Positions 1-64,000 of a stretch of DNA of 64,000 nucleotides are shown one piece after another. Under the pieces are notes generated by a model. That model was not told the DNA's origin. It searched no databases and saw nothing but the letters and a program-made list of their open reading frames with translations. The translations under genes were made by a program, and so were the position numbers. Within the stretch, counting starts at the first letter, position 1. Every line of letters begins with the position of its first letter. This DNA comes from Bacteroidota bacterium. GTDB lineage: Bacteria > Bacteroidota > Bacteroidia > B-17B0 > Aurantibacillaceae. The DNA lies in NCBI GenBank assembly GCA_018267825.1, contig JAFDXR010000003.1, positions 124,001-188,000 on the forward strand, written 5' to 3'.

Positions 1-36
1 TAAACCCAGGCCTTTTTTATTCCATTTAAGCGGAAA

Positions 37-1107
37 TTATTTAGTGATAACTAATTCTTTAGTTACAACTGCACCGTTAGCACGTAACTGATAGAAGTAC
101 GAACCAGCGTTTAAAGAAGATGTGTTGAATTTAATAGTATAAGTACCGGCAGCCTGATCTTGTGCAGGCTCTTCGTATACTTTTTTACCTTGCATATCTA
201 ATACAACGAAAGAAACGTTTTTAGCATCTTTCTCTAAAGAGTATTGAATGTTAGCGTTTTCTGTAGCAGGGTTAGGGAATACATCGGATAATTTAACACC
301 GTTGTAGAACTCATGAACTGCAGTACCAGTACCTAATACACCGAAGATAGCGATATCGCAATCTAAGTCACCAGAGCTACCGTTAGCAGGATCAGAGAAT
401 AAGAAGTCAGAGCAATACCAGGTTGTACCAAAGTAGTGGTAAGTATAATCTAAGTTCTGAGCATCACCTTTAGCATCAGCTAAGATACCGATAGTATCAC
501 CAGCAGCTAATCCACCAGCATCAACAGCGATAGCGAAATCACCGCTTACGTTGATTGGAGTTGAGAATGTAGCAACAGTAAAGAAGTTAACTGTGTCAAT
601 TTGTGACCATGTTAAAGATACTGTACCTAATTTAGTGTTTGGACCTGGAGTATTGAATGCACCTGCAGTACTTGTAGAAGATGCGTTTTTAGCTTTGTTA
701 GCAGCCATGTTCCATAATTCAACTTTTACGCTTGAGCTACCAGAACCTACACTGTGTTTGTCATAAACTGCGAAAACAGCTTTAGTGATTACTAACGGTG
801 TGTTGTTCAGGTTAGCGTAACCTTGAGCACATTTGTTAAGACCATCAGCGTTTTTTCCGAATACGCTACCGCCTGTAGTGTAACCATAACGGTATAATTG
901 CTGAGAAATACCAGCAAATACAGGTAAAAAGTCAGGAGTACTGTTCCAGGAAATAGTATCACCGGCAACTACTGCTGTTTTAGCTAAATACTGAGTGCTT
1001 TTCGCTTTGTCGAAAGTTGTGGTAAATTTCTTACCAACTGTAGCATCCTGAGCCACTGCAGAAGCAGTGATTGCAAGCGCTCCAATAATCGAGTAAATTT
1101 TTTTCAT
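37..1107 (-). CDS. Secreted protein with T9SS type A sorting domain
   Basis: A 356-aa exported protein. Residues 1-20 form a clear signal peptide (MKKIYSIIGALAITASAVAQ). Residues about 270-356 match the T9SS type A C-terminal domain: a PNPA motif, then the usual beta-strand pattern ending in VVTKELVITK. Such domains route proteins through the outer membrane by T9SS and are normally removed on export. The middle (about 25-265) is rich in Ser, Thr, Asn and Gly and looks like a beta-sandwich, with a few scattered cysteines; I recognise no enzyme motif. It stands alone behind its own promoter candidate. Export by T9SS is well supported; the function of the mature part is unknown. Confidence 0.85.
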   Translation of the reverse strand: MKKIYSIIGALAITASAVAQDATVGKKFTTTFDKAKSTQYLAKTAVVAGDTISWNSTPDFLPVFAGISQQLYRYGYTTGGSVFGKNADGLNKCAQGYANLNNTPLVITKAVFAVYDKHSVGSGSSSVKVELWNMAANKAKNASSTSTAGAFNTPGPNTKLGTVSLTWSQIDTVNFFTVATFSTPINVSGDFAIAVDAGGLAAGDTIGILADAKGDAQNLDYTYHYFGTTWYCSDFLFSDPANGSSGDLDCDIAIFGVLGTGTAVHEFYNGVKLSDVFPNPATENANIQYSLEKDAKNVSFVVLDMQGKKVYEEPAQDQAAGTYTIKFNTSSLNAGSYFYQLRANGAVVTKELVITK

Positions 1108-1142
1108 GATGTTTTTATTTGTTTAGTTTAATGTTATGCTGG

Positions 1143-1174
1143 TAAAAATAGAGAATCAGTTTTTAAATAGCAAA
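1143..1174 (-). promoter_or_regulatory. Candidate promoter of the 37-1107 gene
   Basis: On the minus strand TTTG (1171-1174) is followed after 20 bases by TATTTTTA (1143-1150). This fits the Bacteroidota pattern TTG-N17-23-TAnnTTTG with one mismatch at the last base. It lies about 35 bases before the start codon. Confidence 0.45.
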
Positions 1175-1216
1175 AAAATTAACAATTTAATTTTTATCGC
1201 TTAACATCCTTTTTCT

Positions 1217-3007
1217 TTAGTCATTTAACTTCAAAACCGCCATGAATGCGCTTTGCGGGATCTCCACATTACCCACTTGCTTCATTCTTTTTTTCCCTTC
1301 TTTTTGTTTTTCCAACAGCTTCCGTTTACGGCTGATATCGCCACCGTAACATTTGGCCGTCACATCTTTCCGGATGGCACTGATTGTTTCGCGCGAAATA
1401 ATTTTAGCGCCGATAGCTGCCTGGATAGGGATCTCGAACTGTTGTTTCGGAATCAGTTCTTTCAGTTTTTCACAAATCTTTTTTCCGAAGTTATAGGAGT
1501 TGCTGCGGTGAATAAGGCAGGACAAAGCATCTACGGGTTCACCTTTCAAAAGAATATCCAGTTTCACAAGGTCCGAATCGCGCATCCCTATCGGGTGATA
1601 ATCGAAGGATGCATAGCCTTTGGAAATAGATTTTAAACGATCAAAAAAGTCAAACACAACTTCACCCAAAGGCATTTCAAAAATCAACTCCACACGGTCT
1701 GCCGTCAAATAATTCTGTGTTACAATGGTGCCGCGTTTTTCGATACACAGGCTCATAATCGGACCGATAAAATCAGACTTGGTAATAATATTCGCCTTAA
1801 TATAAGGTTCTTCAATATGCTCTATACGCGCGGGATCCGGCAGGTCGCTCGGGTTATTCACTGTTACAACATCACCATTGGTTTTATAAGCTACATAAGA
1901 CACGTTCGGAACTGTAGTAATCACAGTCATTCCGAACTCACGTTCCAGACGCTCCTGCACAATTTCCATGTGCAACATACCCAGGAATCCACAGCGGAAA
2001 CCAAAACCAAGAGCCAGCGATGATTCAGGTTCCCAGGTTAATGAAGCATCATTTAACTGGAGTTTTTCCATAGAATAACGCAGTTCTTCAAAATCTTCAG
2101 TATCTACAGGATAGATACCTGCGAATACCATCGGCTTCACTTCTTCAAATCCTTTGATTCCTTCGGCACACGGGCGATCAAAATGAGTGATTGTGTCCCC
2201 TACCTTTACCTCTCTGGCACTTTTGATCCCTGAGATAATATAACCTACATCACCGGTACTTAATTCCTGGCGTGGTTCAGGTTTCAGCCTCAAAACCCCC
2301 ACCTCATCGGCATTATATACAGATCCGGTATTGACGAATTTTACTTTCTCCCCTTTTTTTATTGTTCCGTTTTCTATTTTAAAATACGCTATAATTCCCC
2401 TGAAAGAATTAAATACGCTGTCGAAAATCAAAGCCTGGAGCGGCGCCTGAGGATCTCCCACGGGGGGCTGAATGCGTTCAATAATAGCCGCCAGGATAGC
2501 ATCAACTCCCATACCTGTTTTGCCACTGGCTGGAATTACATCACTTCTTTCGCAACCGATCAAATCAACAATCTGGTCGGTAACCACTTCCGGTTCTGCA
2601 CTCGGCAAATCCATTTTATTCAGAATAGGAATAATGGTCAGGTTGTGTTCCAGGGCCAGGTAAAGATTTGAAATGGTTTGTGCCTGGATACCCTGTGCCG
2701 CATCTACAATAAGTAAAGCTCCCTCGCAGGCGGCAATAGAGCGTGATACTTCGTAACTGAAATCCACGTGACCCGGGGTATCAATCAGGTTCAGAACATA
2801 CTTTTGTCCATTCAGCTGATAATCCATCTGAATTGCATGGCTTTTAATGGTAATTCCACGTTCTTTTTCAAGATCCATATCATCCAGCACCTGGTCCTGC
2901 ATCTCGCGTTTACTGATGGTTCCGGTATATTCCAGTAAGCGATCTGCCAGCGTGCTTTTTCCGTGGTCAATGTGTGCAATAATACAAAAGTTACGAATGT
3001 TCTTCAT
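1217..3007 (-). CDS. lepA: Elongation factor 4 (back-translocating GTPase LepA)
   Basis: A 596-aa translational GTPase of the usual LepA length. The P-loop AHIDHGKST is at residues 11-19, followed by the switch [10 protein letters not shown] and the NKMD base-recognition motif. The C-terminal part carries the LepA-specific region ([17 protein letters not shown]) and the basic tail [20 protein letters not shown]. LepA binds the ribosome at the inner membrane and acts on stalled or mis-translocated ribosomes and during initiation or assembly. It is monocistronic here, with its own -7 element just upstream and unrelated surface-protein genes on both sides. There is no truncation or oddity. Confidence 0.98.
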
Positions 3008-3026
3008 GTCCTAAAAAAATAGTCAG

Positions 3027-3034
3027 CAAAGATA
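3027..3034 (-). promoter_or_regulatory. -7 element of lepA
   Basis: The minus strand reads TATCTTTG, an exact match to the Bacteroidota -7 consensus TAnnTTTG, about 20 bases before the lepA start codon. I see no good -33 TTG at the usual spacing, so this is a partial promoter call. Confidence 0.5.
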
Positions 3035-3061
3035 AAACATTAAACCAAATAGCGCTAAAAC

Positions 3062-3090
3062 AAAAAAGCCGCCCTTTCAGGCGGCTTTTT
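3062..3090 (-). terminator. Intrinsic terminator after the 3108-6614 gene
   Basis: A six-base GC stem (GCCGCC / GGCGGC, loop CTTTCA) is flanked by an A run and a T run, so it reads as a terminator on either strand. It lies 18 bases past the stop codon of the 1168-aa cargo gene and before the lepA promoter. Confidence 0.9.
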
Positions 3091-3107
3091 CGGATATTAT
3101 CCAAAAG

Positions 3108-6100
3108 TTATTGCTTGATCATACGGCCTGTCTTCACTATCTGGCCTTCTGACACGATTTTGTAAATATAGAACCCATCATTCAGTTGAGCTGTACTTAA
3201 TTGAGTGGTTCCGCTGCTGATCTTCTCACGGATCACCAGTTTACCAAGTGCATCGTACACCTCGACAGAAGATGTTCCAATCAGTTCAGATGACACCGTG
3301 ATTGTGACCTGACCATGATTTGGGTTCGGGAACAGTGTTACCACTGAACCTGTTAAAGCCTCAATACCGGTACAGATAGATACGTTCTCGGTTACTACTG
3401 TTGTAGCTGTACCACAAGAAGATGTACCTGTTAAAGTGTAAGTAATTGTGGTGGTCGGTGTTACAACAATAGATGCTGTTGTCTGACCTCCCGGAGCCCA
3501 GGTATAGCTTGCAGAACCACTGGCAGTCAATGTAGCCGACTGGCCAGAGCAAAGCATAGTATTCGTTGAACTGGCGTTCACTACCGGCGTAGATGTCACT
3601 GATACCGTTGCTGATGCCATATTGATGCCGCAGGTATTGTCACCCATCACTGTATATGTGGCACTAGCTGTAGGAGTTACTACAATAGAAGGGGTTGTCT
3701 GTCCGCCTGGAGACCAGGTATAATTAGCAGCACCAGTGGCAGTCAGCGTAGTTGATTGACTGGTACAAACAATCGAAGGTGCTGAAATGGTTACCGTTGT
3801 ATTTGGTGTTACAGTTACATTTACGTTACCGGTTGATGAACAGCCGGAACTGCTACCTGTTAATGTATATGTTGTTGTGATAGTCGGTGTGCCAGTTACC
3901 GAAGCTGTTGTCTGGCCACCCGGCATCCAGGTATAGCTGGTAGCACCCGAACCGCTCAGAAATACAGAACCACCCATACAAATCACAGAAGCTGAGCTGG
4001 AAGCCGTTACTGATGGCGTATTTGCAACCGTTGTGATGGAGTTGGATGTACACCCCAGATAGCTATAGCTCACAGTGTATGTTCCAACACCTGAAACTGA
4101 TGGAGTAAACGCTGTAACAACATTCGTCGCCGTATTCAAACTGAATACACCACCATTCACGTTTGGAGTCAGTGATGCACTTGCAGCTGTTGGCAGACAG
4201 TAGTTTGCTGAAAGGCCTGTAAAGCCCATATCCAAAACACCCATGTCGGTAATGATAACTTGTGTTGAATCTGTTGAAGATGCTGCGCTGTATGAATCCA
4301 GCTGAATATAATACGTTGCACCCGGTGTCAAACAAGCTGCTTCTAAATAAGATGAATAGTTTACACCACCATGTGTTGTATAATTCGGATCGTCATCGTT
4401 GGCTGCCATAAGGGTTGCTGTAGATGCACTTAACAAGTCTCCGCAACTAGACGCTTTCCATAAAGCCAATTGAGTATCAAAACCTGGAGAGTTAACAGAC
4501 ACGTAGCCAGAAGCAGGCGCTGTAAACGAGAACCACATACTGTTATTCAGTGTATTGTTACACCAGCTTGAGTTGGTCTGACAACCTGTGCCCGGAGGTG
4601 CTACTTCACCTGTTTGTACAGATGCACCGGCGGGATAATAATACGTTACATCACCAAAACCTAATGGGATAGCATTACACACATCGTCGCCAGGAAAATT
4701 TACAGAAATCGCTAAAGGCACATTGGAAGTGTCATTCAAACAACCAACAGAAGAAGCCACTACCGTTACGTAGAATGTTCCGCCAGAACTGGCTGTCAGA
4801 GCCTGAACTGCATCTGTAGCAGTAGGAATGGCCGACCATGGACCTGTTGCCGAAGACGAAGCATACCACTGGAGGTTTCCAACTGCCGGAGACACAGTAT
4901 AGGTGCTGGTTGTATTAACGGTCACCGTTGTCGGACCACTTATAGTTCCTGCTACCGGAGGGGTTGAGCAAGCTGCCGTGAAGATCTTCAAGCTATCAAG
5001 ACCAATATCATCCGCACCATAATCTGAGATCGCCGAGAAACGAACCACACAGGATGGCGAATTCACAGCACCCAGTGTAATTAACTGTTGCGTCCAGTTG
5101 GCTGCGTTACCGTAACTGCCTTTGAAAGAGAAAGTAGACCCTCCGTCAGTTGATAAGAATACCCGCAGGGAATCACTTCCACTTTGATTATAATTGTAGA
5201 ATGACATAACATAATTCTGAGTCGTACCCATGTTGATATATAAATCCAGGTTACCAACTGTTCCGGAAGATGCATAATAGGAGTGGAAATTTGCGCTTCC
5301 TGTGCCCATAGGTGTTACAATACCGGTTGTAGCTGATGTCCAGTTAGCCGTTGTTCCATCATCCTGTCTTCTCCACGAGTTGTTTCCCGTTGAAGGGCTT
5401 GAACTCCAGTTTGCTGCTACAGGTACATTGTGATTATCGCAACGGCTTTGCCATGTATTATCAAATGCTTCGAGGTACGGTGTGTTTGTATAAGTCACAG
5501 GCGTTACCATGGTTACCTGAACCGGTGTAGAAGATGCAGTACCCGTGCCACAATTCAACACAGCCTGGTAATAAGTAGCTGTACTAACACTTTGGCTGGT
5601 CGTAGCTGCCGTAGCAGATGGAATCGAGGTCCAGGTGGTTCCGTTCGGCGATGACTGCCATTGGTAAGTCATACCAGGGTATGAAGTAGAACCAGTCAGT
5701 GTGAATGTAATAGCCTGACCAACGCATGCAAGTGTATTGGATGCCGCTGTACTACCTGCCACAGGTGTTGCGCTGTAATTCACCGTAACCGGTGTGGATG
5801 CCGCTGTATTGGAACCACAGGCTACAACACAATGAAAATATGTAGTCCCGCTACCGGTTTGTGAAGTAATTGCATTTGTAGCCGATGGAATAGCTGTCCA
5901 GGCTGTTCCGTTCGGAGATGACTCCCACTGGTAGGTAAGTCCGCTGGCTGCTGTAACACCTGTTAAACTCAGGTTCACGGTTTGCGGAGCACATACCTGG
6001 GTTGCAGAAGCTACTGCTGAACCCGCACTCGGTACACCCGAACAAGCAGGTTGCAAACTATAAGTAATCACGAGCTGAGGCTGTTGACCAGCAGCACCCG

Positions 6101-6614
6101 GATAACCGTAGATATTGTATGTATTGGTTGAACCACGGGCAAAACCAATACAAACATTGGATGCCGGAATATTGGTCTGAAGAAATGTTAAACCTGCGGC
6201 ATTTAATGCCTTGGTAAGCGTTGCATTGGCGGTCCAGGTAGAAGCATTTAAAGATGTCCCGGAGGTACAACTTGTATAAAGTGCTGTTCCTGCCATAGAC
6301 GATGGAGTTCCAACAAAACCATAAAGGTTGTTTGTCGCTGAGGAAGATGTACTTGAGTATGTTGTAAAAATACAATTGGCAGACATAACGATAGCCCCTG
6401 CCGGAATAGTGCTCAGGTCAAACATCGCCCAACCTGCATTGGAACTTGAATTGATTGTTGTCATGTTACCATCATTCTTTGTTCCGGCCGAATTCACCGA
6501 GCCCGTATTATAGGACCCTGCTGCACCGGTTGCCGTTACGGTAACGGTAGTTTGCGCCTGAACCCCGAAAAAACATATCAGGGAAAGTGCGAATAGTAGT
6601 AGTTTTTTATTCAT
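3108..6614 (-). CDS. Large multidomain T9SS type A surface protein with Ig-like repeats
   Basis: An 1168-aa exported protein with signal peptide MNKKLLLFALSLICFFGVQAQ. Approximate order: N-terminal beta domain (22-185); two Ig-like repeats sharing YQWxSSPNGTxWTxIPSAT (186-370); a jelly-roll or MAM-like domain starting YLEAFDNTW (371-548); an Ig-like segment; a PPC-like domain (641-791) with CNAIPLGFG and AANDDDPNY; then about three 80-aa Ig-like repeats with CxG.S..LTASG.A.YTWxPGGQTT (840-1080). It ends in a type A sorting domain (LFPNPNHGQVTITV ... GRMIKQ, about 1085-1168). The architecture suggests a surface adhesin or matrix protein; no catalytic domain is seen. The last roughly 250 residues closely resemble those of the neighbouring 2851-aa protein. 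Confidence 0.88.
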   Translation of the reverse strand: MNKKLLLFALSLICFFGVQAQTTVTVTATGAAGSYNTGSVNSAGTKNDGNMTTINSSSNAGWAMFDLSTIPAGAIVMSANCIFTTYSSTSSSATNNLYGFVGTPSSMAGTALYTSCTSGTSLNASTWTANATLTKALNAAGLTFLQTNIPASNVCIGFARGSTNTYNIYGYPGAAGQQPQLVITYSLQPACSGVPSAGSAVASATQVCAPQTVNLSLTGVTAASGLTYQWESSPNGTAWTAIPSATNAITSQTGSGTTYFHCVVACGSNTAASTPVTVNYSATPVAGSTAASNTLACVGQAITFTLTGSTSYPGMTYQWQSSPNGTTWTSIPSATAATTSQSVSTATYYQAVLNCGTGTASSTPVQVTMVTPVTYTNTPYLEAFDNTWQSRCDNHNVPVAANWSSSPSTGNNSWRRQDDGTTANWTSATTGIVTPMGTGSANFHSYYASSGTVGNLDLYINMGTTQNYVMSFYNYNQSGSDSLRVFLSTDGGSTFSFKGSYGNAANWTQQLITLGAVNSPSCVVRFSAISDYGADDIGLDSLKIFTAACSTPPVAGTISGPTTVTVNTTSTYTVSPAVGNLQWYASSSATGPWSAIPTATDAVQALTASSGGTFYVTVVASSVGCLNDTSNVPLAISVNFPGDDVCNAIPLGFGDVTYYYPAGASVQTGEVAPPGTGCQTNSSWCNNTLNNSMWFSFTAPASGYVSVNSPGFDTQLALWKASSCGDLLSASTATLMAANDDDPNYTTHGGVNYSSYLEAACLTPGATYYIQLDSYSAASSTDSTQVIITDMGVLDMGFTGLSANYCLPTAASASLTPNVNGGVFSLNTATNVVTAFTPSVSGVGTYTVSYSYLGCTSNSITTVANTPSVTASSSASVICMGGSVFLSGSGATSYTWMPGGQTTASVTGTPTITTTYTLTGSSSGCSSTGNVNVTVTPNTTVTISAPSIVCTSQSTTLTATGAANYTWSPGGQTTPSIVVTPTASATYTVMGDNTCGINMASATVSVTSTPVVNASSTNTMLCSGQSATLTASGSASYTWAPGGQTTASIVVTPTTTITYTLTGTSSCGTATTVVTENVSICTGIEALTGSVVTLFPNPNHGQVTITVSSELIGTSSVEVYDALGKLVIREKISSGTTQLSTAQLNDGFYIYKIVSEGQIVKTGRMIKQ

Positions 6615-6633
6615 GTTTGGAGGATTTTATTTC

Positions 6634-6663
6634 TAAAAGTAGTGATATTTTACTGATTTCCAA
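6634..6663 (-). promoter_or_regulatory. Candidate promoter of the 1168-aa cargo gene
   Basis: The minus strand has TTG (6661-6663), 19 bases, then TACTTTTA (6634-6641). The spacing is ideal for the Bacteroidota consensus and one base of the -7 element differs. It sits between the upstream terminator and the start codon at 6614. Confidence 0.5.
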
Positions 6664-6667
6664 GAAT

Positions 6668-6700
6668 AAAAATAGCCCCGGTGTTTCCGGGGCTATTTTT
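6668..6700 (-). terminator. Strong intrinsic terminator after the 2851-aa cargo gene
   Basis: A perfect 14-bp stem (AAAAATAGCCCCGG / CCGGGGCTATTTTT) with a five-base loop TGTTT, giving a T run on the minus strand. It lies 20 bases past the stop codon of the giant adhesin and insulates it from the next gene. Confidence 0.93.
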
Positions 6701-6720
6701 TTAACACATTAATCAGTTGA

Positions 6721-9700
6721 TTATTGCCTGATCATACGACCAATTTTAACAACTTTCGCGTTTTCGAAAATTTTGTAGATATATAATCCCTCTTCCAAGC
6801 GCGATGTATTCAGATGCGTTACGTCACTGGTCAGGTTTTCCCTGATCACCAGTTTACCAATTGCATCGTAAACCTCGATAGTAGCATTACCTGCCATTTC
6901 CGAAGGAATTGTTACAGTTACCTGACCACGGTTCGGGTTAGGATAAACGTCTACATCGGTTACAGCGAGGTTTTGGATACCCGTACACAATGACACACTC
7001 TGGGTGATAGCAGCAGTTGCAGTACCACAAGAAGATGTACCGGTTACAGTGTATGTTGTATTCACAGTCGGAGTTACAACAATAACCGAGGTAATCTCAC
7101 CTCCTGGAGCCCAAGAGTAACTGCTGGAACCAGTTGCGGTTAAACTTGCTGACTGACCTGCGCAAATCAACGAAGCATTGCTCGTAACGTTTACAACAGG
7201 AACTGAAGTTACAAATACGGTGGCAGTCGTTGTCGTAGATCCGCAAGAATTAGTACCAACCACAGTATACGTTGTATTGGTTGTTGGAGTTACGGCTGTC
7301 GAAGCTGTAACGTCACCGTTATCCCATGCATAAGTAGTTGCACCACTCGCCGTGATTGTTGCTGTCACACCAGTACAGATCGTCTGACTTACCGGAGATA
7401 ATGTCATTGACGGTACATCGTTCACAGTCACATCAACTGTAGAGGTTACGCTACACCCGAGAGACTCACCAGTTACAGTATAGGTTGTACTTACTGTAGG
7501 GGTAACCACCTCGTTAGCAGCCATTCCGCCTGTAGGCATCCAGGTGTAGTTTGTTGCTCCTGCAGCTGTTAGAGTTGCAGAAGAACCCGCACAAATCACA
7601 GAGTTAGATGTTGTAGCAGTAACCGTTGGATTCGGGTTCACAACCAGGCTTACGGTATTTGTACCTATACAACCTGCAGTAGAACCAGATACGGTATAAG
7701 TTGTATTGGCGGTTGGAGTTACCACAGCTGTTGCTGTAGAACCCGCAGCCGGAGACCAGGTGTAAGTAGTAGCACCGCTTGCCGTGATTGTTGCAGAGTT
7801 ACCTGCACAAATAGCCGTTGAAGATGGTGTAGCATTTACGACAGGAATTGGATTCACTGTAACTGTTTTCGGCGCTGAAGTAGACACACAACCATTCGCA
7901 TCAGTCATGGTAAGAGTATACGTGGCTGTAACACTTGGCGTAATTGCCGCAGGATTGGTTGTAGCAACAACAGCAGATCCATTAGACCATGAATAAGTGA
8001 AAGAATTGATTTTCACAAATTGAATATCCGGACGATCATTACTTGTCGCTAACAATCCACCTAAAGTTCCACACAGTGACGAGTTATCCTGATAATTACC
8101 ACGTGTAGCAACATAAGTTTGCGTACTCGAAGATACCACATCATTATATGTGAAGAATGTACCTGTTGAAGACGGGTCATTCTCAAAACAAATATCAATG
8201 ATAATATCTGAAGCACCATCCCAGTTGAACGGAGTTGTAAAATTGATATTATTCATACCGATAACCGGAGCAGGAAGTACTGCAGGTCCAAACACAGTTG
8301 TTGACGGACCTGATGCAGTTGCATAAGCAGCAGAAAGGTCAGTAGCGGTTGTATTGAACATTTTAACCGTGTAATTGGTAAATCCTAAAGTAGCCTGAGC
8401 ATCTGTTACGTTGAAAGCGATTGAACCGATGTTTCCGGCTGTTAACCCGGCCGCAGTTAATTCAGCAGCTTTGTACAGATACTGTGTACGCTGACCTTCA
8501 TAGTATTGCGAGTATGGAGATAAGCCCCCACCGGTGCTGTAAACACCAAGTGTTGTACTTCCATCACCAACTGTAACACTGGATGGGATAACCGCATTAA
8601 GTGTTGTAGTTGCACCTGCACAGATAGGATTCGGTGTTGCTGTAACCGGCGGATGATTTGTCATGGCCTGGTATACAAACAGAGATGTTGTAGCAACAGC
8701 GGTACAACCAGCATCTGTAGCCGTTACCGTGTACACATAAGTACCAGGTAATGTTGGTGTTACAGACACAGAAGCGCCCGATACTGTTGTAGGGATGCCG
8801 CTACCTGAAACCGGTGCTGCAGTCCATGCATAGTTATAGGTATTAGCTGTTCCTGTTTTTGTAGCCGTCAGCGTTACAGATGTGTTAGGGCAAGCTGAAG
8901 CTGAGCTGACAGCCGCCGAAACTCCATCCGGAATTGTTACAGTTTCTGTAACTGCTACACGCGGGCTTTCACATGTTCCGTTGAAAGAAGACACATACCA
9001 TGTTGTTGTAGAGCTGATCGAGCTGGTATATGTTGAACTGGAACCAGCCTGCAGAACAGCAGTAGATGTTGGTGTTGCATACCAGTTGTATGATGTACCT
9101 CCTGATACAGAAGCTGTAGGTACAGCTACACCGCACTGTGTAGAGTTGAATACAGTCGGATTAGCCGGTAATGGATTAACTGTTACTGAAGCAACCGCAC
9201 TGTTTGAACATCCTGTTACAGAATTGGTAGCAACTACAGTGTAATTCTGAACTGCTGAAGTGCTACCCGTATTAACCGGTGTAACAACAGCTGTGTTTGT
9301 AGGAATTGCACCTGGATTCCACATCCAGTTCATAGAGTTTGTTACTGCGGTTCCAACCGGAGCATTAAGCCAGATAACAGGACGATAAGTTGAATAAGCT
9401 GTACCGGTAGCCTGAGAACATGCACCTGAAACAAGAGTATACATGGATGTATTTGCAGCACTTGCCATTGATACATATGATGAACCACTTGATGTTGCGT
9501 CGTGACACACCTGAACGATAATATTCGATGTTCCATTCCAGTTGTACGGGGTAGAGAATGTGAATGTATTCAACCCATTCACCGCCGTATAGGCTGTAGG
9601 GCCAAACACTGTTGTAAGCGGTGATGCATCGAAAGTTGTACCTAATGTACTCGCTGTTGTAGCACCGATCTTCAGGGTCCAGTTATTCATACTACCTGAA

Positions 9701-12700
9701 CCAAGGCTGGTTACGCTGAAAGATAAAGCTGTAATGTTACCAGGGGCAATACCGGCAGCGGTTAAATCAGCGGCTGTATATACATACTGAACACGATTAT
9801 CAGAACCGGCACCACTTCTGAAAGGACCACCCGTCAAATCGGTTGTTGCTTGTGTACCGACCGTTGCTGTTCCTGCAACTGCATTGATAGAAGCTGCATT
9901 CAGATTTACGGTAGCACCAGAGCAAATTACCGAAGGCGTTGCTGTTACGTTAGAAATATTCGGCAAAGAATTTACAGTAACTGTAACCGCAGCTGTAGTT
10001 GTACATACCGCATCAGCAGCTGTCACAACATAAACGTACGTACCTGGAATAGTAGGATTCGCAACTACTGTAGCACCAGGAGCAGACGCTGTAATGCCGC
10101 TTCCTGTCGCAGGAGTTGCATTCCATGTATAAGTGTAATTGTTCGTCGTTCCTGTTTTCACTGCGGTGAGGGAATAGCTACCACCAACACAAACCTGAGT
10201 AACCGATGAATTGGCAGTAACGCCATCCGGAATATTTACTGTTTCCGTAACAGCTGTACGTGGGCTTTCACATGTCCCATTATATGAAGACACATAGAAC
10301 GTTGTTGTAGAACTGATAGAAGATGTATAAGTAGGGCTTGTACCTGCCTGTAATACAGTTGTAGAAGTTGGAGTAGCGTACCAGTTATATGATGTTCCTC
10401 CGCTTACAGAAGCTGTAGGGGCACCTATACCGCATTGAGAAGCATTAAATGCTACAGGAGCTGTAGGCAATGGATTGACAACTAATGATACGGTTGCAGT
10501 ACTTGAACAACTTGTTACAGTGTTTGTAGCCGTAACAGTATAAACGTTGGTTACAGCTGCTGTACCCGAGTTAACAGGAGTTACGTTTGTAGTATTGGTT
10601 GTAGCTCCGCCAGGATTCCAAACCCAATTTAATCCACCTGCACCTGAAGTAATGCGACCACCCAGAATCATATTCGGGCGATTGGTATAGGTTGAAATTG
10701 TGCCGGAAGCCTGAACACCACAGCTTTGTGCATTATCTGCATAACTACCCCAGCATGAATTGAATGAGGTGGCAGAGTATGCAACTGTTGAGTTAGAGCT
10801 GTAGCAGCTTGCGCAACCAGAACCTGTAACATCGTTATCATGGCAAATATCCACGAGAATATTTGATACACCGTCCCAAACAAATGGTGTTGCAAAGTTA
10901 TAAGTATATAAGCCTAAGGTCGGCAATCCCTGAGATACAGGACCATAAACAGTTGTGAAGGGCGCGCTTGGAGTTCCATAAGCTGAACTTAACACTGAGT
11001 TTGTTGTAGGTGCTATCTTAATCGTAAATCCGTTTTGAGGAGATGTACCACTGCCCAATGCAGTTACGCTGAAAGAAAGTGAGGTAATATTACCTGCATA
11101 TAAGTTAGCCGCCTGTAATTCAGATGCTCTGATCAGGTATTGTTCGCGAGAGCCTTCATAGTTACTGCTATAAGGCGTGATTGCCTGTGAGGAAGTTGTT
11201 GTGGTTCCTGTTCCAATAGCAGTTGTTCCGTTTTGTACAGCATTAGCAATCAAAGTAGATGTATTACCAGAACATATCATGGTTGGAGATGCACTGGCTG
11301 TAATACTAGGTGGTAAACTCATTGTAATAGACGTAGAAGAAGTCGTAGTACAGATACCATCGGTAGCTGTAACGCTATATACAAATGTTCCCGGAGCTGT
11401 AGGAGAAACAACTGTTGTAGCACCTGAAACTGTTCCAGGCATACCACTACCAGTAGCTGGTGTAGCTGTCCATGAGAATACATACGGATTGGTTGTACCG
11501 GTTTGAGTAGCGGTCAGTGTAGACGATCCACCCGGACATAAATTGGATGAACTTGCCGAAGCAATAACTCCATCAGGAATACTTACAGTTTCTGTAACTG
11601 CAGTGCGCGGGCTCAAGCATGTTCCACTTAAAGACGATACATAGAAAGTTGTTGTGGAACTGATTGATGTTGTATATGTAGTGCTCGTTCCAGCTTGTAA
11701 AACAGTTGTTGAAGTCGGTGTAGCATACCAGTTATAGCTGGTTCCGCCACCAACCTGTGCAACAGGAACACCAACACCACATTGTGAGTTGTTGGTAGCA
11801 GTTGGAGCAGAAGGCAGAGGGGTTACACTAAGTGTTTTAGCAGGAGTGTTAATTGTACATCCATTTGCATCTGTTAGTACAGCCGTATAATTTGTAGTAA
11901 CAGTTGGAGAAACAACTAATGGGTTTGTTGTACCTACAGTTGTTGTTCCATCAGACCAGCTATAAGACGTAAAGTTAGGTATGAGGTTTAACATGTATTC
12001 TTCATACTCACCATAACCAACAGTCATTGTTGGTCCGGTCACAGTACCACCTTCATATACAAGTACTCTCATACGGGTTAAACCTAATGAAACACCTGAA
12101 GGTACTGTAACAACTGCGGTTTCAGTATGTGCTCCGGAAGTAGTAGCAGACGACAGGTAAACAGCTTCACCAGCATCCGTAAACACACCATTGCGGTTAT
12201 AATCGATATATACCCCAACGGCATTGCTATATGCAGTTGCCTGTTGCAGAACACTTACGCTCAATGTGTAAGTTTTACCAGCTGAGATACTATAGGGTCC
12301 AAATGCGGTATAATCAGCGTAACTACCAGCTGTACCGGCGGCTGTACCAATTGTACCTACAAGGGTATTAATAGCACTTGTATTGTTCAATGGCCCAAAA
12401 GTTACATTCCCAAGATCCTCATCAGTTGTTGGGTTTGTTACAGCAGGAGGCGCAGTATAAGTTGGTGCTGTTGTAACACTTGCTACTGATAAAGACAAGG
12501 TAGCTGTTGTAGCAGCACAAATAGGATTTGACGACGTCACGACTGAAGCAGTAACACCGGTTAATGGTGCATCCTGATAGGTTGTACCTGTCGCTGATTT
12601 CGTGTATGTTCCGTCGGTTGTCGTTACAGTCCAGGTCACGAAAGCGTTAACCGGTGTAGCAGCAGGGATGGTTCCTGTCCATGCCGAAGATGCAGATAAG

Positions 12701-15276
12701 TTACCCCCGGTCATTGTAATCGGAGACTGAGCAACACCATTATAAGCGTAATTTAATGTTACTGAAGTTAACGCCGCAGCTCCCGGGGTTACAGTTGCTG
12801 TAATAAGTCGGGATGAAGCCGTACACTGTGTAGTTGAAGGAGACATAGAAATAGCATTAATGGCGGGAGCCGGACTTATACCATTAAACTCATCTGCACC
12901 AATATCAGGCGATGTACCTGTACCCGCATAACCTGCATTACCCTGACGAATATCTCCATCAAAGTCGTTTGTATACGTTGCAATGTTCGCAGCTCCACTT
13001 TCAATCTGGGAGGCTACTGAACCGTCAATATGAAGATAGTTAGCTGCAGACCCTGTTGTACTTAGGAAAGTTGGATTTTCTGTTATTGAAGCTGCATCAC
13101 GCGTACTTACAAATGTCTTATAAGCCGCAAGCGTTTGAGAACTATTTGTTCCATCCGCAAAAATTAAATTATTTGCGCCCGGAGTTCCGGCATAAAATAA
13201 GTTGTTGTTTGATGTAGCAGCATAAGATGTCAATGTTGTAGAGGATCTTCTGTATGCGACAGTAGAACCGGTACCTACAGATGTAGAGTTGTTTACTATA
13301 ATATTATTACGTAAATCCAAGGTTGAACCTGTTGACGCATAAATGCCGGAAGTACCAAATAAAGTTCCGGTGCTTACTGCATTCAGATTAACAGTATTAT
13401 AATAAACATTTTGATTTGTACCGCCTGCCAGGTTAATGCCTATGACAGCGTTTGATCCGGATGCTGCCGGTGCTTTGATATCACCGACAATATTATTTGA
13501 AACATTGATTGTTGTACCGCCACCGACGTATAAGCCAGAGGCTGAAGATCCGGCTGCACCAGCTGAAAGATCATATACCTTATTCTTGCTCAGATTGATG
13601 GTTGAGCTCAACAAAAATGTAATTCCATATACAGTAGCCGAACCTGTTGATGAGTTACTGAAATAGAGTGAATGAATGTTGTTACCATTGCTGTTAATCA
13701 AAGACGACGAACTTGTATTACTGTAAATACCCCTGATCACGTGACTAGTCCCGGTTGAGGAACCTGAAATCGAAAGGTTATCTATATTATTATTGTTGTA
13801 ATTCTCAAATGTTGGGGAGCTACCATCATAAAATCCATATACAGATGATGAACTAGTTCCACCAGTCAATGGGATTGAATTTGTATTTACTGTATTACCT
13901 GTTGCAGTAACTGAAGCTGTACCTGCACGCAAACAATACATGGTCCCTGCCTGATTATTGATAACGTTATTTGTAACAATATTATTCAGGATATTAACAG
14001 GGTTGGTTCCACTTGATCCCGAATTATAAATACCCTGAAAAATACACACACTGGTTCCGCCGGAAGCTCCCATCACTGTACCATTAACGGTATTACCAAG
14101 CAGGTTGGTAACAGCCGGGGTTGCGCTTTGAAGAATTCCGGTAAATGTCCCCGTTGTTGATGTGGTATAAGAACAGGCAGAGATGATGTTATTGGAAATT
14201 GTAACAGTATTAGAAGCCGCTGTAGAGCCGGATGCATTCTCAATGCCGGTAAGCGCGCTTGTAGTTGCGCTACTTTTTACTGTTACCGTGTTACTGGAAA
14301 TAGTTACATTGGCACTTGTCGCAGTATTAACATAAATACCGCGCAATGTTGTCCCGTGATTAACACCTGAACCATTATTATTGTTAACTACGTTATAGGA
14401 AACGTTAAAGTTATACTGTGCCAGCGTACGAATACCCGCTGCCGGATTGGTCGTTGCACCACCACCGAAGTTGAGAATCGTGTTACCGGTTGATGCTGAA
14501 CTCCCACCAATATCGTTCCCGAAATCAGCAGCTGTAAACGGTGAAGAGGCGGCATAACCGATAATGGCGATACCGATGTTACAGTTCTGAATGGTATTCG
14601 AATAAAATTTGTTATTCGAGTTGCTACCCGCAGCCACCGTCGGGCTTAAAGCTGTAGTTGCAGCTGTTGCAGTCGCATTCATGACATTGATACCAACCGA
14701 ACCATCCACCATCGGAGAAGTTCCGGAGGCATTATTAATACGGTTCAATGTAATCACACAATTCTTAATCGTGTTATTCTGGCAACCATCATTCAGGTTT
14801 GTCTTGTATAAAGCGTAACCAAATTCCATTGTTGCAGGATTGGCAGCATTCGGATCATTGATATCGATTCCATCAATCGTCACATAATCAGAACCGATTA
14901 AACGGAAAACACCATCCTGAGCGGCTGAACCGGGTGTTGCGGTACCTGTATAGGCTGTTAAAAGAGGATTGGCACCAGCTCCGCTTTTTTGAAATGTGAT
15001 CGTATTTACTGCTGTACCGGTAGCAGTTAATGCATACCCTCCGGTAGGAGCGGTTTCGGTGAAACCTGCCGGGATATTAATCGTCAGCGGACCATTAACA
15101 CCCTGTAAATTTATATCCGCAATGGCAGCAGCCAGTGTAGGATAATCGGTCGGAATCGTTTTAGTACCTGATAATTGCGCCTGCATTTTCCCGCTCAACG
15201 CGAGCATTGCCGACACAGCTATTACCAGTTTACCAACATTCTGACCCTTCTTCTTCGTAAAAAGATTCATTCTCAT
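6721..15276 (-). CDS. Giant T9SS type A surface protein (beta-helix, GEVED, Ig repeats)
   Basis: A 2851-aa exported protein, the largest in the window. The start MRMNLF gives a basic n-region (FTKKKGQNVGK) and a signal peptide ending near MQAQ. Residues about 40-790 are a right-handed beta-helix region: repeated short N-rich units such as ISNNIISACS and VNVSNNIVGDI, ending IGADEFNG. Residues about 950-1098 resemble a GEVED domain (VGVYIDYNRNGVFTDAGEAV ... GEYEEYML). A three-fold super-repeat follows (about 1160-2420), then four to five 80-aa Ig-like repeats, and a type A sorting domain (VYPNPNRGQVTVTI ... GRMIRQ). Beta-helices often bind or act on polysaccharide, but I see no catalytic residues, so adhesion or surface structure is the safer guess. 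Confidence 0.88.
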   Translation of the reverse strand: MRMNLFTKKKGQNVGKLVIAVSAMLALSGKMQAQLSGTKTIPTDYPTLAAAIADINLQGVNGPLTINIPAGFTETAPTGGYALTATGTAVNTITFQKSGAGANPLLTAYTGTATPGSAAQDGVFRLIGSDYVTIDGIDINDPNAANPATMEFGYALYKTNLNDGCQNNTIKNCVITLNRINNASGTSPMVDGSVGINVMNATATAATTALSPTVAAGSNSNNKFYSNTIQNCNIGIAIIGYAASSPFTAADFGNDIGGSSASTGNTILNFGGGATTNPAAGIRTLAQYNFNVSYNVVNNNNGSGVNHGTTLRGIYVNTATSANVTISSNTVTVKSSATTSALTGIENASGSTAASNTVTISNNIISACSYTTSTTGTFTGILQSATPAVTNLLGNTVNGTVMGASGGTSVCIFQGIYNSGSSGTNPVNILNNIVTNNVINNQAGTMYCLRAGTASVTATGNTVNTNSIPLTGGTSSSSVYGFYDGSSPTFENYNNNNIDNLSISGSSTGTSHVIRGIYSNTSSSSLINSNGNNIHSLYFSNSSTGSATVYGITFLLSSTINLSKNKVYDLSAGAAGSSASGLYVGGGTTINVSNNIVGDIKAPAASGSNAVIGINLAGGTNQNVYYNTVNLNAVSTGTLFGTSGIYASTGSTLDLRNNIIVNNSTSVGTGSTVAYRRSSTTLTSYAATSNNNLFYAGTPGANNLIFADGTNSSQTLAAYKTFVSTRDAASITENPTFLSTTGSAANYLHIDGSVASQIESGAANIATYTNDFDGDIRQGNAGYAGTGTSPDIGADEFNGISPAPAINAISMSPSTTQCTASSRLITATVTPGAAALTSVTLNYAYNGVAQSPITMTGGNLSASSAWTGTIPAATPVNAFVTWTVTTTDGTYTKSATGTTYQDAPLTGVTASVVTSSNPICAATTATLSLSVASVTTAPTYTAPPAVTNPTTDEDLGNVTFGPLNNTSAINTLVGTIGTAAGTAGSYADYTAFGPYSISAGKTYTLSVSVLQQATAYSNAVGVYIDYNRNGVFTDAGEAVYLSSATTSGAHTETAVVTVPSGVSLGLTRMRVLVYEGGTVTGPTMTVGYGEYEEYMLNLIPNFTSYSWSDGTTTVGTTNPLVVSPTVTTNYTAVLTDANGCTINTPAKTLSVTPLPSAPTATNNSQCGVGVPVAQVGGGTSYNWYATPTSTTVLQAGTSTTYTTSISSTTTFYVSSLSGTCLSPRTAVTETVSIPDGVIASASSSNLCPGGSSTLTATQTGTTNPYVFSWTATPATGSGMPGTVSGATTVVSPTAPGTFVYSVTATDGICTTTSSTSITMSLPPSITASASPTMICSGNTSTLIANAVQNGTTAIGTGTTTTSSQAITPYSSNYEGSREQYLIRASELQAANLYAGNITSLSFSVTALGSGTSPQNGFTIKIAPTTNSVLSSAYGTPSAPFTTVYGPVSQGLPTLGLYTYNFATPFVWDGVSNILVDICHDNDVTGSGCASCYSSNSTVAYSATSFNSCWGSYADNAQSCGVQASGTISTYTNRPNMILGGRITSGAGGLNWVWNPGGATTNTTNVTPVNSGTAAVTNVYTVTATNTVTSCSSTATVSLVVNPLPTAPVAFNASQCGIGAPTASVSGGTSYNWYATPTSTTVLQAGTSPTYTSSISSTTTFYVSSYNGTCESPRTAVTETVNIPDGVTANSSVTQVCVGGSYSLTAVKTGTTNNYTYTWNATPATGSGITASAPGATVVANPTIPGTYVYVVTAADAVCTTTAAVTVTVNSLPNISNVTATPSVICSGATVNLNAASINAVAGTATVGTQATTDLTGGPFRSGAGSDNRVQYVYTAADLTAAGIAPGNITALSFSVTSLGSGSMNNWTLKIGATTASTLGTTFDASPLTTVFGPTAYTAVNGLNTFTFSTPYNWNGTSNIIVQVCHDATSSGSSYVSMASAANTSMYTLVSGACSQATGTAYSTYRPVIWLNAPVGTAVTNSMNWMWNPGAIPTNTAVVTPVNTGSTSAVQNYTVVATNSVTGCSNSAVASVTVNPLPANPTVFNSTQCGVAVPTASVSGGTSYNWYATPTSTAVLQAGSSSTYTSSISSTTTWYVSSFNGTCESPRVAVTETVTIPDGVSAAVSSASACPNTSVTLTATKTGTANTYNYAWTAAPVSGSGIPTTVSGASVSVTPTLPGTYVYTVTATDAGCTAVATTSLFVYQAMTNHPPVTATPNPICAGATTTLNAVIPSSVTVGDGSTTLGVYSTGGGLSPYSQYYEGQRTQYLYKAAELTAAGLTAGNIGSIAFNVTDAQATLGFTNYTVKMFNTTATDLSAAYATASGPSTTVFGPAVLPAPVIGMNNINFTTPFNWDGASDIIIDICFENDPSSTGTFFTYNDVVSSSTQTYVATRGNYQDNSSLCGTLGGLLATSNDRPDIQFVKINSFTYSWSNGSAVVATTNPAAITPSVTATYTLTMTDANGCVSTSAPKTVTVNPIPVVNATPSSTAICAGNSATITASGATTYTWSPAAGSTATAVVTPTANTTYTVSGSTAGCIGTNTVSLVVNPNPTVTATTSNSVICAGSSATLTAAGATNYTWMPTGGMAANEVVTPTVSTTYTVTGESLGCSVTSTVDVTVNDVPSMTLSPVSQTICTGVTATITASGATTYAWDNGDVTASTAVTPTTNTTYTVVGTNSCGSTTTTATVFVTSVPVVNVTSNASLICAGQSASLTATGSSSYSWAPGGEITSVIVVTPTVNTTYTVTGTSSCGTATAAITQSVSLCTGIQNLAVTDVDVYPNPNRGQVTVTIPSEMAGNATIEVYDAIGKLVIRENLTSDVTHLNTSRLEEGLYIYKIFENAKVVKIGRMIRQ
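8010..11800 (-). repeat. Three-fold about 1.3-kb coding super-repeat in the giant adhesin
   Basis: Three consecutive units each encode (i) an Ig-like module with QCG..xPxAxVxGGTSYNWYATPTS, (ii) an Ig-like module beginning IPDGV, and (iii) a roughly 170-aa beta domain with Q(Y)L(Y)xAxEL, AGNITSLSFSVT and a WDGxSNI(I/L)(V/I)DIC core. In window coordinates the third domains lie near 10655-11215, 9360-9860 and 8010-8575. The units have diverged but are clearly homologous. Confidence 0.8.
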
Positions 15277-15309
15277 GTAATTGATTTAAAATTTGAAAAA
15301 TTAAGCCTC

Positions 15310-15317
15310 CAAATATA
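15310..15317 (-). promoter_or_regulatory. -7 element of the giant adhesin gene
   Basis: The minus strand reads TATATTTG, an exact TAnnTTTG match about 35 bases before the start codon at 15276. No convincing -33 TTG is present at 17-23 bases. The 267-bp region 15277-15543 separates this gene from the divergent type B cargo gene; for that gene I found no clear promoter. Confidence 0.5.
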
Positions 15318-15543
15318 ATGCAATTCAGAATCTGATTTTGTTAAAAGTTTGAACAGGTCTGAGTAAAAATGTTTAAAACATGGGTATAATACAACTCCTA
15401 TTGAGTTAAACACAAACTAAATCGTTTTATGTCTTTTCGTCGCTTTTTTTACACAATTCGCCTTTTGAGGGCCAGCACTCTAAGTCATGTTTTGCAATTG
15501 TGCAACATTTACAACATCTCATTTTTAACCCAAATTCATCGCT

Positions 15544-18500
15544 ATGAATAAGCAATTACTCTTAAAAAGTCTCTTTTTTGGAATTCTTATCTCTTTGTTT
15601 CAAACCAGAATATCTGCTCAGAACCTGGTTCTGAACCCAAGTTTCGAAAACACATCCAGCAATTGCGGAAATCTGGGCGGAGAAGGCTTCACAACCGATC
15701 TCCTCAACTGGGATGATGCCAACTCCGGGGCAGACAGCTGCTCTTCACCGGATTTATTCTCAGCCTGCAACACGCTTCCCATTGTGGGAGGTCCCGGCCC
15801 AACCAATATGCCAAATTCGGCATTGGGTTATCAGTATTCAAGAACCGGAACTCACCATGCCGGCATTATTACTTACGACGGTACTGATCAGTACCGGGAA
15901 TATATCGAAGGACAAACGTCTGCCCCCCTCGTAGCCGGACAGGTCTATTGCGTGTCCATGTACGTGAGTCTCGCCAACAGCGTGGTTTGGTCAACAAATA
16001 ACATCGGGATTTACTTTTCCCCGACAAATTACCAGCGTAATGCCTGCCCGGGCACTACCAATTCTCGTATCAATGTAACGCCCCAGCTTAATTACACCTG
16101 CAGCCCCATTATGGATACCATGCACTGGGTGAGACTACAATGGAGTTACACTGCCACCGGCGGCGAAAAATATTTTGTGATCGGAAACTTCTACGATAAT
16201 TCCAACACGACTGTGGTAACAAACCCCGGAGGAACATTCACTAATCCTTATGCCTACTTCTATATTGACGATGTAAGCATTGTACCGAATACCTGCTGCT
16301 ATGCCGATATTATGCCAGTGGCTGCTTTATGTTCGAACGCCAGTGCTATTACCATGACTGCTACGGCGGGCCTTGGCAACAGCTGTACTTCGGCTATTAC
16401 AGGTACCTGGAGCGGCGTTGGCATTACAAATACCAGTACCGGTGTATTTAATCCAAGTACAGCCGGTGCAGGTGTTCATACCGTAAGCTTTTCGATATCC
16501 TGCGGATACACCGCAACCATGAATGTGACCGTGAACCCTTGCAATATTACTGTTTGTAAAACCGGTAGCGTCATCACAGCTTCGGGCGGTACTGCGCCTT
16601 ACACATGGGCTACCTCAACCCAAAGTGTTGACTGTAGCGGCTGTCCGTTCGGGATCTGTAATCCATTCTCCTGCCCGGGTAATACCGTTACCGTATGGAC
16701 AACTGCCGCAACAAATACATCAACCTTCAATGCTACATCATTTCCAATAAGGGTTTCTGATAATGCCGGCAGTACCTATACTATTACCAGCCTTGCTGCA
16801 CTTACAACCTGTACAACCACTTTCTGCCCTACCCTTACTCTTTCCGTGAGTTCACAAACGAATGTAAACTGTTTCGGAACAAGCACAGGCAGTGCAACCG
16901 TAAATACCAGCGGCGGTGCAGCGGCTTATTCTTATACCTGGTCGCCCGGAAACCTCAATGGGGCTTCGCAAACGGGACTCGCAGCCGGCATATATACAAT
17001 TGCAATCAAAGATGCGAATAGCTGCCCGGGTACTGGAACCGTTAGTATCACACAACCCAGTATAGCTTTGAGCGCCAGCATTACGGCAACTTCTGCGGCA
17101 AGCTGTGGTTCGAGCAATGGTAACGCCACCGTGTTCGCCTCTGGTGGAACGGCAGGCTATACCTATAATTGGGCTCCTTCGGGTGGAACAGCCGCTACCA
17201 GTGCATCCGTTGCCGCGGGCAGTTATACCGTAACCGTAACAGATGCCAAGGGCTGTACAAAAACGGCTATGGCTACCATCAACAGTGCCGGCGGACCCAC
17301 ATTATCGGTGGTTTCGCAGGCCAGCGTGAATTGTTATGGTGCCAATAGCGGTTCTGCAACTGTAAGTGCTAGCGGCGGAACAGGTCCATATACCTATACC
17401 TGGAATCCGGGAAATTTAAATGGCTCTTCTCAAAGCAGCCTGAGTGCTGGTGTATATACTATTCAGGTAGCTGATGCCGGAAGTTGTATCAGCTCAGGTA
17501 CTTTATCAATCATGCAACCTTCTGCTGCACTAAGCGCTACACTTTCTTCATCGCCCGCCACTTGTGGCCAAAGCAATGGTAGTGCTTCAATTGTAATTAG
17601 TGGTGGTACCCCGAGCTATACATTTAGTTGGAGCCCGGTAAGTGGTTCCGGAACGAGTATGTCGTCTCTTCCGGCAGGAAGTTATTCTGTTCTTGTAACT
17701 GACAGCAAAGGATGTAACACGACAGCAAACACGATTGTAACAAGTACCAGTGGACCTACAGTTACTGTGGTTTCCACTAATAATGTTAATTGTTATGGAG
17801 CTGCTACAGGTTCTGCCAGTGTCATTTCCACCGGTGGAGCAACTCCATTTACTTATACCTGGAGTCCAGGAAATCTATCTGGCAGCACACAATATGCTTT
17901 AGCGGCCGGTGTTTATACAATAAGCTCATCTAATGCCAATGGCTGCATTGGAAGTACTACTCTTAGCATTACACAACCTACTGCAGCCCTTAATGCTTCT
18001 ATTTCAGCTACTCTTGCAACGAGCTGTGGATCGAGCGTAGGGGGTGCAACCGTTAGTGCCTCAGGCGGGACTCCAGGTTATACATATAACTGGAGCCCAG
18101 CCGGTGGAAGTGCTGCCGGAACCAGTGGTCTTGCGGCCGGAAATTATACAGTTACTGTAACCGATTCAAAAAACTGTACTCAATCAGCAGTAGCAACCAT
18201 CAGCAGTGCCGGTGGACCAACGATTAGCGTCGTATCTCAAACCAGTGTAACATGCTTTGGAGGTAATGATGGTAATGCCACAATAAGCGCCAGCGGTGGT
18301 GCCGGCAGCTATACGTACAGCTGGAGTCCTTCCGGCGGATCAACGGCAAGCGCAAATAATCTCACAGCAGGCATCTATACTGTTACCGTAAAAGATGCGG
18401 CCAATTGTGCAAACACAGCAACGATTCAGATATTACAAACAGCAAAGATTGTAGCAACCGTAACGACAACTCCATCGGATTGTGGTACGAATAATGGTAC

Positions 18501-19182
18501 AGCTACATTAAGCAGCATAGTTGGTGGTCATGGAGCAAGCTCCTATCTATGGAGCACAGGCGAAATGACAAATTCCATCAGTAACCTTAGTCCAGGATCC
18601 TATTCACTGATTGTTTGGGATAATAAAGGATGCAGAGACACTGTTTACTTTAGCGTTGGGCAAAATAATGGCGGACTCTCTGCCAATGCCGGACCATCTG
18701 CCACTATTAAATCCGGTGAAAGTGTAACGCTAAACGGCACTGTGCCAAGCGGCACAACGTATACATGGAGTCCTGCCACAGGCCTGAGCTGCACAAACTG
18801 TGAAGATCCGGTGGCTTCGCCTACAGTAACAACCGTATATGTATTGACAGTGAGTAACAGCAGTGGATGTACTGCTTTTGATACGGTGACCGTGTATGTG
18901 GAATTACCATGCGGGGAGTTGTTTATTCCAACAGCGTTTTCACCGAACGACGATGGGCAGAATGATGTTCTCTTTGTGATGGGTAATTGTATTACCGATC
19001 TTGAGTTTGCGGTATTCGACCGTTGGGGTGAGAAAGTATTTGAAACAACCGATCCGGCCATTGGCTGGGATGGCACCTATGCCGGCAAGAAAATGGACCC
19101 GGCCGTATTTGCCTATTTCCTGAGGGCCACAGTAGATGGCACCTCTGTGAAGAAACATGGAAGTGTGACAATTGTAAAATAA
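15544..19182 (+). CDS. SprB-repeat surface protein with gliding-motility-type (T9SS type B) C-terminus
   Basis: A 1212-aa exported protein. The signal peptide covers residues 1-26 (ending RISAQ). Residues about 27-250 form a carbohydrate-binding-like jelly roll opening NLVLNPSFE and closing YFYIDDVSIVPN. After an Ig-like stretch, residues about 433-1043 hold eight SprB-like repeats. The end (about 1120-1212) is the gliding-motility-associated type B sorting domain, with FIPTAFSPNDDGQND and FDRWGEKVFET. Type B cargos are exported by T9SS and usually need a dedicated PorP/SprF protein, which is the very next gene. By analogy with SprB this could be a surface adhesin used in gliding or attachment. 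It has no catalytic motif. Confidence 0.9.
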   Translation: MNKQLLLKSLFFGILISLFQTRISAQNLVLNPSFENTSSNCGNLGGEGFTTDLLNWDDANSGADSCSSPDLFSACNTLPIVGGPGPTNMPNSALGYQYSRTGTHHAGIITYDGTDQYREYIEGQTSAPLVAGQVYCVSMYVSLANSVVWSTNNIGIYFSPTNYQRNACPGTTNSRINVTPQLNYTCSPIMDTMHWVRLQWSYTATGGEKYFVIGNFYDNSNTTVVTNPGGTFTNPYAYFYIDDVSIVPNTCCYADIMPVAALCSNASAITMTATAGLGNSCTSAITGTWSGVGITNTSTGVFNPSTAGAGVHTVSFSISCGYTATMNVTVNPCNITVCKTGSVITASGGTAPYTWATSTQSVDCSGCPFGICNPFSCPGNTVTVWTTAATNTSTFNATSFPIRVSDNAGSTYTITSLAALTTCTTTFCPTLTLSVSSQTNVNCFGTSTGSATVNTSGGAAAYSYTWSPGNLNGASQTGLAAGIYTIAIKDANSCPGTGTVSITQPSIALSASITATSAASCGSSNGNATVFASGGTAGYTYNWAPSGGTAATSASVAAGSYTVTVTDAKGCTKTAMATINSAGGPTLSVVSQASVNCYGANSGSATVSASGGTGPYTYTWNPGNLNGSSQSSLSAGVYTIQVADAGSCISSGTLSIMQPSAALSATLSSSPATCGQSNGSASIVISGGTPSYTFSWSPVSGSGTSMSSLPAGSYSVLVTDSKGCNTTANTIVTSTSGPTVTVVSTNNVNCYGAATGSASVISTGGATPFTYTWSPGNLSGSTQYALAAGVYTISSSNANGCIGSTTLSITQPTAALNASISATLATSCGSSVGGATVSASGGTPGYTYNWSPAGGSAAGTSGLAAGNYTVTVTDSKNCTQSAVATISSAGGPTISVVSQTSVTCFGGNDGNATISASGGAGSYTYSWSPSGGSTASANNLTAGIYTVTVKDAANCANTATIQILQTAKIVATVTTTPSDCGTNNGTATLSSIVGGHGASSYLWSTGEMTNSISNLSPGSYSLIVWDNKGCRDTVYFSVGQNNGGLSANAGPSATIKSGESVTLNGTVPSGTTYTWSPATGLSCTNCEDPVASPTVTTVYVLTVSNSSGCTAFDTVTVYVELPCGELFIPTAFSPNDDGQNDVLFVMGNCITDLEFAVFDRWGEKVFETTDPAIGWDGTYAGKKMDPAVFAYFLRATVDGTSVKKHGSVTIVK
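16840..18680 (+). repeat. Eight SprB-like repeats in alternating A/B order
   Basis: Eight repeats of about 75-80 codons. Odd repeats carry N(or T)C(F/Y)G..xGxAxVxxxGGxxxYTYxWSPG and mostly end in a QPS/QPT motif. Even repeats carry (S/T)CGxSNGxAxV and end in xSAGGP or similar. The A-B-A-B order implies a two-repeat unit of about 460 bp that was amplified. Confidence 0.85.
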
Positions 19183-19192
19183 TGTAATACCG

Positions 19193-20236
19193 ATGAGAAC
19201 CATGAAAACAGGAATCAATAAAATACTAGCGGGTGTGTTTGTTGTTATTGGTATAACAGGCTATACACAGGATATACATTTTTCACAGTTTGATGAAACG
19301 CCTCTTCAGTTGAATCCGGCGAATGCAGGTGTTCAATATGAAACCCGTTTCATTGCCAATTACAAATCGCAGTGGCAAAGTGTGAATGCACCTTTCAAAA
19401 CCTTTGCCGTTTCAGGGGATGCAAGGCTACTGAAGAAGAAGCGTACCAATCTTGGAATCGGACTTGATGTTTTTTCGGACAATGCCGGGAGCGGTCAGTA
19501 TAAAACCACGCAGGCCAATCTTTCGATCTCGGGCATTGTTTCTATCAATGATGCCAGCCGTATTTCCGGGGGTATTATGCTCGGCTACGCGCAACACAGC
19601 CTGAACCGGGGATCGTATACCTGGGGAAATCAATACAACGGACTGGCTTATGATGGCACGATGGCCTCCGGAGAACCCACTGCCTCCAACAATTTCGGGA
19701 TGCTGGATCTGGGTGCCGGTGTGGCTTATACCTACGGCAGCAAGGAACAGTATATGACGGCCAATAATGCCAAACGGATAACGATCGGCGTATCGGTGTT
19801 TCACCCGAATCAGCCGGCCTATTCTTATTACAGCAATGGCACAAAGCTTTACATGAAATATGTATTTCACGGCGATGCTGCATTGGGTATAAAAAACACA
19901 AACCTTGTATTGAAGCCCTCGTACATTATTTTCATACAGGGGCCAGCCAAAGAAATAACCCCCGGTATGACCTTTCAATATATTCTGCAGGATGCATCGA
20001 AATATACGGGGAATAAGAAATTTTCGGCCGTGTCTGTCGGTGGTTATTACCGGGCAAAAGATGCGTTCATTGCTGTTGCCAAATTCGACTTCAACACCTA
20101 TGCTATCGGCTTCAGTTATGATGTGAATTTATCCAAGCTGCGTACGGTATCTTCTACACGCGGTGGCTTTGAAATTACACTCCGGGCAGGTTTTAATTCG
20201 GCAAGGGGCAGCGGATCGAAGGCGATGTTTAAATAA
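19193..20236 (+). CDS. PorP/SprF family T9SS outer-membrane protein
   Basis: A 347-aa beta-barrel protein of the PorP/SprF family. A signal peptide ends near GYTQ, followed by the family hallmark DIHFSQFDETPLQLNPANAG and then FIANYKSQWQSV. The rest alternates short strands typical of a 14-strand-like outer-membrane barrel. PorP/SprF proteins act with PorK, L, M and N; SprF-type members are needed to export or anchor a partner type B cargo. The start lies 10 bases after the stop of the type B cargo gene, so the two are almost certainly co-transcribed. A second ATG at 19202 (MKTGINK) would give an equally good signal peptide. The 3' end faces the DUF1569 gene. Confidence 0.93.
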   Translation: MRTMKTGINKILAGVFVVIGITGYTQDIHFSQFDETPLQLNPANAGVQYETRFIANYKSQWQSVNAPFKTFAVSGDARLLKKKRTNLGIGLDVFSDNAGSGQYKTTQANLSISGIVSINDASRISGGIMLGYAQHSLNRGSYTWGNQYNGLAYDGTMASGEPTASNNFGMLDLGAGVAYTYGSKEQYMTANNAKRITIGVSVFHPNQPAYSYYSNGTKLYMKYVFHGDAALGIKNTNLVLKPSYIIFIQGPAKEITPGMTFQYILQDASKYTGNKKFSAVSVGGYYRAKDAFIAVAKFDFNTYAIGFSYDVNLSKLRTVSSTRGGFEITLRAGFNSARGSGSKAMFK

Positions 20237-20239
20237 ACA

Positions 20240-20692
20240 TCAGGCTCCGAATTGTCTGAAATGGTGGTCGAGGTGTTTGTACTGGGATTTTCCCCATTCA
20301 ACAGGGGTCATTTTTCCAAAGAAAGGGTGAGGATGTGGCGTTACGGCTTTCTCTCCGCTCTGGTATAAACGATCGATCATTTGCGCCAGTTTTTCTTTCT
20401 CTGCCTGAAACTCAGGCTCATTGTGAATGATGAATGTTTTATCGGTGGGTAAACCCTGTTTATAGGGTTTATTATTTGTTGCCATTTTTTTAAAGAAACC
20501 TCCGAAAATATAGCTCACTACAGATCGTGGCAGTTTCCTGTGATCGAGGATCATGCCCATGGGTTGCTGACAGTGAGCAAGCATCTGGCTTACTGTCATG
20601 GTTCCCCATTGCCGTTGACTGGCAGGGGTAATAGAATCCAGGCGCTTCTTCATAGCTTCGTAGGCCTGTTTTTCAAAAATAGACGGTGTCAT
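20240..20692 (-). CDS. DUF1569 domain protein (DinB-like four-helix fold)
   Basis: A 150-aa cytoplasmic protein with the DUF1569 pattern: GTMTVSQMLAHCQQPMGMIL near residues 30-50 and HPFFGKMTPVEWGKSQYKHLDHHFRQF at the end. The spaced His residues (in AHC, and the final HLDHH) resemble the metal-site arrangement of DinB/YfiT-like proteins. The biochemical role of DUF1569 is not established. It starts 21 bases after the DUF4834 gene on the same strand, so they probably form a two-gene unit. It converges on the PorP/SprF gene with three bases between the stops. Confidence 0.8.
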   Translation of the reverse strand: MTPSIFEKQAYEAMKKRLDSITPASQRQWGTMTVSQMLAHCQQPMGMILDHRKLPRSVVSYIFGGFFKKMATNNKPYKQGLPTDKTFIIHNEPEFQAEKEKLAQMIDRLYQSGEKAVTPHPHPFFGKMTPVEWGKSQYKHLDHHFRQFGA

Positions 20693-20713
20693 AAAAGGAA
20701 AATGTCAGCGGTT

Positions 20714-20965
20714 TTATTTTACATCCTCGAAATCCACGTATTCGCCGTCGTCGGCTTTAAAGTGTGTTTTTTTTGCAGGTGCTGTATTTTCAATACTCAC
20801 AGCGCCTTCTTTCGATTGTTGCTGCTGCTGGTATTGGTATTGCTGAGAGTTGTATTGCCCGTTGAATGAAGCCTGGCCTGCGCGGGGCTTCGTTAATGTA
20901 GTAAAAGCTTCATAAATTTTCCATACAATCCAAAGGATAATAATGGTCCAGATAATATCGCGCAT
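20714..20965 (-). CDS. DUF4834 small membrane protein
   Basis: An 83-aa protein with one N-terminal membrane helix (DIIWTIIILWIVWKIYEAF), a Gln/Tyr-rich low-complexity linker (about 38-52), and the conserved acidic tail DDGEYVDFEDVK. This layout fits the Bacteroidota DUF4834 family, whose members are short and of unknown function. It is the first gene of a probable pair with the DUF1569 gene. Confidence 0.75.
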   Translation of the reverse strand: MRDIIWTIIILWIVWKIYEAFTTLTKPRAGQASFNGQYNSQQYQYQQQQQSKEGAVSIENTAPAKKTHFKADDGEYVDFEDVK

Positions 20966-21065
20966 GATGATTTGAGAATTTTATACAAATATCCTAATAT
21001 TTATTCAAATGGCTTTATACCCTTCGTTAATTAATATAAAAACGAAAACTGCTAAAAATCATTTT

Positions 21066-21092
21066 TTGGAGACGGCTATTTGATTACATTTA
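21066..21092 (+). promoter_or_regulatory. Candidate promoter of the 112-aa membrane protein gene
   Basis: TTG (21066-21068), 16 bases, then TACATTTA (21085-21092), one mismatch from TAnnTTTG and a slightly short spacer. It lies 18 bases before the start codon, in the AT-rich divergent gap from DUF4834. Confidence 0.35.
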
Positions 21093-21110
21093 ATTATAAG
21101 CCAATGAATT

Positions 21111-21449
21111 ATGCAAAACGAAGACGTTTACAACGCCTTATACGACAGGGCCAGAGACATGCTGGAGCAGCAATTGAGCTTCGAGCTGATTTATGAAAAG
21201 CTTCAAAAAGAGGGGGCCGATCCCCTGACCGCCTCTGAAGTGGTGTCGCAGTTAAAGATGGTGCATTATGCCCGTAAACGAAAAAGAGGAAGCCAAATTA
21301 TACTATTCGGATCCCTCTTTCTGCTGATTGGGTTTATCTGTACCTGTGCGTTTTTCCATTCAGGCATGCCCATTCACTGGGTGCTTTATGGTTTTACCAC
21401 ACTCGGCCTGATCATTATTTTTATAGGCCTTTATGATATTTTCGGTTAG
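21111..21449 (+). CDS. Small protein with two predicted membrane helices, unknown function
   Basis: A 112-aa protein I do not recognise. Residues 1-58 are charged and helical (LYDRARDMLEQQLSFELIYE, then QLKMVHYARKRKRG) and should be cytoplasmic. Two hydrophobic helices follow (about 61-80 and 88-110) with a short loop carrying HSGMP. The basic cluster before the first helix fits a cytoplasmic N-terminus. It is convergent with carB, with three bases between the stops. The N-terminal helix pair resembles an oligomerisation or docking module, but that is a guess from composition. Confidence 0.65.
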   Translation: MQNEDVYNALYDRARDMLEQQLSFELIYEKLQKEGADPLTASEVVSQLKMVHYARKRKRGSQIILFGSLFLLIGFICTCAFFHSGMPIHWVLYGFTTLGLIIIFIGLYDIFG

Positions 21450-21452
21450 GCC

Positions 21453-24269
21453 TTATTTACTCAGATACAGGTTACGTTCGCTATACACATTCTGGAAATA
21501 TTCATCGTAAAGATCGTCGATGAAGTAAATGGCTTCGCCTGTTGATTTCATTTCAGGACCGAGTTCTTTCTGGATCTCCGGAAATTTTTCATAGCTGAAC
21601 ACCGGTATTTTGATGGCATATCCTTTTTTACGCGGATTGAATTTAAAATCGCTGACTTTTTTCTCGCGCAGCATCACCTTGGTAGCATAGTTCACATAGG
21701 GTTCATCATAGGCTTTTGCAATGAATGGCACGGTGCGGCTTGCGCGCGGGTTGGCTTCGATGATATACACCACTTCGTTTTTCACGGCAAACTGTATATT
21801 GATGAGACCCACTGTATTCAAGGCCAGGGCAATGGTTTTGGTATGCTGTTCAATTTGCCTGATCACATTTTCGCTCAGGTCAAAAGGAGGTAACACCGCG
21901 TAAGAGTCGCCGGAGTGAATCCCTGCAGGTTCAATGTGTTCCATGATCCCGATGATGTATACATCCTTTCCATCACAGATAGCATCAGCTTCCGCTTCAA
22001 TAGCATGTTCGAGGAAATGATCGAGCAGCACTTTATTATCCGGCAGATCATTGAGAAGTTTTACGACGTGTTGTTCGAGTTCCTCTTCATTAATCACGAT
22101 TTTCATGCTCTGGCCACCTAACACATAGCTAGGGCGCACCAGCAGCGGGAAACCAAGTTCGCGTGAAAGTTCGATAGCCTCTTCGGCATCCTGGATAACT
22201 CCGAATTTCGGATAAGGGATATTATTTTCTTTGAGCAGTGTTGAGAAACTGCCACGGTCTTCGGCCAGGTCGAGCGATTTGAAATCTGTACCGATGATTT
22301 TGATGCCATAACGATCCAGTTTCTCAGCAAGCTTCAGCGCTGTTTGCCCACCGAGCTGTACGATAACGCCTTCCGGTTTTTCGTGCAGGATAATATCGTA
22401 AATATGTTCCCAGAAAACAGGCTCGAAATAGAGTTTATCAGCCGTACTGAAATCTGTGCTGACAGTTTCGGGATTACAATTGATCATGATGGTTTCGTAA
22501 CCACATTCTTTGGCAGCGAGTACACCATGTACACAGCTGTAATCGAACTCGATGCCCTGCCCGATACGGTTAGGGCCGCTTCCGAGAATGATCACTTTTT
22601 TCTTATCGCTTCTTACACTCTCATTTTCATCTTCGAATGTAGAATAGTAATAAGGTGTTTTGGCTTCAAATTCAGCAGCACAGGTATCTACCAGTTTATA
22701 TACACGCTTAATTCCAAAGTCGTTGCGTTTCTTATACACTTCGCTTTCCAGGCAATCGAGCAGGTGAGCTATCTGGCGATCGGCATATCCTTTTTGTTTG
22801 GCTTCATAAAGCAGCTCTTTCGGGATATCGGCGAGTTTATATTTCTCGATTTCGTTTTCAAGAGCAATGAGTTCTTCGATCTGCTGAAGGAACCACATAT
22901 CGATACGGGTCAGTTTCTGAATGGTTTTGATAGAGATACCCAGTTTCATGGCATCGTAGATCATAAACAAACGGTTCCAACTTGGCCGTTCAAGCGCTTT
23001 AAGTAATTCCTGCTGATTGGTAATTTCTTTACCATCGGCACCAAGGCCGTTACGTTTTATTTCGAGCGACTGGCAGGCTTTCTGGAGGGCTTCCTGGAAA
23101 CTGCGTCCTATGGCCATAACCTCGCCTACTGATTTCATCTGGAAACCAAGTTCGCGGTTTGAACCCTTGAATTTATCGAAGTTCCAGCGTGGTATTTTCA
23201 CGATCACATAATCGAGTGTCGGTTCGAAATAAGCCGAAGTCGATTTGGTTATCTGATTTTGTAATTCATCGAGGCGATAGCCGATCGCAAGTTTGGAAGC
23301 GATGCGGGCAATCGGGTACCCGGTTGCTTTGCTGGCCAGGGCCGAAGAACGGGATACGCGCGGGTTGATCTCAATGGCGATAATATCTTCTTTTTCATCG
23401 TTGCTCACAGCGAATTGCACGTTGCAACCGCCGGCAAAATTCCCGATACTGCGCATCATTTTAATGGCCATGGTACGCATGCGCTGGTAAGTGCTATCGC
23501 TGAGGGTTTGTGCAGGAGCAACCGTGATACTGTCGCCGGTATGCACACCCATTGGGTCAAAATTCTCGATGGAGCAGATGATGGCTACGTTATCGTTATT
23601 ATCACGGAGCAATTCGAGCTCATATTCTTTCCATCCAAGTACGGCTTTATCGATAAGTACTTCGTGAATCGGCGATGTTTGTAAACCGCGGTTCAGGAGT
23701 GCATCAAAATTCTCTTTGTCATACACCACGGAGCCACCGCTTCCTCCCAGGGTAAACGATGGACGAATCACCAGCGGAAAGCCGAATTCCTGGGCAATGG
23801 ATTTTCCTTCGAGGAATGATTTTGCGATTTTGCTGGGTGCCATCGGCACATCAATCTCATTCATGCGAATCCGGAACAGGTCGCGATCTTCAGTTACTTT
23901 GATGGCTTCGGTATCAACGCCGATCATCCGGACATTGTATTTTTTCCAAATACCCATGTCCTCGCATTTCATGGCCAGGTTGAGGGCTGTTTGCCCGCCC
24001 ATGGTTGGCAGAACCGCGTCGATTTTGCGTTCTTCGAGGATTTTTACGATCGATTTTACTTCGAGCGGCAGCAGATACACATTATCGGCTGTCACTTTAT
24101 CGGTCATGATGGTGGCCGGGTTGCTGTTGATCAGGGTCACCTCAATACCCTCTTCACGAAGGCTTTTAGCGGCCTGGGAGCCGGAATAGTCAAATTCGCA
24201 GGCCTGGCCGATAACGATGGGGCCGGAACCTATGATTAATACGGATTTTATGGAGTTGTCTTTAGGCAT
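21453..24269 (-). CDS. carB: Carbamoyl-phosphate synthase large subunit, without MGS domain
   Basis: A 938-aa CarB. It opens with SVLIIGSGPIVIGQACEFDYSG and repeats the theme in the second half (VIILGSGPNRIGQGIEFDYS), the two duplicated ATP-grasp halves. ATP-grasp signatures are FPLVIRPSFTLGGSGG and FPLLVRPSYVLGGQSM; EINPRVSRSSALASKATGYP and EANPRASRTVPFIAKA complete each half. It makes carbamoyl phosphate from bicarbonate, ammonia (channelled from CarA) and two ATP, for pyrimidine and arginine synthesis. E. coli CarB is 1073 aa; this one stops at NVYSERNLYLSK, so the C-terminal MGS-like allosteric domain is absent. carA is not in the window. A weak -7-like TATCTTTA lies at 24317-24324 on the minus strand. 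Confidence 0.97.
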   Translation of the reverse strand: MPKDNSIKSVLIIGSGPIVIGQACEFDYSGSQAAKSLREEGIEVTLINSNPATIMTDKVTADNVYLLPLEVKSIVKILEERKIDAVLPTMGGQTALNLAMKCEDMGIWKKYNVRMIGVDTEAIKVTEDRDLFRIRMNEIDVPMAPSKIAKSFLEGKSIAQEFGFPLVIRPSFTLGGSGGSVVYDKENFDALLNRGLQTSPIHEVLIDKAVLGWKEYELELLRDNNDNVAIICSIENFDPMGVHTGDSITVAPAQTLSDSTYQRMRTMAIKMMRSIGNFAGGCNVQFAVSNDEKEDIIAIEINPRVSRSSALASKATGYPIARIASKLAIGYRLDELQNQITKSTSAYFEPTLDYVIVKIPRWNFDKFKGSNRELGFQMKSVGEVMAIGRSFQEALQKACQSLEIKRNGLGADGKEITNQQELLKALERPSWNRLFMIYDAMKLGISIKTIQKLTRIDMWFLQQIEELIALENEIEKYKLADIPKELLYEAKQKGYADRQIAHLLDCLESEVYKKRNDFGIKRVYKLVDTCAAEFEAKTPYYYSTFEDENESVRSDKKKVIILGSGPNRIGQGIEFDYSCVHGVLAAKECGYETIMINCNPETVSTDFSTADKLYFEPVFWEHIYDIILHEKPEGVIVQLGGQTALKLAEKLDRYGIKIIGTDFKSLDLAEDRGSFSTLLKENNIPYPKFGVIQDAEEAIELSRELGFPLLVRPSYVLGGQSMKIVINEEELEQHVVKLLNDLPDNKVLLDHFLEHAIEAEADAICDGKDVYIIGIMEHIEPAGIHSGDSYAVLPPFDLSENVIRQIEQHTKTIALALNTVGLINIQFAVKNEVVYIIEANPRASRTVPFIAKAYDEPYVNYATKVMLREKKVSDFKFNPRKKGYAIKIPVFSYEKFPEIQKELGPEMKSTGEAIYFIDDLYDEYFQNVYSERNLYLSK

Positions 24270-24431
24270 ATCGTGTCAGTTTTTTGTCTTTTTTAGAACC
24301 AAAAAAACAAATTGCGTAAAGATACCGCTTCAATGGCGAAGGAAAAAATAAGATATTCACATTTTATGAGAAACAACGCCATTCAACCGCTTCCATTTCC
24401 CCTGCTGCCGGAATAAGGCACCTGTATCATT

Positions 24432-25235
24432 TTAATTTCTTTGACCGGATGCCTCATGTGAAGCATTGCGCTCTCGGTTTTCACGCATCATCCACAACAG
24501 GAAAACGAAAGGTGCGAGAGCCGACAGGATGTGTTTGATGGTATGGCCGCTAAATCCGGATAAATGGCGGTAAATTTCCCAGTCGAATGCTTCCGAAATT
24601 TTTGCAAGCAGGTATATACCGGCAATTATCCAGAAATAAATCCGGTTCCTGTCGTTCCCCTGAAACATAAGCAGGATGAGCGGAATAAGGATCATGGGTA
24701 AAAACTGAATAAGCATATAAAAACGCAGATCGCCCACTCCCCTGCTCTCTGTCATGTACCAGTACATAACGGATGCCAGCCCCATGAAAATAAAAGGCCA
24801 TAGCACATAATGCCCCAGGTGCCTGCTCATGTAGCGACCAATGACCACCGAAGTAAAAGCCATAAAGGCGATGGTCATGGGCAAGCGATCCCAAACCAGG
24901 CGTTGATTTGAAGGTGCATGATGATAGTATGCAGAGCCAATTGCCGTGAGAAAAATGCCCAAAAAGAAGACGAGGCTGCTGCGAGAGAAAACGGAATCAT
25001 ACCCTGCACTTCTCCATTTCATGAGTGTATAAATTATGCCTGCTAAACCAACCGCAAGGAACAGTAAATTGGATGCAACGTTCCAAAAGTTCGGAATCCC
25101 GCAAACAGCCCTCTGGTCGGCAAAGTTGTGGAATACCGGATCCTGTGGCACCGGCGCATGTAACAAAACAACAACAATTGCTGACAGTATCACAGCACCC
25201 AGGATACCATACCTTACTATTGGCTTAACAGTCAT
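24432..25235 (-). CDS. Ceramidase-like (CREST superfamily) membrane hydrolase
   Basis: A 267-aa protein with about seven membrane helices. The alkaline ceramidase pattern is present: a first motif SAYYHHAPSN with a following DRLPM, and a last motif SGHTIKH. In characterised alkaline ceramidases the Ser/His of the first motif, an Asp and the two His of HxxxH hold the catalytic zinc; all have counterparts here. N-terminal QRAVCGIPNFWNVASNLLF also fits the family. Bacteroidota commonly make sphingolipids, so a ceramide substrate is plausible, but related bacterial proteins may act on other amides. It begins 15 bases after the YiaA-like gene, so both are probably driven by the promoter at 25706. 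Confidence 0.82.
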   Translation of the reverse strand: MTVKPIVRYGILGAVILSAIVVVLLHAPVPQDPVFHNFADQRAVCGIPNFWNVASNLLFLAVGLAGIIYTLMKWRSAGYDSVFSRSSLVFFLGIFLTAIGSAYYHHAPSNQRLVWDRLPMTIAFMAFTSVVIGRYMSRHLGHYVLWPFIFMGLASVMYWYMTESRGVGDLRFYMLIQFLPMILIPLILLMFQGNDRNRIYFWIIAGIYLLAKISEAFDWEIYRHLSGFSGHTIKHILSALAPFVFLLWMMRENRERNASHEASGQRN

Positions 25236-25250
25236 GTGTATGTCCTCCGT

Positions 25251-25685
25251 TTAGAATGTTGCCGGTTCATCCGGCATTTTTGTATGATGCCTGCGTGAAG
25301 CCTGACCATCGCGGATATTTTTCTGAACAGCCACTGCCGCAAAAAGACTGAGTGTAAACGACATGCCATAGAAACCTTTTTCGCTCCGGAGCAGTGTGGC
25401 ATTCCATAAGCCAATAACAAGGAGCAGAACAGATAAAATGGTGCAGAACCAGGCGATGCCATAATAGATGCCCGTTACAGGCACACCTTCGATCTGATCG
25501 CGAACCGCTTTCTGAAGTGATACGGCCGAGAAAAGCCCGAACATCAGGACTGTAAAATAATACCCTTTTTCATTGAGCTCCATCTCTGCATTCCATAAGC
25601 CTACATTGTATGCTATGGCGCCGGTAAAAAGAGCTACCCATGAGGCCGCAATAAAAGCGGGGGATGGTTTCTGTGTCATATTCAT
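25251..25685 (-). CDS. YiaA/YiaB family inner-membrane protein
   Basis: A 144-aa protein with two copies of the YiaAB two-helix unit: [20 protein letters not shown] with [20 protein letters not shown], then [16 protein letters not shown] with [21 protein letters not shown]. coli YiaA has the same two-unit plan and nearly the same length. The longer reading frame from 25742 would add 19 residues and overlap the upstream dyad, so I chose ATG at 25685 (MNMTQKP); ATG at 25679 is also possible. The function of the family is unknown. It is the first gene of a unit with the ceramidase-like gene, downstream of a Crp/Fnr regulator. Confidence 0.85.
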
Positions 25686-25705
25686 GTTTTTAAAATTTGA
25701 TGACA

Positions 25706-25713
25706 CAAATGTA
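25706..25713 (-). promoter_or_regulatory. -7 element of the yiaA/ceramidase unit
   Basis: The minus strand reads TACATTTG, an exact TAnnTTTG match, 20 bases before the chosen start codon. There is no TTG at -33; instead the region upstream carries the dyad at 25734-25751. A weak -33 with an upstream dyad is typical of activator-dependent promoters. Confidence 0.55.
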
Positions 25714-25733
25714 GAAGGGGCAAAAGGGAAGAA

Positions 25734-25751
25734 TTTTGACAATAGTCAAAA
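25734..25751. promoter_or_regulatory. Crp/Fnr-type operator (TTTTGAC-N4-GTCAAAA)
   Basis: A perfect dyad TTTTGAC AATA GTCAAAA. The core TTGAC-N4-GTCAA differs from the Fnr site TTGAT-N4-ATCAA by one base per half. Its centre is about 41 bases upstream of the start site predicted from the -7 element, the class II activator position. The gene directly upstream encodes a Crp/Fnr regulator whose recognition helix has the Fnr-like E..SR pattern. Confidence 0.65.
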
Positions 25752-25772
25752 AAGGATGGGCTTAACGAATTT

Positions 25773-26333
25773 TCACAGTTCAGCACGGATACGGCTCAAT
25801 GTTTCCTGTGTAATACCCAGGTAGGCCGCTATCTGGCCCAGTGAGGCACTCTGCATCAATGCGGGCCTGGATTCAATGAGGTTGTGATATCGTTCTTTAG
25901 CGGTTTTGAAACGGATGTTCAACAGGCGTTCTTCCAGCTTCATGTAATAGGCTTCGGTAATAACACGCCCGATGCGTTCTGTTTCGGGGAAATTACGATA
26001 CAATGTTTTTAAAGCTTCGAAGGAGATAACGGTTAATACGGTTTGCTCGATGGCCTGTATGCTCTCGAAAGAAGGGTGGCCGCCGATGAATGCATAAAAA
26101 CAGGTTGCAAATTCTCCTTCCTGTGCAAACCAGTTGGTAATTTCTTTTTCTTCCTGGAAATAGTAACCGCGTAATGTACCCGATTCTACAAAGAACAGGT
26201 TATGGCTTCGTTCGCCTGTTTTTGTGAGAATATGATTTTTAGGAACTGTAATTTCTTTTGAAATGCGTTTGATCTCTGACTCCAGTTCAGGCGAAAGGGC
26301 AATAAGTGATGATATGTAGGAGAGCATTTTCAT
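25773..26333 (-). CDS. Crp/Fnr family transcriptional regulator
   Basis: A 186-aa regulator. Residues about 15-125 form a cyclic-nucleotide-binding-like beta barrel (VPKNHILTKTGERSHNLFFVESGTLRG). A dimerisation helix follows, then a C-terminal helix-turn-helix (SLGQIAAYLGITQETLSRIR). Only one Cys (in ATCFYAF) is present and no N-terminal Cys cluster, so it is not an oxygen-sensing Fe-S Fnr. The canonical cAMP-binding RxS motif is also not evident, leaving the ligand open. The recognition helix QETLSRIR matches Fnr at the E, S and R base-contacting positions. It ends right at the end of the coding frame with a minimal tail. The downstream dyad at 25734 is its likely target. It is divergent from the 182-aa barrel gene. 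Confidence 0.9.
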   Translation of the reverse strand: MKMLSYISSLIALSPELESEIKRISKEITVPKNHILTKTGERSHNLFFVESGTLRGYYFQEEKEITNWFAQEGEFATCFYAFIGGHPSFESIQAIEQTVLTVISFEALKTLYRNFPETERIGRVITEAYYMKLEERLLNIRFKTAKERYHNLIESRPALMQSASLGQIAAYLGITQETLSRIRAEL

Positions 26334-26449
26334 TTACAGGAACGAAGTTAAACAATCGTGCCGGCTCCGCAATAGAGCCAGCCGTGCGCCTGTGAAAAAA
26401 GCTCCTGAATCATGAACCCAAAAAAGAATAATATTCACTAAGTTTGCCT

Positions 26450-26998
26450 ATGGTGCGGAAGCTGCTGAGCATGGTGTTTTTCGTTATTGTTTTGGGTGTC
26501 TCTGCCCAAACGGAAGATTATGTGCAAAAACCGCCACGCGATTACTCCCGGAATCCTGCCAGGAACGCAGCGTTTATTGAGCTTGGCGGCAATGCCGGTT
26601 TGTATTCGCTGAATTTTGACCGGATCCTTTTCTACCGTGATCGTTTCAAATCTTCAATACGTGCCGGGTTTGCCCCACTGCCACACGGGCATTACTTTGA
26701 GCAGGCCTATGTACTGGAATCCTGTTTTATTTTATTTAAAAATCCACATCATCTCGAACTAGGTGTGGGTGCTACCGTTCAACGCCGCTACAATGAAAAG
26801 CCCGACAACAGTGGTGATTACGCCTGGGAAAATATCTGGTATAGTGTGTGGCGATGCGGCTACCGTTACCAGCCCCGGGATGAAGGATTTTTTTTCAGGG
26901 CCGGGTTAACACCTGTGTTCATGAGTCACGATGCGCTTGGTTCGCATCCCGATTACTTTCAGATGTGGGCCGGGTTGTCTGTTGGCGCCAGCTTCTGA
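26450..26998 (+). CDS. Small exported barrel-like protein, unknown function
   Basis: A 182-aa protein with signal peptide MVRKLLSMVFFVIVLGVSAQ. The mature part alternates short amphipathic strands rich in aromatic residues and ends in WAGLSVGASF, with a terminal Phe, which suggests a small outer-membrane beta barrel. I do not recognise the family. A TTG at 26444 in the same frame would add only two residues, and ATG at 26450 gives the better signal peptide. It is divergent from the Crp/Fnr gene and its stop lies two bases from the stop of the convergent radical SAM gene. Confidence 0.7.
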   Translation: MVRKLLSMVFFVIVLGVSAQTEDYVQKPPRDYSRNPARNAAFIELGGNAGLYSLNFDRILFYRDRFKSSIRAGFAPLPHGHYFEQAYVLESCFILFKNPHHLELGVGATVQRRYNEKPDNSGDYAWENIWYSVWRCGYRYQPRDEGFFFRAGLTPVFMSHDALGSHPDYFQMWAGLSVGASF

Positions 26999-27000
26999 AT

Positions 27001-28368
27001 TCAGCGTTTGCTGAACTCCATGCTGAGCTGGCATTTCCAGGATTTCAGGCGCAGGTATAAATCCTTCAGTTTATTTTTATTACGTGTTTGCCTGTAGGTT
27101 TCCACGTTTACCCATTGCAGTGCATGTTCATAGAAACGGCGCGGATAGGTACGTTCAAAATCGATGTCGCGGTCGGTACTTGTTTCCCAATCCGGGTTGT
27201 ACAAAAATTTATTCTCCACTTCTTCATAAAGACGGGTCCCTTTGATCGGATAGGCAATGGTGATGGTGTAGAATGTCGGATCTGATTCGACCAGGTGCCT
27301 GATAGTTTCGCGAATGTCTTCTTTTGTTTCGCCGGGATAACCGAGCATCAGAAAAGTGCCCGCTTCAATTCCATAGGTTTTGGCGAGGCGGATCATTTCG
27401 CGCGTTTTGATAACATCCACACGACGATCCATGGCATCTATGATTTTCTGTGATCCGCTTTCGGCACCGATCCATACACGCCTGCAGCCACTGTCTTTAA
27501 GCATTCGCAACACATCTTCGTTCAACCGGTCGGCCCGCGAAATAATTTCATAAGGTGTATGAACGCCCTGATTCTTAACCTGCTCTGCAAACTCCTGCAA
27601 CCAGCGATGATGAATGGTAAACACGTCATCGACAAACCAGATCATGTCGGGCTTATATGTTTCCTGTAGCATGCGGAGTTCCGCAGCAACCGCTTCGGGC
27701 GAGCGCCGGCGATAGGTACCGCCATATACGGCGCGGCTGCACCACTTACAGGTGTATGGACAACCACGCATGGTGCTTACACTCATCATGCTGTAACCAT
27801 GATGTTGTTTCCAGGCCTGTAGGTATTTTGTGAAATCAATTTTATGCCGGGCCGGGAGTGGCAGGGTATTTATATCGCGGATGAGCTGGCGCCCGGCGGT
27901 CTGTATCAATTTACCATCACTATCACGGAATGCGAGGCCGGCAACCAGTTCCGGGCGATCCGTATGTTTCAACAAATCAAGCATGGTTTCTTCGCCTTCA
28001 CCTATTACTATAAAATCAGCGCCACTATCAAGAAAAGATGAAGCATGATGGCGTACTTCGGGCCCGCCCAGAATTATTTTCATGGCAGAAAGCTCCGGGT
28101 TATTTTTCACTTCGCGAATAATCCTCAACACATTGATCTTGGTCATGAGGTTGGTATAAACCGCCAGCACATCGGGCTTTGTGCGTTGGATCTGCTGCAG
28201 GAGATTATCGAAAGAAGAGAATGTGGAGTCGAACACATCGTTTGCAAAACCATGCTGTTCCAGATAAGCCGAAATATAAAGGATTCCCAGCGGCACATAG
28301 GGTTTCATGATCCTTAATTCTTTCGGATCTTCATTGAGAAAATAACCATGTGTCAGCAGTATTTTCAT
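27001..28368 (-). CDS. B12-binding-domain radical SAM protein (copy C)
   Basis: A 455-aa protein, last of a six-gene run. Residues about 1-150 form a cobalamin-binding-type Rossmann domain (PYVPLGILYISAYLEQHGF; IILGGPEVRHHASSF). The radical SAM barrel follows with the cluster motif CPYTCKWC (Cys 203, 207, 210), which binds a [4Fe-4S] cluster, and later VWIGAESGSQKIIDAMDR and FLMLGYPGETKEDI. Class members carry out B12-dependent C- or P-methylations or ring rearrangements. No DxHxxG motif for lower-axial His ligation is seen, as is common in this class. I chose ATG at 28368, not the longer frame, because it overlaps the upstream stop by four bases (ATGA) and aligns with the paralogue at 29137. 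Substrate unknown. Confidence 0.88.
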   Translation of the reverse strand: MKILLTHGYFLNEDPKELRIMKPYVPLGILYISAYLEQHGFANDVFDSTFSSFDNLLQQIQRTKPDVLAVYTNLMTKINVLRIIREVKNNPELSAMKIILGGPEVRHHASSFLDSGADFIVIGEGEETMLDLLKHTDRPELVAGLAFRDSDGKLIQTAGRQLIRDINTLPLPARHKIDFTKYLQAWKQHHGYSMMSVSTMRGCPYTCKWCSRAVYGGTYRRRSPEAVAAELRMLQETYKPDMIWFVDDVFTIHHRWLQEFAEQVKNQGVHTPYEIISRADRLNEDVLRMLKDSGCRRVWIGAESGSQKIIDAMDRRVDVIKTREMIRLAKTYGIEAGTFLMLGYPGETKEDIRETIRHLVESDPTFYTITIAYPIKGTRLYEEVENKFLYNPDWETSTDRDIDFERTYPRRFYEHALQWVNVETYRQTRNKNKLKDLYLRLKSWKCQLSMEFSKR

Positions 28369-29165
28369 GCTTCTTTTTTTTGCATCACGATGATGTAATG
28401 ATCGGCATAATTCGCGAAAGCGCCTATACCTCCCATACATTTTTCAAACAATATCAGTACGTTCCCAAAAACAGGATACTTTTTGATCCAGTCTTCGAGG
28501 TACGAGGGTGGTATAAATAAGCCGATGGGTTTTATTGTTACTGTATGAAAATGATCCTGGAATATTGATTCCACCTCCTTCGGAGAATAATACCATGTCA
28601 GGAACTTCTGTTCATTAATCACTGTATCCACACCGGTTTGCGAAGTGCGCCTGGCCGCTTTTGTTTTTTCGCCTCGCCAGCTAAAAAAGAAACGTTCCCA
28701 CCAGCATTTACGCCCCATGATCACCGCTATAAAATATCCATCTGCGTTAAGCCAACGGCGGGCATTCGCTGCCAGTGACCTGAACTCTTCCGGATTCAGG
28801 CAGTTCAGTCCTCCGAAATCGGAAAACACGTATCCCAAATTATTTATATCCGTTTTCGATGTCAGTTCCTGTATAGACGACACAATGAACTTTACCTGCT
28901 GCTTACTGTCCTTCTGTTTCGCTACACGGATCATCTCCGGTGAAATATCGGTAGCAGTGACTTCGATGCCCTTCTCGGCTATATAAACGGCATCTTCACC
29001 GGTACCGCAATTCAGTTCCAGCAGAGCACCTCTCTTCTGAGCCAGGCATGGGTCCAGGTATTTAAGCACCCTTGCGCGTTGTGCTTTACCTATCCATGAA
29101 TGCGTAAAATGCGCATCGTAGGTTGAGGCGTATGGATCAAAGGCCTGAGGCGACACCGGGTTCAA
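28365..29165 (-). CDS. Class I SAM-dependent methyltransferase
   Basis: A roughly 266-aa methyltransferase. The SAM-binding motif I is LLELNCGTGEDAVYIAEKG, followed by VTATDISPEMI. The N-terminal FDPYASTYDAHFTHSWIGKAQR is typical of a methyltransferase family often found in lipid and polyketide-like clusters. No ATG exists near the 5' end: TTG at 29165 or GTG at 29156 (after three residues) must be used, overlapping the end of the upstream radical SAM gene by 29 or 20 bases. That suggests translational coupling and tuned expression. Its stop overlaps the start of the next radical SAM gene (ATGA). The substrate is unknown; an intermediate shared with the flanking radical SAM enzymes is likely. 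Confidence 0.87.
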   Translation of the reverse strand: MNPVSPQAFDPYASTYDAHFTHSWIGKAQRARVLKYLDPCLAQKRGALLELNCGTGEDAVYIAEKGIEVTATDISPEMIRVAKQKDSKQQVKFIVSSIQELTSKTDINNLGYVFSDFGGLNCLNPEEFRSLAANARRWLNADGYFIAVIMGRKCWWERFFFSWRGEKTKAARRTSQTGVDTVINEQKFLTWYYSPKEVESIFQDHFHTVTIKPIGLFIPPSYLEDWIKKYPVFGNVLILFEKCMGGIGAFANYADHYIIVMQKKEA

Positions 29166-30603
29166 TGGTTTTAAGTTTTTGCTTCCAGATCCATTTCTGT
29201 GGAATGAGGCGAAGCAATGCCGCTACCTGTTTGGCATTGTAGAGAGATGGCTTGATGAATAACAGGCGCATGGCATGCAATCCGCGCCGGATCCTGTACC
29301 GGATATGGATGTAACGGTGGAGCTCTTTATAAAATTCTTTACTGTACGTATTCTTAAACATGAGATCGAGATCATCGCTGTCGGTCCAGTTTGTTTTTGT
29401 TTTGAGCTGTTCTTTTACCGTATCATAAAATTTTGTACCAGGGAGCGGGTATGACACCGAAGCGCCGATATCGTCGGGCAGGAGATCATTCACCATGTCC
29501 ATGGTTTTACGGATGTCATCCAGTGTTTCGCCCGGATAGCCAAACTGCAGAAATAAAGCCACATGGATGTGATGTTTTTTTAACAGGCGACTTGCTTCAT
29601 AAATCTGTTCAACCCTGGTGCCTTTATCCATGGCATCGAGTATTTTCTGTGAGCCGCTTTCGGCGCCCATCCATACCATATCGCAACCGCTCTTCGCCAG
29701 GTGTTCGATGTTATTTTCCCCGAGCAGCAGATCGGCACGGCTCTGGATTTTATACCGGATTTTCAATTGCTCTTTATTTACGGCCACTGCAAACTCCTGA
29801 AGCCATGATGGTTTGAGGCCAAATATATCATCAGCAAACCATACATGGGTGAAGCCAAATTTCTGTTGCCATGTTTTGATCTCACGAACGATGTTCTCTG
29901 CGCTGTGCGAATTATAACGGTTGCCATAAATGGGTTTGGCGCACCAGTTGCATTTATAAGGGCAGCCGCGTGTTGTAACAAAATTGAGTGAAAAATACCC
30001 ATGATGCTGCATCCACATAGCTTTATATGGTTCAATATCGAGCAGGTCCCAGGCAGGGTGCGGCAAGGTATCGAGGTCTTTGATGACAGCACGTTTCGGT
30101 GTTTTCAAAACCTGATGATCCTCGGCATAGGCAAGTCCGGCAATCAGTGATTTACGGTCTTCAGACTTATTCTGAATCAGCTGGCAGATTTCGAGAAGTG
30201 TTTGTTCAGCCTCGCCTATGATAATATAATCAGCACCATGCTCCAGGTATTTTTCACCATGGTCTGTGGCATCCGAACTGGAAGTGATAACCCTGCATCC
30301 CTGGCTTTTGGCATAGGTTTGCATATCAAAGGCCGCTTCCCGCATATTGGTCAGGCACATCTTGGTGAGGTAATTAAAACCATCATCGTATATCACGAGG
30401 ATATCGGGTTTATATCGTTCAATGGTCGGTCGGATATCGTGTGCGGAATCGGCAAACATGGTATCGAATAACTTAACATGAAAACCGTTTTCGCGCAGGT
30501 AAGCCATGGCATAAAGTGTAGCCAGCGGCGGATAAGGCATGGCGGTGCGATACTGCTTGCTGTCGAATTTCAGAAAATAGCTATGTGTGAACAATACCCT
30601 CAT
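29137..30603 (-). CDS. B12-binding-domain radical SAM protein (copy B)
   Basis: A 488-aa paralogue of the 27001-28368 protein: compare THSYFLKFDSKQYR / THGYFLNEDPKELR at the N-terminus and HHGYFSLNFVTTRGCPY / HHGYSMMSVSTMRGCPY before the cluster. The B12-binding-type Rossmann domain covers residues about 1-165. The cluster motif CPYKCNWC places Cys at 214, 218 and 221. VWMGAESGSQKILDAMDKG and FLQFGYPGETLDDI complete the barrel. A basic helical tail follows (about 420-488). ATG at 30603 overlaps the stop of the NTase gene (ATGA); the longer frame from 30657 is rejected. Chemistry and substrate are unknown. Confidence 0.88.
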   Translation of the reverse strand: MRVLFTHSYFLKFDSKQYRTAMPYPPLATLYAMAYLRENGFHVKLFDTMFADSAHDIRPTIERYKPDILVIYDDGFNYLTKMCLTNMREAAFDMQTYAKSQGCRVITSSSDATDHGEKYLEHGADYIIIGEAEQTLLEICQLIQNKSEDRKSLIAGLAYAEDHQVLKTPKRAVIKDLDTLPHPAWDLLDIEPYKAMWMQHHGYFSLNFVTTRGCPYKCNWCAKPIYGNRYNSHSAENIVREIKTWQQKFGFTHVWFADDIFGLKPSWLQEFAVAVNKEQLKIRYKIQSRADLLLGENNIEHLAKSGCDMVWMGAESGSQKILDAMDKGTRVEQIYEASRLLKKHHIHVALFLQFGYPGETLDDIRKTMDMVNDLLPDDIGASVSYPLPGTKFYDTVKEQLKTKTNWTDSDDLDLMFKNTYSKEFYKELHRYIHIRYRIRRGLHAMRLLFIKPSLYNAKQVAALLRLIPQKWIWKQKLKTIEPGVASGL

Positions 30604-31565
30604 GCATACAGTCGAATCTGAAATTGTTTCTCGAACGTTTCTATTTTTTCCTTCCATGAATTCAGCACCTTATTCTGGAAGCCGTGGGTGTGGCGTTTAC
30701 ACACGTTTTTACGTGACCGGAACTGCAGTTCAAAATCTTCTTCAGCCATGCCGGGATATTTTTTCCGCCAGCGGTTTAAGGTATAACTCAGCAGTTTATT
30801 ATCGAGCCAGTCGCCAAATGAGCCGGCACACAAGGATTCTGCCAGTTTCCTGAAAACAGATGACGGGATCGGTTTTGCTTTATCTGAAGCGGACTCTGTT
30901 TTGTTTGGATAATATTGTTTATACCAGGCATTATGTTGCAGGATATCCTTGTAAAAATTGTAGTTAACTGTTGGTATAAGGTGTGCCAGTTCTGTGGCTA
31001 CGAAGGCATTCTTTTCGGGGATCACCAATTCCGTAGCTCCGAGGAAATAATTAATGCACCAGAATTTTTTCTTATCACCGGGCAGCATTTTATAGCGCAT
31101 GATCAATAGGGTACGACAGATCCACAAACGATTGGGGCGGGTCATGATGAGATAATCAATATCTCCATCGCGGTCGTAATAATTTTTAGACAGTCCGCCC
31201 GAAAGACACACGCCTTCTACAAAAGGAAATGAAGCTATTTTCAGGCTATAGCGGTATGCTTCGGGCATCACTTTAGCGGCGCCGGCATTGCCATGTGTTC
31301 GCCTGCTAATTGTCTCAGGTGCGGCATGAGCCGTCAATATATAATCACCTTCGTGTTTCAAAAAACCACGCCTGAATAAATCTTCCAGTTGTGCATTGTA
31401 TTCAGGTGTGGACAGGGAAAGTGCGGAATTGGCAAAGAGCTCTTCCCGTGTTAAGGGATAGCTGAACACGTCGAAATAGAGCATGGTTTTAAGCATCTCC
31501 ACCTGGTGTTGTGTGATTATTTCCTGCACCGTTTCGATAGTAAGGTAATGTTTAAAGTTAACCAA
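30600..31565 (-). CDS. Nucleotidyltransferase-fold protein with N-terminal winged-helix-like domain
   Basis: A 321-aa protein. Residues about 15-80 look like a winged helix (MLYFDVFSYPLTREELF ... LFRRGFLKHEGDYILT). Residues about 115-145 carry the nucleotidyltransferase signature: SGG at 122-124, then DGDID with Asp 135 and 137 as metal ligands (LSGGLSKNYYDRDGDIDYLI). This is the minimal polymerase-beta-like fold used for adenylylation or nucleotidyl transfer to small molecules or proteins. The C-terminal half is basic with aromatic patches. It overlaps the upstream methyltransferase gene by eight bases and the downstream radical SAM gene by four. It may activate or tag the pathway substrate; the real acceptor is unknown. 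Confidence 0.72.
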   Translation of the reverse strand: MVNFKHYLTIETVQEIITQHQVEMLKTMLYFDVFSYPLTREELFANSALSLSTPEYNAQLEDLFRRGFLKHEGDYILTAHAAPETISRRTHGNAGAAKVMPEAYRYSLKIASFPFVEGVCLSGGLSKNYYDRDGDIDYLIMTRPNRLWICRTLLIMRYKMLPGDKKKFWCINYFLGATELVIPEKNAFVATELAHLIPTVNYNFYKDILQHNAWYKQYYPNKTESASDKAKPIPSSVFRKLAESLCAGSFGDWLDNKLLSYTLNRWRKKYPGMAEEDFELQFRSRKNVCKRHTHGFQNKVLNSWKEKIETFEKQFQIRLYA

Positions 31566-32253
31566 TTTTTACCGACGTACCCGGTTCAATTGCATAAATA
31601 AAATTGGTTTCCCACCATATTTTCCGGCGTTCCAGCTCACGGAGTGTCCAGCCTTCGCAGCCGGCAAGATCTGAAATGCGCCGGATATCGCAATTGTCAG
31701 CCAATATCATGTAGAGTCTGCCGCCAGGTTTAACGTGGCTGCCGAGTTGCTTAAATAACCGGACAAAGTATTCTCCTTCAGGGCCGCAGTTCCAGGCATA
31801 CTGACTTTCGGAGTTGACCGCATTAAAAAAATAAGGAGGATTAATAACGATTGTATCAAAAGTATATTCACTTAGCTTTTCAAACAGATCCGATTTTAAA
31901 ACACGATACCCCGAGCTTATCTTTTGTTCGTTGCGTTTAAAATTGATCTCTATATTTTCGACGGCTGTGCTGCTGATATCAATGGCTGTAACAGATGCCG
32001 CTTTTGTTGCCATCAGCAGACTGATAAGCCCTGAACCACTGCCTACCTCGAGGCATGAATGCCCTTCCAGGTTTTGCCTGTCAATGAAATCAAACAAATA
32101 TTTCGTGCTGAAGAAAAATGCGGGATGAAACACACCAGGTAGTACGACAAGATCAAAGCCTTTGTAACGGTAGCGTCGTTCCTTTTGCAGGTAACGGGTT
32201 AACAGCGGTTTCACAAGCCTGTCGGCCATTTTCTTAAGCAGTGGTTCTTTCAT
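31558..32253 (-). CDS. Class I methyltransferase with NPPY motif (PrmC/RlmG-like)
   Basis: A 231-aa methyltransferase. Motif I is CLEVGSGSGLISLLMA and motif II VTAIDISSTAVENI. The catalytic INPPYFF motif is that of N-methyltransferases of the PrmC/HemK and RlmG type, where the NPPY loop binds a planar amide or base nitrogen. A family-typical F(F)ST(K)YL region precedes motif I (VLPGVFHPAFFFSTKYLFDF). It starts one base after the end of the radical SAM copy A gene and overlaps the NTase gene by eight bases, so it is translated as part of the same run. It could instead be a release-factor- or rRNA-type enzyme caught in the operon, but its position argues for the pathway. Confidence 0.83.
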   Translation of the reverse strand: MKEPLLKKMADRLVKPLLTRYLQKERRYRYKGFDLVVLPGVFHPAFFFSTKYLFDFIDRQNLEGHSCLEVGSGSGLISLLMATKAASVTAIDISSTAVENIEINFKRNEQKISSGYRVLKSDLFEKLSEYTFDTIVINPPYFFNAVNSESQYAWNCGPEGEYFVRLFKQLGSHVKPGGRLYMILADNCDIRRISDLAGCEGWTLRELERRKIWWETNFIYAIEPGTSVKIG

Positions 32254-32254
32254 A

Positions 32255-33754
32255 TCAGAAGCCCTCTACTTCCGGGCGGCGGTATTTCCAGTGATGGTGC
32301 AGAAAGCGAATCTCTTTTGGCAGGTTGTATATTTTCGTTTTATAACGCACGGCACTGATGAGTTTAATGATGCGTCGCTTCAGGGGCGTTAGCTGCACAT
32401 CAGAAACTGTCGGGTAATAACCATTTAAAACGGTTTCAAAATTCTTGATCTTATCGATCATGTATGGTTTTAACCAGGGTGTCAGCGGGTTTTTCCGAAG
32501 ATCGAAATTCTCCCAGGCCGGACTGATCCAGTCTTCCAGTTTTTCGGGGAATGAAAATCCACTGGCCTTCACCTGCTCATACATCTCTGAACCTTCTGTA
32601 GGCACGGGGCTGTAGGTATATATAATGATTTCGGTTGCGGGGTTCAGTTTCTTTATCTCACGAATAAATTCAATATCATCATCGATCTGTTTATTCACCT
32701 GCGCCTCTGTTGCAGCCGGTGTGCCCAGCACAAAGGAATACTCCGGAATGATATCAAAGCGACGGAGCCTTTCCGCAAAAGCAGCAATCTGTGCCGCCGT
32801 TTGGGTACCGCCTTTATCCATCTGTTTCAGGATGGCGTCGTTTCCGGTTTCGGCACCATAAAAAATCATTTTACAACCGGCCTCCCGAATCAGCTTCAGT
32901 GATTCGTCGGAATACCTGTCCATGGTATCGATACGGGCTTCGCCCCACCAGACCATATTTTCAGGCTTTATCAGTTTGGCAAATTCCACAACACGTTTTT
33001 CCGATACAAAAAAATTATTATCGTGAAACTCAATGGCATTCCCTCCGAAATTATCTTTCAGATACTTGATGTCGTTGTATATTTTCTGAGCCGACTTGCC
33101 TTTCCAGCGGGCATTATAGATGGGAACCACTGCACAAAAAGAACAAGTAAAGGGGCAGCCAAAACTGCTATGATAAGCTATGGTTTTTGTTCCCAGGTAT
33201 GTTTTGCCAAGATACTGCCCAAGGGGATAAAACCTATTGAGCTTTTCGTATGGCAAGGCAGGCAGATCGTCTATCTGATAAATCTCATCTTTGCGTGTTT
33301 TCACAATGCTCCCGTTTTCCTTGAATATCAGGTTAGAGAGGTCATTATATGTCTGCTCATTCTCCAGGCGATTCAATAATTCGGGAAAACACTTATCGCC
33401 CATGCCGTTTATAATAACATCCACAAACCCCGAATCCAATACAGCCTGTGGTTGATTCGACGGGAAGTATCCGCCCCAGATAATTTTAACATGAGGGAAA
33501 TGTTCACGGATCTTTTTTGAAAAGGGAATAGCCTGTTTCAATTGCGGCCCCGGCATGACGGTACAGCCAAAAAAACGAACGCCGTTTTTTTTAAGTTCAG
33601 CTTCTATTTTACTCCAGGGATCTTTCTCAAGATTGCCATCAATGATCGTGTAATCGTATTTACCCTCAATACTGGCAGCAACCTGCAGAATACTGTTGGG
33701 AATACGGGGCTTATGATTAAGCGCGCGCGGATTGAAAAGCAGAACTGAACTCAT
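32255..33754 (-). CDS. B12-binding-domain radical SAM protein (copy A), first gene of the run
   Basis: A 499-aa protein, less like the other two. Residues about 1-150 form a BchE-like cobalamin-binding Rossmann domain (MSSVLLFNPRALNHKPRIPN; TIIDGNLE; IIWGGYFPSNQPQAVLDSG). The cluster motif CPFTCSFC has Cys at 200, 204 and 207. MIFYGAETGNDAILKQMDKG and YSFVLGTPAATEAQV follow. A C-terminal region of about 120 residues (from ISPAWENFDLRKNPLTP) is helical and basic, as in oxidative or methylating B12 radical SAM enzymes acting on lipids or large ring systems. No DxHxxG motif. It has its own -7-like element and opens the run of six genes. Confidence 0.88.
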   Translation of the reverse strand: MSSVLLFNPRALNHKPRIPNSILQVAASIEGKYDYTIIDGNLEKDPWSKIEAELKKNGVRFFGCTVMPGPQLKQAIPFSKKIREHFPHVKIIWGGYFPSNQPQAVLDSGFVDVIINGMGDKCFPELLNRLENEQTYNDLSNLIFKENGSIVKTRKDEIYQIDDLPALPYEKLNRFYPLGQYLGKTYLGTKTIAYHSSFGCPFTCSFCAVVPIYNARWKGKSAQKIYNDIKYLKDNFGGNAIEFHDNNFFVSEKRVVEFAKLIKPENMVWWGEARIDTMDRYSDESLKLIREAGCKMIFYGAETGNDAILKQMDKGGTQTAAQIAAFAERLRRFDIIPEYSFVLGTPAATEAQVNKQIDDDIEFIREIKKLNPATEIIIYTYSPVPTEGSEMYEQVKASGFSFPEKLEDWISPAWENFDLRKNPLTPWLKPYMIDKIKNFETVLNGYYPTVSDVQLTPLKRRIIKLISAVRYKTKIYNLPKEIRFLHHHWKYRRPEVEGF

Positions 33755-33769
33755 GGGTTATTGATCATC

Positions 33770-33777
33770 TAAAGTTA
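33770..33777 (-). promoter_or_regulatory. -7-like element before the radical SAM run
   Basis: The minus strand reads TAACTTTA, one base off TAnnTTTG, 16 bases before the start codon of radical SAM copy A. It lies in the only real gap (82 bp) between 27001 and 37407. No clear -33 TTG is present. It would separate the six-gene run from the FkbM/CxxCH genes. Confidence 0.35.
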
Positions 33778-33836
33778 ATGTTTTAATGAACGTTCTTCAC
33801 TAAAAAACATATTTCGTACGACAAACCCCATACAAT

Positions 33837-34994
33837 TTACTGCTTCCTGAGTTTTGCCAGATAACTTGGCTCATAGTTAGAAGGTTCCCGGATATCTTCA
33901 GACACTTCTATCCACCTGCAAGGTGCGTGTGGATTCACATCCCGGCGGGCATAACAGTCTTTCAGAAAATCGAATTCGGGATGCTGATGCAGTTTTTCGT
34001 GTCGCAGAATACGTTTCAGTCGATGTTCGGACATGTGCCATTCTTTTGATAATCTCCGGAGTGAAGGCTCCATATAACTGATGTAGATAAGCTCCATGAA
34101 CGTGTGGTCCTGTTTGTTTTCAAAATTTATTTCGGAATGCAAAGTCCGGCGGTATTCGTCGAGCAATTTATTCTGATGGTTTACCAGCTCTCCGAATTGA
34201 GCGGGGCTCATTGAATCCGGAAGACTATCTGTGATTTCAAATAAAGGCTGAAACACCAGTTCATGGCACCACACACATTTAGCAGGTTTTCCGGCCGCTC
34301 CCAGGCTTTTCGGACTTGCATCCGCGAGGTTTCCCTGCCCGTCATATACAGCAAAACGTAATTGCCCATTGGGCATTACATCCATAACCTCATAATATTG
34401 CGGTTTGAACTGCCCCAGGGCCAGGTCCCCGCTCCCCTCTTCCGCTACAAAAATTGTATTGAGAACAGAATCGGCGGCCGAAAAGGAAAGTCTCCTGTTA
34501 TGCATAGCCACTGTAGAGTGCAGAAGCGGGAATACCTGCTTAGCGGATGAGCCGTGTTTTCCACTGAAGTCTGCGTAATGCGCCGGCACACCTGTAATTG
34601 CGTAATAATGCGGACTGCTGCCAATGGTCAGTGCTATAAACTGGCCAAGATCTATACTGTTGTATTTACGATACTGCCTTGTGTTTTTTATACTGTCGGT
34701 AATGGCTTCGAGTACCTGCAGTGCCTGATCATTAAACCCCAGTTCATGAAAACGGATTTTGAAAGTTGTGCTGTCGATCCAGTCCAGGCTTTTATCAAAA
34801 CAACCTTTAGGTAATTCTGCGCCGAGGTACGACAGGGCCCACAGGAATCCGGTTCTGTTCTTCTGCCAGGAATCGCCCTCATAATTCAGGGTATAGGAAA
34901 TGGTCAGTGATACCTCCCGTCTCGAAAAAAAAGACATGGCAATTCCCAGAAATACAGCCAATACCATTGAGCCCGTTATTTTCTTAAGCGCCAT
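33837..34994 (-). CDS. Membrane-anchored or exported protein with one CxxCH (haem c-like) motif
   Basis: A 385-aa protein with an N-terminal hydrophobic segment (about 8-24, ITGSMVLAVFLGIAMSFF), so it is exported or membrane-anchored. One CVWCH motif lies at Cys240-Cys243-His244 in AGKPAKCVWCHELVFQPLF. CxxCH is the attachment site of haem c; a WCHE variant also occurs in Bacteroidota and Planctomycetes proteins of unknown role. Distal Met or His ligands cannot be assigned. The rest is unrecognised, with a basic C-terminal third (LRRLSKEWHMSEHRLKRILR). It overlaps the FkbM gene by 19 bases, so it is co-translated with it. A metal or redox role is the natural reading, but zinc binding is not excluded. 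Confidence 0.68.
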   Translation of the reverse strand: MALKKITGSMVLAVFLGIAMSFFSRREVSLTISYTLNYEGDSWQKNRTGFLWALSYLGAELPKGCFDKSLDWIDSTTFKIRFHELGFNDQALQVLEAITDSIKNTRQYRKYNSIDLGQFIALTIGSSPHYYAITGVPAHYADFSGKHGSSAKQVFPLLHSTVAMHNRRLSFSAADSVLNTIFVAEEGSGDLALGQFKPQYYEVMDVMPNGQLRFAVYDGQGNLADASPKSLGAAGKPAKCVWCHELVFQPLFEITDSLPDSMSPAQFGELVNHQNKLLDEYRRTLHSEINFENKQDHTFMELIYISYMEPSLRRLSKEWHMSEHRLKRILRHEKLHQHPEFDFLKDCYARRDVNPHAPCRWIEVSEDIREPSNYEPSYLAKLRKQ

Positions 34995-35917
34995 TGAATC
35001 TTTTTCATCAGGCGGTATAGCGCCGGTGGTGTTATATTCATGAGTAATCCCGAAAAGAATGATTTGTCCTGAACCGAAGGAATTTCATTCATAATAGCTA
35101 TTTCAGAAGCTGATAATCCGGCGTCCTGTAAAAAGTGAATAGCCAGGCTTCTGTATCCCAGCCAGCTCAGTATAAGGCCCTTTCTGATCCGTGTTTCCTG
35201 ATCTTCATTCCTGTCATTCAGTACGTAAATGGCATCGCCGCAAGGGGCATAATGCGCGTGATTTTTCGACGAGCCGAAAACAGGTTTGTAGGTATCGCGG
35301 TAGGTCATAAAATCGACCAGTGTAAAATCATGACTGCGTAAAAACTGATCAATATCCGAAAACACGGCCTGGTCTTTATATACGGGAATAGTTGACACTT
35401 CCACCTTCAGAACATTGATCCTTCTCTGCTTTAAAAGCTCCTCAGCCCCGCGGAGGATCAAAAGCTCCGAGCCTTGCGTATCAATCTTCATATAATCAAT
35501 GGGATCCGGAAAATCTTTGAAATAGGCGTCGGCTGTATCGAGTGCAATTTTTATTTTTTTATTGGCCTGTATGCTTTTTTCCCAATGTTTGTATTCTTTG
35601 TATTTACCAAAATGCTTTGAATAATTATGAGTATCGGGCTCCAGCAGACTGCTCATCGACGCATGGTCGGTGATCCAGAATTCGGCTTCGCCTTGTTTAT
35701 CGCTCAGTCCAAGTTCCCGGAGGTAAAGCGCTTTGAAAGGATGCTGATTGTATCGTTCCTTTAATTTGTGAAACTCCTCGGGGGTTGGCTCAAATCCGTG
35801 AACATGGGTCATGGCCGCAATCTCCGGAAAGAAATCCAGAAAATCTTTTGCGCCGACATCCACAAAAACAAAATCGTGAATATGGTATTTCTCAAAGATA
35901 TGTTTCAGCTCTGTCAT
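34976..35917 (-). CDS. FkbM family methyltransferase
   Basis: A 313-aa protein with the FkbM-type class I fold: FVFVDVGAKDFLDFFPEI (SAM-binding motif I), HGFEPTPEEFHKLKERY, LGLSDKQGEAEFWI, and the family hallmark YMKIDTQGSELLILRGAEEL. FkbM enzymes O-methylate sugars or polyketide hydroxyls. A C-terminal helical extension of about 70 residues (from LSWLGYRSLAIHF) follows the core. It overlaps both neighbours: by four bases with the GT87-like gene and by 19 with the CxxCH gene. With the glycosyltransferase next door, methylation of a surface glycan sugar is a reasonable inference. Confidence 0.88.
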   Translation of the reverse strand: MTELKHIFEKYHIHDFVFVDVGAKDFLDFFPEIAAMTHVHGFEPTPEEFHKLKERYNQHPFKALYLRELGLSDKQGEAEFWITDHASMSSLLEPDTHNYSKHFGKYKEYKHWEKSIQANKKIKIALDTADAYFKDFPDPIDYMKIDTQGSELLILRGAEELLKQRRINVLKVEVSTIPVYKDQAVFSDIDQFLRSHDFTLVDFMTYRDTYKPVFGSSKNHAHYAPCGDAIYVLNDRNEDQETRIRKGLILSWLGYRSLAIHFLQDAGLSASEIAIMNEIPSVQDKSFFSGLLMNITPPALYRLMKKIQWRLRK

Positions 35918-37407
35918 GGTTTTTTACCGATGTAACGTAACTTATAAAACCCGACAGCCTGATTCATATCGCTCATGCATACAATCAAAGAATCATTCAG
36001 CAGAAATGGCTTCTGTTTATGATCGTGTGATTCGGAAATCATTTTCCCTTTATATAAGATCATATTATCGCTTGCCTGCAAGAGGCTATCTTCCTTTGCC
36101 TGACCATTCAATAAATAGCTTTCCATAAATGTATGATCCCCCAGTGTACTGACTAAAGTTATGGAATCTTTCTTTATGGTGTAATCATAGAGTATCCCCT
36201 GTGTATTCTGTATTTCAAAATAACGGCAGGGTTCCGGATTAAATGTCAGATACCTGAAAGCAATAAGCAACATGCCCGAGACAAGGAGAACGGGCCATGA
36301 TATACGGGGTTTATATAAAGCCATGCAGATCGCGAAAATCAATACAAGACCCAGGATTCGCCAATACATCAGCATGAATGGAGCGTGCTGTAAATAAGAC
36401 AGAGGTATATTGATCGCCAGGAGCACACCTGCAAGGATAAACCACGTAAGGCCGCTTTGCTTTTCGGTAGTTGTAACGGATACAACAAAAGGAATTAACA
36501 TGAGCATCCCATAGCTTGTACTGTATCGCCCCACCATGAATGAAGCCAATAAAGTGATCCCAAACAAGGCTATGTTTTTTCGAGAAGACATGGCCATGAC
36601 GACATACAATACAATTGCATCAAAAAAACCTTCTATAACAGGTATCAGCCAGGGGGCATTCAGGTAAGGCGTTTTATTCTGTAGGGCATCGGCCGAAAAC
36701 AGGTTCAGTAAAAGCGTGTAAATACTTTGATTGCCATAATAATAAGGGCCCACAATATCATTCTGAAACAGCCGTGGTAAAACAGACTGTACGTAATACC
36801 CAACCATGCCGGGCCCTGCAAGCAATGCCGTGGCACCCATTAACATACCTGAGAATACGAATGTATACAGGATGCCCTTGTAGGCTTTACGAAACAGGAA
36901 GTACAATAACAGGAATACAGGAAAAATCTTCAGGCAGATACATAAGGCCAGCAATAAACCACTCCTGAGGTGCCTGCCGGCTTCCATAGCTATATATATT
37001 TCCATGAAGGCTGCTGCCAGCAACAGGTAAGTCTGCCCATGGTATATGTTGTTATACAACGGAAATAAAAACAACCATGGCACGAGGTACACTCTCGGCG
37101 ACAACTCCGGCAAACGTTTCAGGAAGCGAAGCCAGGAAAAACAGAATACAAGGAGACTGATACCATTGAACAGAAAACGCGCCTTGAGGCTGCTTAACCA
37201 CACGAAAGGAACATAAAAAACCAGGCTGAAAGGGGGGACCGGAATATAGTTCTCGAAAAAATTTTTCTCGCCGTAGGATGCGATCTGCTCATTGAAATGC
37301 GAAATACTCTGATAATCGGAAATGCTGAATTTTCCATCGAGCCACAGGCGACTGCCATAATAGTAGTTTCCGAAATCGCCTACAGGTGCATGCCTCGTTA
37401 TGAACAT
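35914..37407 (-). CDS. GT87-like (DUF2029) polytopic glycosyltransferase
   Basis: A 497-aa protein with about ten membrane helices and an extracytoplasmic C-terminal domain (last 90 residues). An Asp in APVGDFGNYYYGS sits where GT-C enzymes of the DUF2029/GT87 group place the catalytic Asp of the first large loop. NNIYHGQTYLLLAA and LCICLKIFPVFLL are also typical (compare the mycobacterial polyprenyl-phosphate-mannose-dependent enzymes). The donor is likely a polyprenyl-phosphate sugar and the acceptor a lipid-linked or surface glycan. The ATG at 37407 begins right before the catalytic loop and so would omit the first helix. The same frame stays open to 37518 and encodes a hydrophobic helix, but no ATG, GTG or TTG precedes it. 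Confidence 0.8.
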   Translation of the reverse strand: MFITRHAPVGDFGNYYYGSRLWLDGKFSISDYQSISHFNEQIASYGEKNFFENYIPVPPFSLVFYVPFVWLSSLKARFLFNGISLLVFCFSWLRFLKRLPELSPRVYLVPWLFLFPLYNNIYHGQTYLLLAAAFMEIYIAMEAGRHLRSGLLLALCICLKIFPVFLLLYFLFRKAYKGILYTFVFSGMLMGATALLAGPGMVGYYVQSVLPRLFQNDIVGPYYYGNQSIYTLLLNLFSADALQNKTPYLNAPWLIPVIEGFFDAIVLYVVMAMSSRKNIALFGITLLASFMVGRYSTSYGMLMLIPFVVSVTTTEKQSGLTWFILAGVLLAINIPLSYLQHAPFMLMYWRILGLVLIFAICMALYKPRISWPVLLVSGMLLIAFRYLTFNPEPCRYFEIQNTQGILYDYTIKKDSITLVSTLGDHTFMESYLLNGQAKEDSLLQASDNMILYKGKMISESHDHKQKPFLLNDSLIVCMSDMNQAVGFYKLRYIGKKP

Positions 37408-37502
37408 GCAGACAATACCTAAACAAAGAAAAAGAAACGCAGAGCCGTAAGCAGGGCTAAAGACAAAGCCTTTAGCCTGGTTCCTGTATTTCGATAAGGT
37501 AA

Positions 37503-38768
37503 TTATGGGATAAACACTTTATTATTGTTCAGGAGTCCCACCACGCGACCGTTCATCGGTTTACCGATAAACGGTGTATTTTTTGATTTGGATGCAATCT
37601 GTTTTTGTGACAGAGTGGTTTTATCATTCAGGCTGAAAACCGTCAGATTGGCTTTCTGTCCTTCCTTAATAGAATTCGGTTCCAGTCCCAGAATACGACG
37701 CGGTGCTTCTGCAAGGCACTCAGCCACACGTTCGGCGCCAAGCTTCGGCATGGCTGTTACCAGGCAGTTGTATGCTGTCTGTAGTCCGATAATACCGGCG
37801 TCTGCCAGGTCAAACTCCAGGTCTTTGCATTCCGTATCCTGTGGCAGGTGATCGCTCACCACCACATCGATCACGCCGTTTTCAAGGGCACGGCGAATGG
37901 CACTTACATCTTCCTTACTGCGAAGCGGTGGGTTAACTTTATAATTGGTGTCAAAATCTTCAAGCGCTGTATCGTCCAGCAAGATATTATGTGCCGCAAC
38001 ACCTGCGGTAACCTGCAAACCGTTAGCTTTTGCCTTTTTGATCAGATCGACACTACCGCGGGTCGAAATTGTCGGGAAGTGTATTTTGCCTCCGGTATGT
38101 TCCAGGATCTGGATGTTACGCTGAATCATCAGTTCTTCAGCAAGTGCCGGAATTCCCTTTAAACCAAGGCGTGTAGAGGTAACACCTTCGTTCATTTGCC
38201 CGTCGTGCGAAATACTCTTATCGTCGGCATGCGTTATAATAAAACTACCGATGTTTTGCGAATACTGAAGGGCGCGCATCACAAGGCCTGCATCCTTAAT
38301 GGCTTTTTTATGATCGCTGAAAGCCACTGCACCGGCCAGTTTCATATCATACATTTCGGATAAATCTTTTCCTTCTTTATTGTGGCTGATGGTACCGATG
38401 GGATAAACATCCACCAGGTTATCCTTTGCGCGGTTCAGTACGTATTCGATCTGGGCTTTATTATGTAATGGAGGATTGGTTCCGCTCATCACGCATACAC
38501 CGGTAAATCCGCCCCTGGCTGCTGATTCCAGTCCCGATTGTATATCTTCCTTGTGTTCAAAACCCGGATCACTGAAGTCGGCCTGGAGATCAAGCCATCC
38601 CTGCGACACATATAAATCGTCTCCCTCAATCTCCCTGTAATTTTTATCTGTTTTAATGGATGCACGGATTTCAGTAATCACACCGCGTTCCACCAGGATA
38701 TCGACTTTCTTTCCGTGGTATGGACTGCTGCTATCAAGAACTTTGGCTTGTCGGATAATAATGCTCAT
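37503..38768 (-). CDS. Dihydroorotase homologue with degenerate metal site
   Basis: A 421-aa amidohydrolase with the dihydroorotase layout (GWLDLQADFSDPGFEHKEDI; ARGGFTGVCVMSGTNPP; GAVAFSDHKKAI; GKIHFPTISTRGS; VVSDHLPQD; GIIGLQTAYN). Several zinc ligands are gone: the DxHxH site reads D60-L-Q62-A-D64, HxxHxST reads HFPTIST, and the ATDHAPH motif reads VSDHLPQ. It is therefore unlikely to be an active dihydroorotase. Similar inactive dihydroorotase-like proteins are known as structural partners of aspartate transcarbamoylase in other bacteria. Several Bacteroidota carry a PyrC homologue of this kind. It starts the run leading into the GT87-like gene. A role in pyrimidine synthesis is inferred only. 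Confidence 0.83.
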   Translation of the reverse strand: MSIIIRQAKVLDSSSPYHGKKVDILVERGVITEIRASIKTDKNYREIEGDDLYVSQGWLDLQADFSDPGFEHKEDIQSGLESAARGGFTGVCVMSGTNPPLHNKAQIEYVLNRAKDNLVDVYPIGTISHNKEGKDLSEMYDMKLAGAVAFSDHKKAIKDAGLVMRALQYSQNIGSFIITHADDKSISHDGQMNEGVTSTRLGLKGIPALAEELMIQRNIQILEHTGGKIHFPTISTRGSVDLIKKAKANGLQVTAGVAAHNILLDDTALEDFDTNYKVNPPLRSKEDVSAIRRALENGVIDVVVSDHLPQDTECKDLEFDLADAGIIGLQTAYNCLVTAMPKLGAERVAECLAEAPRRILGLEPNSIKEGQKANLTVFSLNDKTTLSQKQIASKSKNTPFIGKPMNGRVVGLLNNNKVFIP

Positions 38769-38799
38769 AGTTTCAATGTGTTTTTATGATGCCAGAGGT

Positions 38800-40848
38800 C
38801 TAATTTCTGAACAGGCGAATGATCAGCGCCTCACAGGCTAAAAACGCCAGGGCTAAAATTAAACATAGTTTCCATAATTTTTTTCCATCGTTAATTTCTT
38901 GTACGCTGTTTGTTAATGACTTTTCGCCGGCATCGATCACATTCACATGTTTGAGCCCCGACTCTGCAATTTTTGCCTCCAGCGCTTCGGTATTGTAAAA
39001 TTCCATAGCCGACTCGCGGCGGTCGTAATTAAAGGAAATACCTGCCAGGTTTTGCTTATCGTATACCACATGGTACTGACCGGCTATATTGACCTGGTTC
39101 TGCGTAAACAGCGTCAATACAGTATTAACAACACGACTGGAAGGAATCACATCGAATGTCTTGTCCAGCCGCTCGATATGGAAAGGCTTGTCTTTTTCGG
39201 CCACGACCGAAGGTAATGGAATGGCTTCGTTGGCAGCCGTATGATAATAGAGCGGTTGCGGCTTAATGCTGCTGATGGCTATTTTGATAACCGTCGGAAC
39301 GAAGAGAGCATGTTTCAGGAAATTTCCGGCCTGTTCATCCACCGGTGAACTCAGGAGGTAAAGCTTCCCTTTATCCAGGTCGGTAAGGGTGAGCCAGGGT
39401 TCACCGTTCTGAAGCGATACAATGGTTTTTGAATTGCTGCGGCTTTGCAGCTTCATGCTATAGTGCCTCAATACTTTCGGCAGGTCCATCTGGCGATCCT
39501 GTTTATCGAAAACACCTTCATAAAGCCCCTGTTCAAAGCTGATGGCCGAAGCACGGGTCTGGTTGGTATCCAGTGCATTTATTTCGGGCAGTTGCAGACT
39601 TCTGAAACAGGTATTATACGAAACCAGATCAGACTTCGTTGCCGGGATGATCCAGGCTGTACCGCCATTCATCACAAATTTCTGAAGCTCTGTAACCAGG
39701 CCGCTGGAATATGCCGAGAGTTCATTGAGTACAATGAGATTACATTTTGAAAACAGACCGTAGTCGATGGCCTGCTCGGCATTTTCATAAAACGCAAACA
39801 GGCTGTCGTTCTGCATCAGAGTGCGCCAGTAGGGGGCTGTACGGCTCTCTTTCCCACTGATTACAAGACATGGAATATGTTTCTGAGAAGTATAACTGAA
39901 ATAAAACTCATCGTCGAAAGTCACCGGGTAATCCTCCAGTTTCAGGCTGCAGAAATTAATTCCATTGTCTCTGATTTTATAATCGATCACCACATCGGCA
40001 CGGCTCTGTGCGGCACAGTTAAAGGAAGCCAGAGATACCTGGTTGTTATTGATGAATAGCTTCACGGATGCATTTTCCAGTTCTCTGCTACTGTTGTTGA
40101 TGATCCGGGCATGGAGTTTTTGTTGCAAGCCTTCCTGCTGTACCGGTGTTTCGAACCAGCAGGTATCTATGTAAACGTTGTTCACTTCGCTGGCCTCCAG
40201 TGGAATAAGACTAATGGCCAGACTTGTATCGCTTCCTTTATTCAGGGTAAACGAATTTTTCTGAAAATCGCTGAGCAGAAACGAACGTTTTATTTTAGAA
40301 CTGCCCTGGTTCAAAAGATCGGCCTGGCGACGGATAACCTCGTCCAGGTTCCGCACGGCAGGGCTGATTTTCACATCATTGATCTGCTCCAGAATTTCAT
40401 CGCGCGATAAAAAGCGTTGATGTCTGCCTTCAAAATCATTGGTCAGCAATTGAAACCGGTCTGAGGGCGAGAACGCCTGTACAATTTCTGCTGCCCTGTT
40501 TTTGGCATTCTCGAGCAAGCTCCCATGTTTATTGACACTCTCCATGCTGAAAGAGTTATCGATGTATATGCTGATTGCTTTTTCGCCCTCGTGAGAAACA
40601 GCCTGTTTGCCGGGAATAAACGGTTGTGCAAAAGCCAGCACCAGGAATGCAATAGCCAGGATGCGACATGCCAGGATCAGTAATTCGCGGAGCCGTGATT
40701 TGCTGTCGCTTTCCTGCTTCAGTTCCTTCAGAAAACGCACATTGGTAAAGTAAACTTTCTTGTAACGCCTGAAATTAAATAAGTGAATGATCACAGGAAT
40801 GGCAATAGCCAGGAGGGCAAATAAAAAGGATGGATACAGAAAGCTCAT
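38800..40848 (-). CDS. BatA-domain protein with vWA domain
   Basis: A 682-aa membrane protein. The N-terminal double-transmembrane BatA domain is clear: MSFLYPSFLFALLAIAIPVI, then HLFNFRRYKKVYFTNVRFLK, and a second helix (LLILACRILAIAFLVLAFAQ). A von Willebrand A domain follows with the MIDAS motif IDNSFSM (DxSxS). The periplasmic middle is long and beta-rich and contains a glutamine amidotransferase-like segment (LIVLNELSAYSSGLVTEL). A last helix lies at about 660-678 (WKLCLILALAFLACEALII). Bat proteins are tied to MoxR ATPases and to aerotolerance or envelope maintenance; no moxR or other bat gene is in the window. It is divergent from glutamine synthetase III. Confidence 0.85.
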   Translation of the reverse strand: MSFLYPSFLFALLAIAIPVIIHLFNFRRYKKVYFTNVRFLKELKQESDSKSRLRELLILACRILAIAFLVLAFAQPFIPGKQAVSHEGEKAISIYIDNSFSMESVNKHGSLLENAKNRAAEIVQAFSPSDRFQLLTNDFEGRHQRFLSRDEILEQINDVKISPAVRNLDEVIRRQADLLNQGSSKIKRSFLLSDFQKNSFTLNKGSDTSLAISLIPLEASEVNNVYIDTCWFETPVQQEGLQQKLHARIINNSSRELENASVKLFINNNQVSLASFNCAAQSRADVVIDYKIRDNGINFCSLKLEDYPVTFDDEFYFSYTSQKHIPCLVISGKESRTAPYWRTLMQNDSLFAFYENAEQAIDYGLFSKCNLIVLNELSAYSSGLVTELQKFVMNGGTAWIIPATKSDLVSYNTCFRSLQLPEINALDTNQTRASAISFEQGLYEGVFDKQDRQMDLPKVLRHYSMKLQSRSNSKTIVSLQNGEPWLTLTDLDKGKLYLLSSPVDEQAGNFLKHALFVPTVIKIAISSIKPQPLYYHTAANEAIPLPSVVAEKDKPFHIERLDKTFDVIPSSRVVNTVLTLFTQNQVNIAGQYHVVYDKQNLAGISFNYDRRESAMEFYNTEALEAKIAESGLKHVNVIDAGEKSLTNSVQEINDGKKLWKLCLILALAFLACEALIIRLFRN

Positions 40849-40979
40849 GCTGAACGTAAAAATAGCAAAAATTCAGGCTGCGACTCTGCCGGTCACAACA
40901 ATCGCCTTATATTATCATAATCACGTGAGCAAACAGCCCGTCATTTTCCGGGTCAATTACCAAAATACATAGAGCACCC

Positions 40980-41025
40980 CCCTAAAATTAACATCAGATT
41001 TAAAAAAAGTTGATATTTTTTAGGG
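40980..41025. promoter_or_regulatory. Nested inverted repeats upstream of glutamine synthetase III
   Basis: Outer arms CCCTAAAA (40980-40987) and TTTTAGGG (41018-41025) enclose inner arms ATCA (40993-40996) and TGAT (41011-41014). A smaller hairpin CCCG/CGGG lies at 40937-40952. They sit upstream of the glnN -7 element and in the divergent region shared with the BatA gene, where a nitrogen-status regulator could bind. Confidence 0.4.
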
Positions 41026-41044
41026 TCACCCCCCCTTTTTTTAA

Positions 41045-41052
41045 TACCTTTG
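41045..41052 (+). promoter_or_regulatory. -7 element of glutamine synthetase III
   Basis: TACCTTTG, an exact TAnnTTTG match, about 42 bases before the start codon at 41094. The region at -33 is GC-rich (GGGTCACC) and has no TTG, so regulation by an activator is possible. Confidence 0.6.
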
Positions 41053-41093
41053 TGCCAGAAATTCAAAAAAATTCATTTAATCCCTATAAAATC

Positions 41094-43286
41094 ATGAGTA
41101 CAAGACGAGTTTTAGCGATGCAGGACGTTGTGAAACGCACACCTGTTGAGTTCAATCAGAACACCGGCAAGCAGGTATCACAGTACTATGGCTCCAACGT
41201 ATTTGGTTTGGATGCCATGCGTGAATTCCTCTCCGAAGAAGCCTTTAACAGCATTCAGCAATCCATGAGCCAGGGCACCATTGTTGACCGTAAAATGGCC
41301 GACCAGGTTGCCGCCTGTATGAAAGCCTGGGCTCAAAGCAAAGGTGTTACACACTTTACACACTGGTTCCAGCCACTCTCGGGTGCTACTGCCGAAAAAC
41401 ACGACGGTTTCTTTGAGCCCATTGAAGGCGGCCGTGCCATTGAACGTTTCAGCGGCAATGCCCTCGTACAACAGGAACCGGATGCCTCATCATTCCCGAA
41501 TGGTGGTATCCGCAATACCTTTGAGGCCCGCGGTTATACAGCCTGGGACCCAACATCACCGGCATTTATCTGGGGACAAACACTTTGTATTCCAACCATC
41601 TTTATTTCCTATACAGGCGAATCGCTCGATTTTAAAACGCCTTTATTAAAATCTTTATCGGCGCTCGACAAAGCCGCAACAGAAGTTTGCCAGTATTTCG
41701 ACAAAAACGTTACCAAGGTTATTGCTACCCTGGGCTGGGAACAGGAGTATTTCCTGATCGATGCAGCCTTATATAATATCCGTTACGATTTACAGCAAAC
41801 CGGCCGTACATTATTCGGACATGCGCCTGCCAAAGGTCAGCAGCTCGAAGATCACTACTGGGGCTCTATTCCGGAGAGAGTGGCTGCTTTTATGCGTGAC
41901 TTTGAATATGAATCGCACTTGCTGGGTATCCCGGTTCGTACGCGTCACAACGAGGTAGCTCCTGCCCAGTTTGAGTGTGCACCGGTATTCGAAGAAACCA
42001 ACCTGGCTGTTGATCACAATTTATTATTAATGGATGTGATGGAAAAAGTAGCCATCCGTCACAACTTCCGTGTGCTGTTACACGAAAAACCGTATGCAGG
42101 TGTAAACGGAAGCGGTAAACACAATAACTGGAGCCTTGCTACCAACACCGGAAAAAACCTGTTATCACCGGGTAAAACACCTAAAACCAATCTGCAGTTC
42201 CTCACGTTTTTCGTGAATACCGTAAAAGCCGTTTATGAACATGCCGATTTACTGCGTGCGTCGATTGCTTCAGCAAACAACGATCACCGACTTGGTGCTA
42301 ACGAAGCTCCACCGGCTATTATGTCGGTTTTCCTGGGTGAACAATTATCGAAAGTGCTCGATGACCTTGAAAAATCGGTACATGCAGGTAAAATGAGTCC
42401 GGAAGAAAAAACAGCTTTAAAACTTAACATTGGAAAAATTCCGGACATCTTATTAGACAATACCGATCGTAACAGAACATCGCCGTTTGCCTTTACGGGA
42501 AACAAATTTGAGTTCCGTGCGGTTGGTTCTTCTGCAAACTGCGGTTGGCCAATGACCGTACTGAATGCCATTGTGGCTGAACAACTCATCACCTTCAAAA
42601 AAGATGTGGATGCCCTGATGGATAAAAAAGTAGAAAAAGATGAAGCTATTTTCCAGGTGCTGAAAAAATACATCACGGAATCGAAAAAAATCCGCTTCGA
42701 AGGAAATGGTTATGGTGATGCCTGGAAAGCTGAAGCTAAGAAACGTGGCCTGAACAACATCCCAACCACACCGGGTGCACTGGATGCATTGGTAACCAAG
42801 AAAACCATGCACCTGTTCGAAAGCCTTGGCATTCTGAATCACCGTGAACAGGAAGCACGCTATGAAATTTCACTGGAAACATATACCAAAAAAATCCAGA
42901 TTGAATCGCGTATCATTGATGATGTGGTGAACAACCAGATTATCCCGGCTGCCTTACAGTATCAGAAATCACTGGTGGAAAATGTAAACGGATTGAAAAA
43001 CATCCTGTCGGCTGCCGAATTCAAAAAAGCTGCACAGACACAGATCGACCTCATCAAGGAAATCAGCGAACGCGTGACGATTATTAAAGACGCTGCGACA
43101 AACATGACCGAAGAGCGCAAGAAAGCAAACAACCTCGACTCCGCTAAAAAGCAGGCACATGCTTATTGCGATAAAGTAAAAGGTTATTTTGAAACCATTC
43201 GTTACAATGTAGATAAACTCGAAGGTATCGTCGATGATGCGACCTGGCCACTGCCAAAATACCGCGAAATGCTTTACCTGCGCTAA
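41094..43286 (+). CDS. glnN: Glutamine synthetase type III
   Basis: A 730-aa protein, matching the usual length of type III (GlnN) enzymes and far longer than type I. Signatures: ATLGWEQEYFLID, TRHNEVAPAQFECAPVFEE, GVNGSGKHNNWSLAT and the type III hallmark FTGNKFEFRAVGSS. It forms glutamine from glutamate, ammonia and ATP and is the main ammonia-assimilating enzyme in many Bacteroidota. An in-frame TTG at 41010 would add 28 residues unlike the family; ATG at 41094 (MSTRRVLAMQ) matches family starts and follows the -7 element. A terminator lies 18 bases after the stop. Regulation by nitrogen is likely. Confidence 0.97.
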   Translation: MSTRRVLAMQDVVKRTPVEFNQNTGKQVSQYYGSNVFGLDAMREFLSEEAFNSIQQSMSQGTIVDRKMADQVAACMKAWAQSKGVTHFTHWFQPLSGATAEKHDGFFEPIEGGRAIERFSGNALVQQEPDASSFPNGGIRNTFEARGYTAWDPTSPAFIWGQTLCIPTIFISYTGESLDFKTPLLKSLSALDKAATEVCQYFDKNVTKVIATLGWEQEYFLIDAALYNIRYDLQQTGRTLFGHAPAKGQQLEDHYWGSIPERVAAFMRDFEYESHLLGIPVRTRHNEVAPAQFECAPVFEETNLAVDHNLLLMDVMEKVAIRHNFRVLLHEKPYAGVNGSGKHNNWSLATNTGKNLLSPGKTPKTNLQFLTFFVNTVKAVYEHADLLRASIASANNDHRLGANEAPPAIMSVFLGEQLSKVLDDLEKSVHAGKMSPEEKTALKLNIGKIPDILLDNTDRNRTSPFAFTGNKFEFRAVGSSANCGWPMTVLNAIVAEQLITFKKDVDALMDKKVEKDEAIFQVLKKYITESKKIRFEGNGYGDAWKAEAKKRGLNNIPTTPGALDALVTKKTMHLFESLGILNHREQEARYEISLETYTKKIQIESRIIDDVVNNQIIPAALQYQKSLVENVNGLKNILSAAEFKKAAQTQIDLIKEISERVTIIKDAATNMTEERKKANNLDSAKKQAHAYCDKVKGYFETIRYNVDKLEGIVDDATWPLPKYREMLYLR

Positions 43287-43303
43287 TCGCAGAACACCCT
43301 TAC

Positions 43304-43334
43304 AAAAAAGGAACCCTTTGGGGTTCCTTTTTTT
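43304..43334 (+). terminator. Bidirectional terminator between glnN and the DoxX-like gene
   Basis: Arms AAAAAAGGAACCC and GGGTTCCTTTTTT with a four-base loop TTTG. It lies 17 bases past the glnN stop and 12 bases from the convergent DoxX-like gene's end, and has T runs on both strands, so it can serve both. Confidence 0.92.
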
Positions 43335-43346
43335 ATTTATATATAT

Positions 43347-43724
43347 TTAAGCTTCGGCCTGTAAAACTGGTCTCCGTGTAAGTGTACCGGCCCAGAGCAT
43401 AAGTACAAACTGGAGTGGCACACGCACAATGGCGATCCACAATGGTTTGTCGGGTTGTTGTATAAAATCGATCACCATCTGCACATGCACCAGCAGGTAT
43501 ACTGCCAGCATGGCAATGATCATCCAGGCTGTTGCATTCCGTGTTCGCGCAGGGATCAGGAGCATGGCAAGTCCTATTTCAACAGCACCACTAATGTAAA
43601 CGACCTCATGGCCATAAGGCACATAAGACGGTAATATTTCTGTATAAAACTGAGGATGCCAGAAGTGATTGATCCCGGCCAGTGTGTAGATAATAACCTG
43701 TGCATATAACGAGAACCGCCTCAT
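43347..43724 (-). CDS. DoxX-like small membrane protein
   Basis: A 125-aa protein with four membrane helices and the DoxX-like pattern: an N-terminal AGINHFWHPQFY motif, PSYVPYGHEVVYISGAVEIGLAMLLIPARTR, then WMIIAMLAVYLLVHVQM. DoxX-like proteins are four-helix membrane subunits or partners in redox reactions at the inner membrane, with no common function proven. It is convergent with glnN. It lies 58 bases downstream of the 377-aa gene and could be transcribed with it. Confidence 0.78.
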   Translation of the reverse strand: MRRFSLYAQVIIYTLAGINHFWHPQFYTEILPSYVPYGHEVVYISGAVEIGLAMLLIPARTRNATAWMIIAMLAVYLLVHVQMVIDFIQQPDKPLWIAIVRVPLQFVLMLWAGTLTRRPVLQAEA

Positions 43725-43782
43725 GTACTATTAACACGCGAGGCTGCTTTTTGTTCTGCAAACGGTCAAATAATCCTTTGTT

Positions 43783-44916
43783 CTAAAAGAACCTGAATTT
43801 CTCAGGGAAGCTCATTTTCAGGTTAAAGTTGGCCACAAAGGTGCTTGTACCTCTTGTGGAGTTGTAATTTACGCCACCATACAGGTTCACCCAGATACCA
43901 TCATACACATTAAACTCCGACCCCATATTGAAAAGAAAGAGTTGCTGATCACCACTGGCATACTGGTATTGTGTTTCGGCAAAGCCTTTCACACGGTTGG
44001 TTCCCACGAGGTAGCGCACGGGGATGGATACATTGCTGTAAAAATTATTTTTGGATGTCCTCATCGTATCATTGAGGTTCTTAAAGCCACGGTAATTGGC
44101 CCCAATGAGCACCTGGGCGTTTTTACCGGCAGGCAATGCCAGGGTCATCCAGGCTTCGCATTTTTTAAAGAGGATATTTTTGATCAGCGTATCGGGTGAT
44201 GAGGAAGTCACACTTGTCGCAAAATCGAGCTTCACGGCATTCCAGTGATTCTTTTTATACTCGCTTTTAAATTTCTCGATTTCCTTATCGTATTGCTCAC
44301 TCCATTTTGTTTCCAGGTATTTCGCGAACTCATCGCGGTATTTACTTATAACCGTGTAATCCCAGTCGACCGAATCGGTGCTGATCCCATGATCTTTGGC
44401 AAACTCGCGCATGTGCACCTTGCGCGCATCGCTTTTATACTGATCGAGTTTACGCAGAATGTAATGATGAAAAACCGTATCGGTGGCCAGGTCTCCTTTG
44501 TTGATAAGGCTCACACGTAAACCAACTGCCATACTCCGTCCTACTTTATACAGTGCTGTATCGGTAGAGGTAGCCAATGAAATACGAATGTTATTGATCA
44601 CCTGGTGTTTCAGGTATTTTTGCAGGGTCACCGGTTTCTCCGCACGGATCAGCAATACAGGTGCAATCTCCATGGCAAAATCCTTTGGGATCACAAATGT
44701 CTTATTGTCGTAAAATTTCGAGAAAGCAACAGCAAAAGCTTTGGGCGTAGAGGGCCGCAGAATATTGGAAGGATCTGCATTCACCGATTTGAAAGCCGGA
44801 ATATCTGGCACAACAAAGTTGAGTTTCATTTTGCTGAGTGTCAGCGAATCTATATCCTGGGCCTTCACGTGAAAAACCGCAACAATAAACAAGCAGAGTG
44901 TAAAAATATGTTTCAT
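43783..44916 (-). CDS. Exported protein of unknown function, barrel-like C-terminus
   Basis: A 377-aa protein with signal peptide MKHIFTLCLFIVAVFHVKAQ. The middle (about 165-225) is charged and helical (KYRDEFAKYLETKWSEQYDK). The last roughly 150 residues alternate short amphipathic strands (VLIGANYRGFKNLNDT; GFAETQYQYASGDQQLFLFN; VNLYGGVNYNSTRG) and end FPEKFRFF with a terminal Phe, suggesting an outer-membrane barrel of moderate size. I do not recognise the family. It begins four bases after the stop of the 125-aa gene, so the two form a unit. Confidence 0.65.
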   Translation of the reverse strand: MKHIFTLCLFIVAVFHVKAQDIDSLTLSKMKLNFVVPDIPAFKSVNADPSNILRPSTPKAFAVAFSKFYDNKTFVIPKDFAMEIAPVLLIRAEKPVTLQKYLKHQVINNIRISLATSTDTALYKVGRSMAVGLRVSLINKGDLATDTVFHHYILRKLDQYKSDARKVHMREFAKDHGISTDSVDWDYTVISKYRDEFAKYLETKWSEQYDKEIEKFKSEYKKNHWNAVKLDFATSVTSSSPDTLIKNILFKKCEAWMTLALPAGKNAQVLIGANYRGFKNLNDTMRTSKNNFYSNVSIPVRYLVGTNRVKGFAETQYQYASGDQQLFLFNMGSEFNVYDGIWVNLYGGVNYNSTRGTSTFVANFNLKMSFPEKFRFF

Positions 44917-44920
44917 ACGA

Positions 44921-45298
44921 TCAGGCCGAAATCAGTTGAATAAATAGGAGCGAGTACTGTCCGTTTCCAGTAAATGTTCCGGTCTCATTTTCAAAGCCCA
45001 GTAGTTTATTATCCTGGTACACTTCCATGCGGATCTCATAATTTTTCGACACATCCGGAGTGAGCCCGTAAAACCCTGTGTCCAAAAGAAGCCTGCGGCC
45101 ATTATTATCAGCAACAGGTACAGGAAGCGTTACCTGATCATCAGCCGGGTTGGTATTATCTCCTTTCAGGATAACAGTTCCGTCGTTGCTGCCTTTTTGC
45201 CGGAGTTCAATACTGTAACTGGCATTCATGTTGCCAAGGAAAATGGCCTTCACAAGCAATGGAGACCCATTCGGGTTAAATGTAATTGTTTTCATCAT
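44921..45298 (-). CDS. Small beta-rich protein of unknown function
   Basis: A 125-aa soluble protein with no signal peptide or membrane helix. It is beta-rich (YSIELRQKGSNDGTVILKG; YEIRMEVYQDNKLLGFENE; TGTFTGNGQYSLLFIQL) and resembles a single beta-sandwich. The start has two adjacent ATGs (45298 and 45295). It is translationally close to the barrel-like gene (gap four bases). Upstream lie the two dyads at 45361-45417. I do not recognise a family, and with this length it could be missed by homology searches. Confidence 0.55.
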   Translation of the reverse strand: MMKTITFNPNGSPLLVKAIFLGNMNASYSIELRQKGSNDGTVILKGDNTNPADDQVTLPVPVADNNGRRLLLDTGFYGLTPDVSKNYEIRMEVYQDNKLLGFENETGTFTGNGQYSLLFIQLISA

Positions 45299-45397
45299 AC
45301 AAAGGGTTACAGACCGGTATTCAGAAATAGGCGGGAGCTTCTATAATAACGGTTCAATAGTTTTGTTTCAAAGAAAACAAAAAACACATGGAATTAC

Positions 45398-45417
45398 AAT
45401 AGGTAAAATTACCTATT
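45398..45417. promoter_or_regulatory. 20-bp palindrome upstream of the 44921-43783 gene pair
   Basis: AATAGGTAA AA TTACCTATT: nine-base perfect arms with a two-base centre. No T run follows, so it is not a terminator. A second inverted repeat (TTTTGTTT/AAACAAAA, 45361-45382) lies next to it. On the minus strand a -7-like TTTCTTTG lies at 45369-45376, which would put the palindrome centre near -42. Confidence 0.5.
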
Positions 45418-45447
45418 TACACAGGTGACTGTTACGTCTTAAAAATC

Positions 45448-48400
45448 TCAATAACCCAGGTTAAAATTCTCGTAAGCACCGCCATAGTTTTTCTTTACGC
45501 GGTCGTGGTGCTGCAGGTAGAACTCCTCGGCGATCTCATCAAGATATTCTTTTTCGGTCTTATCCGTCTCAATCGTTTTGGAAGTCTCCTGTACATCTAT
45601 ATCTGCGGTAAGGGTGTTTTTATCGGGCACAAAGGCGTAGGCCCATCGCAGGTTTTTGTATTTGTCTTCCGGGCGAGCAAAAACATACATTTTACCATGC
45701 TCCCATTTGTTTTTCACATCCAGGATCTTAACAAGAGTGAGCTTTTCAGGGCCTTTTTTATCGTCGGAATCGTAACTTACATAAAGTACACTCTTTTGAA
45801 TAGCAGCTTCACAGAACGCTTGCTGGTTCATGACATCCTTATTGAAGAGGTCGAGCTTTTTGAGTTTTTCCAGGTTTTTATAAAGTGCGAGCCTGGTCTC
45901 CGGTTTTTTGCTGTAATAATTCCAGATGGTATCGTTCGGATTCTCGCCTTGTTTTAAAAGCTCCAGATATGCCGACATATTAATCACATCGCTTTTCACC
46001 TTAAAGAGTTTACCGAACCAGTTGGCAACAGCCGCGTCGGTTTTATAATATGGTGCCAGCAAAATAGCGTACTTCGTCAGAAGTGACTTGGAACTGATTT
46101 CCTGGTATGAATCCTGCTTACCGGTATTTGATTGAGAACCGGTAGTTCCGTTACCGGACTGTGCCTCTCCCAGCATTGCCTGTAACTCCGCTTCGAGGTT
46201 GGCAGCAATATCGGCTGCAGCCTGCTCATCGTAGGTATTATTTTTTGTGTCGTTGCTTGAAGCATTATATCTTTTCAGTTCATAGTTTGCTTCGGTGAGG
46301 ATATTGCTCTTCCAGGTCTGGTATTCGGCTGTAGTCAGCATTTTCTTATGCACCAGTGCTGTCAGCAGATCGTAAACCGGCTCTTTGTATTCATCAAACT
46401 GCACCAGCTTCATGATGCCAGGGAACAGATTTTTGGAAAGTTCAAGTGAATCGTAAAACGTAGCGAATACATCACTCACGGTTGACTCAGAGCCCAGTAA
46501 CGGTGGTTCATTTACAAGGAGCTGCGAAATAGCCAGGTAAGCATTTTTTGTTTTCAGATAACCCAAACCTTTGATCATGCAAATCTGCAGATAGCTGCTG
46601 TCGCTGTATTGACCGTATAGTGTCTTGTATGGTGCAATGATGCGCTCATCTCCGAGGGTTCCGCCATTCACAAATAAAATAGCGCGTGATTCCTGGCTTA
46701 TTTTAGATAAATCCTTATCAGCCATGAGTTTCATAAACTCACCGATGTTATCTTTTTCAAAGTAATATTTGGAAAGCGATACTTCGGCATGTGCCTTTAT
46801 GGTTGAATCGCTGCTCCTGAGATCAGTTACCAGTTTATCGAATTTGTTGGCAAAAATATCTTTACCGATCACACTGTCCATGGGGGCATAGGTTTCCATA
46901 AAGTCTTTTGTCCAGCCTTGCATACCTATTATCGTGTCGAAAGGTGCCGATGCTGAGTAACTGGCCCCGTCCTTGAATATAAGGATAACCCGGAGAGCTC
47001 TCACAGATCCGGTATCTTTTACCGTGAACTCATATTTGTACTGTCCGTTTACCTCTGTTTTCTTTTCGTTGGTTACATAGCCGGTCGATCGTTTCACCAT
47101 GTATTTTTTCACATTATCCCATATCTCCTTTTTATTCCGCCGTTCATAGTCGTTAAATTTCTCGAACTCGATATCGATGTGTTCGCCTGATGAAGGCGAG
47201 AAATACGTTTTATTATTGTACGTGTAATCAAAGCTGTCGTCTGATTTTTTGGCAGCCGTGCTGTCTTTAAGGCGTTGGTATTCTTCTTCTACTTTCGCAT
47301 CAATATCGCTGCCTTTGTTTTCGGTGATTTCGTCTTTGGCCGTGAACATGCATACACGGTCGGTAATTACCTTGCGCTCGTTTGTATAATTAAATTCGGT
47401 GAGTTTGAATGAATCAAAAAAAGATACGGGGTACATCATCTGCGATTGCCCGATGGCATAAGCCATATAGTAGTGTACTCCTTTTATAATAAGCTTACCA
47501 TACATTTTACGATGGGTTGTGGTGTTTTCACCGGAAAACTCGATTGTCGGGAAGCCTTTACCTGAAAGGATTTTATAGGTTTGATTTGTTTTAAAACTGA
47601 AATCTTTCAGAGCGTTCCTCGATAGGATATTCAGTTCGAAGGTATCTTCCTCGATGTAGTTGAAGTCGTTGTAGTAAGCCTGGGAGACACCGTAGAATAA
47701 ACCTTTGGAACGATCGTAAGCCGTAAACACCTCGCCTTGTCCCACATTCTGGCCTCCATAGGATTTCTCATAGAAATGAACTTCGGGGGCCATTACTTCA
47801 AACCCTTTGTTTACCGGGCTGAAGAGCTTATCGCCATTGCTGCGTGGAACAAACTGAATAGAGCTGAAAAACTGTTTGGCATCGCTGCGTTTGATATATT
47901 CTGCTTTCCCACCGAGTTTGAAAATAATCAGTTCCATATCCGAAATATAAATCTGGTAACGTTGCTGATCGCCCCGGCGTGTTTCGTTGGTAATATCGTA
48001 ACCAACCCATTCGTCGTTCACTTTAATTTCGGCACGTGACAGTATTTTCCCCGGGATATTTTCATACAGGAGACTATCGATCTTCGATTTCATTTTCTGC
48101 TGATCGTAGCCATACACAGGGGCAAATGTCTTGATGCGCACCACGCTGTAAAACGAGCCATTGATCATATCTGCAAATAGCTGGAAGCTCGAATTGTTTG
48201 AGTTTGCAATCGATACCAGTTTTCCCGGTGCAGAAAAACTAAAGAGTGAATCGGCGGCGTATTGTTTTACAAATTCAACCGGTTTAAATGTCTTATCCAT
48301 TTCCTCTTTCAGCTTGTCGCCTTTTTTGCTGGATTTCGGGAATACCGGCTCAACGGTATATCCTTTCTGGCGCAGCAGTTCGATCACACCTTTTGAGCCT

Positions 48401-49230
48401 GGTAAATGGGCGGCACCTACACCTGTAAAAAGGCTTTTGGTTTTCATGATCGAATCCATGGAATGAACAAACACTTCATTGCGATCTTCCAGCAGGTATT
48501 TCTGATAGTTTTTAGTGCGTCCCGAAACGATACTTAAACTATCGAGCAGATCGAGGTTTCCCTGCCTGTAGGCATCTTCAATTTTCTCGTAGGCATTGTA
48601 CATATTTTTGTACTTCCTGTAATTATAATCGGCTTCGCCCGTTTCTTCATTCAGATCAGGAAGCTCCCCCAGCTTGCCTTTAATCATCGAGGTTCTGAAA
48701 TCTTCGAGACTTACCACTTTTTTGTTCCACTTGGAAGCTGTCTGGTAAATAAACAGGTCGATATAGGTACTCTCTTCAAAGTTCTCGTTATTGGCCCCGA
48801 AACGGTACAGAAGTCCGTTTACAACATCCGGATCAAATGCCAGCATATCGGCATACATCTTATTGTTTGGCATGTATATCTTAAATGCATTACCGTAAAA
48901 ATCGATCAGGCGGTTTGAATAGTAAGAGCGGCTGTAATTGTAATTATCAAACAGTCCGTACTTATCCATCTCGTTGATCCATGTTCCCGGGTTTGTTTCA
49001 AGCCCCACAACATCAGCACTGTTGATCGCGTCAAAAAACTGATCGGATAAATGATACACCAGTTTCTTACTGACATGCATGGTACCGTAGAGATACGAAG
49101 GCTTCGAAAGTCCATTACCGCTTATTTTCCAAAGAAGTGTCGGATATTTTGACGGTGACTGGGCTTTTACCGGAACCTGGATGCATGCACTGAAAATCAG
49201 GAATGCAGCTAACTTTTTGAGAAGAGACAT
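45448..49230 (-). CDS. Very long TraB/GumN family exported protein
   Basis: A 1260-aa protein with a signal peptide (about 1-24, ending VKAQ). Residues about 25-310 are a TraB/GumN domain: SYLYGTMHVSK (GTMH at 49-52), ADVVGLETNPGTW and SLFTGVGAAHLPGSKGVIELLRQKGY. TraB-family proteins are proposed metalloproteases or inhibitor-processing enzymes; the GxxH and ExN positions are conserved here. Typical bacterial members are 280-350 aa; this one has about 950 further residues, including a helical stretch about residues 820-1100 that may be HEAT-like (LSKYYFEKDNIGEFMKLMAD; ICMIKGLGYLKTKNAYLAIS). A Ser/Gly/Thr/Gln-rich linker follows (about 1030-1050). It is probably periplasmic. The C-terminal end is unrecognised. 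Confidence 0.85.
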   Translation of the reverse strand: MSLLKKLAAFLIFSACIQVPVKAQSPSKYPTLLWKISGNGLSKPSYLYGTMHVSKKLVYHLSDQFFDAINSADVVGLETNPGTWINEMDKYGLFDNYNYSRSYYSNRLIDFYGNAFKIYMPNNKMYADMLAFDPDVVNGLLYRFGANNENFEESTYIDLFIYQTASKWNKKVVSLEDFRTSMIKGKLGELPDLNEETGEADYNYRKYKNMYNAYEKIEDAYRQGNLDLLDSLSIVSGRTKNYQKYLLEDRNEVFVHSMDSIMKTKSLFTGVGAAHLPGSKGVIELLRQKGYTVEPVFPKSSKKGDKLKEEMDKTFKPVEFVKQYAADSLFSFSAPGKLVSIANSNNSSFQLFADMINGSFYSVVRIKTFAPVYGYDQQKMKSKIDSLLYENIPGKILSRAEIKVNDEWVGYDITNETRRGDQQRYQIYISDMELIIFKLGGKAEYIKRSDAKQFFSSIQFVPRSNGDKLFSPVNKGFEVMAPEVHFYEKSYGGQNVGQGEVFTAYDRSKGLFYGVSQAYYNDFNYIEEDTFELNILSRNALKDFSFKTNQTYKILSGKGFPTIEFSGENTTTHRKMYGKLIIKGVHYYMAYAIGQSQMMYPVSFFDSFKLTEFNYTNERKVITDRVCMFTAKDEITENKGSDIDAKVEEEYQRLKDSTAAKKSDDSFDYTYNNKTYFSPSSGEHIDIEFEKFNDYERRNKKEIWDNVKKYMVKRSTGYVTNEKKTEVNGQYKYEFTVKDTGSVRALRVILIFKDGASYSASAPFDTIIGMQGWTKDFMETYAPMDSVIGKDIFANKFDKLVTDLRSSDSTIKAHAEVSLSKYYFEKDNIGEFMKLMADKDLSKISQESRAILFVNGGTLGDERIIAPYKTLYGQYSDSSYLQICMIKGLGYLKTKNAYLAISQLLVNEPPLLGSESTVSDVFATFYDSLELSKNLFPGIMKLVQFDEYKEPVYDLLTALVHKKMLTTAEYQTWKSNILTEANYELKRYNASSNDTKNNTYDEQAAADIAANLEAELQAMLGEAQSGNGTTGSQSNTGKQDSYQEISSKSLLTKYAILLAPYYKTDAAVANWFGKLFKVKSDVINMSAYLELLKQGENPNDTIWNYYSKKPETRLALYKNLEKLKKLDLFNKDVMNQQAFCEAAIQKSVLYVSYDSDDKKGPEKLTLVKILDVKNKWEHGKMYVFARPEDKYKNLRWAYAFVPDKNTLTADIDVQETSKTIETDKTEKEYLDEIAEEFYLQHHDRVKKNYGGAYENFNLGY

Positions 49231-49339
49231 AAATTTTTAGACAAAGTATATTCCCATAAACTTAGTCATTATTCTCCATATGAAGAATAACGAAAAAGTT
49301 TTTATTCCATTATTTTTCTCCGCCCTGCTTTGCAGCGTT

Positions 49340-50506
49340 TCAGTCGATATGCAGCCCTATAACCAGTATGTCGTCGGTTTGCTCATTGTCCTGCTTCCAG
49401 TTGTTAAACGCATATTCCAGGAAAGCTTCCTGCTCGCCGGGAGTCATACCGTTCATACTCTGGATAAGATCCTTGAAGTTGCGACGGTTCAGTTTTTTAT
49501 TGTGTTGTCCACCAAACTGGTCCACATAACCATCTGTAAACAGGTAGATGTTGTCGCCGGCTTCAGCCTGTATCACCTGTTTATCAAACTTCTTGGAAAT
49601 GCCCGAATAGAATCCTATCGGGTAGCGGCTTCCACTTACCTCCAGTATGCTGCCATCCTTCCGGCTGATCAACATCGGCCTGAAAGCTCCGGCAAATTCA
49701 ATAGTTCCGGTTGTTTTATCCAGGCTAACCAGTCCTATATCCATACCATCGTTATTCTCCAGAGAATCTTTCTGATTGATGGTACCCGACAATTCCATAT
49801 CCAGCTGCGCCAGGATCTCTGCCACATCGGTGAGGCGTTTATTGATAAACACTTCCTTTAAAATGGAGTTGGCTACCATGCTCATCATCGCGCCCGGCAC
49901 ACCGTGTCCGGTACAATCGACTGCTGCTACGTACAGTTTGTTGTCGAGCTCATAAAACCAGTAGTAATCGCCACTGACAATATCCTTGGGTTTATACAGC
50001 ACAAAGCTGTCAACGCCTCTTTCCTTTAAAAATCCGGAGGAAGGCAGGATAGACTCCTGGATCCGCTGGGCATAGAAAATGCTATCGGTTATATCCTTAT
50101 TCTTGTTTTCGAGGTCTGTATATGCCTTAAGCAGACGCTGTTCGGCCTGTTTCTTATCGGTGATGTCATAGCCTATGCCTACGATCTGTTCATCGTTCAG
50201 AAAGGATACACTCCACCGGATCCATTTACGGCCCCCCTGGGCAGTACGCAATTCATTTTCAAAAATGTGTGTTGTTTGCCGTCCGGCGCTGATATGGCCC
50301 ATGAGAACCCGTTTGATTTTATAGGCTTCGGGTTCATTCACGCGGGTTTTTGTCCACCAGTTATCACCCAGCAATTGCTCGGGCCGAAAGCCCAGCATGC
50401 GGCTCACTGCGCTACTGACATACTCTACACTCCCGTCGGTGTTAAGCACCACGATCAACGTGTTTAATTTTTCCAGGATCTGCTCCTGTAAGGCAAGTTC
50501 TAACAT
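49340..50506 (-). CDS. PAS domain plus SpoIIE-type protein phosphatase
   Basis: A 388-aa cytoplasmic signalling protein. Residues about 8-125 form a PAS sensor (LIVVLNTDGSVEYVSSAVSR ... GIGYDITDKKQAEQRL). A coiled linker follows (about 125-165). Residues about 175-388 are a PP2C-like SpoIIE domain: PKDIVSGDYYWF, the metal motif DCTGHGVPGAMMS, NIYLFTDGYVDQFGG and the final TDDILVIG. SpoIIE/RsbU phosphatases act on STAS-domain anti-anti-sigma proteins, but no such partner lies in the window. No membrane helix, so a diffusible ligand is sensed. It is divergent from the PorE-like gene; a 23-bp dyad (50570) lies between the two. Confidence 0.92.
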   Translation of the reverse strand: MLELALQEQILEKLNTLIVVLNTDGSVEYVSSAVSRMLGFRPEQLLGDNWWTKTRVNEPEAYKIKRVLMGHISAGRQTTHIFENELRTAQGGRKWIRWSVSFLNDEQIVGIGYDITDKKQAEQRLLKAYTDLENKNKDITDSIFYAQRIQESILPSSGFLKERGVDSFVLYKPKDIVSGDYYWFYELDNKLYVAAVDCTGHGVPGAMMSMVANSILKEVFINKRLTDVAEILAQLDMELSGTINQKDSLENNDGMDIGLVSLDKTTGTIEFAGAFRPMLISRKDGSILEVSGSRYPIGFYSGISKKFDKQVIQAEAGDNIYLFTDGYVDQFGGQHNKKLNRRNFKDLIQSMNGMTPGEQEAFLEYAFNNWKQDNEQTDDILVIGLHID

Positions 50507-50569
50507 GGCTGTTACGTAAATGTGTTTTAATTGGAAAGGGCCTGGGAGAATGAATTAAATCATCATCCA

Positions 50570-50592
50570 ATTGTATGCAGGACACATACAAT
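50570..50592. promoter_or_regulatory. 23-bp dyad between spoIIE-like and porE-like genes
   Basis: ATTGTATG CAGGACA CATACAAT: perfect eight-base arms with a seven-base spacer. It lies 64 bases before the SpoIIE-type gene start and about 150 bases before the PorE-like gene start. With no T run it looks like a two-fold protein-binding site rather than a terminator. Confidence 0.4.
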
Positions 50593-50686
50593 AGCAAGGG
50601 CGAATATGGACACGAAAAGTCACTAGGAAGCAAAAATAAAAACAATTTTGACACTAAATCATACTTTAAAAAATTATTTAAAATTT

Positions 50687-50715
50687 TTGCACTTTATAAT
50701 AAATTATTATCTTAG
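50687..50715 (+). promoter_or_regulatory. Candidate promoter of the PorE-like gene
   Basis: TTG (50687-50689), 18 bases, then TATCTTAG (50708-50715), one base away from TAnnTTTG. Leader about 20-25 bases to the ATG at 50741. Confidence 0.45.
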
Positions 50716-50740
50716 CGACTTTAAAAGCTTAATTATCACT

Positions 50741-52861
50741 ATGAATAAACTCACTACACTTACATGCACTGCCTTTGCAGTTTTTGTTTTGGCCTTCTCG
50801 GGTTTTTCCCAGAAAAACTATCTGAAAGATGCTGATGTGGCTTATAATAACCATCAGTATTTCAATGCGATAGAACTGTACAAGGCGGCTTATCCGAAAG
50901 TAAAAAAAGGTGATGTAAAAGCCAAGATTTTATATAAAACAGCGGTTTCTTACAAAGAGATCAATGATCTGCGTGGTGCTGAAACCTACTACAATAAAGC
51001 GATTAAAGCAAAATACCCTGATCCGGCTGCAATCCTTGAATTAGCTGATGTTTTAAAAGCTCAATCGAAATATCCTGAGGCTATTGTAGAATACAATAAC
51101 TACAAAAAAGAAAAACCGGAAGATCCGCGCGGCGAGAACGGTGCAAAATCATGTGAACTGGCCCAGCAATGGAAAGACGCCAAAAACACACCTGAGAGTC
51201 GTTTCAAAGTGGAAAATATGGCTTTGATCAACTCAAAAGAATCGGATTTCTCTCCGGCTTATGCTGATAAAAAATTCACCACGCTTTACTTTACTTCTAC
51301 CCGTGATGGTGGTGTTGGTGGACAAGATCCTGTAACTGGAACCAATCACTCTGACATCTACGAAACCAAACTTGACAAAAACGGTAAATGGTCAACTCCT
51401 GCCGGTTTAGCTACAACGATCGTATCTAAAATGAATGAAGGTAGCGTGGCCGTATCTAAAAAAGGTGATGTCATGTTCATAACACGTTGTCCTGAAGCCA
51501 ACAAAAAACAATTGTACTGCCAGTTATATATGTGCAAAAAACAAGGTCCATCATGGGCTGAACCGGAGTTATTACCTTTCAACGTAGATTCAATCCCTTG
51601 CCGCCACCCTGCTATTTCTGCAGATGGTAAAACTTTATACTTCGATGCTAAATTCCCTGGTGGTTACGGCGGTAGTGATATCTGGATGAGCCAGTTCGAC
51701 TCTAAAGCCAAAACATGGGGTCAGCCGGTTAACCTGGGTCCAACTGTAAACACTGCCGGTAACGAAGGTTTCCCTTTCATTACTGACGATGATAAAACAT
51801 TATACTTCTCTTCAAACTATCACTTAGGTATGGGTGGCCTTGATATTTTCAAAGCCGATAAAGATGCCAACGGTAAATTCACCAAGGCTCCTGAAAACCT
51901 GAAATACCCATTGAACTCTGCTGCCGATGATTTCGGTATTATTTTCGAAGGTAAAAAAATGCGCGGTTACTTTACTTCTAACCGTGAAGGCGGTAAAGGA
52001 AGCGATGATATCTGGTCATTCTTCTTACCACCACTGATCTTCAACCTGAGTGGTACTGTGGTAAGTAAAGAAGGCAACGAACCTGTACAGAATGCAATCA
52101 TCCACTTAAAAGGTTCAAACGGTGATATGTTTGAAGCTAAAACCGGTGCTGATGGTAAATATACTTTCAAACTGAAAGAAAACACCTCTTACGAAGTAAC
52201 TGTTGCTACAGACAAAAACACAACTTCGGCGACTTTCAAATTAGGTTTCCTTGCAAACCCTGATTTAGGTAAACTGACTACAGTAGGTGAAAACGAATCC
52301 AAAGATTATATCAAAGATTTCGCTCTTGATCCGGTTAAAGCTGAGATCCGCTTCCCGGCTGTATTATATGCCTTAGGTAAAGCAGACCTCCTCGTTGACC
52401 CAACCGGTACCGACAAGTCTAATGATACTCACAAGCCACTTAACTCAAAAGACTCCCTTGATTTCTTATACCGTACATTAATTGAGAACCCAACTATTAT
52501 TATCGAGTTACAATCTCACACAGATAGCCGTGGTTCTGACGCGAAAAACCAGATTCTGTCTGAAGCCCGCGCTAAATCCTGCGTGGATTACCTGGTAAAC
52601 GAGAAAAAAATTCCAATTGCACGTTTACAATACAAAGGTTGGGGTGAGAAAAAATTACTGGTAAAAGACGATGTTATTGCTAAAGCAAAAACCAAAGAAG
52701 AAAAAGATGCTTTACACCAGAAAAACCGTCGTACTGTATTCCGCATCGTAAGCTGGGATTATCAGGATCCGAACGCTCCTAAATCTGACAAACCTATCTA
52801 CAAACCACAGGTTAAAGGTGAAGAAGATTCGGAAAAAATTGATGGTGGCGACGGAAACTAA
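50741..52861 (+). CDS. PorE-like OmpA-family protein (TPR, PD40 propeller, CarboxypepD-like, OmpA)
   Basis: A 706-aa exported protein with signal peptide MNKLTTLTCTAFAVFVLAFS. Order: TPR region (about 25-160, ADVAYNNHQYFNAIELYKAA); beta-propeller of PD40 repeats (about 180-440) with DIYETKLDKNGKW, GKTLYFDAKFPGGYGGSDIW and LYFSSNYHLGMGGLDIF; carboxypeptidase-regulatory-like domain (about 450-530, NLSGTVVSKEGNEPVQNAI); OmpA peptidoglycan-binding domain (about 560-690, with IELQSHTDSRG and RR(T)VFRI). This order is that of PorE, which anchors the T9SS trans-envelope complex to peptidoglycan in Porphyromonas. PorE is a lipoprotein, while this signal peptide has no lipobox. ATG at 50741 was chosen because the frame from 50648 adds 31 AT-rich residues and no signal. 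Confidence 0.87.
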   Translation: MNKLTTLTCTAFAVFVLAFSGFSQKNYLKDADVAYNNHQYFNAIELYKAAYPKVKKGDVKAKILYKTAVSYKEINDLRGAETYYNKAIKAKYPDPAAILELADVLKAQSKYPEAIVEYNNYKKEKPEDPRGENGAKSCELAQQWKDAKNTPESRFKVENMALINSKESDFSPAYADKKFTTLYFTSTRDGGVGGQDPVTGTNHSDIYETKLDKNGKWSTPAGLATTIVSKMNEGSVAVSKKGDVMFITRCPEANKKQLYCQLYMCKKQGPSWAEPELLPFNVDSIPCRHPAISADGKTLYFDAKFPGGYGGSDIWMSQFDSKAKTWGQPVNLGPTVNTAGNEGFPFITDDDKTLYFSSNYHLGMGGLDIFKADKDANGKFTKAPENLKYPLNSAADDFGIIFEGKKMRGYFTSNREGGKGSDDIWSFFLPPLIFNLSGTVVSKEGNEPVQNAIIHLKGSNGDMFEAKTGADGKYTFKLKENTSYEVTVATDKNTTSATFKLGFLANPDLGKLTTVGENESKDYIKDFALDPVKAEIRFPAVLYALGKADLLVDPTGTDKSNDTHKPLNSKDSLDFLYRTLIENPTIIIELQSHTDSRGSDAKNQILSEARAKSCVDYLVNEKKIPIARLQYKGWGEKKLLVKDDVIAKAKTKEEKDALHQKNRRTVFRIVSWDYQDPNAPKSDKPIYKPQVKGEEDSEKIDGGDGN

Positions 52862-52885
52862 TTAAGCTTTAAAATCAAAATATAT

Positions 52886-52917
52886 AAAAACCCTCCCGAG
52901 TTCCGGGAGGGTTTTTT
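52886..52917 (+). terminator. Intrinsic terminator after the PorE-like gene
   Basis: Arms CCCTCCCG and CGGGAGGG with loop AGTTC, an A run before and TTTTTT after. It lies 24 bases past the stop of the PorE-like gene and just before comEC, implying that comEC is poorly read through or has another promoter. Confidence 0.93.
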
Positions 52918-52932
52918 GTTTTTATACATCTC

Positions 52933-54996
52933 ATGCTCAGCTGGAAGGCCATACCCTTTGCCAAAATCCTGCTTCCCTATATGGCTGGTATTATCTGTAT
53001 TTGCCACAGCGGGCTATATGCACACACGCATCATATTTTCTTCAGTGTCTTTGGCGTATGGTTACTTTCCTTCCTGTTTCATAAACTCAGAAAAGGCCGG
53101 GCACTTGAGCGGTGGAGCTACATTGTTTGCACCAACCTGGTATTGTTTGCCGCGGCCGGCGAAAGTGCCTGGCTCTACGATCAGCTGCAGGATCAGGAAC
53201 ATTATAGCCACTTCATCAATCCCGTTTCTGCCGCACCCTGTTATTTTGCAGTAACCATTAACGATATACCGGTGAGGCATGCCGACCGGCAAAAAATCCC
53301 GGTGAAAATTGATGCCCTGTATCAAAACCATGCGTGGAAATCCGTAAGCGGAAAAACCTTTCTGTACATACCCGAAGGCTCTTCCACGTTTCAACTGAAT
53401 GATCAGCTCATTATACAGGGCGTTCCTACCAGTGTTCAGAAAACAGGAAACCCCTACGAGTTTGATTATGGTGCATTCCTGAAGGCACATAATATCTTTC
53501 ATGTTTTTTACCTGAAGCAGGGCAGTTATTACCTGGCCGGTAAAAACACATCGTGGAGTCTTGGTAATCTGGGAACCCAATTAAAATGCAAAACCGTAGA
53601 AATACTCCGCGAAAGCGGTCTCTCGCAGGAAGCATTCTCAATATGCGCGGCTCTGCTCGTGGGCTACGACGATGAAATAGACGGCGATGTGATGAGTGTA
53701 TTTTCTCACTCGGGAACTCTGCATGTATTGTCGGTGTCGGGTTTACACACGGGGGTTCTGTATGCCTTTATTATGTGGTGTTTCGGCCTATTTGATAAAC
53801 ACAACCGTTACAAAAGGCTGCGATGTTTCACCGTAATCCTGTCCATGTTTCTGCTTGTCTGCATTACCGGCTTTGCTCCTGCTGTATTCAGAGCGGCTAT
53901 TATGCTATCGCTGGTGCTGGTAGGTAAAACCTTTTTCCGGAACGGGAACCCGTTCAATACATTGCTTCTCTCCGCTTTCATTCTTCTGCTGGCCGATCCC
54001 TACCTCATCAGCGACCTTGGCTTTCTGCTGAGTTATATGGCGGTGTTTGGAATCATGTATCTGTTTCCCCTGCTGAACAGGTTATATAGTCCGCGTTACA
54101 AACCCCTGAAGTGGTTATGGGAAAGTTCTGTTCTGTCTGTTTCTGCCACCCTGTTCACATTGCCCGTATCGCTATATTACTTTCATCAGTTCCCTACCTG
54201 GTTCCTGTTGTCCAACCTCATCATCATTCCCATGAGCATCGGCATTATGTTACTGGCCATTCTCCTGCTGATGGTTTCAAAGATAGCCCTGCTCAAATCG
54301 TGGCTGGTATTTATCATCAATAAGCTCACCATCGCCATGATATACCTGGCGGGAATCACCGACAAGCCAGGGGCCGGTTATATTGATAACATTCCTTTCG
54401 AAGTGCATGATCTTATGTATTGCAGTGTGCTCATTGTACTTTTACTGGTCAGCTTCAGCAAAAAAAGATTCCGCTACATCGCACTTACCGGTTTCATTGC
54501 AATTTCGTGGCTTTGTGTTTCTATCTTTTCCTTTGTTCGCAACAATGAAAAATCAGAGGTCATTGTATTTAAAACGCGTACCAAAATCAGCCTGGTGATA
54601 AAACACAGGAGTGCCCTGTATTACCTGGGCGACAGCCTGAATCCTGCTGAAAACAACCGCATTATTAAACCTTACCTGCAACATGATTTATCGTGTGTGT
54701 ATGCTTGCATGCCCGGTTACAATTATTTCAAAACGGGAGATATAAGCCTGTGTTGCATCAAAGAAAAAGGCTCTGTCAGGCAACTGGAGGCTCTGGCCCC
54801 GGCAATTCTGCTCATCGCGGGTGAAGCGCCCTGCCCCGACTCCACACTTAGCCTGAAATACACGAAGCGGGTTATTGTGGCTGCGAATACAAAAAACAAA
54901 ACAACAGAAGCCTGGCGAAAATTCTGTGCAGAGGAAGGCATCCGGTTTCATGCCATAAGGCATGATGGCGCCTGCATTATACACTCTTTTGACTAA
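52933..54996 (+). CDS. comEC: ComEC/Rec2 family DNA-uptake channel
   Basis: A 687-aa polytopic protein. An N-terminal region of three helices and a soluble domain (DUF4131-like, about 80-210: VTINDIPVRHADRQKIPVKID; LNDQLIIQGVP) is followed by the Competence core: GYDDEIDGDVMSVFSHSGTLHVLSVSGLHTG and FAPAVFRAAIMLS. ComEC forms the inner-membrane channel for single-stranded DNA in natural transformation. Many ComEC proteins have a C-terminal metallo-beta-lactamase-like domain; here the last roughly 150 residues show none of its HxHxDH ligands (VVFKTRTKIS ... KRVIVAANTKNKTTE), so it is lost or degenerate. The end overlaps the stop of the porU-like gene by four bases. Confidence 0.92.
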   Translation: MLSWKAIPFAKILLPYMAGIICICHSGLYAHTHHIFFSVFGVWLLSFLFHKLRKGRALERWSYIVCTNLVLFAAAGESAWLYDQLQDQEHYSHFINPVSAAPCYFAVTINDIPVRHADRQKIPVKIDALYQNHAWKSVSGKTFLYIPEGSSTFQLNDQLIIQGVPTSVQKTGNPYEFDYGAFLKAHNIFHVFYLKQGSYYLAGKNTSWSLGNLGTQLKCKTVEILRESGLSQEAFSICAALLVGYDDEIDGDVMSVFSHSGTLHVLSVSGLHTGVLYAFIMWCFGLFDKHNRYKRLRCFTVILSMFLLVCITGFAPAVFRAAIMLSLVLVGKTFFRNGNPFNTLLLSAFILLLADPYLISDLGFLLSYMAVFGIMYLFPLLNRLYSPRYKPLKWLWESSVLSVSATLFTLPVSLYYFHQFPTWFLLSNLIIIPMSIGIMLLAILLLMVSKIALLKSWLVFIINKLTIAMIYLAGITDKPGAGYIDNIPFEVHDLMYCSVLIVLLLVSFSKKRFRYIALTGFIAISWLCVSIFSFVRNNEKSEVIVFKTRTKISLVIKHRSALYYLGDSLNPAENNRIIKPYLQHDLSCVYACMPGYNYFKTGDISLCCIKEKGSVRQLEALAPAILLIAGEAPCPDSTLSLKYTKRVIVAANTKNKTTEAWRKFCAEEGIRFHAIRHDGACIIHSFD

Positions 54997-57900
54997 CGGA
55001 TAATAACCATTTTTCCCCAGTCCTTTTTAAAGAACTGATCAGCATCGGTCTGCTGTTTCTCAACGGCCTGGCCATTCTGGCGTGTGATAACCCGGTACAG
55101 ATATACGCCATTGGCCAGTTTATCCCCAAAATCGTCCTTACCGTCCCATGCATATTGTGTGATGTTTCGGCCGATATGAATAAAGCCCAATTGCTCTTTG
55201 GTGATCTCCTTCACAATTTTTCCGCTGATGGTCATGATCTGAATCGTGAATATATCCGGAATTTCAGAGCCGGTGAGCGTAAATACAAAACGTGTGCTGG
55301 TACTGAAAGGATTCGGATAATTGAGCACCTCGGTGATCGTCTGCCTTGTTACAATCTCGAACTGGATACGGTAATCAACCGCTCCCGATGCATTATTGGA
55401 GCGATCCTTGGCCTGCACAATAAACAGGTATTTCCCGTCGTCGGTGAAACCCGGTGACCACTCTATTTTACAACTGTTCTTCGGAAGCTGTGCCGGTGTA
55501 AACTGTAAACCCTGGGCAAAAAATATTTTCTTCTCCTGGGCATCCGAAGGTTTCTTCAGATATAATACAAAGTCATTCGTATCATTCAGAGCCAGGAACT
55601 GATTCTCGTCTTTGAGGGTCACCAGAATATGTGGCTTGGCGGAAATAATATCACCATTGAGGATATGAACCCCATCGAAGGTCACATCCAGTAAAGGATT
55701 TACCTTATCGGTGCTTACACTGAAAGGAATGCGGGCAATGTTATTGAAATGGTATTGTTCTTTCTGATACTTGCTGTTCGCCGGCGGATTCACATCCACC
55801 CACATATAATTCAGTCCGGGATAACCGAGTGAATTAAACTGCACGGTATCCATTATTACCTGGCCGGGAACAAAAGGTTTCGCTTTCATTTTCGATGGCA
55901 GGTAATGATTGATCCGGTCTTTATCCTCAAGCCAGTAAGTTACAACGAGGCTGTCGGTAAACGGCAATGTACCTATGTTTTCGATAGGAAGATGAACCAC
56001 CAGATTATCGCCTTCCTGTAAAGAGTCGTTCACGAGCACGTAACCGTCTTTCGGATTAATGGCACATTCCGGCGGCAGGTCGTATATAATCTGCCACTTT
56101 TTCATTTGCGGTGGTGTCTTGTAAACCTGGTCGTGCATCATCGCTACAAGCTGCATGTAAGGATAGGTATTGGCATCCGCATAATTATACAGATCATACA
56201 CATGGGCGCTGTCTACAGGGAATGTAGCCAGGGTATCACGTTGTCCGTTTGACTGTATCCCCACAATTTTTACAACAACGCTGTCCTTGTTTGGCAGCTC
56301 AACAGGCACCTGCTGCCAGTGGAACTCATTCCATTTAAATGAAGGTCCGATAATTTCAGAAGCGATGTAACCACTGCTCCAGTTCGTTTGTATACTATCA
56401 TTCAGCTGAATAACGCTGGATTTATTCGCACCGATGACCTGTGTCGCCTGGCCCGGTGTAGGTACAGAAGATTTCCGGCCGAAAATAATCATGGGTACTG
56501 TATCGGGCAGAGACTGTACATCGCCACCAATAGTGGTAAACTGATAATACAACGAGCTGCTATAAGACTGCGAGTGGTGGTTTTGCTGCGTATACGCAAG
56601 CACTTTGTTGTTTGGCGGAATCTGGCTCAGCATATACTCCAGGCTGTCCTGCCAGTTTACAAAACCGCAATAATTCTGCGCCCCAAAATCGAAAGCATAT
56701 AATATCTGCTGGGTTCCGGTACATTGACAATTCCCATATTGGCCTGATCCCGGTGTCAAAGTGCTATTGATAGAGAGGGTCTGCCAGGGTTCGGCCGAGG
56801 TAGAGTCAAACACAACAATACTCCAGCCATCCTGTCCACAGGTCCAGATATGTTTAACGGAGTTATTTAAAGAATAATGGATCTGGTCCCAACCAATGGC
56901 GTTTAAAAAACCGGTCTTACATTCTATGGAAGTGACATCATTTGCAAAATCAAAATGACGCTGCGGTTTCTTGTATTTTACAAAGCGGTAGGTGTCATTT
57001 TTGAACTGGTGAAAATGTGCCTGCGCCCATCCATGGCGGTTATTAATGGTTTGAAAGGAGCTTTCCCTCCAGTTCAGATGATCCGTGGGTAGAACAGAAT
57101 CTTTGCTGATCCTCCAGAAATAAACCGTGCTATCTGCAAACGGAAGATTGACGGTCCACTCGATAACTCCACCAACACTGGTTGTAAGTGTTGTTGTAAT
57201 GGGTGCTATAAATGTATCGTTTGTATCCAGCTGAATTCTGTAATTGGCCTGCGCTGCAAAAGGATCTGCCGTAGATGCTTTGAGTGTAATCTGTGGTGCA
57301 GTGGGCACAATGGCATATTTGTAAGGATAAACCGGCACAACGTCACCCCCACTGATAAAAAGATCTACTGAACCGATGGTGCTATTGTTGCTTTCTGACA
57401 ATTCAACGATCTGGTTGTATGAATCTACAAATACTTTAAAGTGATTCAGTCCTACACCGCGCGTATAGTCCTTCAAAATAAAAAACGATAGTGTATCGCG
57501 GTACAATGGTGCCTTAATCTTTTTCAGGAAGGTGGCAGAGTCTCCTGTAGGGAAATAACGCTCAATGCGAACCACAAAGGTATCGTTCACTGCTTTGCCA
57601 AGATTTGTGATATCGATGCCTATACCTATTGAATCTACAAAAGACGTTGTATTAAAAAACACACTGCTGTTGGTAATCGAATAATCCGGATAACGATAGC
57701 CCATTAACCGGACTGCAGGGTCTCCATGCAGCGTCATTTCAAGATCTGTAATGGACGTGTGTATATCGGTTGAATAATCGATCGTGTTCTGTGTGCATGT
57801 ACTCTTCACACAATCGCCGATTCCACGGTAGTAATTTTTATAGGATATGTTTTTGTAGAGCTCCGAAGAAAAAATATCGAGCGGATATGTAAGGCCGATA

Positions 57901-60020
57901 GAAGAAGATGCAATAAAAGCAATGGTTCCTTTCTGGTCGATCAATGTGAAATTTTCGCTGGTGCTGTTTGCCCCAAGCGTGTGTATATCTCCGGAGTAAC
58001 AGGAGTTGGCAATAAGCAATGGATATTTACCCGTATTGGAATATATACTGGGATCATCAATCGCCTGATCGAAACCACTGATAGAACCATGACCAAAGAA
58101 CGTGATGAGTGAAGCTCCTTCATTGATTAAATGCTTCACCGAATCGCTGACTGTTATCTGAATGGGAGCTGTGGTTGTTTTCTGAAAATTGAAAACAGTA
58201 CCACCGTATAATGTATCACGTATGGTATGTTCATAGCTATGAAGATAGCTTTCAAACTGGGCTTGCTGGCCGGCATCGGTCCCCCCCGCAAAATGTATAA
58301 CGTGTTTTCTCCACTCTTCAGGTCCTGTTGCATTATACTGCACAAGTTTATTGAGGTAGTGCATAACCTCCGAATCATTCTTAGCCGCTATCCGCCCGGT
58401 TGGAATATAGGGCACAGCTGTATTGCTATTTTTAAAGCCCGCGGTAAAAAGGTTGTCGGAAGCCGGTACACCTATAGAAGGCACCAAGGATGCGTTCCAG
58501 TACGCAGCACCGTTTCTGACATCAGTATGTTTAATTCCTTTACCAAGCAATAACAAATATCTTGGTTCAGAAGGAAGGCTATCTACCAAAAAGCGGCAGA
58601 ATTGCCGGATAGCCAAAGGATTTTTTGTATTTCCATAAGCAAACTGATCATAAAGATCATCGACAAAAGCCAGAATAACATTATGACTTCCGCCACTGAT
58701 GCTTTGCCTGTATAATTTATATTGCTGCGCAGATGATGCAAGAGAGCTATGCGTTACAATCACAAAAGCAGAATCGGTGATCCCTGTTTTGTAATCAACA
58801 AAATATCCCGACTGGTTTACCGGCCGGATTTGTGCTGAGTTTATATTTAAAATATTGCCTGTATGCGTCAGTATACATTTTTTTTCTGTACCGGAATTGG
58901 GAACGAGTACTTCTACTGTGCCGCCCGTTGCTACGACCGGGATTTGCCGGTGATTGCTGAGATCATAAAAAACAGGTGTATTACCTCCATAACCAACACC
59001 TGAAATACTCAGATAAGCTTTTGTCATTAAAGGATCATCAGGGAGATCAAACGTTTCTTCGCCAACGCCGCCAAAGTTGGGAGCCTGCGGGTACCTGAAA
59101 TAAATATAATGAAACATGGTGCCGGACGTGGCATTTGCAAAAGCTGCATTATTGACATTGATGAAATTAAAATTCGTAAAAGTGCTCAACTGAGTCGAGG
59201 GGATTTGTTTATATACCCTGAAAGAACTGAAGCCCTGAAACAAAGTATCCATGAAGGTTACGGGACCCGATCCATTGTCATATTGAAAAACAGCTTCGTG
59301 GTCAGCAGGTTGTCCCGATAAAAAATCATTGGATGTACCTGAAAATGCACAACCGATGGTTGCAGTCAATGCAGGCGATTGATACAGGCGAATATTCCCC
59401 AATGAGGTAGCATAATTCTGCCCCTTATTCAATAAAAGTCCGTAACCCTCCCCTGTCACATAGCGGGGATCTGAAATACCATCGAAATAGGTGGCGCCAG
59501 GAGAATAATAATTGACGATCGAATATGCAATTTCATAATTGATATACGAAGCCGGTGTATACCCGGTAAATGCCACGTCTGTTTCAACACTGACCCGGCG
59601 GTTGTTCAATGAGCCATTCCAGGTGATATAAACATAGTTTGTATCATTCCATAAGGCCACGTAAGGATTTGGCAAAAAAGGGATTCCCATATATGCCAGA
59701 GAATCATAGGTGCAATCATTCTTCTCGGCATAAAGTTCGATATAGTCATTCGCATTAAAGACATCATCGCTTTCACCCTGAATGAACACGTATTGTTCCT
59801 GTCCCTTGATGAAAATCTGCAGATTACGCGGGCTAATAGTGCTCAGAGGGATTCCTGCATTAGCCAGTGCTGTGGAATCGACACGGTAAATGCCGGTTTT
59901 CACAACCGGGAATTTGAAATACTTCTGCGAATAATTTATCCATTCATTTCCGTATGGTTGCGCTTCTGCAAGAAGCGCAATACAAAGAAAAATACATGCA
60001 TAAACTAAACGTTTAATCAT
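54993..60020 (-). CDS. PorU2-like C25 peptidase, putative T9SS sortase, with ILEI-like and CARDB-like domains
   Basis: A 1675-aa exported protein (signal peptide 1-20, ending LLAEA). An N-terminal half with repeated beta domains leads into a gingipain-like C25 peptidase (about 440-780). The catalytic pair is visible: His644 in ITFFGHGSISGFDQA and Cys674 in LIANSCYSGDI. After it come a CARDB-like domain (about 790-890), an FN3-like domain, an ILEI/FAM3-like domain (about 1080-1260: GWSIVVFDS; NKVLAYTQQNHHSQ), a second CARDB-like domain, and a final FlgD/T9SS-like C-terminus (YPNPFSTSTRFVFTL ... WGKMVIIR). PorU, the T9SS sortase, is usually about 1150 aa; this longer form matches what is called PorU2. 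It overlaps porV by four bases (ATGA). Confidence 0.87.
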   Translation of the reverse strand: MIKRLVYACIFLCIALLAEAQPYGNEWINYSQKYFKFPVVKTGIYRVDSTALANAGIPLSTISPRNLQIFIKGQEQYVFIQGESDDVFNANDYIELYAEKNDCTYDSLAYMGIPFLPNPYVALWNDTNYVYITWNGSLNNRRVSVETDVAFTGYTPASYINYEIAYSIVNYYSPGATYFDGISDPRYVTGEGYGLLLNKGQNYATSLGNIRLYQSPALTATIGCAFSGTSNDFLSGQPADHEAVFQYDNGSGPVTFMDTLFQGFSSFRVYKQIPSTQLSTFTNFNFINVNNAAFANATSGTMFHYIYFRYPQAPNFGGVGEETFDLPDDPLMTKAYLSISGVGYGGNTPVFYDLSNHRQIPVVATGGTVEVLVPNSGTEKKCILTHTGNILNINSAQIRPVNQSGYFVDYKTGITDSAFVIVTHSSLASSAQQYKLYRQSISGGSHNVILAFVDDLYDQFAYGNTKNPLAIRQFCRFLVDSLPSEPRYLLLLGKGIKHTDVRNGAAYWNASLVPSIGVPASDNLFTAGFKNSNTAVPYIPTGRIAAKNDSEVMHYLNKLVQYNATGPEEWRKHVIHFAGGTDAGQQAQFESYLHSYEHTIRDTLYGGTVFNFQKTTTAPIQITVSDSVKHLINEGASLITFFGHGSISGFDQAIDDPSIYSNTGKYPLLIANSCYSGDIHTLGANSTSENFTLIDQKGTIAFIASSSIGLTYPLDIFSSELYKNISYKNYYRGIGDCVKSTCTQNTIDYSTDIHTSITDLEMTLHGDPAVRLMGYRYPDYSITNSSVFFNTTSFVDSIGIGIDITNLGKAVNDTFVVRIERYFPTGDSATFLKKIKAPLYRDTLSFFILKDYTRGVGLNHFKVFVDSYNQIVELSESNNSTIGSVDLFISGGDVVPVYPYKYAIVPTAPQITLKASTADPFAAQANYRIQLDTNDTFIAPITTTLTTSVGGVIEWTVNLPFADSTVYFWRISKDSVLPTDHLNWRESSFQTINNRHGWAQAHFHQFKNDTYRFVKYKKPQRHFDFANDVTSIECKTGFLNAIGWDQIHYSLNNSVKHIWTCGQDGWSIVVFDSTSAEPWQTLSINSTLTPGSGQYGNCQCTGTQQILYAFDFGAQNYCGFVNWQDSLEYMLSQIPPNNKVLAYTQQNHHSQSYSSSLYYQFTTIGGDVQSLPDTVPMIIFGRKSSVPTPGQATQVIGANKSSVIQLNDSIQTNWSSGYIASEIIGPSFKWNEFHWQQVPVELPNKDSVVVKIVGIQSNGQRDTLATFPVDSAHVYDLYNYADANTYPYMQLVAMMHDQVYKTPPQMKKWQIIYDLPPECAINPKDGYVLVNDSLQEGDNLVVHLPIENIGTLPFTDSLVVTYWLEDKDRINHYLPSKMKAKPFVPGQVIMDTVQFNSLGYPGLNYMWVDVNPPANSKYQKEQYHFNNIARIPFSVSTDKVNPLLDVTFDGVHILNGDIISAKPHILVTLKDENQFLALNDTNDFVLYLKKPSDAQEKKIFFAQGLQFTPAQLPKNSCKIEWSPGFTDDGKYLFIVQAKDRSNNASGAVDYRIQFEIVTRQTITEVLNYPNPFSTSTRFVFTLTGSEIPDIFTIQIMTISGKIVKEITKEQLGFIHIGRNITQYAWDGKDDFGDKLANGVYLYRVITRQNGQAVEKQQTDADQFFKKDWGKMVIIR

Positions 60021-61093
60021 TTTATTTTTTTATTGATATCGATCTTCACCGTAAAAATATGAGAGTACAATGAAGTAGAAACATTACCGATATTGGTCAT
60101 GGCATAATCGAGTGCAAATACTTTGTACTTGATCCCCACACCAATATTGGGTTGCATGGTAGTGATCTGTTTCCCGGTCACATCAAATTGTTTCTGGATG
60201 TTCCCGATCCCACCACGTAAAAACACAAATCCCTTGTACCCGGCCTCAAGCCCCAAAGCAGGCTCCATACTCCAGGCTTTTGTTTTTACAACCGTATTCC
60301 GTTTTCCATCAAATGTATTGATGAAATTAATTTCACCACCAAGCGATATCCGGTCTTTCCATACATACCACGTTCTGGATGCACCAAGAATCAAGCGGGG
60401 TACAGTGACTTCAATCGAATTGGACGGTATATCATTCCCAGTTACTGCAAATGTATTTTTCACATCATCAGACAAGGTGTAGCTCCAGGCATTGAAGGTT
60501 CCCGTAATATCACGTGCCATGGCTGCAAAACGCCATTTTTTATAATCGTACATGGCGCCTACATCGACTCCGAAACCCCAGGCCCCACCAAACTCCCCCA
60601 GCTTACGGCGAATGATTTTAGCATTACCGCCTATTTTCACCCCTTTCAGTTTCACAATGTTCCTGGCATAGGAAATGAGTACAGCGGCATCCACTGCATT
60701 GAATGATTTTAACCTCGAGTAATCCACATTCCCGTTGGCATCAATAAGTTCCGTTGTATTCGGGATATTATCAACGCCGAAGCGAATAAATGTCAATCCT
60801 ATCACACTGTTGCTATCGATCCGTTTGGAAGCCCCGAAATAATCATACTTGGCAATACCCGCAAAATACTCGGCATGCATAAGTCCCACCTGGAGATTGC
60901 TTTTCTGCAGTAAAAGGCCGGCCGGGTTCCAGTATCCTGCTGTGACATCGTTTACAGAGGCTACATTGGCATTGGCCATAGACAATGCCCTTGCTCCTAC
61001 CCCCACGTTCAGGAACTCATTACTGTACTTCGCTACCTGGCCAAAAGTAGCGACGGAAAAAATTAAAAAAAGTGCAGATAAAATACGGTTCAT
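60017..61093 (-). CDS. PorV/PorQ family outer-membrane protein
   Basis: A 358-aa beta-barrel of the FadL-like PorV/PorQ family. Signal peptide MNRILSALFLIFSVATFGQ, then the family hallmark KYSNEFLNVGVGARALSMANA and GYWNPAGLLLQKS. Fourteen or so amphipathic strands follow. PorV shuttles cargo from the translocon to the PorU sortase; PorQ and PorZ form the attachment complex, so PorV is the better guess given that a PorU-like protein is encoded next. The end of the gene overlaps the start of the sortase gene by four bases (ATGA), so the two products are translationally coupled. Confidence 0.93.
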   Translation of the reverse strand: MNRILSALFLIFSVATFGQVAKYSNEFLNVGVGARALSMANANVASVNDVTAGYWNPAGLLLQKSNLQVGLMHAEYFAGIAKYDYFGASKRIDSNSVIGLTFIRFGVDNIPNTTELIDANGNVDYSRLKSFNAVDAAVLISYARNIVKLKGVKIGGNAKIIRRKLGEFGGAWGFGVDVGAMYDYKKWRFAAMARDITGTFNAWSYTLSDDVKNTFAVTGNDIPSNSIEVTVPRLILGASRTWYVWKDRISLGGEINFINTFDGKRNTVVKTKAWSMEPALGLEAGYKGFVFLRGGIGNIQKQFDVTGKQITTMQPNIGVGIKYKVFALDYAMTNIGNVSTSLYSHIFTVKIDINKKIK

Positions 61094-61147
61094 ATTCTCT
61101 ATAAATTTAAGGTAAATCCGGCAATCTCACAACCCGGTATTTAACGC

Positions 61148-62080
61148 TCAGTGGCCTGAAATATTGTGGTATTCAACAGCTATTTTCCGGGTATAAAGAC
61201 GGGCTCCCGGGTACAGCATGTGGTAATTGTCTTCGAAATAGACTTTGTGGTTTACGATCGCTGTATCGCGGCTGTAATCCCACAGCATAATCCGGTTCAT
61301 TGTGGCAATATCCCCGTATTGTTCAATAATCCGGTCACGGTTCAGCACCTCAGACTGGCTGTCGCGATACACAGGCGACATGGTAAAATGGAGACTGATG
61401 TGCTTTTCTCTGCAGAATAAAATCAATGAATCGAGGTAATCGCGCGTTTCCCGGCCGATATAGCCATTGTATTTTTTAATCCGGACATTGTTGTAATCAT
61501 CCATCAACTCATTCCTGAAAAAACCTTTCCGGAAATAGTGATCATAATACCCTTCTTTGCCAAACCAACCATGTATAGCCGCACTCAGTGAAGGAATACC
61601 GGAATATGGCAGGCTGTAAAACGGCACATAGCGGAAACCACGGAAGCGCGAATCAATCGTGGTAAACCGTGAGTACAATTCTTCATTGCCGAGGTAAGGA
61701 AAATAGGTCGTGAAATTATAAACAGTATCTGTTTCCAGGTGACTGATATGAAAATCGAGTTCATAAAATACAGTTTCCGGCAATTTACTGTTTACACAAT
61801 AAGCCCGCAGGCAGGCGTAGGACATGCGTGTGGTAGCTCCGGGCAAACCAATATTGTAGGAATTTGTTCCGGTAATAGAATCGAATAACTCATTATCAAG
61901 ATGCATGAACATCCGCGAGGAACCCAGCATGATGGTATTATAAGTATTGGGCCGGACAAATGTTGTGGTATATTTTCCATAGATGCCAGTACTGTTACGC
62001 CGCATGCCTTCCATCAGGAACCAATGCAGGGCATAGGCCAGAAGAACAAGAACAAGCAGATATGTAATGATTCGCCGCAT
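61148..62080 (-). CDS. SGNH-like membrane-anchored protein, partner of MBOAT
   Basis: A 310-aa protein with one N-terminal membrane helix (about 4-22, IITYLLVLVLLAYALHWFLM) and a large extracytoplasmic part. SGNH-fold hints: MLGSSRMFMHLDNELF (block I with the nucleophile Ser) and EDNYHMLYPGA near the end (Asp/His of the catalytic DxxH-like motif). Such proteins, as in AlgJ/AlgX or DltD partners, finish acyl transfer begun by an MBOAT protein. The start overlaps the MBOAT stop by one base (TGATG), a translational coupling. Together they probably O-acetylate a surface polysaccharide. No direct family name can be asserted. Confidence 0.75.
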   Translation of the reverse strand: MRRIITYLLVLVLLAYALHWFLMEGMRRNSTGIYGKYTTTFVRPNTYNTIMLGSSRMFMHLDNELFDSITGTNSYNIGLPGATTRMSYACLRAYCVNSKLPETVFYELDFHISHLETDTVYNFTTYFPYLGNEELYSRFTTIDSRFRGFRYVPFYSLPYSGIPSLSAAIHGWFGKEGYYDHYFRKGFFRNELMDDYNNVRIKKYNGYIGRETRDYLDSLILFCREKHISLHFTMSPVYRDSQSEVLNRDRIIEQYGDIATMNRIMLWDYSRDTAIVNHKVYFEDNYHMLYPGARLYTRKIAVEYHNISGH

Positions 62081-63504
62081 CAGAATTGAAAATAAATAAA
62101 TGTATTGGCCTTAAAATTTCCCAGTAAAAAAATCCCCAGGACCAACAGGATATAAAAGGCCGGTTGCAGGTAATACCTTGTGAAACGGGCATTGGAAGGG
62201 ATGAATGCAAATTCCTCCTGGGTTTCTTTCACAAACAGAAACACGACGAGTAAAGCACATAACAGGATATAAAACGCATCTTTTAGCCTTAATAATTCGG
62301 CACCCATGTGACCGGGGTTAAAATGGGTAAATATACTTTTATAAACGTGCATCGAGTCTTGAACCGTTAGTGCCCTGAAAGCGATCAATGAAAGGGTATG
62401 AAAGCCAATCAGGTAAATCCAGCCTATTAACCCCGGCACCCGGAGGTTTGGAAAGCGGCGCCTGGCAAGAATTTCAGCTATATACACGAGCCCATGCATG
62501 GCCCCCCAGATAACGAAGGTAAAATTTGCTCCATGCCATAAACCACTGATCAGAAACACGAGAAAAATATTCAGGAGCCATCGCCGGTAGGTCACCCTGT
62601 TTCCACCGAGACCTATGTACAGGTAATCGCGAAACCAGGTGGTGATACTGATGTGATTGCGTGTCCAGAACTCATGCAGAGACTTTGAAAACAGAGGCCG
62701 GCGCCAGTTAAGCGTGAGATCTATTTTAAAGAGTTTTGCAATACCCGTGGCTATATCCGAGTATCCGCTGAAATCGCAATAAACCTGTACAACAAACAGG
62801 AAACCTGCCAGCAACAACGTGGATCCTGAATAGGCATGTACATCCTTAAACACCGGTGTTACAATCTCCCCGAGATTATCGGCAATCACCATTTTTTTGA
62901 AATATCCCCAGGCTGTCAGTTTTGCAAAGGCTTCCCAATCGATCGTTTTGAAATAATGCCTTACTTTAAACTGCGGCATCAGGTCTTTATAGCGCACAAT
63001 AGGTCCTGCCACCATGTGCGGAAAGAAAGACACAAAGAGCATAAAATCGCTCCACGAATCACTGGCTTTGTATTTCCCCCGGTATACATCGATGGTATAA
63101 CTCAGCGACTGGAATGTATAAAACGATAAACCGGCCGGAATAATCAGCTGGTGCAACAGCATCTCATCGAAATCGCATTCTGCTTTAAAGAACAACTCCA
63201 GTCCGGTATTATAAAAGAAAACAAAATACTTAAACACAAATAAAACCCCCAGGTTACTGAACAGGCTCAGCAGCAGGTATAGTTTCTTTTGCTTCGGTTC
63301 TTCCTGTTTATCGATCTGCCGGGCACACCAGTAATCGAAACCCGACGTACCGATGAGGAGCAACAGGAACCAGGGATTGTATGAAAAATAAAAATACCAC
63401 GAAGCCAGCAGCAGAAACCCATTGCGCCATGACGGTTTAATAAGCCAGTATGTTATAAAAACAAGTGGCAGAAACGCAGTAAATATGAGCGAATTAAACA
63501 GCAA
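62080..63504 (-). CDS. MBOAT family O-acyltransferase (AlgI-like)
   Basis: A 474-aa protein with about ten membrane helices. The AlgI-like pattern is clear: FLPLVFITYWLIKPSWRNGF at the N-terminus; QVYCDFSGYSDIATGIAKLF; WRRPLFSKSLHEFWTRNHIS; and SGLWHGANFTFVIWGAMHG, with the two invariant His of MBOAT enzymes in the last two. It moves an acyl (usually acetyl) group across the membrane to a polysaccharide or lipid acceptor, with the SGNH-like protein 61148-62080 as likely partner. The start codon overlaps the end of the upstream membrane protein gene by 11 bases. Glycosyltransferases of the polysaccharide are not in the window. Confidence 0.93.
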   Translation of the reverse strand: MLFNSLIFTAFLPLVFITYWLIKPSWRNGFLLLASWYFYFSYNPWFLLLLIGTSGFDYWCARQIDKQEEPKQKKLYLLLSLFSNLGVLFVFKYFVFFYNTGLELFFKAECDFDEMLLHQLIIPAGLSFYTFQSLSYTIDVYRGKYKASDSWSDFMLFVSFFPHMVAGPIVRYKDLMPQFKVRHYFKTIDWEAFAKLTAWGYFKKMVIADNLGEIVTPVFKDVHAYSGSTLLLAGFLFVVQVYCDFSGYSDIATGIAKLFKIDLTLNWRRPLFSKSLHEFWTRNHISITTWFRDYLYIGLGGNRVTYRRWLLNIFLVFLISGLWHGANFTFVIWGAMHGLVYIAEILARRRFPNLRVPGLIGWIYLIGFHTLSLIAFRALTVQDSMHVYKSIFTHFNPGHMGAELLRLKDAFYILLCALLVVFLFVKETQEEFAFIPSNARFTRYYLQPAFYILLVLGIFLLGNFKANTFIYFQF

Positions 63505-64000
63505 GCGACTGTTGTTTTGGTGTTAACAATGCATGGAGACCAATAGCGGCACAAACAAATATAAAAGGAAATACACTGACTGTATAACGTTCGCTCCACT
63601 CATTGAAAAACAAACCCGTGAGCAGCATATTCAAACAGACTATGGCCATGCAAAACCTCAGAACGGCTGCCAGTGAAGTATTCCCGGGATAAGACCCTTT
63701 TAATAAAGCGTAAACACCAAACACATAAAACACGGCATGGAACACATTGAAAAGGTTGTGAAAATCGGAATAATACGCCCGGTAGAGATTAAAGAAAGAA
63801 AGGCATTTCTCAATAACAAGGATGCTGGCAGCACCTGCTCCCGCTTCATGTATCAGTTGGCTGTAACAATCGAACAGTGTATAGCCGGCTTCGGGATACA
63901 GTCGCAGGGGGTATTGCGGAAAACCTGCATAAACAGCCCCGGAACTGATATCGGCCACATAGCCCTGAAAGTGAAGGGGCATGAAAAAAAACACGAGGAT
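63494..64000 (-). CDS. C-terminal part of a polytopic membrane protein (5' end beyond the window)
   Basis: The reading frame is open to the window edge, so the N-terminus lies outside. The last roughly 165 residues hold four or five membrane segments and end FFNEWSERYTVSVFPFIFVC AAIGLHALL. The ERY(x)V(x)xxPF ending resembles membrane GT-C glycosyltransferases of the dolichyl-phosphate-mannose type, where an Arg-Tyr pair lies before the last helix, but I cannot confirm that from this fragment. It is the first visible gene of the MBOAT/SGNH run (11-bp overlap with the MBOAT gene), so a role in surface glycan assembly is possible. Confidence 0.6.
   Translation of the reverse strand: MLVFFFMPLHFQGYVADISSGAVYAGFPQYPLRLYPEAGYTLFDCYSQLIHEAGAGAASILVIEKCLSFFNLYRAYYSDFHNLFNVFHAVFYVFGVYALLKGSYPGNTSLAAVLRFCMAIVCLNMLLTGLFFNEWSERYTVSVFPFIFVCAAIGLHALLTPKQQSLAV

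Follow-up and report, generated by a model that had tools for sequence, protein, structure and literature searches.

A putative class II Crp/Fnr circuit at the yiaA gene of Bacteroidota, with a fixed 22-nucleotide spacing between regulator site and promoter

Introduction

At class II promoters of Escherichia coli, the sites of Fnr and Crp are centred at -41.5. The recognition helix of Fnr, VETISR, reads the half-site TTGAT, and the Fnr/FixK family consists of readers of TTGAT-N4-ATCAA. A winged helix-turn-helix is usual but not universal in the Crp/Fnr family, and its members can also repress. Genes of this family are numerous in many Bacteroidota, with up to about 30 matches per genome. In the open literature we found no paper on the sites or the promoter geometry of Bacteroidota Crp/Fnr regulators, nor any relevant work on YiaA or on Bacteroidetes Fnr sites. 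The -7 element of promoters in this phylum, TAnnTTTG, was placed at -12 to -5 by genome-wide start mapping in Flavobacterium psychrophilum (PMC9723704).

Here we describe a locus within a 64,000-nucleotide stretch of a Bacteroidota genome (the window) in which a small Crp/Fnr-type regulator gene precedes yiaA and a ceramidase-like gene. The locus resembles the E. coli class II Crp/Fnr promoters in the predicted -41.5 centre of the site, in the missing upstream promoter element and in the TTGAY-N4-RTCAA core of the site. It differs from them by its Bacteroidota TAnnTTTG box and by a small, wingless regulator that appears dedicated to its neighbour. With a probability of about 0.8, we interpret the locus as one of dedicated class II activation, in which the adjacent regulator would act at the dyad to activate yiaA, accompanied in this lineage by the ceramidase-like gene.

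Results

The elements of the locus follow one another on the minus strand in the order regulator gene (26333-25773), dyad (25751-25734), -7 box (25713-25706), yiaA (ATG at 25685, stop at 25251) and ceramidase-like gene (25235-24432). The original prediction had proposed a perfect Fnr-type dyad, TTTTGAC-N4-GTCAAAA, and such a dyad (TTTTGACAATAGTCAAAA) is present at 25734-25751, a site to which no strand is assigned, with arms of 7 bp and zero mismatches. A spacer of 22 nt (25714-25735, minus strand) separates its TTGAC-N4-GTCAA core (25736-25749) from the sequence TACATTTG (25713-25706, minus strand), an exact TAnnTTTG element. No TTTG was found 17-23 nt upstream of this -7 box, and the expectation of an exact -7 element lacking a -33 element was therefore confirmed for the yiaA promoter of the window. 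The centre of the dyad, at 25742.5, lies 29.5 nt upstream of the first T of TAnnTTTG, and because this T was placed at -12 by start mapping (PMC9723704), the dyad is predicted to be centred at -41.5, in a register taken from Flavobacteriaceae, another family. This position would correspond to the geometry of a class II activator. A centre about 41 bases upstream of the start had been anticipated, and it stands; the predicted transcription start is 25701 on the minus strand, one nucleotide away from the 25702 given before.

The window contains eight perfect dyads with 7-bp arms and a 4-nt spacer, therefore the palindrome alone is weak evidence and could be the product of chance. However, the sequence, place and spacing of the site are conserved across many genera (see below), which has already refuted this explanation and leaves it a negligible probability. 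A scan of the 4.8 Mb genome for TTGAC-N4-GTCAA, suggested together with the original prediction, located the pattern at only two places, this site being one of them, and this is no more than was obtained with a reversed-pattern control. When two mismatches were allowed, 27 places were found versus 16 in the control, mostly background, and a global Fnr-like regulon was discarded. The combination of both elements was more discriminating: TAnnTTTG preceded at 18-26 nt by TTGAY-N4-RTCAA was found twice in the genome and never with the control, both times with exactly 22 nt.

The YiaA protein was used as a query to collect 80 loci across Bacteroidota. At 37 of these loci, the gene immediately upstream of yiaA is of the Crp/Fnr family, and 36 of the 37 include the dyad, defined as TTGAC-N4-GTCAA with at most two changes, which are mostly C to T and lead to TTGAY. 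The only one without it (L096) has a distant paralog (28%) as its Crp/Fnr protein. Promoters were considered scorable when a TTGA-N6-TCAA dyad and a full TAnnTTTG were both present at yiaA. The distance between them was exactly 22 nt in all 39 scorable promoters; the spacing had been preset to 22 in this search, and a separate survey of the yiaA loci in which it was left free gave no other spacing beside a -7 box. None of the 39 has a TTTG 17-23 nt before TAnnTTTG, as seen in the window. In 28 non-redundant promoters the dyad and the -7 box stand out, and the spacer, invariant in length, is poorly conserved in sequence. The inner position of the site shows a preference for C/G, and in some relatives TTGAT-N4-ATCAA takes the place of the site. 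Since the arrangement is spread over Niabella, Chitinophaga, Segetibacter, Pontibacter and Cyclobacteriaceae, it must be old. An alternative dyad at Aquimarina yiaA loci, TGTATC-N4-GATACA, was dropped because it is located inside a longer yiaA reading frame. Taken at the sequence level, yiaA appears to be the conserved target of the circuit.

Four yiaA genes (L036, L040, L084 and L104) have the site and the spacing without a neighbouring regulator. Each of these four genomes encodes an unlinked relative of the regulator, 45-64% identical, and the best regulator matches in 16 sampled site-free genomes reach 40% or less. The assignment is less certain in one case (G231, L206), because the relative belongs to a sister branch and sits before a different gene with a dyad of its own. 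The yiaA-associated regulators are all contained in two clades with strong support in the tree (99/92 and 100/98); the 100/98 clade also includes a few members with the site before other genes, the L206 relative being one of them, and the tree does not show the two clades to be sisters. The persistence of the dyad at yiaA when no regulator gene adjoins it indicates that the site is separable from the 3' end of that gene. This observation bears on a rival reading, in which the dyad ends the regulator gene as an intrinsic terminator or forms a hairpin in its RNA. In favour of this reading are the location of the dyad about 21 nt after the stop codon and its folding into a stem-loop of 7 bp (-6.2 kcal/mol, z -2.05). 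Nevertheless, the hairpin is weak and its stem A/U-rich, it is not followed by a U-run in the direction in which the regulator is transcribed, and a terminator would account neither for the four unlinked cases nor for the fixed distance to the -7 box. This reading was rejected as very improbable.

The regulator (25773-26333, minus strand) is a protein of 186 amino acids with a cNMP-binding domain, whose beta-roll matches PF00027 (1.7e-9), and a helix-turn-helix that ends at the recognition helix, QETLSRIR. Its AF2 model (pLDDT 92) has the Crp/Fnr-family fold, with 3dn7, Crp and Fnr as the top structure matches. The C-terminus reads ...GITQETLSRIRAEL, and neither the sequence nor the model shows a wing (beta hairpin) after the recognition helix; the same is true of its relatives and of the short homologue 3dn7. 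Consequently, we file the protein under a wingless branch of the Crp/Fnr family. The cyclic-nucleotide-binding regulatory protein of Cytophaga hutchinsonii (PDB 3dn7) is its closest solved relative by both sequence (3.5e-14) and fold, and has a similarly short C-terminus (194 amino acids). With the Fnr/FixK family the regulator shares the E-T-x-S-R helix and the fold (Foldseek TM of about 0.86 to A. fischeri Fnr). It differs from that family in the missing wing, in the inner C/G preferred in its site and in the N-terminus, where neither the extension nor the cysteines of the Fnr Fe-S cluster were found. In the alignment, the only basis for this comparison, the cAMP-contacting R-S of Crp (...QERSAWVRA) is replaced (...PSFESIQAI). 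Residue 43 is Ser in the window regulator and Cys in 45 of 46 aligned circuit regulators and in 3dn7, so that a sensor or structural cysteine has possibly been lost here; any sensing by Cys43 would have no counterpart in the window protein. No TTGAY-N4-RTCAA through which the regulator gene could be autoregulated is present in the 250 nt that precede it (the best sequence has 4 mismatches). A separate reading frame at 26444-26998 encodes a protein of 184 amino acids that is divergent from the regulator and has no Pfam family.

The relation between recognition helix and site was studied with 65 Crp/Fnr genes picked by protein similarity alone, and the site was sought within 400 nt downstream. 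TTGAY-N4-RTCAA was present after 29 of 39 genes with ET(L/F)SR helices versus 0 of 26 with other helices (Fisher 3e-10, kinship ignored), the site-free helix types including VSLSR, QALSR and EFLSK. The 400 nt after the remaining ten ETLSR genes contain no dyad. This association agrees with the VETISR/TTGAT pairing of Fnr and points to Fnr-type DNA specificity, with an E..SR helix paired with TTGAY-N4-RTCAA. An Fnr-type core matched to an adjacent regulator with an ETLSR helix, as originally proposed, is thus upheld by conservation over many genomes.

The genome contains nine Crp/Fnr genes, and a paralog, for example one of global Fnr or FixK type, could be the true binder, the neighbour being a bystander or a sharer of the site. 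Winged Fnr-like proteins with an ETLSR helix do exist and probably read the same core. One of them is encoded next to the only other promoter of this genome with dyad, 22 nt and TAnnTTTG (contig C31:113346-113389; L114:1501-1544), which is located between the Fnr-like gene and a PAS histidine kinase gene, and the protein continues beyond its recognition helix (SAETLSRNLGKL...). In relatives, CcoI-like and other genes also carry the same site. On the other hand, the yiaA site accompanies members of this regulator group, whether or not they are linked to it, and is missing where there are paralogs alone, and each of the two promoters of the genome lies beside its own ETLSR regulator, which makes binding by a paralog unlikely. 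The adjacent regulator therefore remains the preferred binder. It is predicted to be dedicated, mostly to one promoter, rather than a global Fnr, because a single promoter in the genome can be assigned to it, the site usually adjoins its gene, and the site stays with yiaA when the regulator moves. A site and a kinase similar to those of the C31 arrangement were also observed at L143.

The assignment of the yiaA product (25251-25685, minus strand), a membrane protein, to the YiaA family is certain: it has two YiaAB domains (PF05360, 3.8e-41; NF008482 over its cut-off). The ceramidase-like gene (24432-25235, minus strand) begins 15 nt after yiaA and is probably co-transcribed with it, judging from this layout. 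It encodes a CREST hydrolase with seven transmembrane segments, although its PF05875 score, 36.2, is just above the cut-off of 32.5. The CREST residues S101, H105, D116, H231 and H235, which form the S-x3-H, D and H-x3-H motifs in a 7-TM fold, are invariant in 12 relatives. Human ACER3 (6g7o) is the first structure match of the AF2 model (pLDDT 92), with a modest TM of 0.62 and 17% identity, and shares S-x3-H, a D 11 residues on, and H-x3-H; the spacing of its residues S77/H81/D92/H217/H221 (PMC9436119) is the same as in the window hydrolase. A sequence search against the PDB returned only weak, irrelevant RND matches, hence ACER3 is linked to this protein by Pfam, motif and fold.

Among the 80 loci, the ceramidase-like gene is found beside yiaA only in the lineage of the window. 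The two genes had been presented together as targets; yiaA emerges as the conserved one, and the ceramidase-like gene as a lineage-specific operon partner. In one relative (L188; G219:C96), the regulator and site directly precede the ceramidase-like gene with no yiaA between them, an arrangement that speaks for this gene as a genuine target. It had also been described as sphingolipid-related. The enzyme carries the CREST catalytic residues, but a search of the window genome for serine palmitoyltransferase gave nothing above the curated cut-off, the best match being a glycine C-acetyltransferase. A role in sphingolipids thus stays putative, and the enzyme may act on another N-acyl lipid. At L253:1444-2703, this genome encodes a PLP enzyme of the AOS family that reaches none of the curated cut-offs (SPT, Kbl and BioF), a candidate aminolipid synthase.

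The 22-nt spacing is not confined to yiaA. In a census of 87 genomes of the order of the window, TTGAY-N4-RTCAA followed after 12-32 nt by TAnnTTTG gave 148 matches, of which 65 have a spacing of 22 nt, 10 of 21 and 13 of 23, every other spacing having about 3.3; because of kinship among the genomes, P values are no more than indicative. Approximately 20 of these 65 matches belong to yiaA or to the ceramidase-like gene, so that the spacing rule is not limited to a single gene family. Downstream of the others are genes for ClC-like channels and for a CcoI-like ATPase, KamA-like genes and unknown genes (names assigned by eye from sequence), and many of these non-yiaA sites have a Crp/Fnr gene just upstream. 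In 21 Cytophagales/Chitinophagales genomes, the spacing was 22 in 19 of 19 yiaA sites and in 8 of 22 other matches. The strict pattern searched class-wide in 149 genomes was too strict to be useful (3 matches, one of them a further 22-nt case). Two other arrangements were observed. Pontibacter has a second, likewise conserved circuit with an ETLSR regulator, a TTGATGCCCGTCAA-type dyad, 22 nt, TACCTTTG and a DinB-like gene (L255:1-3501; G269:C9, G271:C1, G266:C14), and a family of small lipoprotein-like genes (SES..DE.AGLNGGFE..NWLVYT) is preceded by close relatives of the regulator, or by the site itself, at L128, L159, L166, L161 and L168.

These results also bear on the direction of the effect. 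The regulator could bind the dyad and repress yiaA, or only block read-through from its own gene, given that Crp/Fnr proteins are able to repress and that both genes lie in tandem on the same strand. However, the 39 promoters combine a -41.5 centre with a -7 box and lack a -33 box, as an activator-dependent promoter requires, and the 22-nt spacing recurs at many unrelated genes. From this geometry, we infer activation and consider repression quite unlikely.

Discussion

Our analysis leads us to predict, with good confidence, that the circuit at yiaA is real, conserved and of the class II Crp/Fnr type, with a mechanism of a known kind. In the proposed mechanism, a dimer of the 186-amino acid regulator would occupy the dyad that separates its gene from yiaA. 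From -41.5, the bound regulator would recruit sigma-A RNA polymerase to a promoter that has a -7 box only. Transcription of yiaA would be activated in this way and, in the lineage of the window, that of the ceramidase-like gene which follows.

Of greater interest are the broader layout and the helix-site rule. We consider it reasonably likely that a common design extends throughout Bacteroidota, in which a small, often wingless Crp/Fnr gene is followed by TTGAY-N4-RTCAA, exactly 22 nt, a lone TAnnTTTG and the target gene. Such units would be private class II switches of one regulator and one operon, with the ETLSR helix predicting the site, and the yiaA circuit would be among the most widespread. 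If this is true, the targets of many orphan Crp/Fnr regulators could be read from sequence by means of the helix-to-site rule and the 22-nt spacing, and class II activation at -41.5 would work on TAnnTTTG promoters too. The circuit would also assign a specific regulator to yiaA and to a bacterial CREST hydrolase, through which the conditions that call for these proteins could be approached.

Follow-up and report, generated by a model that had tools for sequence, protein, structure and literature searches.

AadA-type enzymes put a nucleotidyl group on the hydroxyls of aminoglycoside sugars, and AprD4 (PDB 6fd2) is the radical SAM diol dehydratase of apramycin, with an aminosugar substrate. Most cobalamin radical SAM enzymes have, to our knowledge, no known substrate. 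As a class, they mostly methylate carbon or phosphinate phosphorus, and a minority rearrange their substrates or form rings (PMC13142503). We analysed a stretch of 64,000 nucleotides of DNA from a Bacteroidota bacterium (the window), in which three radical SAM proteins of the B12 type are encoded in one run with a nucleotidyltransferase-fold (NTase-fold) protein and two methyltransferases. The kinds of parts are already known, as is the surface-glycan locus as a setting, and a full-text search of open-licence papers returned no description of a system with such a gene set.

We found the six genes contiguous on the minus strand, running from 33754 to 27001 as a preliminary description had placed them, and both the ORFs and the sequence at the junctions confirmed that their ends touch or overlap. 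The run does not begin at 33754, however: three further minus-strand genes (GT87, FkbM and a CxxCH protein) lie upstream of rC, separated by short gaps or overlapping slightly, and the gene spacing, from which we infer the operon structure, makes a single nine-gene run from 37407 to 27001 likely, with the six-gene set as its last two thirds. The genes are given below in order of transcription, rC, rB and rA standing for the radical SAM proteins that were called A, B and C, respectively, in the preliminary description.

35914..37407, minus strand: GT87 membrane glycosyltransferase, likely the first gene of the run (PF09594, 87.6 bits)
34976..35917, minus strand: FkbM-family methyltransferase (PF05050, 83.4 bits)
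33837..34994, minus strand: exported protein with an invariant CxxCHE motif and no Pfam match, in the same run as rC to rA
32255..33754, minus strand: rC, B12-binding and radical SAM protein of 499 aa with a CPFTCSFC motif (PF04055, 47.7 bits; PF02310, 37.9 bits)
31558..32253, minus strand: MTs, NPPY-type class I methyltransferase of 231 aa (PF05175, 56.6 bits)
30600..31565, minus strand: NT, winged-helix and nucleotidyltransferase-fold protein of 321 aa with SGG..DxD and CxNY motifs (PF01909 in homologues, AlphaFold2, Foldseek)
29137..30603, minus strand: rB, radical SAM protein of 488 aa with a B12-binding-type N-terminal domain and a CPYKCNWC motif (PF04055, 81.6 bits)
28365..29165, minus strand: MT25, class I SAM methyltransferase of 266 aa (PF13649, 53.4 bits)
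27001..28368, minus strand: rA, B12-binding and radical SAM protein of 455 aa with a CPYTCKWC motif (PF04055, 84.9 bits; PF02310, 64.1 bits)

Read from the sequence, the junctions from rC to rA consist of a gap of 1 base followed by overlaps of 8, 4 (ATGA), 29 and 4 (ATGA) bases, the overlap of 29 at the rB/MT25 junction being counted with a TTG start. Both rB and rA were longer in the ORF table (from 30657 for rB), and their starts were placed at conserved ATG codons at 30603 (MRVLFTHSYF) and 28368, each overlapping the previous stop as ATGA. A scan of the run for promoters and terminators gave a signal no higher than in its shuffles. With each gene touching or overlapping the next along the run, no space is left for a precursor ORF, in line with what had been noted earlier, and RiPP maturation was rejected. 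All 16 homologues of the exported protein that lie near the module keep its CxxCH motif. At a distance of 1.8 kb from the run there is a ceramidase-like gene.

Domain searches bore out the three radical SAM proteins: the Pfam family Radical_SAM exceeded its cut-off in rA, rB and rC, and the B12-binding family PF02310 did so in rA (64.1 bits) and rC (37.9 bits), with rB slightly under (29.1 bits vs a cut-off of 32.1). The CxxxCxxC cluster motif was present in nearly all radical SAM homologues. Among the NCBIfam models, none came over its curated cut-off on rA, rB or rC, the best being BchE on rA at 153 bits vs 481, and none of the named radical SAM equivalogs (BchE, HpnJ, HpnR, PhpK, AprD4, BzaD, MgmA, ladderane) had its cut-off reached. 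The preliminary description had seen no match to a known pathway and had held that membership of these proteins in well-known families would speak against its reading; the former agrees with our scores, and no such membership was found. Tetrapyrrole and hopanoid enzymes were ruled out on the same NCBIfam scores. Over their length, rA and rB share 37% identity, and rA may be an rB-like paralogue; rC is much more distant from rB (25% over 276 residues) and retained 66-75% identity to 29 relatives across the window's order. The predicted structure of rB (pLDDT 88.7) had its closest solved folds in AprD4 (TM about 0.7), MgmA, OxsB, TsrM, CysS and TokK, cobalamin enzymes being among the nearest, and AprD4 was also the best PDB sequence match of rA. 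We consider C-methylation by the predicted radical SAM enzymes of the module plausible. The same genome encodes a B12-type methionine synthase.

The NT protein of the window itself gave only a sub-threshold Pfam match to an NTase family, and PF01909 (NTP_transf_2) gave weak matches in 34 of 34 homologues (best E 1.3e-5). Together with an agreeing predicted fold, these matches uphold the earlier NTase-fold assignment. An AlphaFold2 model (pLDDT 92.7) has an NTase core between a winged helix and a helical end, and Foldseek matched it to MNT antitoxins, AadA and AAD(9), with no match reaching E<=0.001; as modelled, NT belongs to the NTase superfamily with an MNT/AadA-like fold, lacking a close solved relative. 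Its winged helix matched HrcA, IclR and MarR-type regulators. An SG[GS]..DxD motif was kept in 126 of 140 homologues, and D135, D137, C170, N172 and Y173 were invariant in a 34-row alignment. The strand after DxD, identified by secondary-structure order only and not by superposition, has the invariant CxNY (C170, N172, Y173) but lacks an acid at the place where a third carboxylate seems to sit in AadA-type enzymes, so that a third metal ligand and nucleotidyl transfer by NT are uncertain. A LicD/fukutin-type phospho-transferase (PF04991) was rejected for NT, as no LicD match was listed for any of 34 homologues at E<=1 or among the Foldseek matches listed.

We found the module genes to be grouped far beyond chance. 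In an evenly drawn sample of 392 Bacteroidota genomes, NT occurred in 33, rB in 28 and rC in 17, in strict nesting, with all 17 rC genomes among the 28 with rB and all 28 of these among the 33 with NT. The co-occurrence of NT and rB yielded a Fisher p of 5e-38 (uncorrected for kinship), and the two genes lay within 200 bases of each other in 22 of the 28 rB genomes. These data support the earlier reading as one functional unit, which recurs in Bacteroidota; a failure of the genes to co-occur in related genomes, which was to count against that reading, was not seen. NT was carried by 38 of 87 genomes from the window's order, and 34 neighbourhoods held rB (31), MTs (31), rC (29), MT25 (27) and rA (18), with the exact order rC-MTs-NT-rB-MT25-rA at 14 of the 34 loci. 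Upon choosing 57 full-length loci by rB alone, we obtained NT and MT25 in 55 each, rC in 44, GT2 in 33 and GT4 in 32. Locus counts, such as the 88 loci in which the MT25 gene follows rB and the 29 in which rA follows MT25, are slightly redundant, since some contigs stand twice in the order/phylum and named sets; genome-level counts are not. The NPPY motif was present in 62 of 63 MTs-labelled homologues. No locus combined rA with an amidohydrolase (0 of 34 rA loci vs 38 of 90 others), a tree-corrected test of which had too few informative pairs for a trade-off to be claimed, and strict MTs and an amidohydrolase likewise shared no locus (0 of 55). The three radical SAM proteins are not equivalent: rB is core, a methyltransferase of its own accompanies rC, and rA is optional. 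As far as we have seen, neither the NT-rB-MT25 core nor the way it nests with rC has been described before.

A search of named genomes with an rB alignment returned more than 560 relatives, the best 80 of which came from Bacteroidota, Ignavibacteria or Kapabacteria wherever the title names a group; a single-sequence search of genome contigs with NT gave no match. As isolates carrying the module are found among these best 80 relatives (Mucilaginibacter, Niastella, Chitinophaga and Puia), its role is directly testable, and each of eight isolate genomes had exactly one NT copy.

The genomic context points to surface-glycan assembly. Whereas nothing known had been reported beside the run, it includes GT87 and FkbM genes, and the units of relatives sit inside Wzx/Wzy glycan loci. 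A GT87 gene was present at 14 of 34 order-level loci. Neighbours in relatives comprised GT4, GT2, GT9, GT87, Wzx flippases and Wzy_C ligases or polymerases, the features of a Wzx/Wzy-type locus, and further a PMT_2 transferase, an ABC exporter, FkbM and GNAT proteins. Beside the window's copy we found no Wzx/Wzy-type genes, its run holding just GT87 and FkbM, and the Wzy_C genes were on other contigs. A Mucilaginibacter locus reads, in order, ABC, GT4, GT4, amidohydrolase, methyltransferase, rC, methyltransferase, SPASM radical SAM, rB, MT25 and NT, followed by Wzy_C, GT4, GT4, GT2, a large protein without a Pfam match and Wzx; a SPASM partner was sought in the window's own genome and not found. 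Five genomes encode a natural GT4-NT fusion, and four of them lack rB; three of those four have an MT25-like gene close by, and there the adjacent protein begins like an NAD-dependent epimerase (N-terminus only). One genome has an rB-MT25 fusion. The loci of many relatives contain an amidohydrolase (aminofutalosine/TRZ-ATZ type) or a TadA-like deaminase, and four loci contain an AMP-binding ligase.

With moderate confidence, we read the run as a module that tailors a surface glycan, be it a capsule, an exopolysaccharide or the side chain of LPS, a reading favoured by the nesting, the GT4-NT fusions, the fold of NT and the usual chemistry of cobalamin radical SAM enzymes. The gene content, the nested co-occurrence, the glycan-locus context in relatives, the folds and the fusions were observed, and the substrate, the order of steps, the reaction types and the use of B12 are what we infer. 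The fusions link NT with glycosyl transfer and its fold links it with enzymes placing nucleotides on sugar hydroxyls, while the nesting suggests a dependency order of NT, then rB with MT25, then rC with a methyltransferase, and then rA or other enzymes as options; NT is placed first because some genomes have it fused to a GT in the absence of rB. On the best reading, the system is modular, with NT, rB and a methyltransferase as its core, rC and a methyltransferase as a second step, and rA as optional. By analogy with AadA, NT would place a nucleotidyl (or phospho) group onto a hydroxyl of a sugar or of a lipid-linked glycan intermediate. A B12/SAM radical step by rB on the NT-dependent substrate may then follow, either a C-methylation or the kind of rearrangement or deoxygenation represented by AprD4, OxsB and BchE, and MT25 would methylate the product. 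A second modification could come from rC with its partner methyltransferase (MTs here), and a third, optional one from the rB-like rA; other genomes would set other tailoring genes round the core (an amidohydrolase with a methyltransferase, a SPASM radical SAM protein). The finished residue would be built in and exported by the products of the GT and Wzx/Wzy genes. Counted in favour of glycan tailoring was that AprD4, the nearest solved fold of rB, acts on an aminosugar; counted against it were the window copy's neighbours, with only GT87 and FkbM among them, the lack of an acid on the strand after DxD in NT, and the B12 domain of rB, slightly under its Pfam cut-off. Gene context cannot name the substrate. 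The full sequence of events, in which, in the course of glycan assembly, the winged-helix NTase first nucleotidylates a sugar and as many as three B12 radical SAM enzymes then modify it on carbon, we offer as a tentative possibility.

The main rival is synthesis of a free, activated building block, be it an unusual nucleotide sugar, a cyclitol or a unit resembling a nucleoside, ahead of any transfer to a glycan, with NT as the activating enzyme and the radical SAM and methyltransferase enzymes acting on a small molecule. The amidohydrolase or TadA-like deaminase in many relatives' loci would suit a small amino-bearing substrate, and the 66-75% identity of rC across the order looks as if the product stayed constant while the GTs vary. 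However, NT is of the ANT/MNT kind and not a sugar-1-phosphate nucleotidylyltransferase, and the GT4-NT fusions better match action at the glycan step, and we regard a free building block as rather unlikely. A diffusible secondary metabolite (aminoglycoside-like or nucleoside-like), exported and not built into the surface, appears less likely still. Both B12 radical SAM enzymes and ANT-type NTases are well known in the chemistry of aminoglycosides and nucleosides, and rB and rA resemble AprD4, but Wzx, Wzy_C and GT genes recur near the module, which is phylum-wide, has a single NT in each of the eight isolate genomes and is not flanked by a biosynthetic core enzyme of a small-molecule class.

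Tailoring of a lipid, be it a polyprenyl carrier or a ladderane-like or hopanoid-like lipid, is very improbable: the HpnJ, HpnR and ladderane radical SAM models match at the superfamily level but score far under their cut-offs, and although the ceramidase-like gene 1.8 kb away and the AMP-binding ligase in four loci would suit such a role, lipid-core genes do not recur, the ceramidase-like gene being absent from the families that recur in the compared loci. We give least credence to NT being a regulator, a winged helix on a degenerate NTase, with only the radical SAM and methyltransferase proteins as enzymes. Its winged-helix matches to HrcA, IclR and MarR-type regulators and the possibly missing third catalytic acid would fit such a role; against it stand the SG[GS]..DxD motif in 126 of 140 homologues, the invariance of D135 and D137 in the 34-row alignment, the translational overlap with enzyme genes and the fusion to GT4 enzymes.

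Overall, about 7% of the sampled Bacteroidota genomes have the strictly nested module of three B12-type radical SAM enzymes, two methyltransferases and a defined NTase. Should the reading as glycan tailoring with nucleotidylation and carbon modification be true, radical chemistry would act on a polymer of the cell surface or on the lipid-linked precursor of that polymer, in a phylum-wide glycan modification not seen before. Its confirmation would connect the chemistry of the cell surface with the supply of vitamin B12 and would add C-branched or rearranged residues to the known surface glycans of Bacteroidota.

Compared with known systems, BchE, HpnJ and PhpK (TIGR02026, TIGR03471 and TIGR04479) have the same B12-binding and radical SAM architecture and CxxxCxxC motif and are the best model matches of rA and rB, whose best scores of 112-153 bits nevertheless fall short of cut-offs of 481-600; no chlorophyll, hopanoid or phosphinate genes were seen beside the module, for which a PhpK-like phosphinate pathway had also been considered. 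The resemblance to AprD4, the closest solved fold of rB and the best PDB sequence match of rA, comes with 18% identity and with 85-94 bits for rB and rA vs a model cut-off of 500; no AprD3-type partner was noticed. In TIGR04295 (B12_rSAM_oligo), a family of cobalamin radical SAM proteins with a model name that hints at an oligosaccharide context, rA and rB reach 81-85 bits vs a cut-off of 400. While NT differs from AadA, AAD(9) and MNT proteins in its extra N-terminal winged helix and its CxNY motif, and has no Foldseek match at E<=0.001, it shares with them the NTase fold, the DxD motif and the PF01909 match.

Two minus-strand genes lie near the six-gene module:

24432-25235, minus strand: ceramidase-like membrane protein (PF05875, 36 bits)
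33837-34994, minus strand: exported or lipoprotein-like protein with a single C[VILM]WCHE haem-type motif

The ceramidase-like gene has carB on one side and the module on the other. The 33837-34994 protein, for which no Pfam family was found, is of a type that adjoins the module in 16 loci and invariably carries one such motif per protein, and it is possibly a mono-haem partner of the module. In ten loci, the gene immediately upstream of the GT87 glycosyltransferase gene codes for a protein that resembles M1 peptidases and carries a type IX secretion tail (Por_Secre_tail; loci named for this adjacency: L058-L060, L063, L066, L067, L069, L072), an arrangement that may reflect linkage or mere synteny.

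We observed two unrelated aminohydrolase types with the one module: a TadA/cytidine-deaminase-fold protein at four loci of several families, encoded 3' of MT25 or divergently next to NT (L115, L121, L122, L055), and, within other module loci, an aminofutalosine-deaminase-like amidohydrolase.

NT itself occurs twice at locus L048, as copies from different subfamilies on opposite strands about 9 kb apart, only one of which adjoins rB. Elsewhere, the winged-helix NTase domain is naturally fused to a GT4 glycosyltransferase, in proteins of 656-798 aa (L128, L130, L131, L132, L134).
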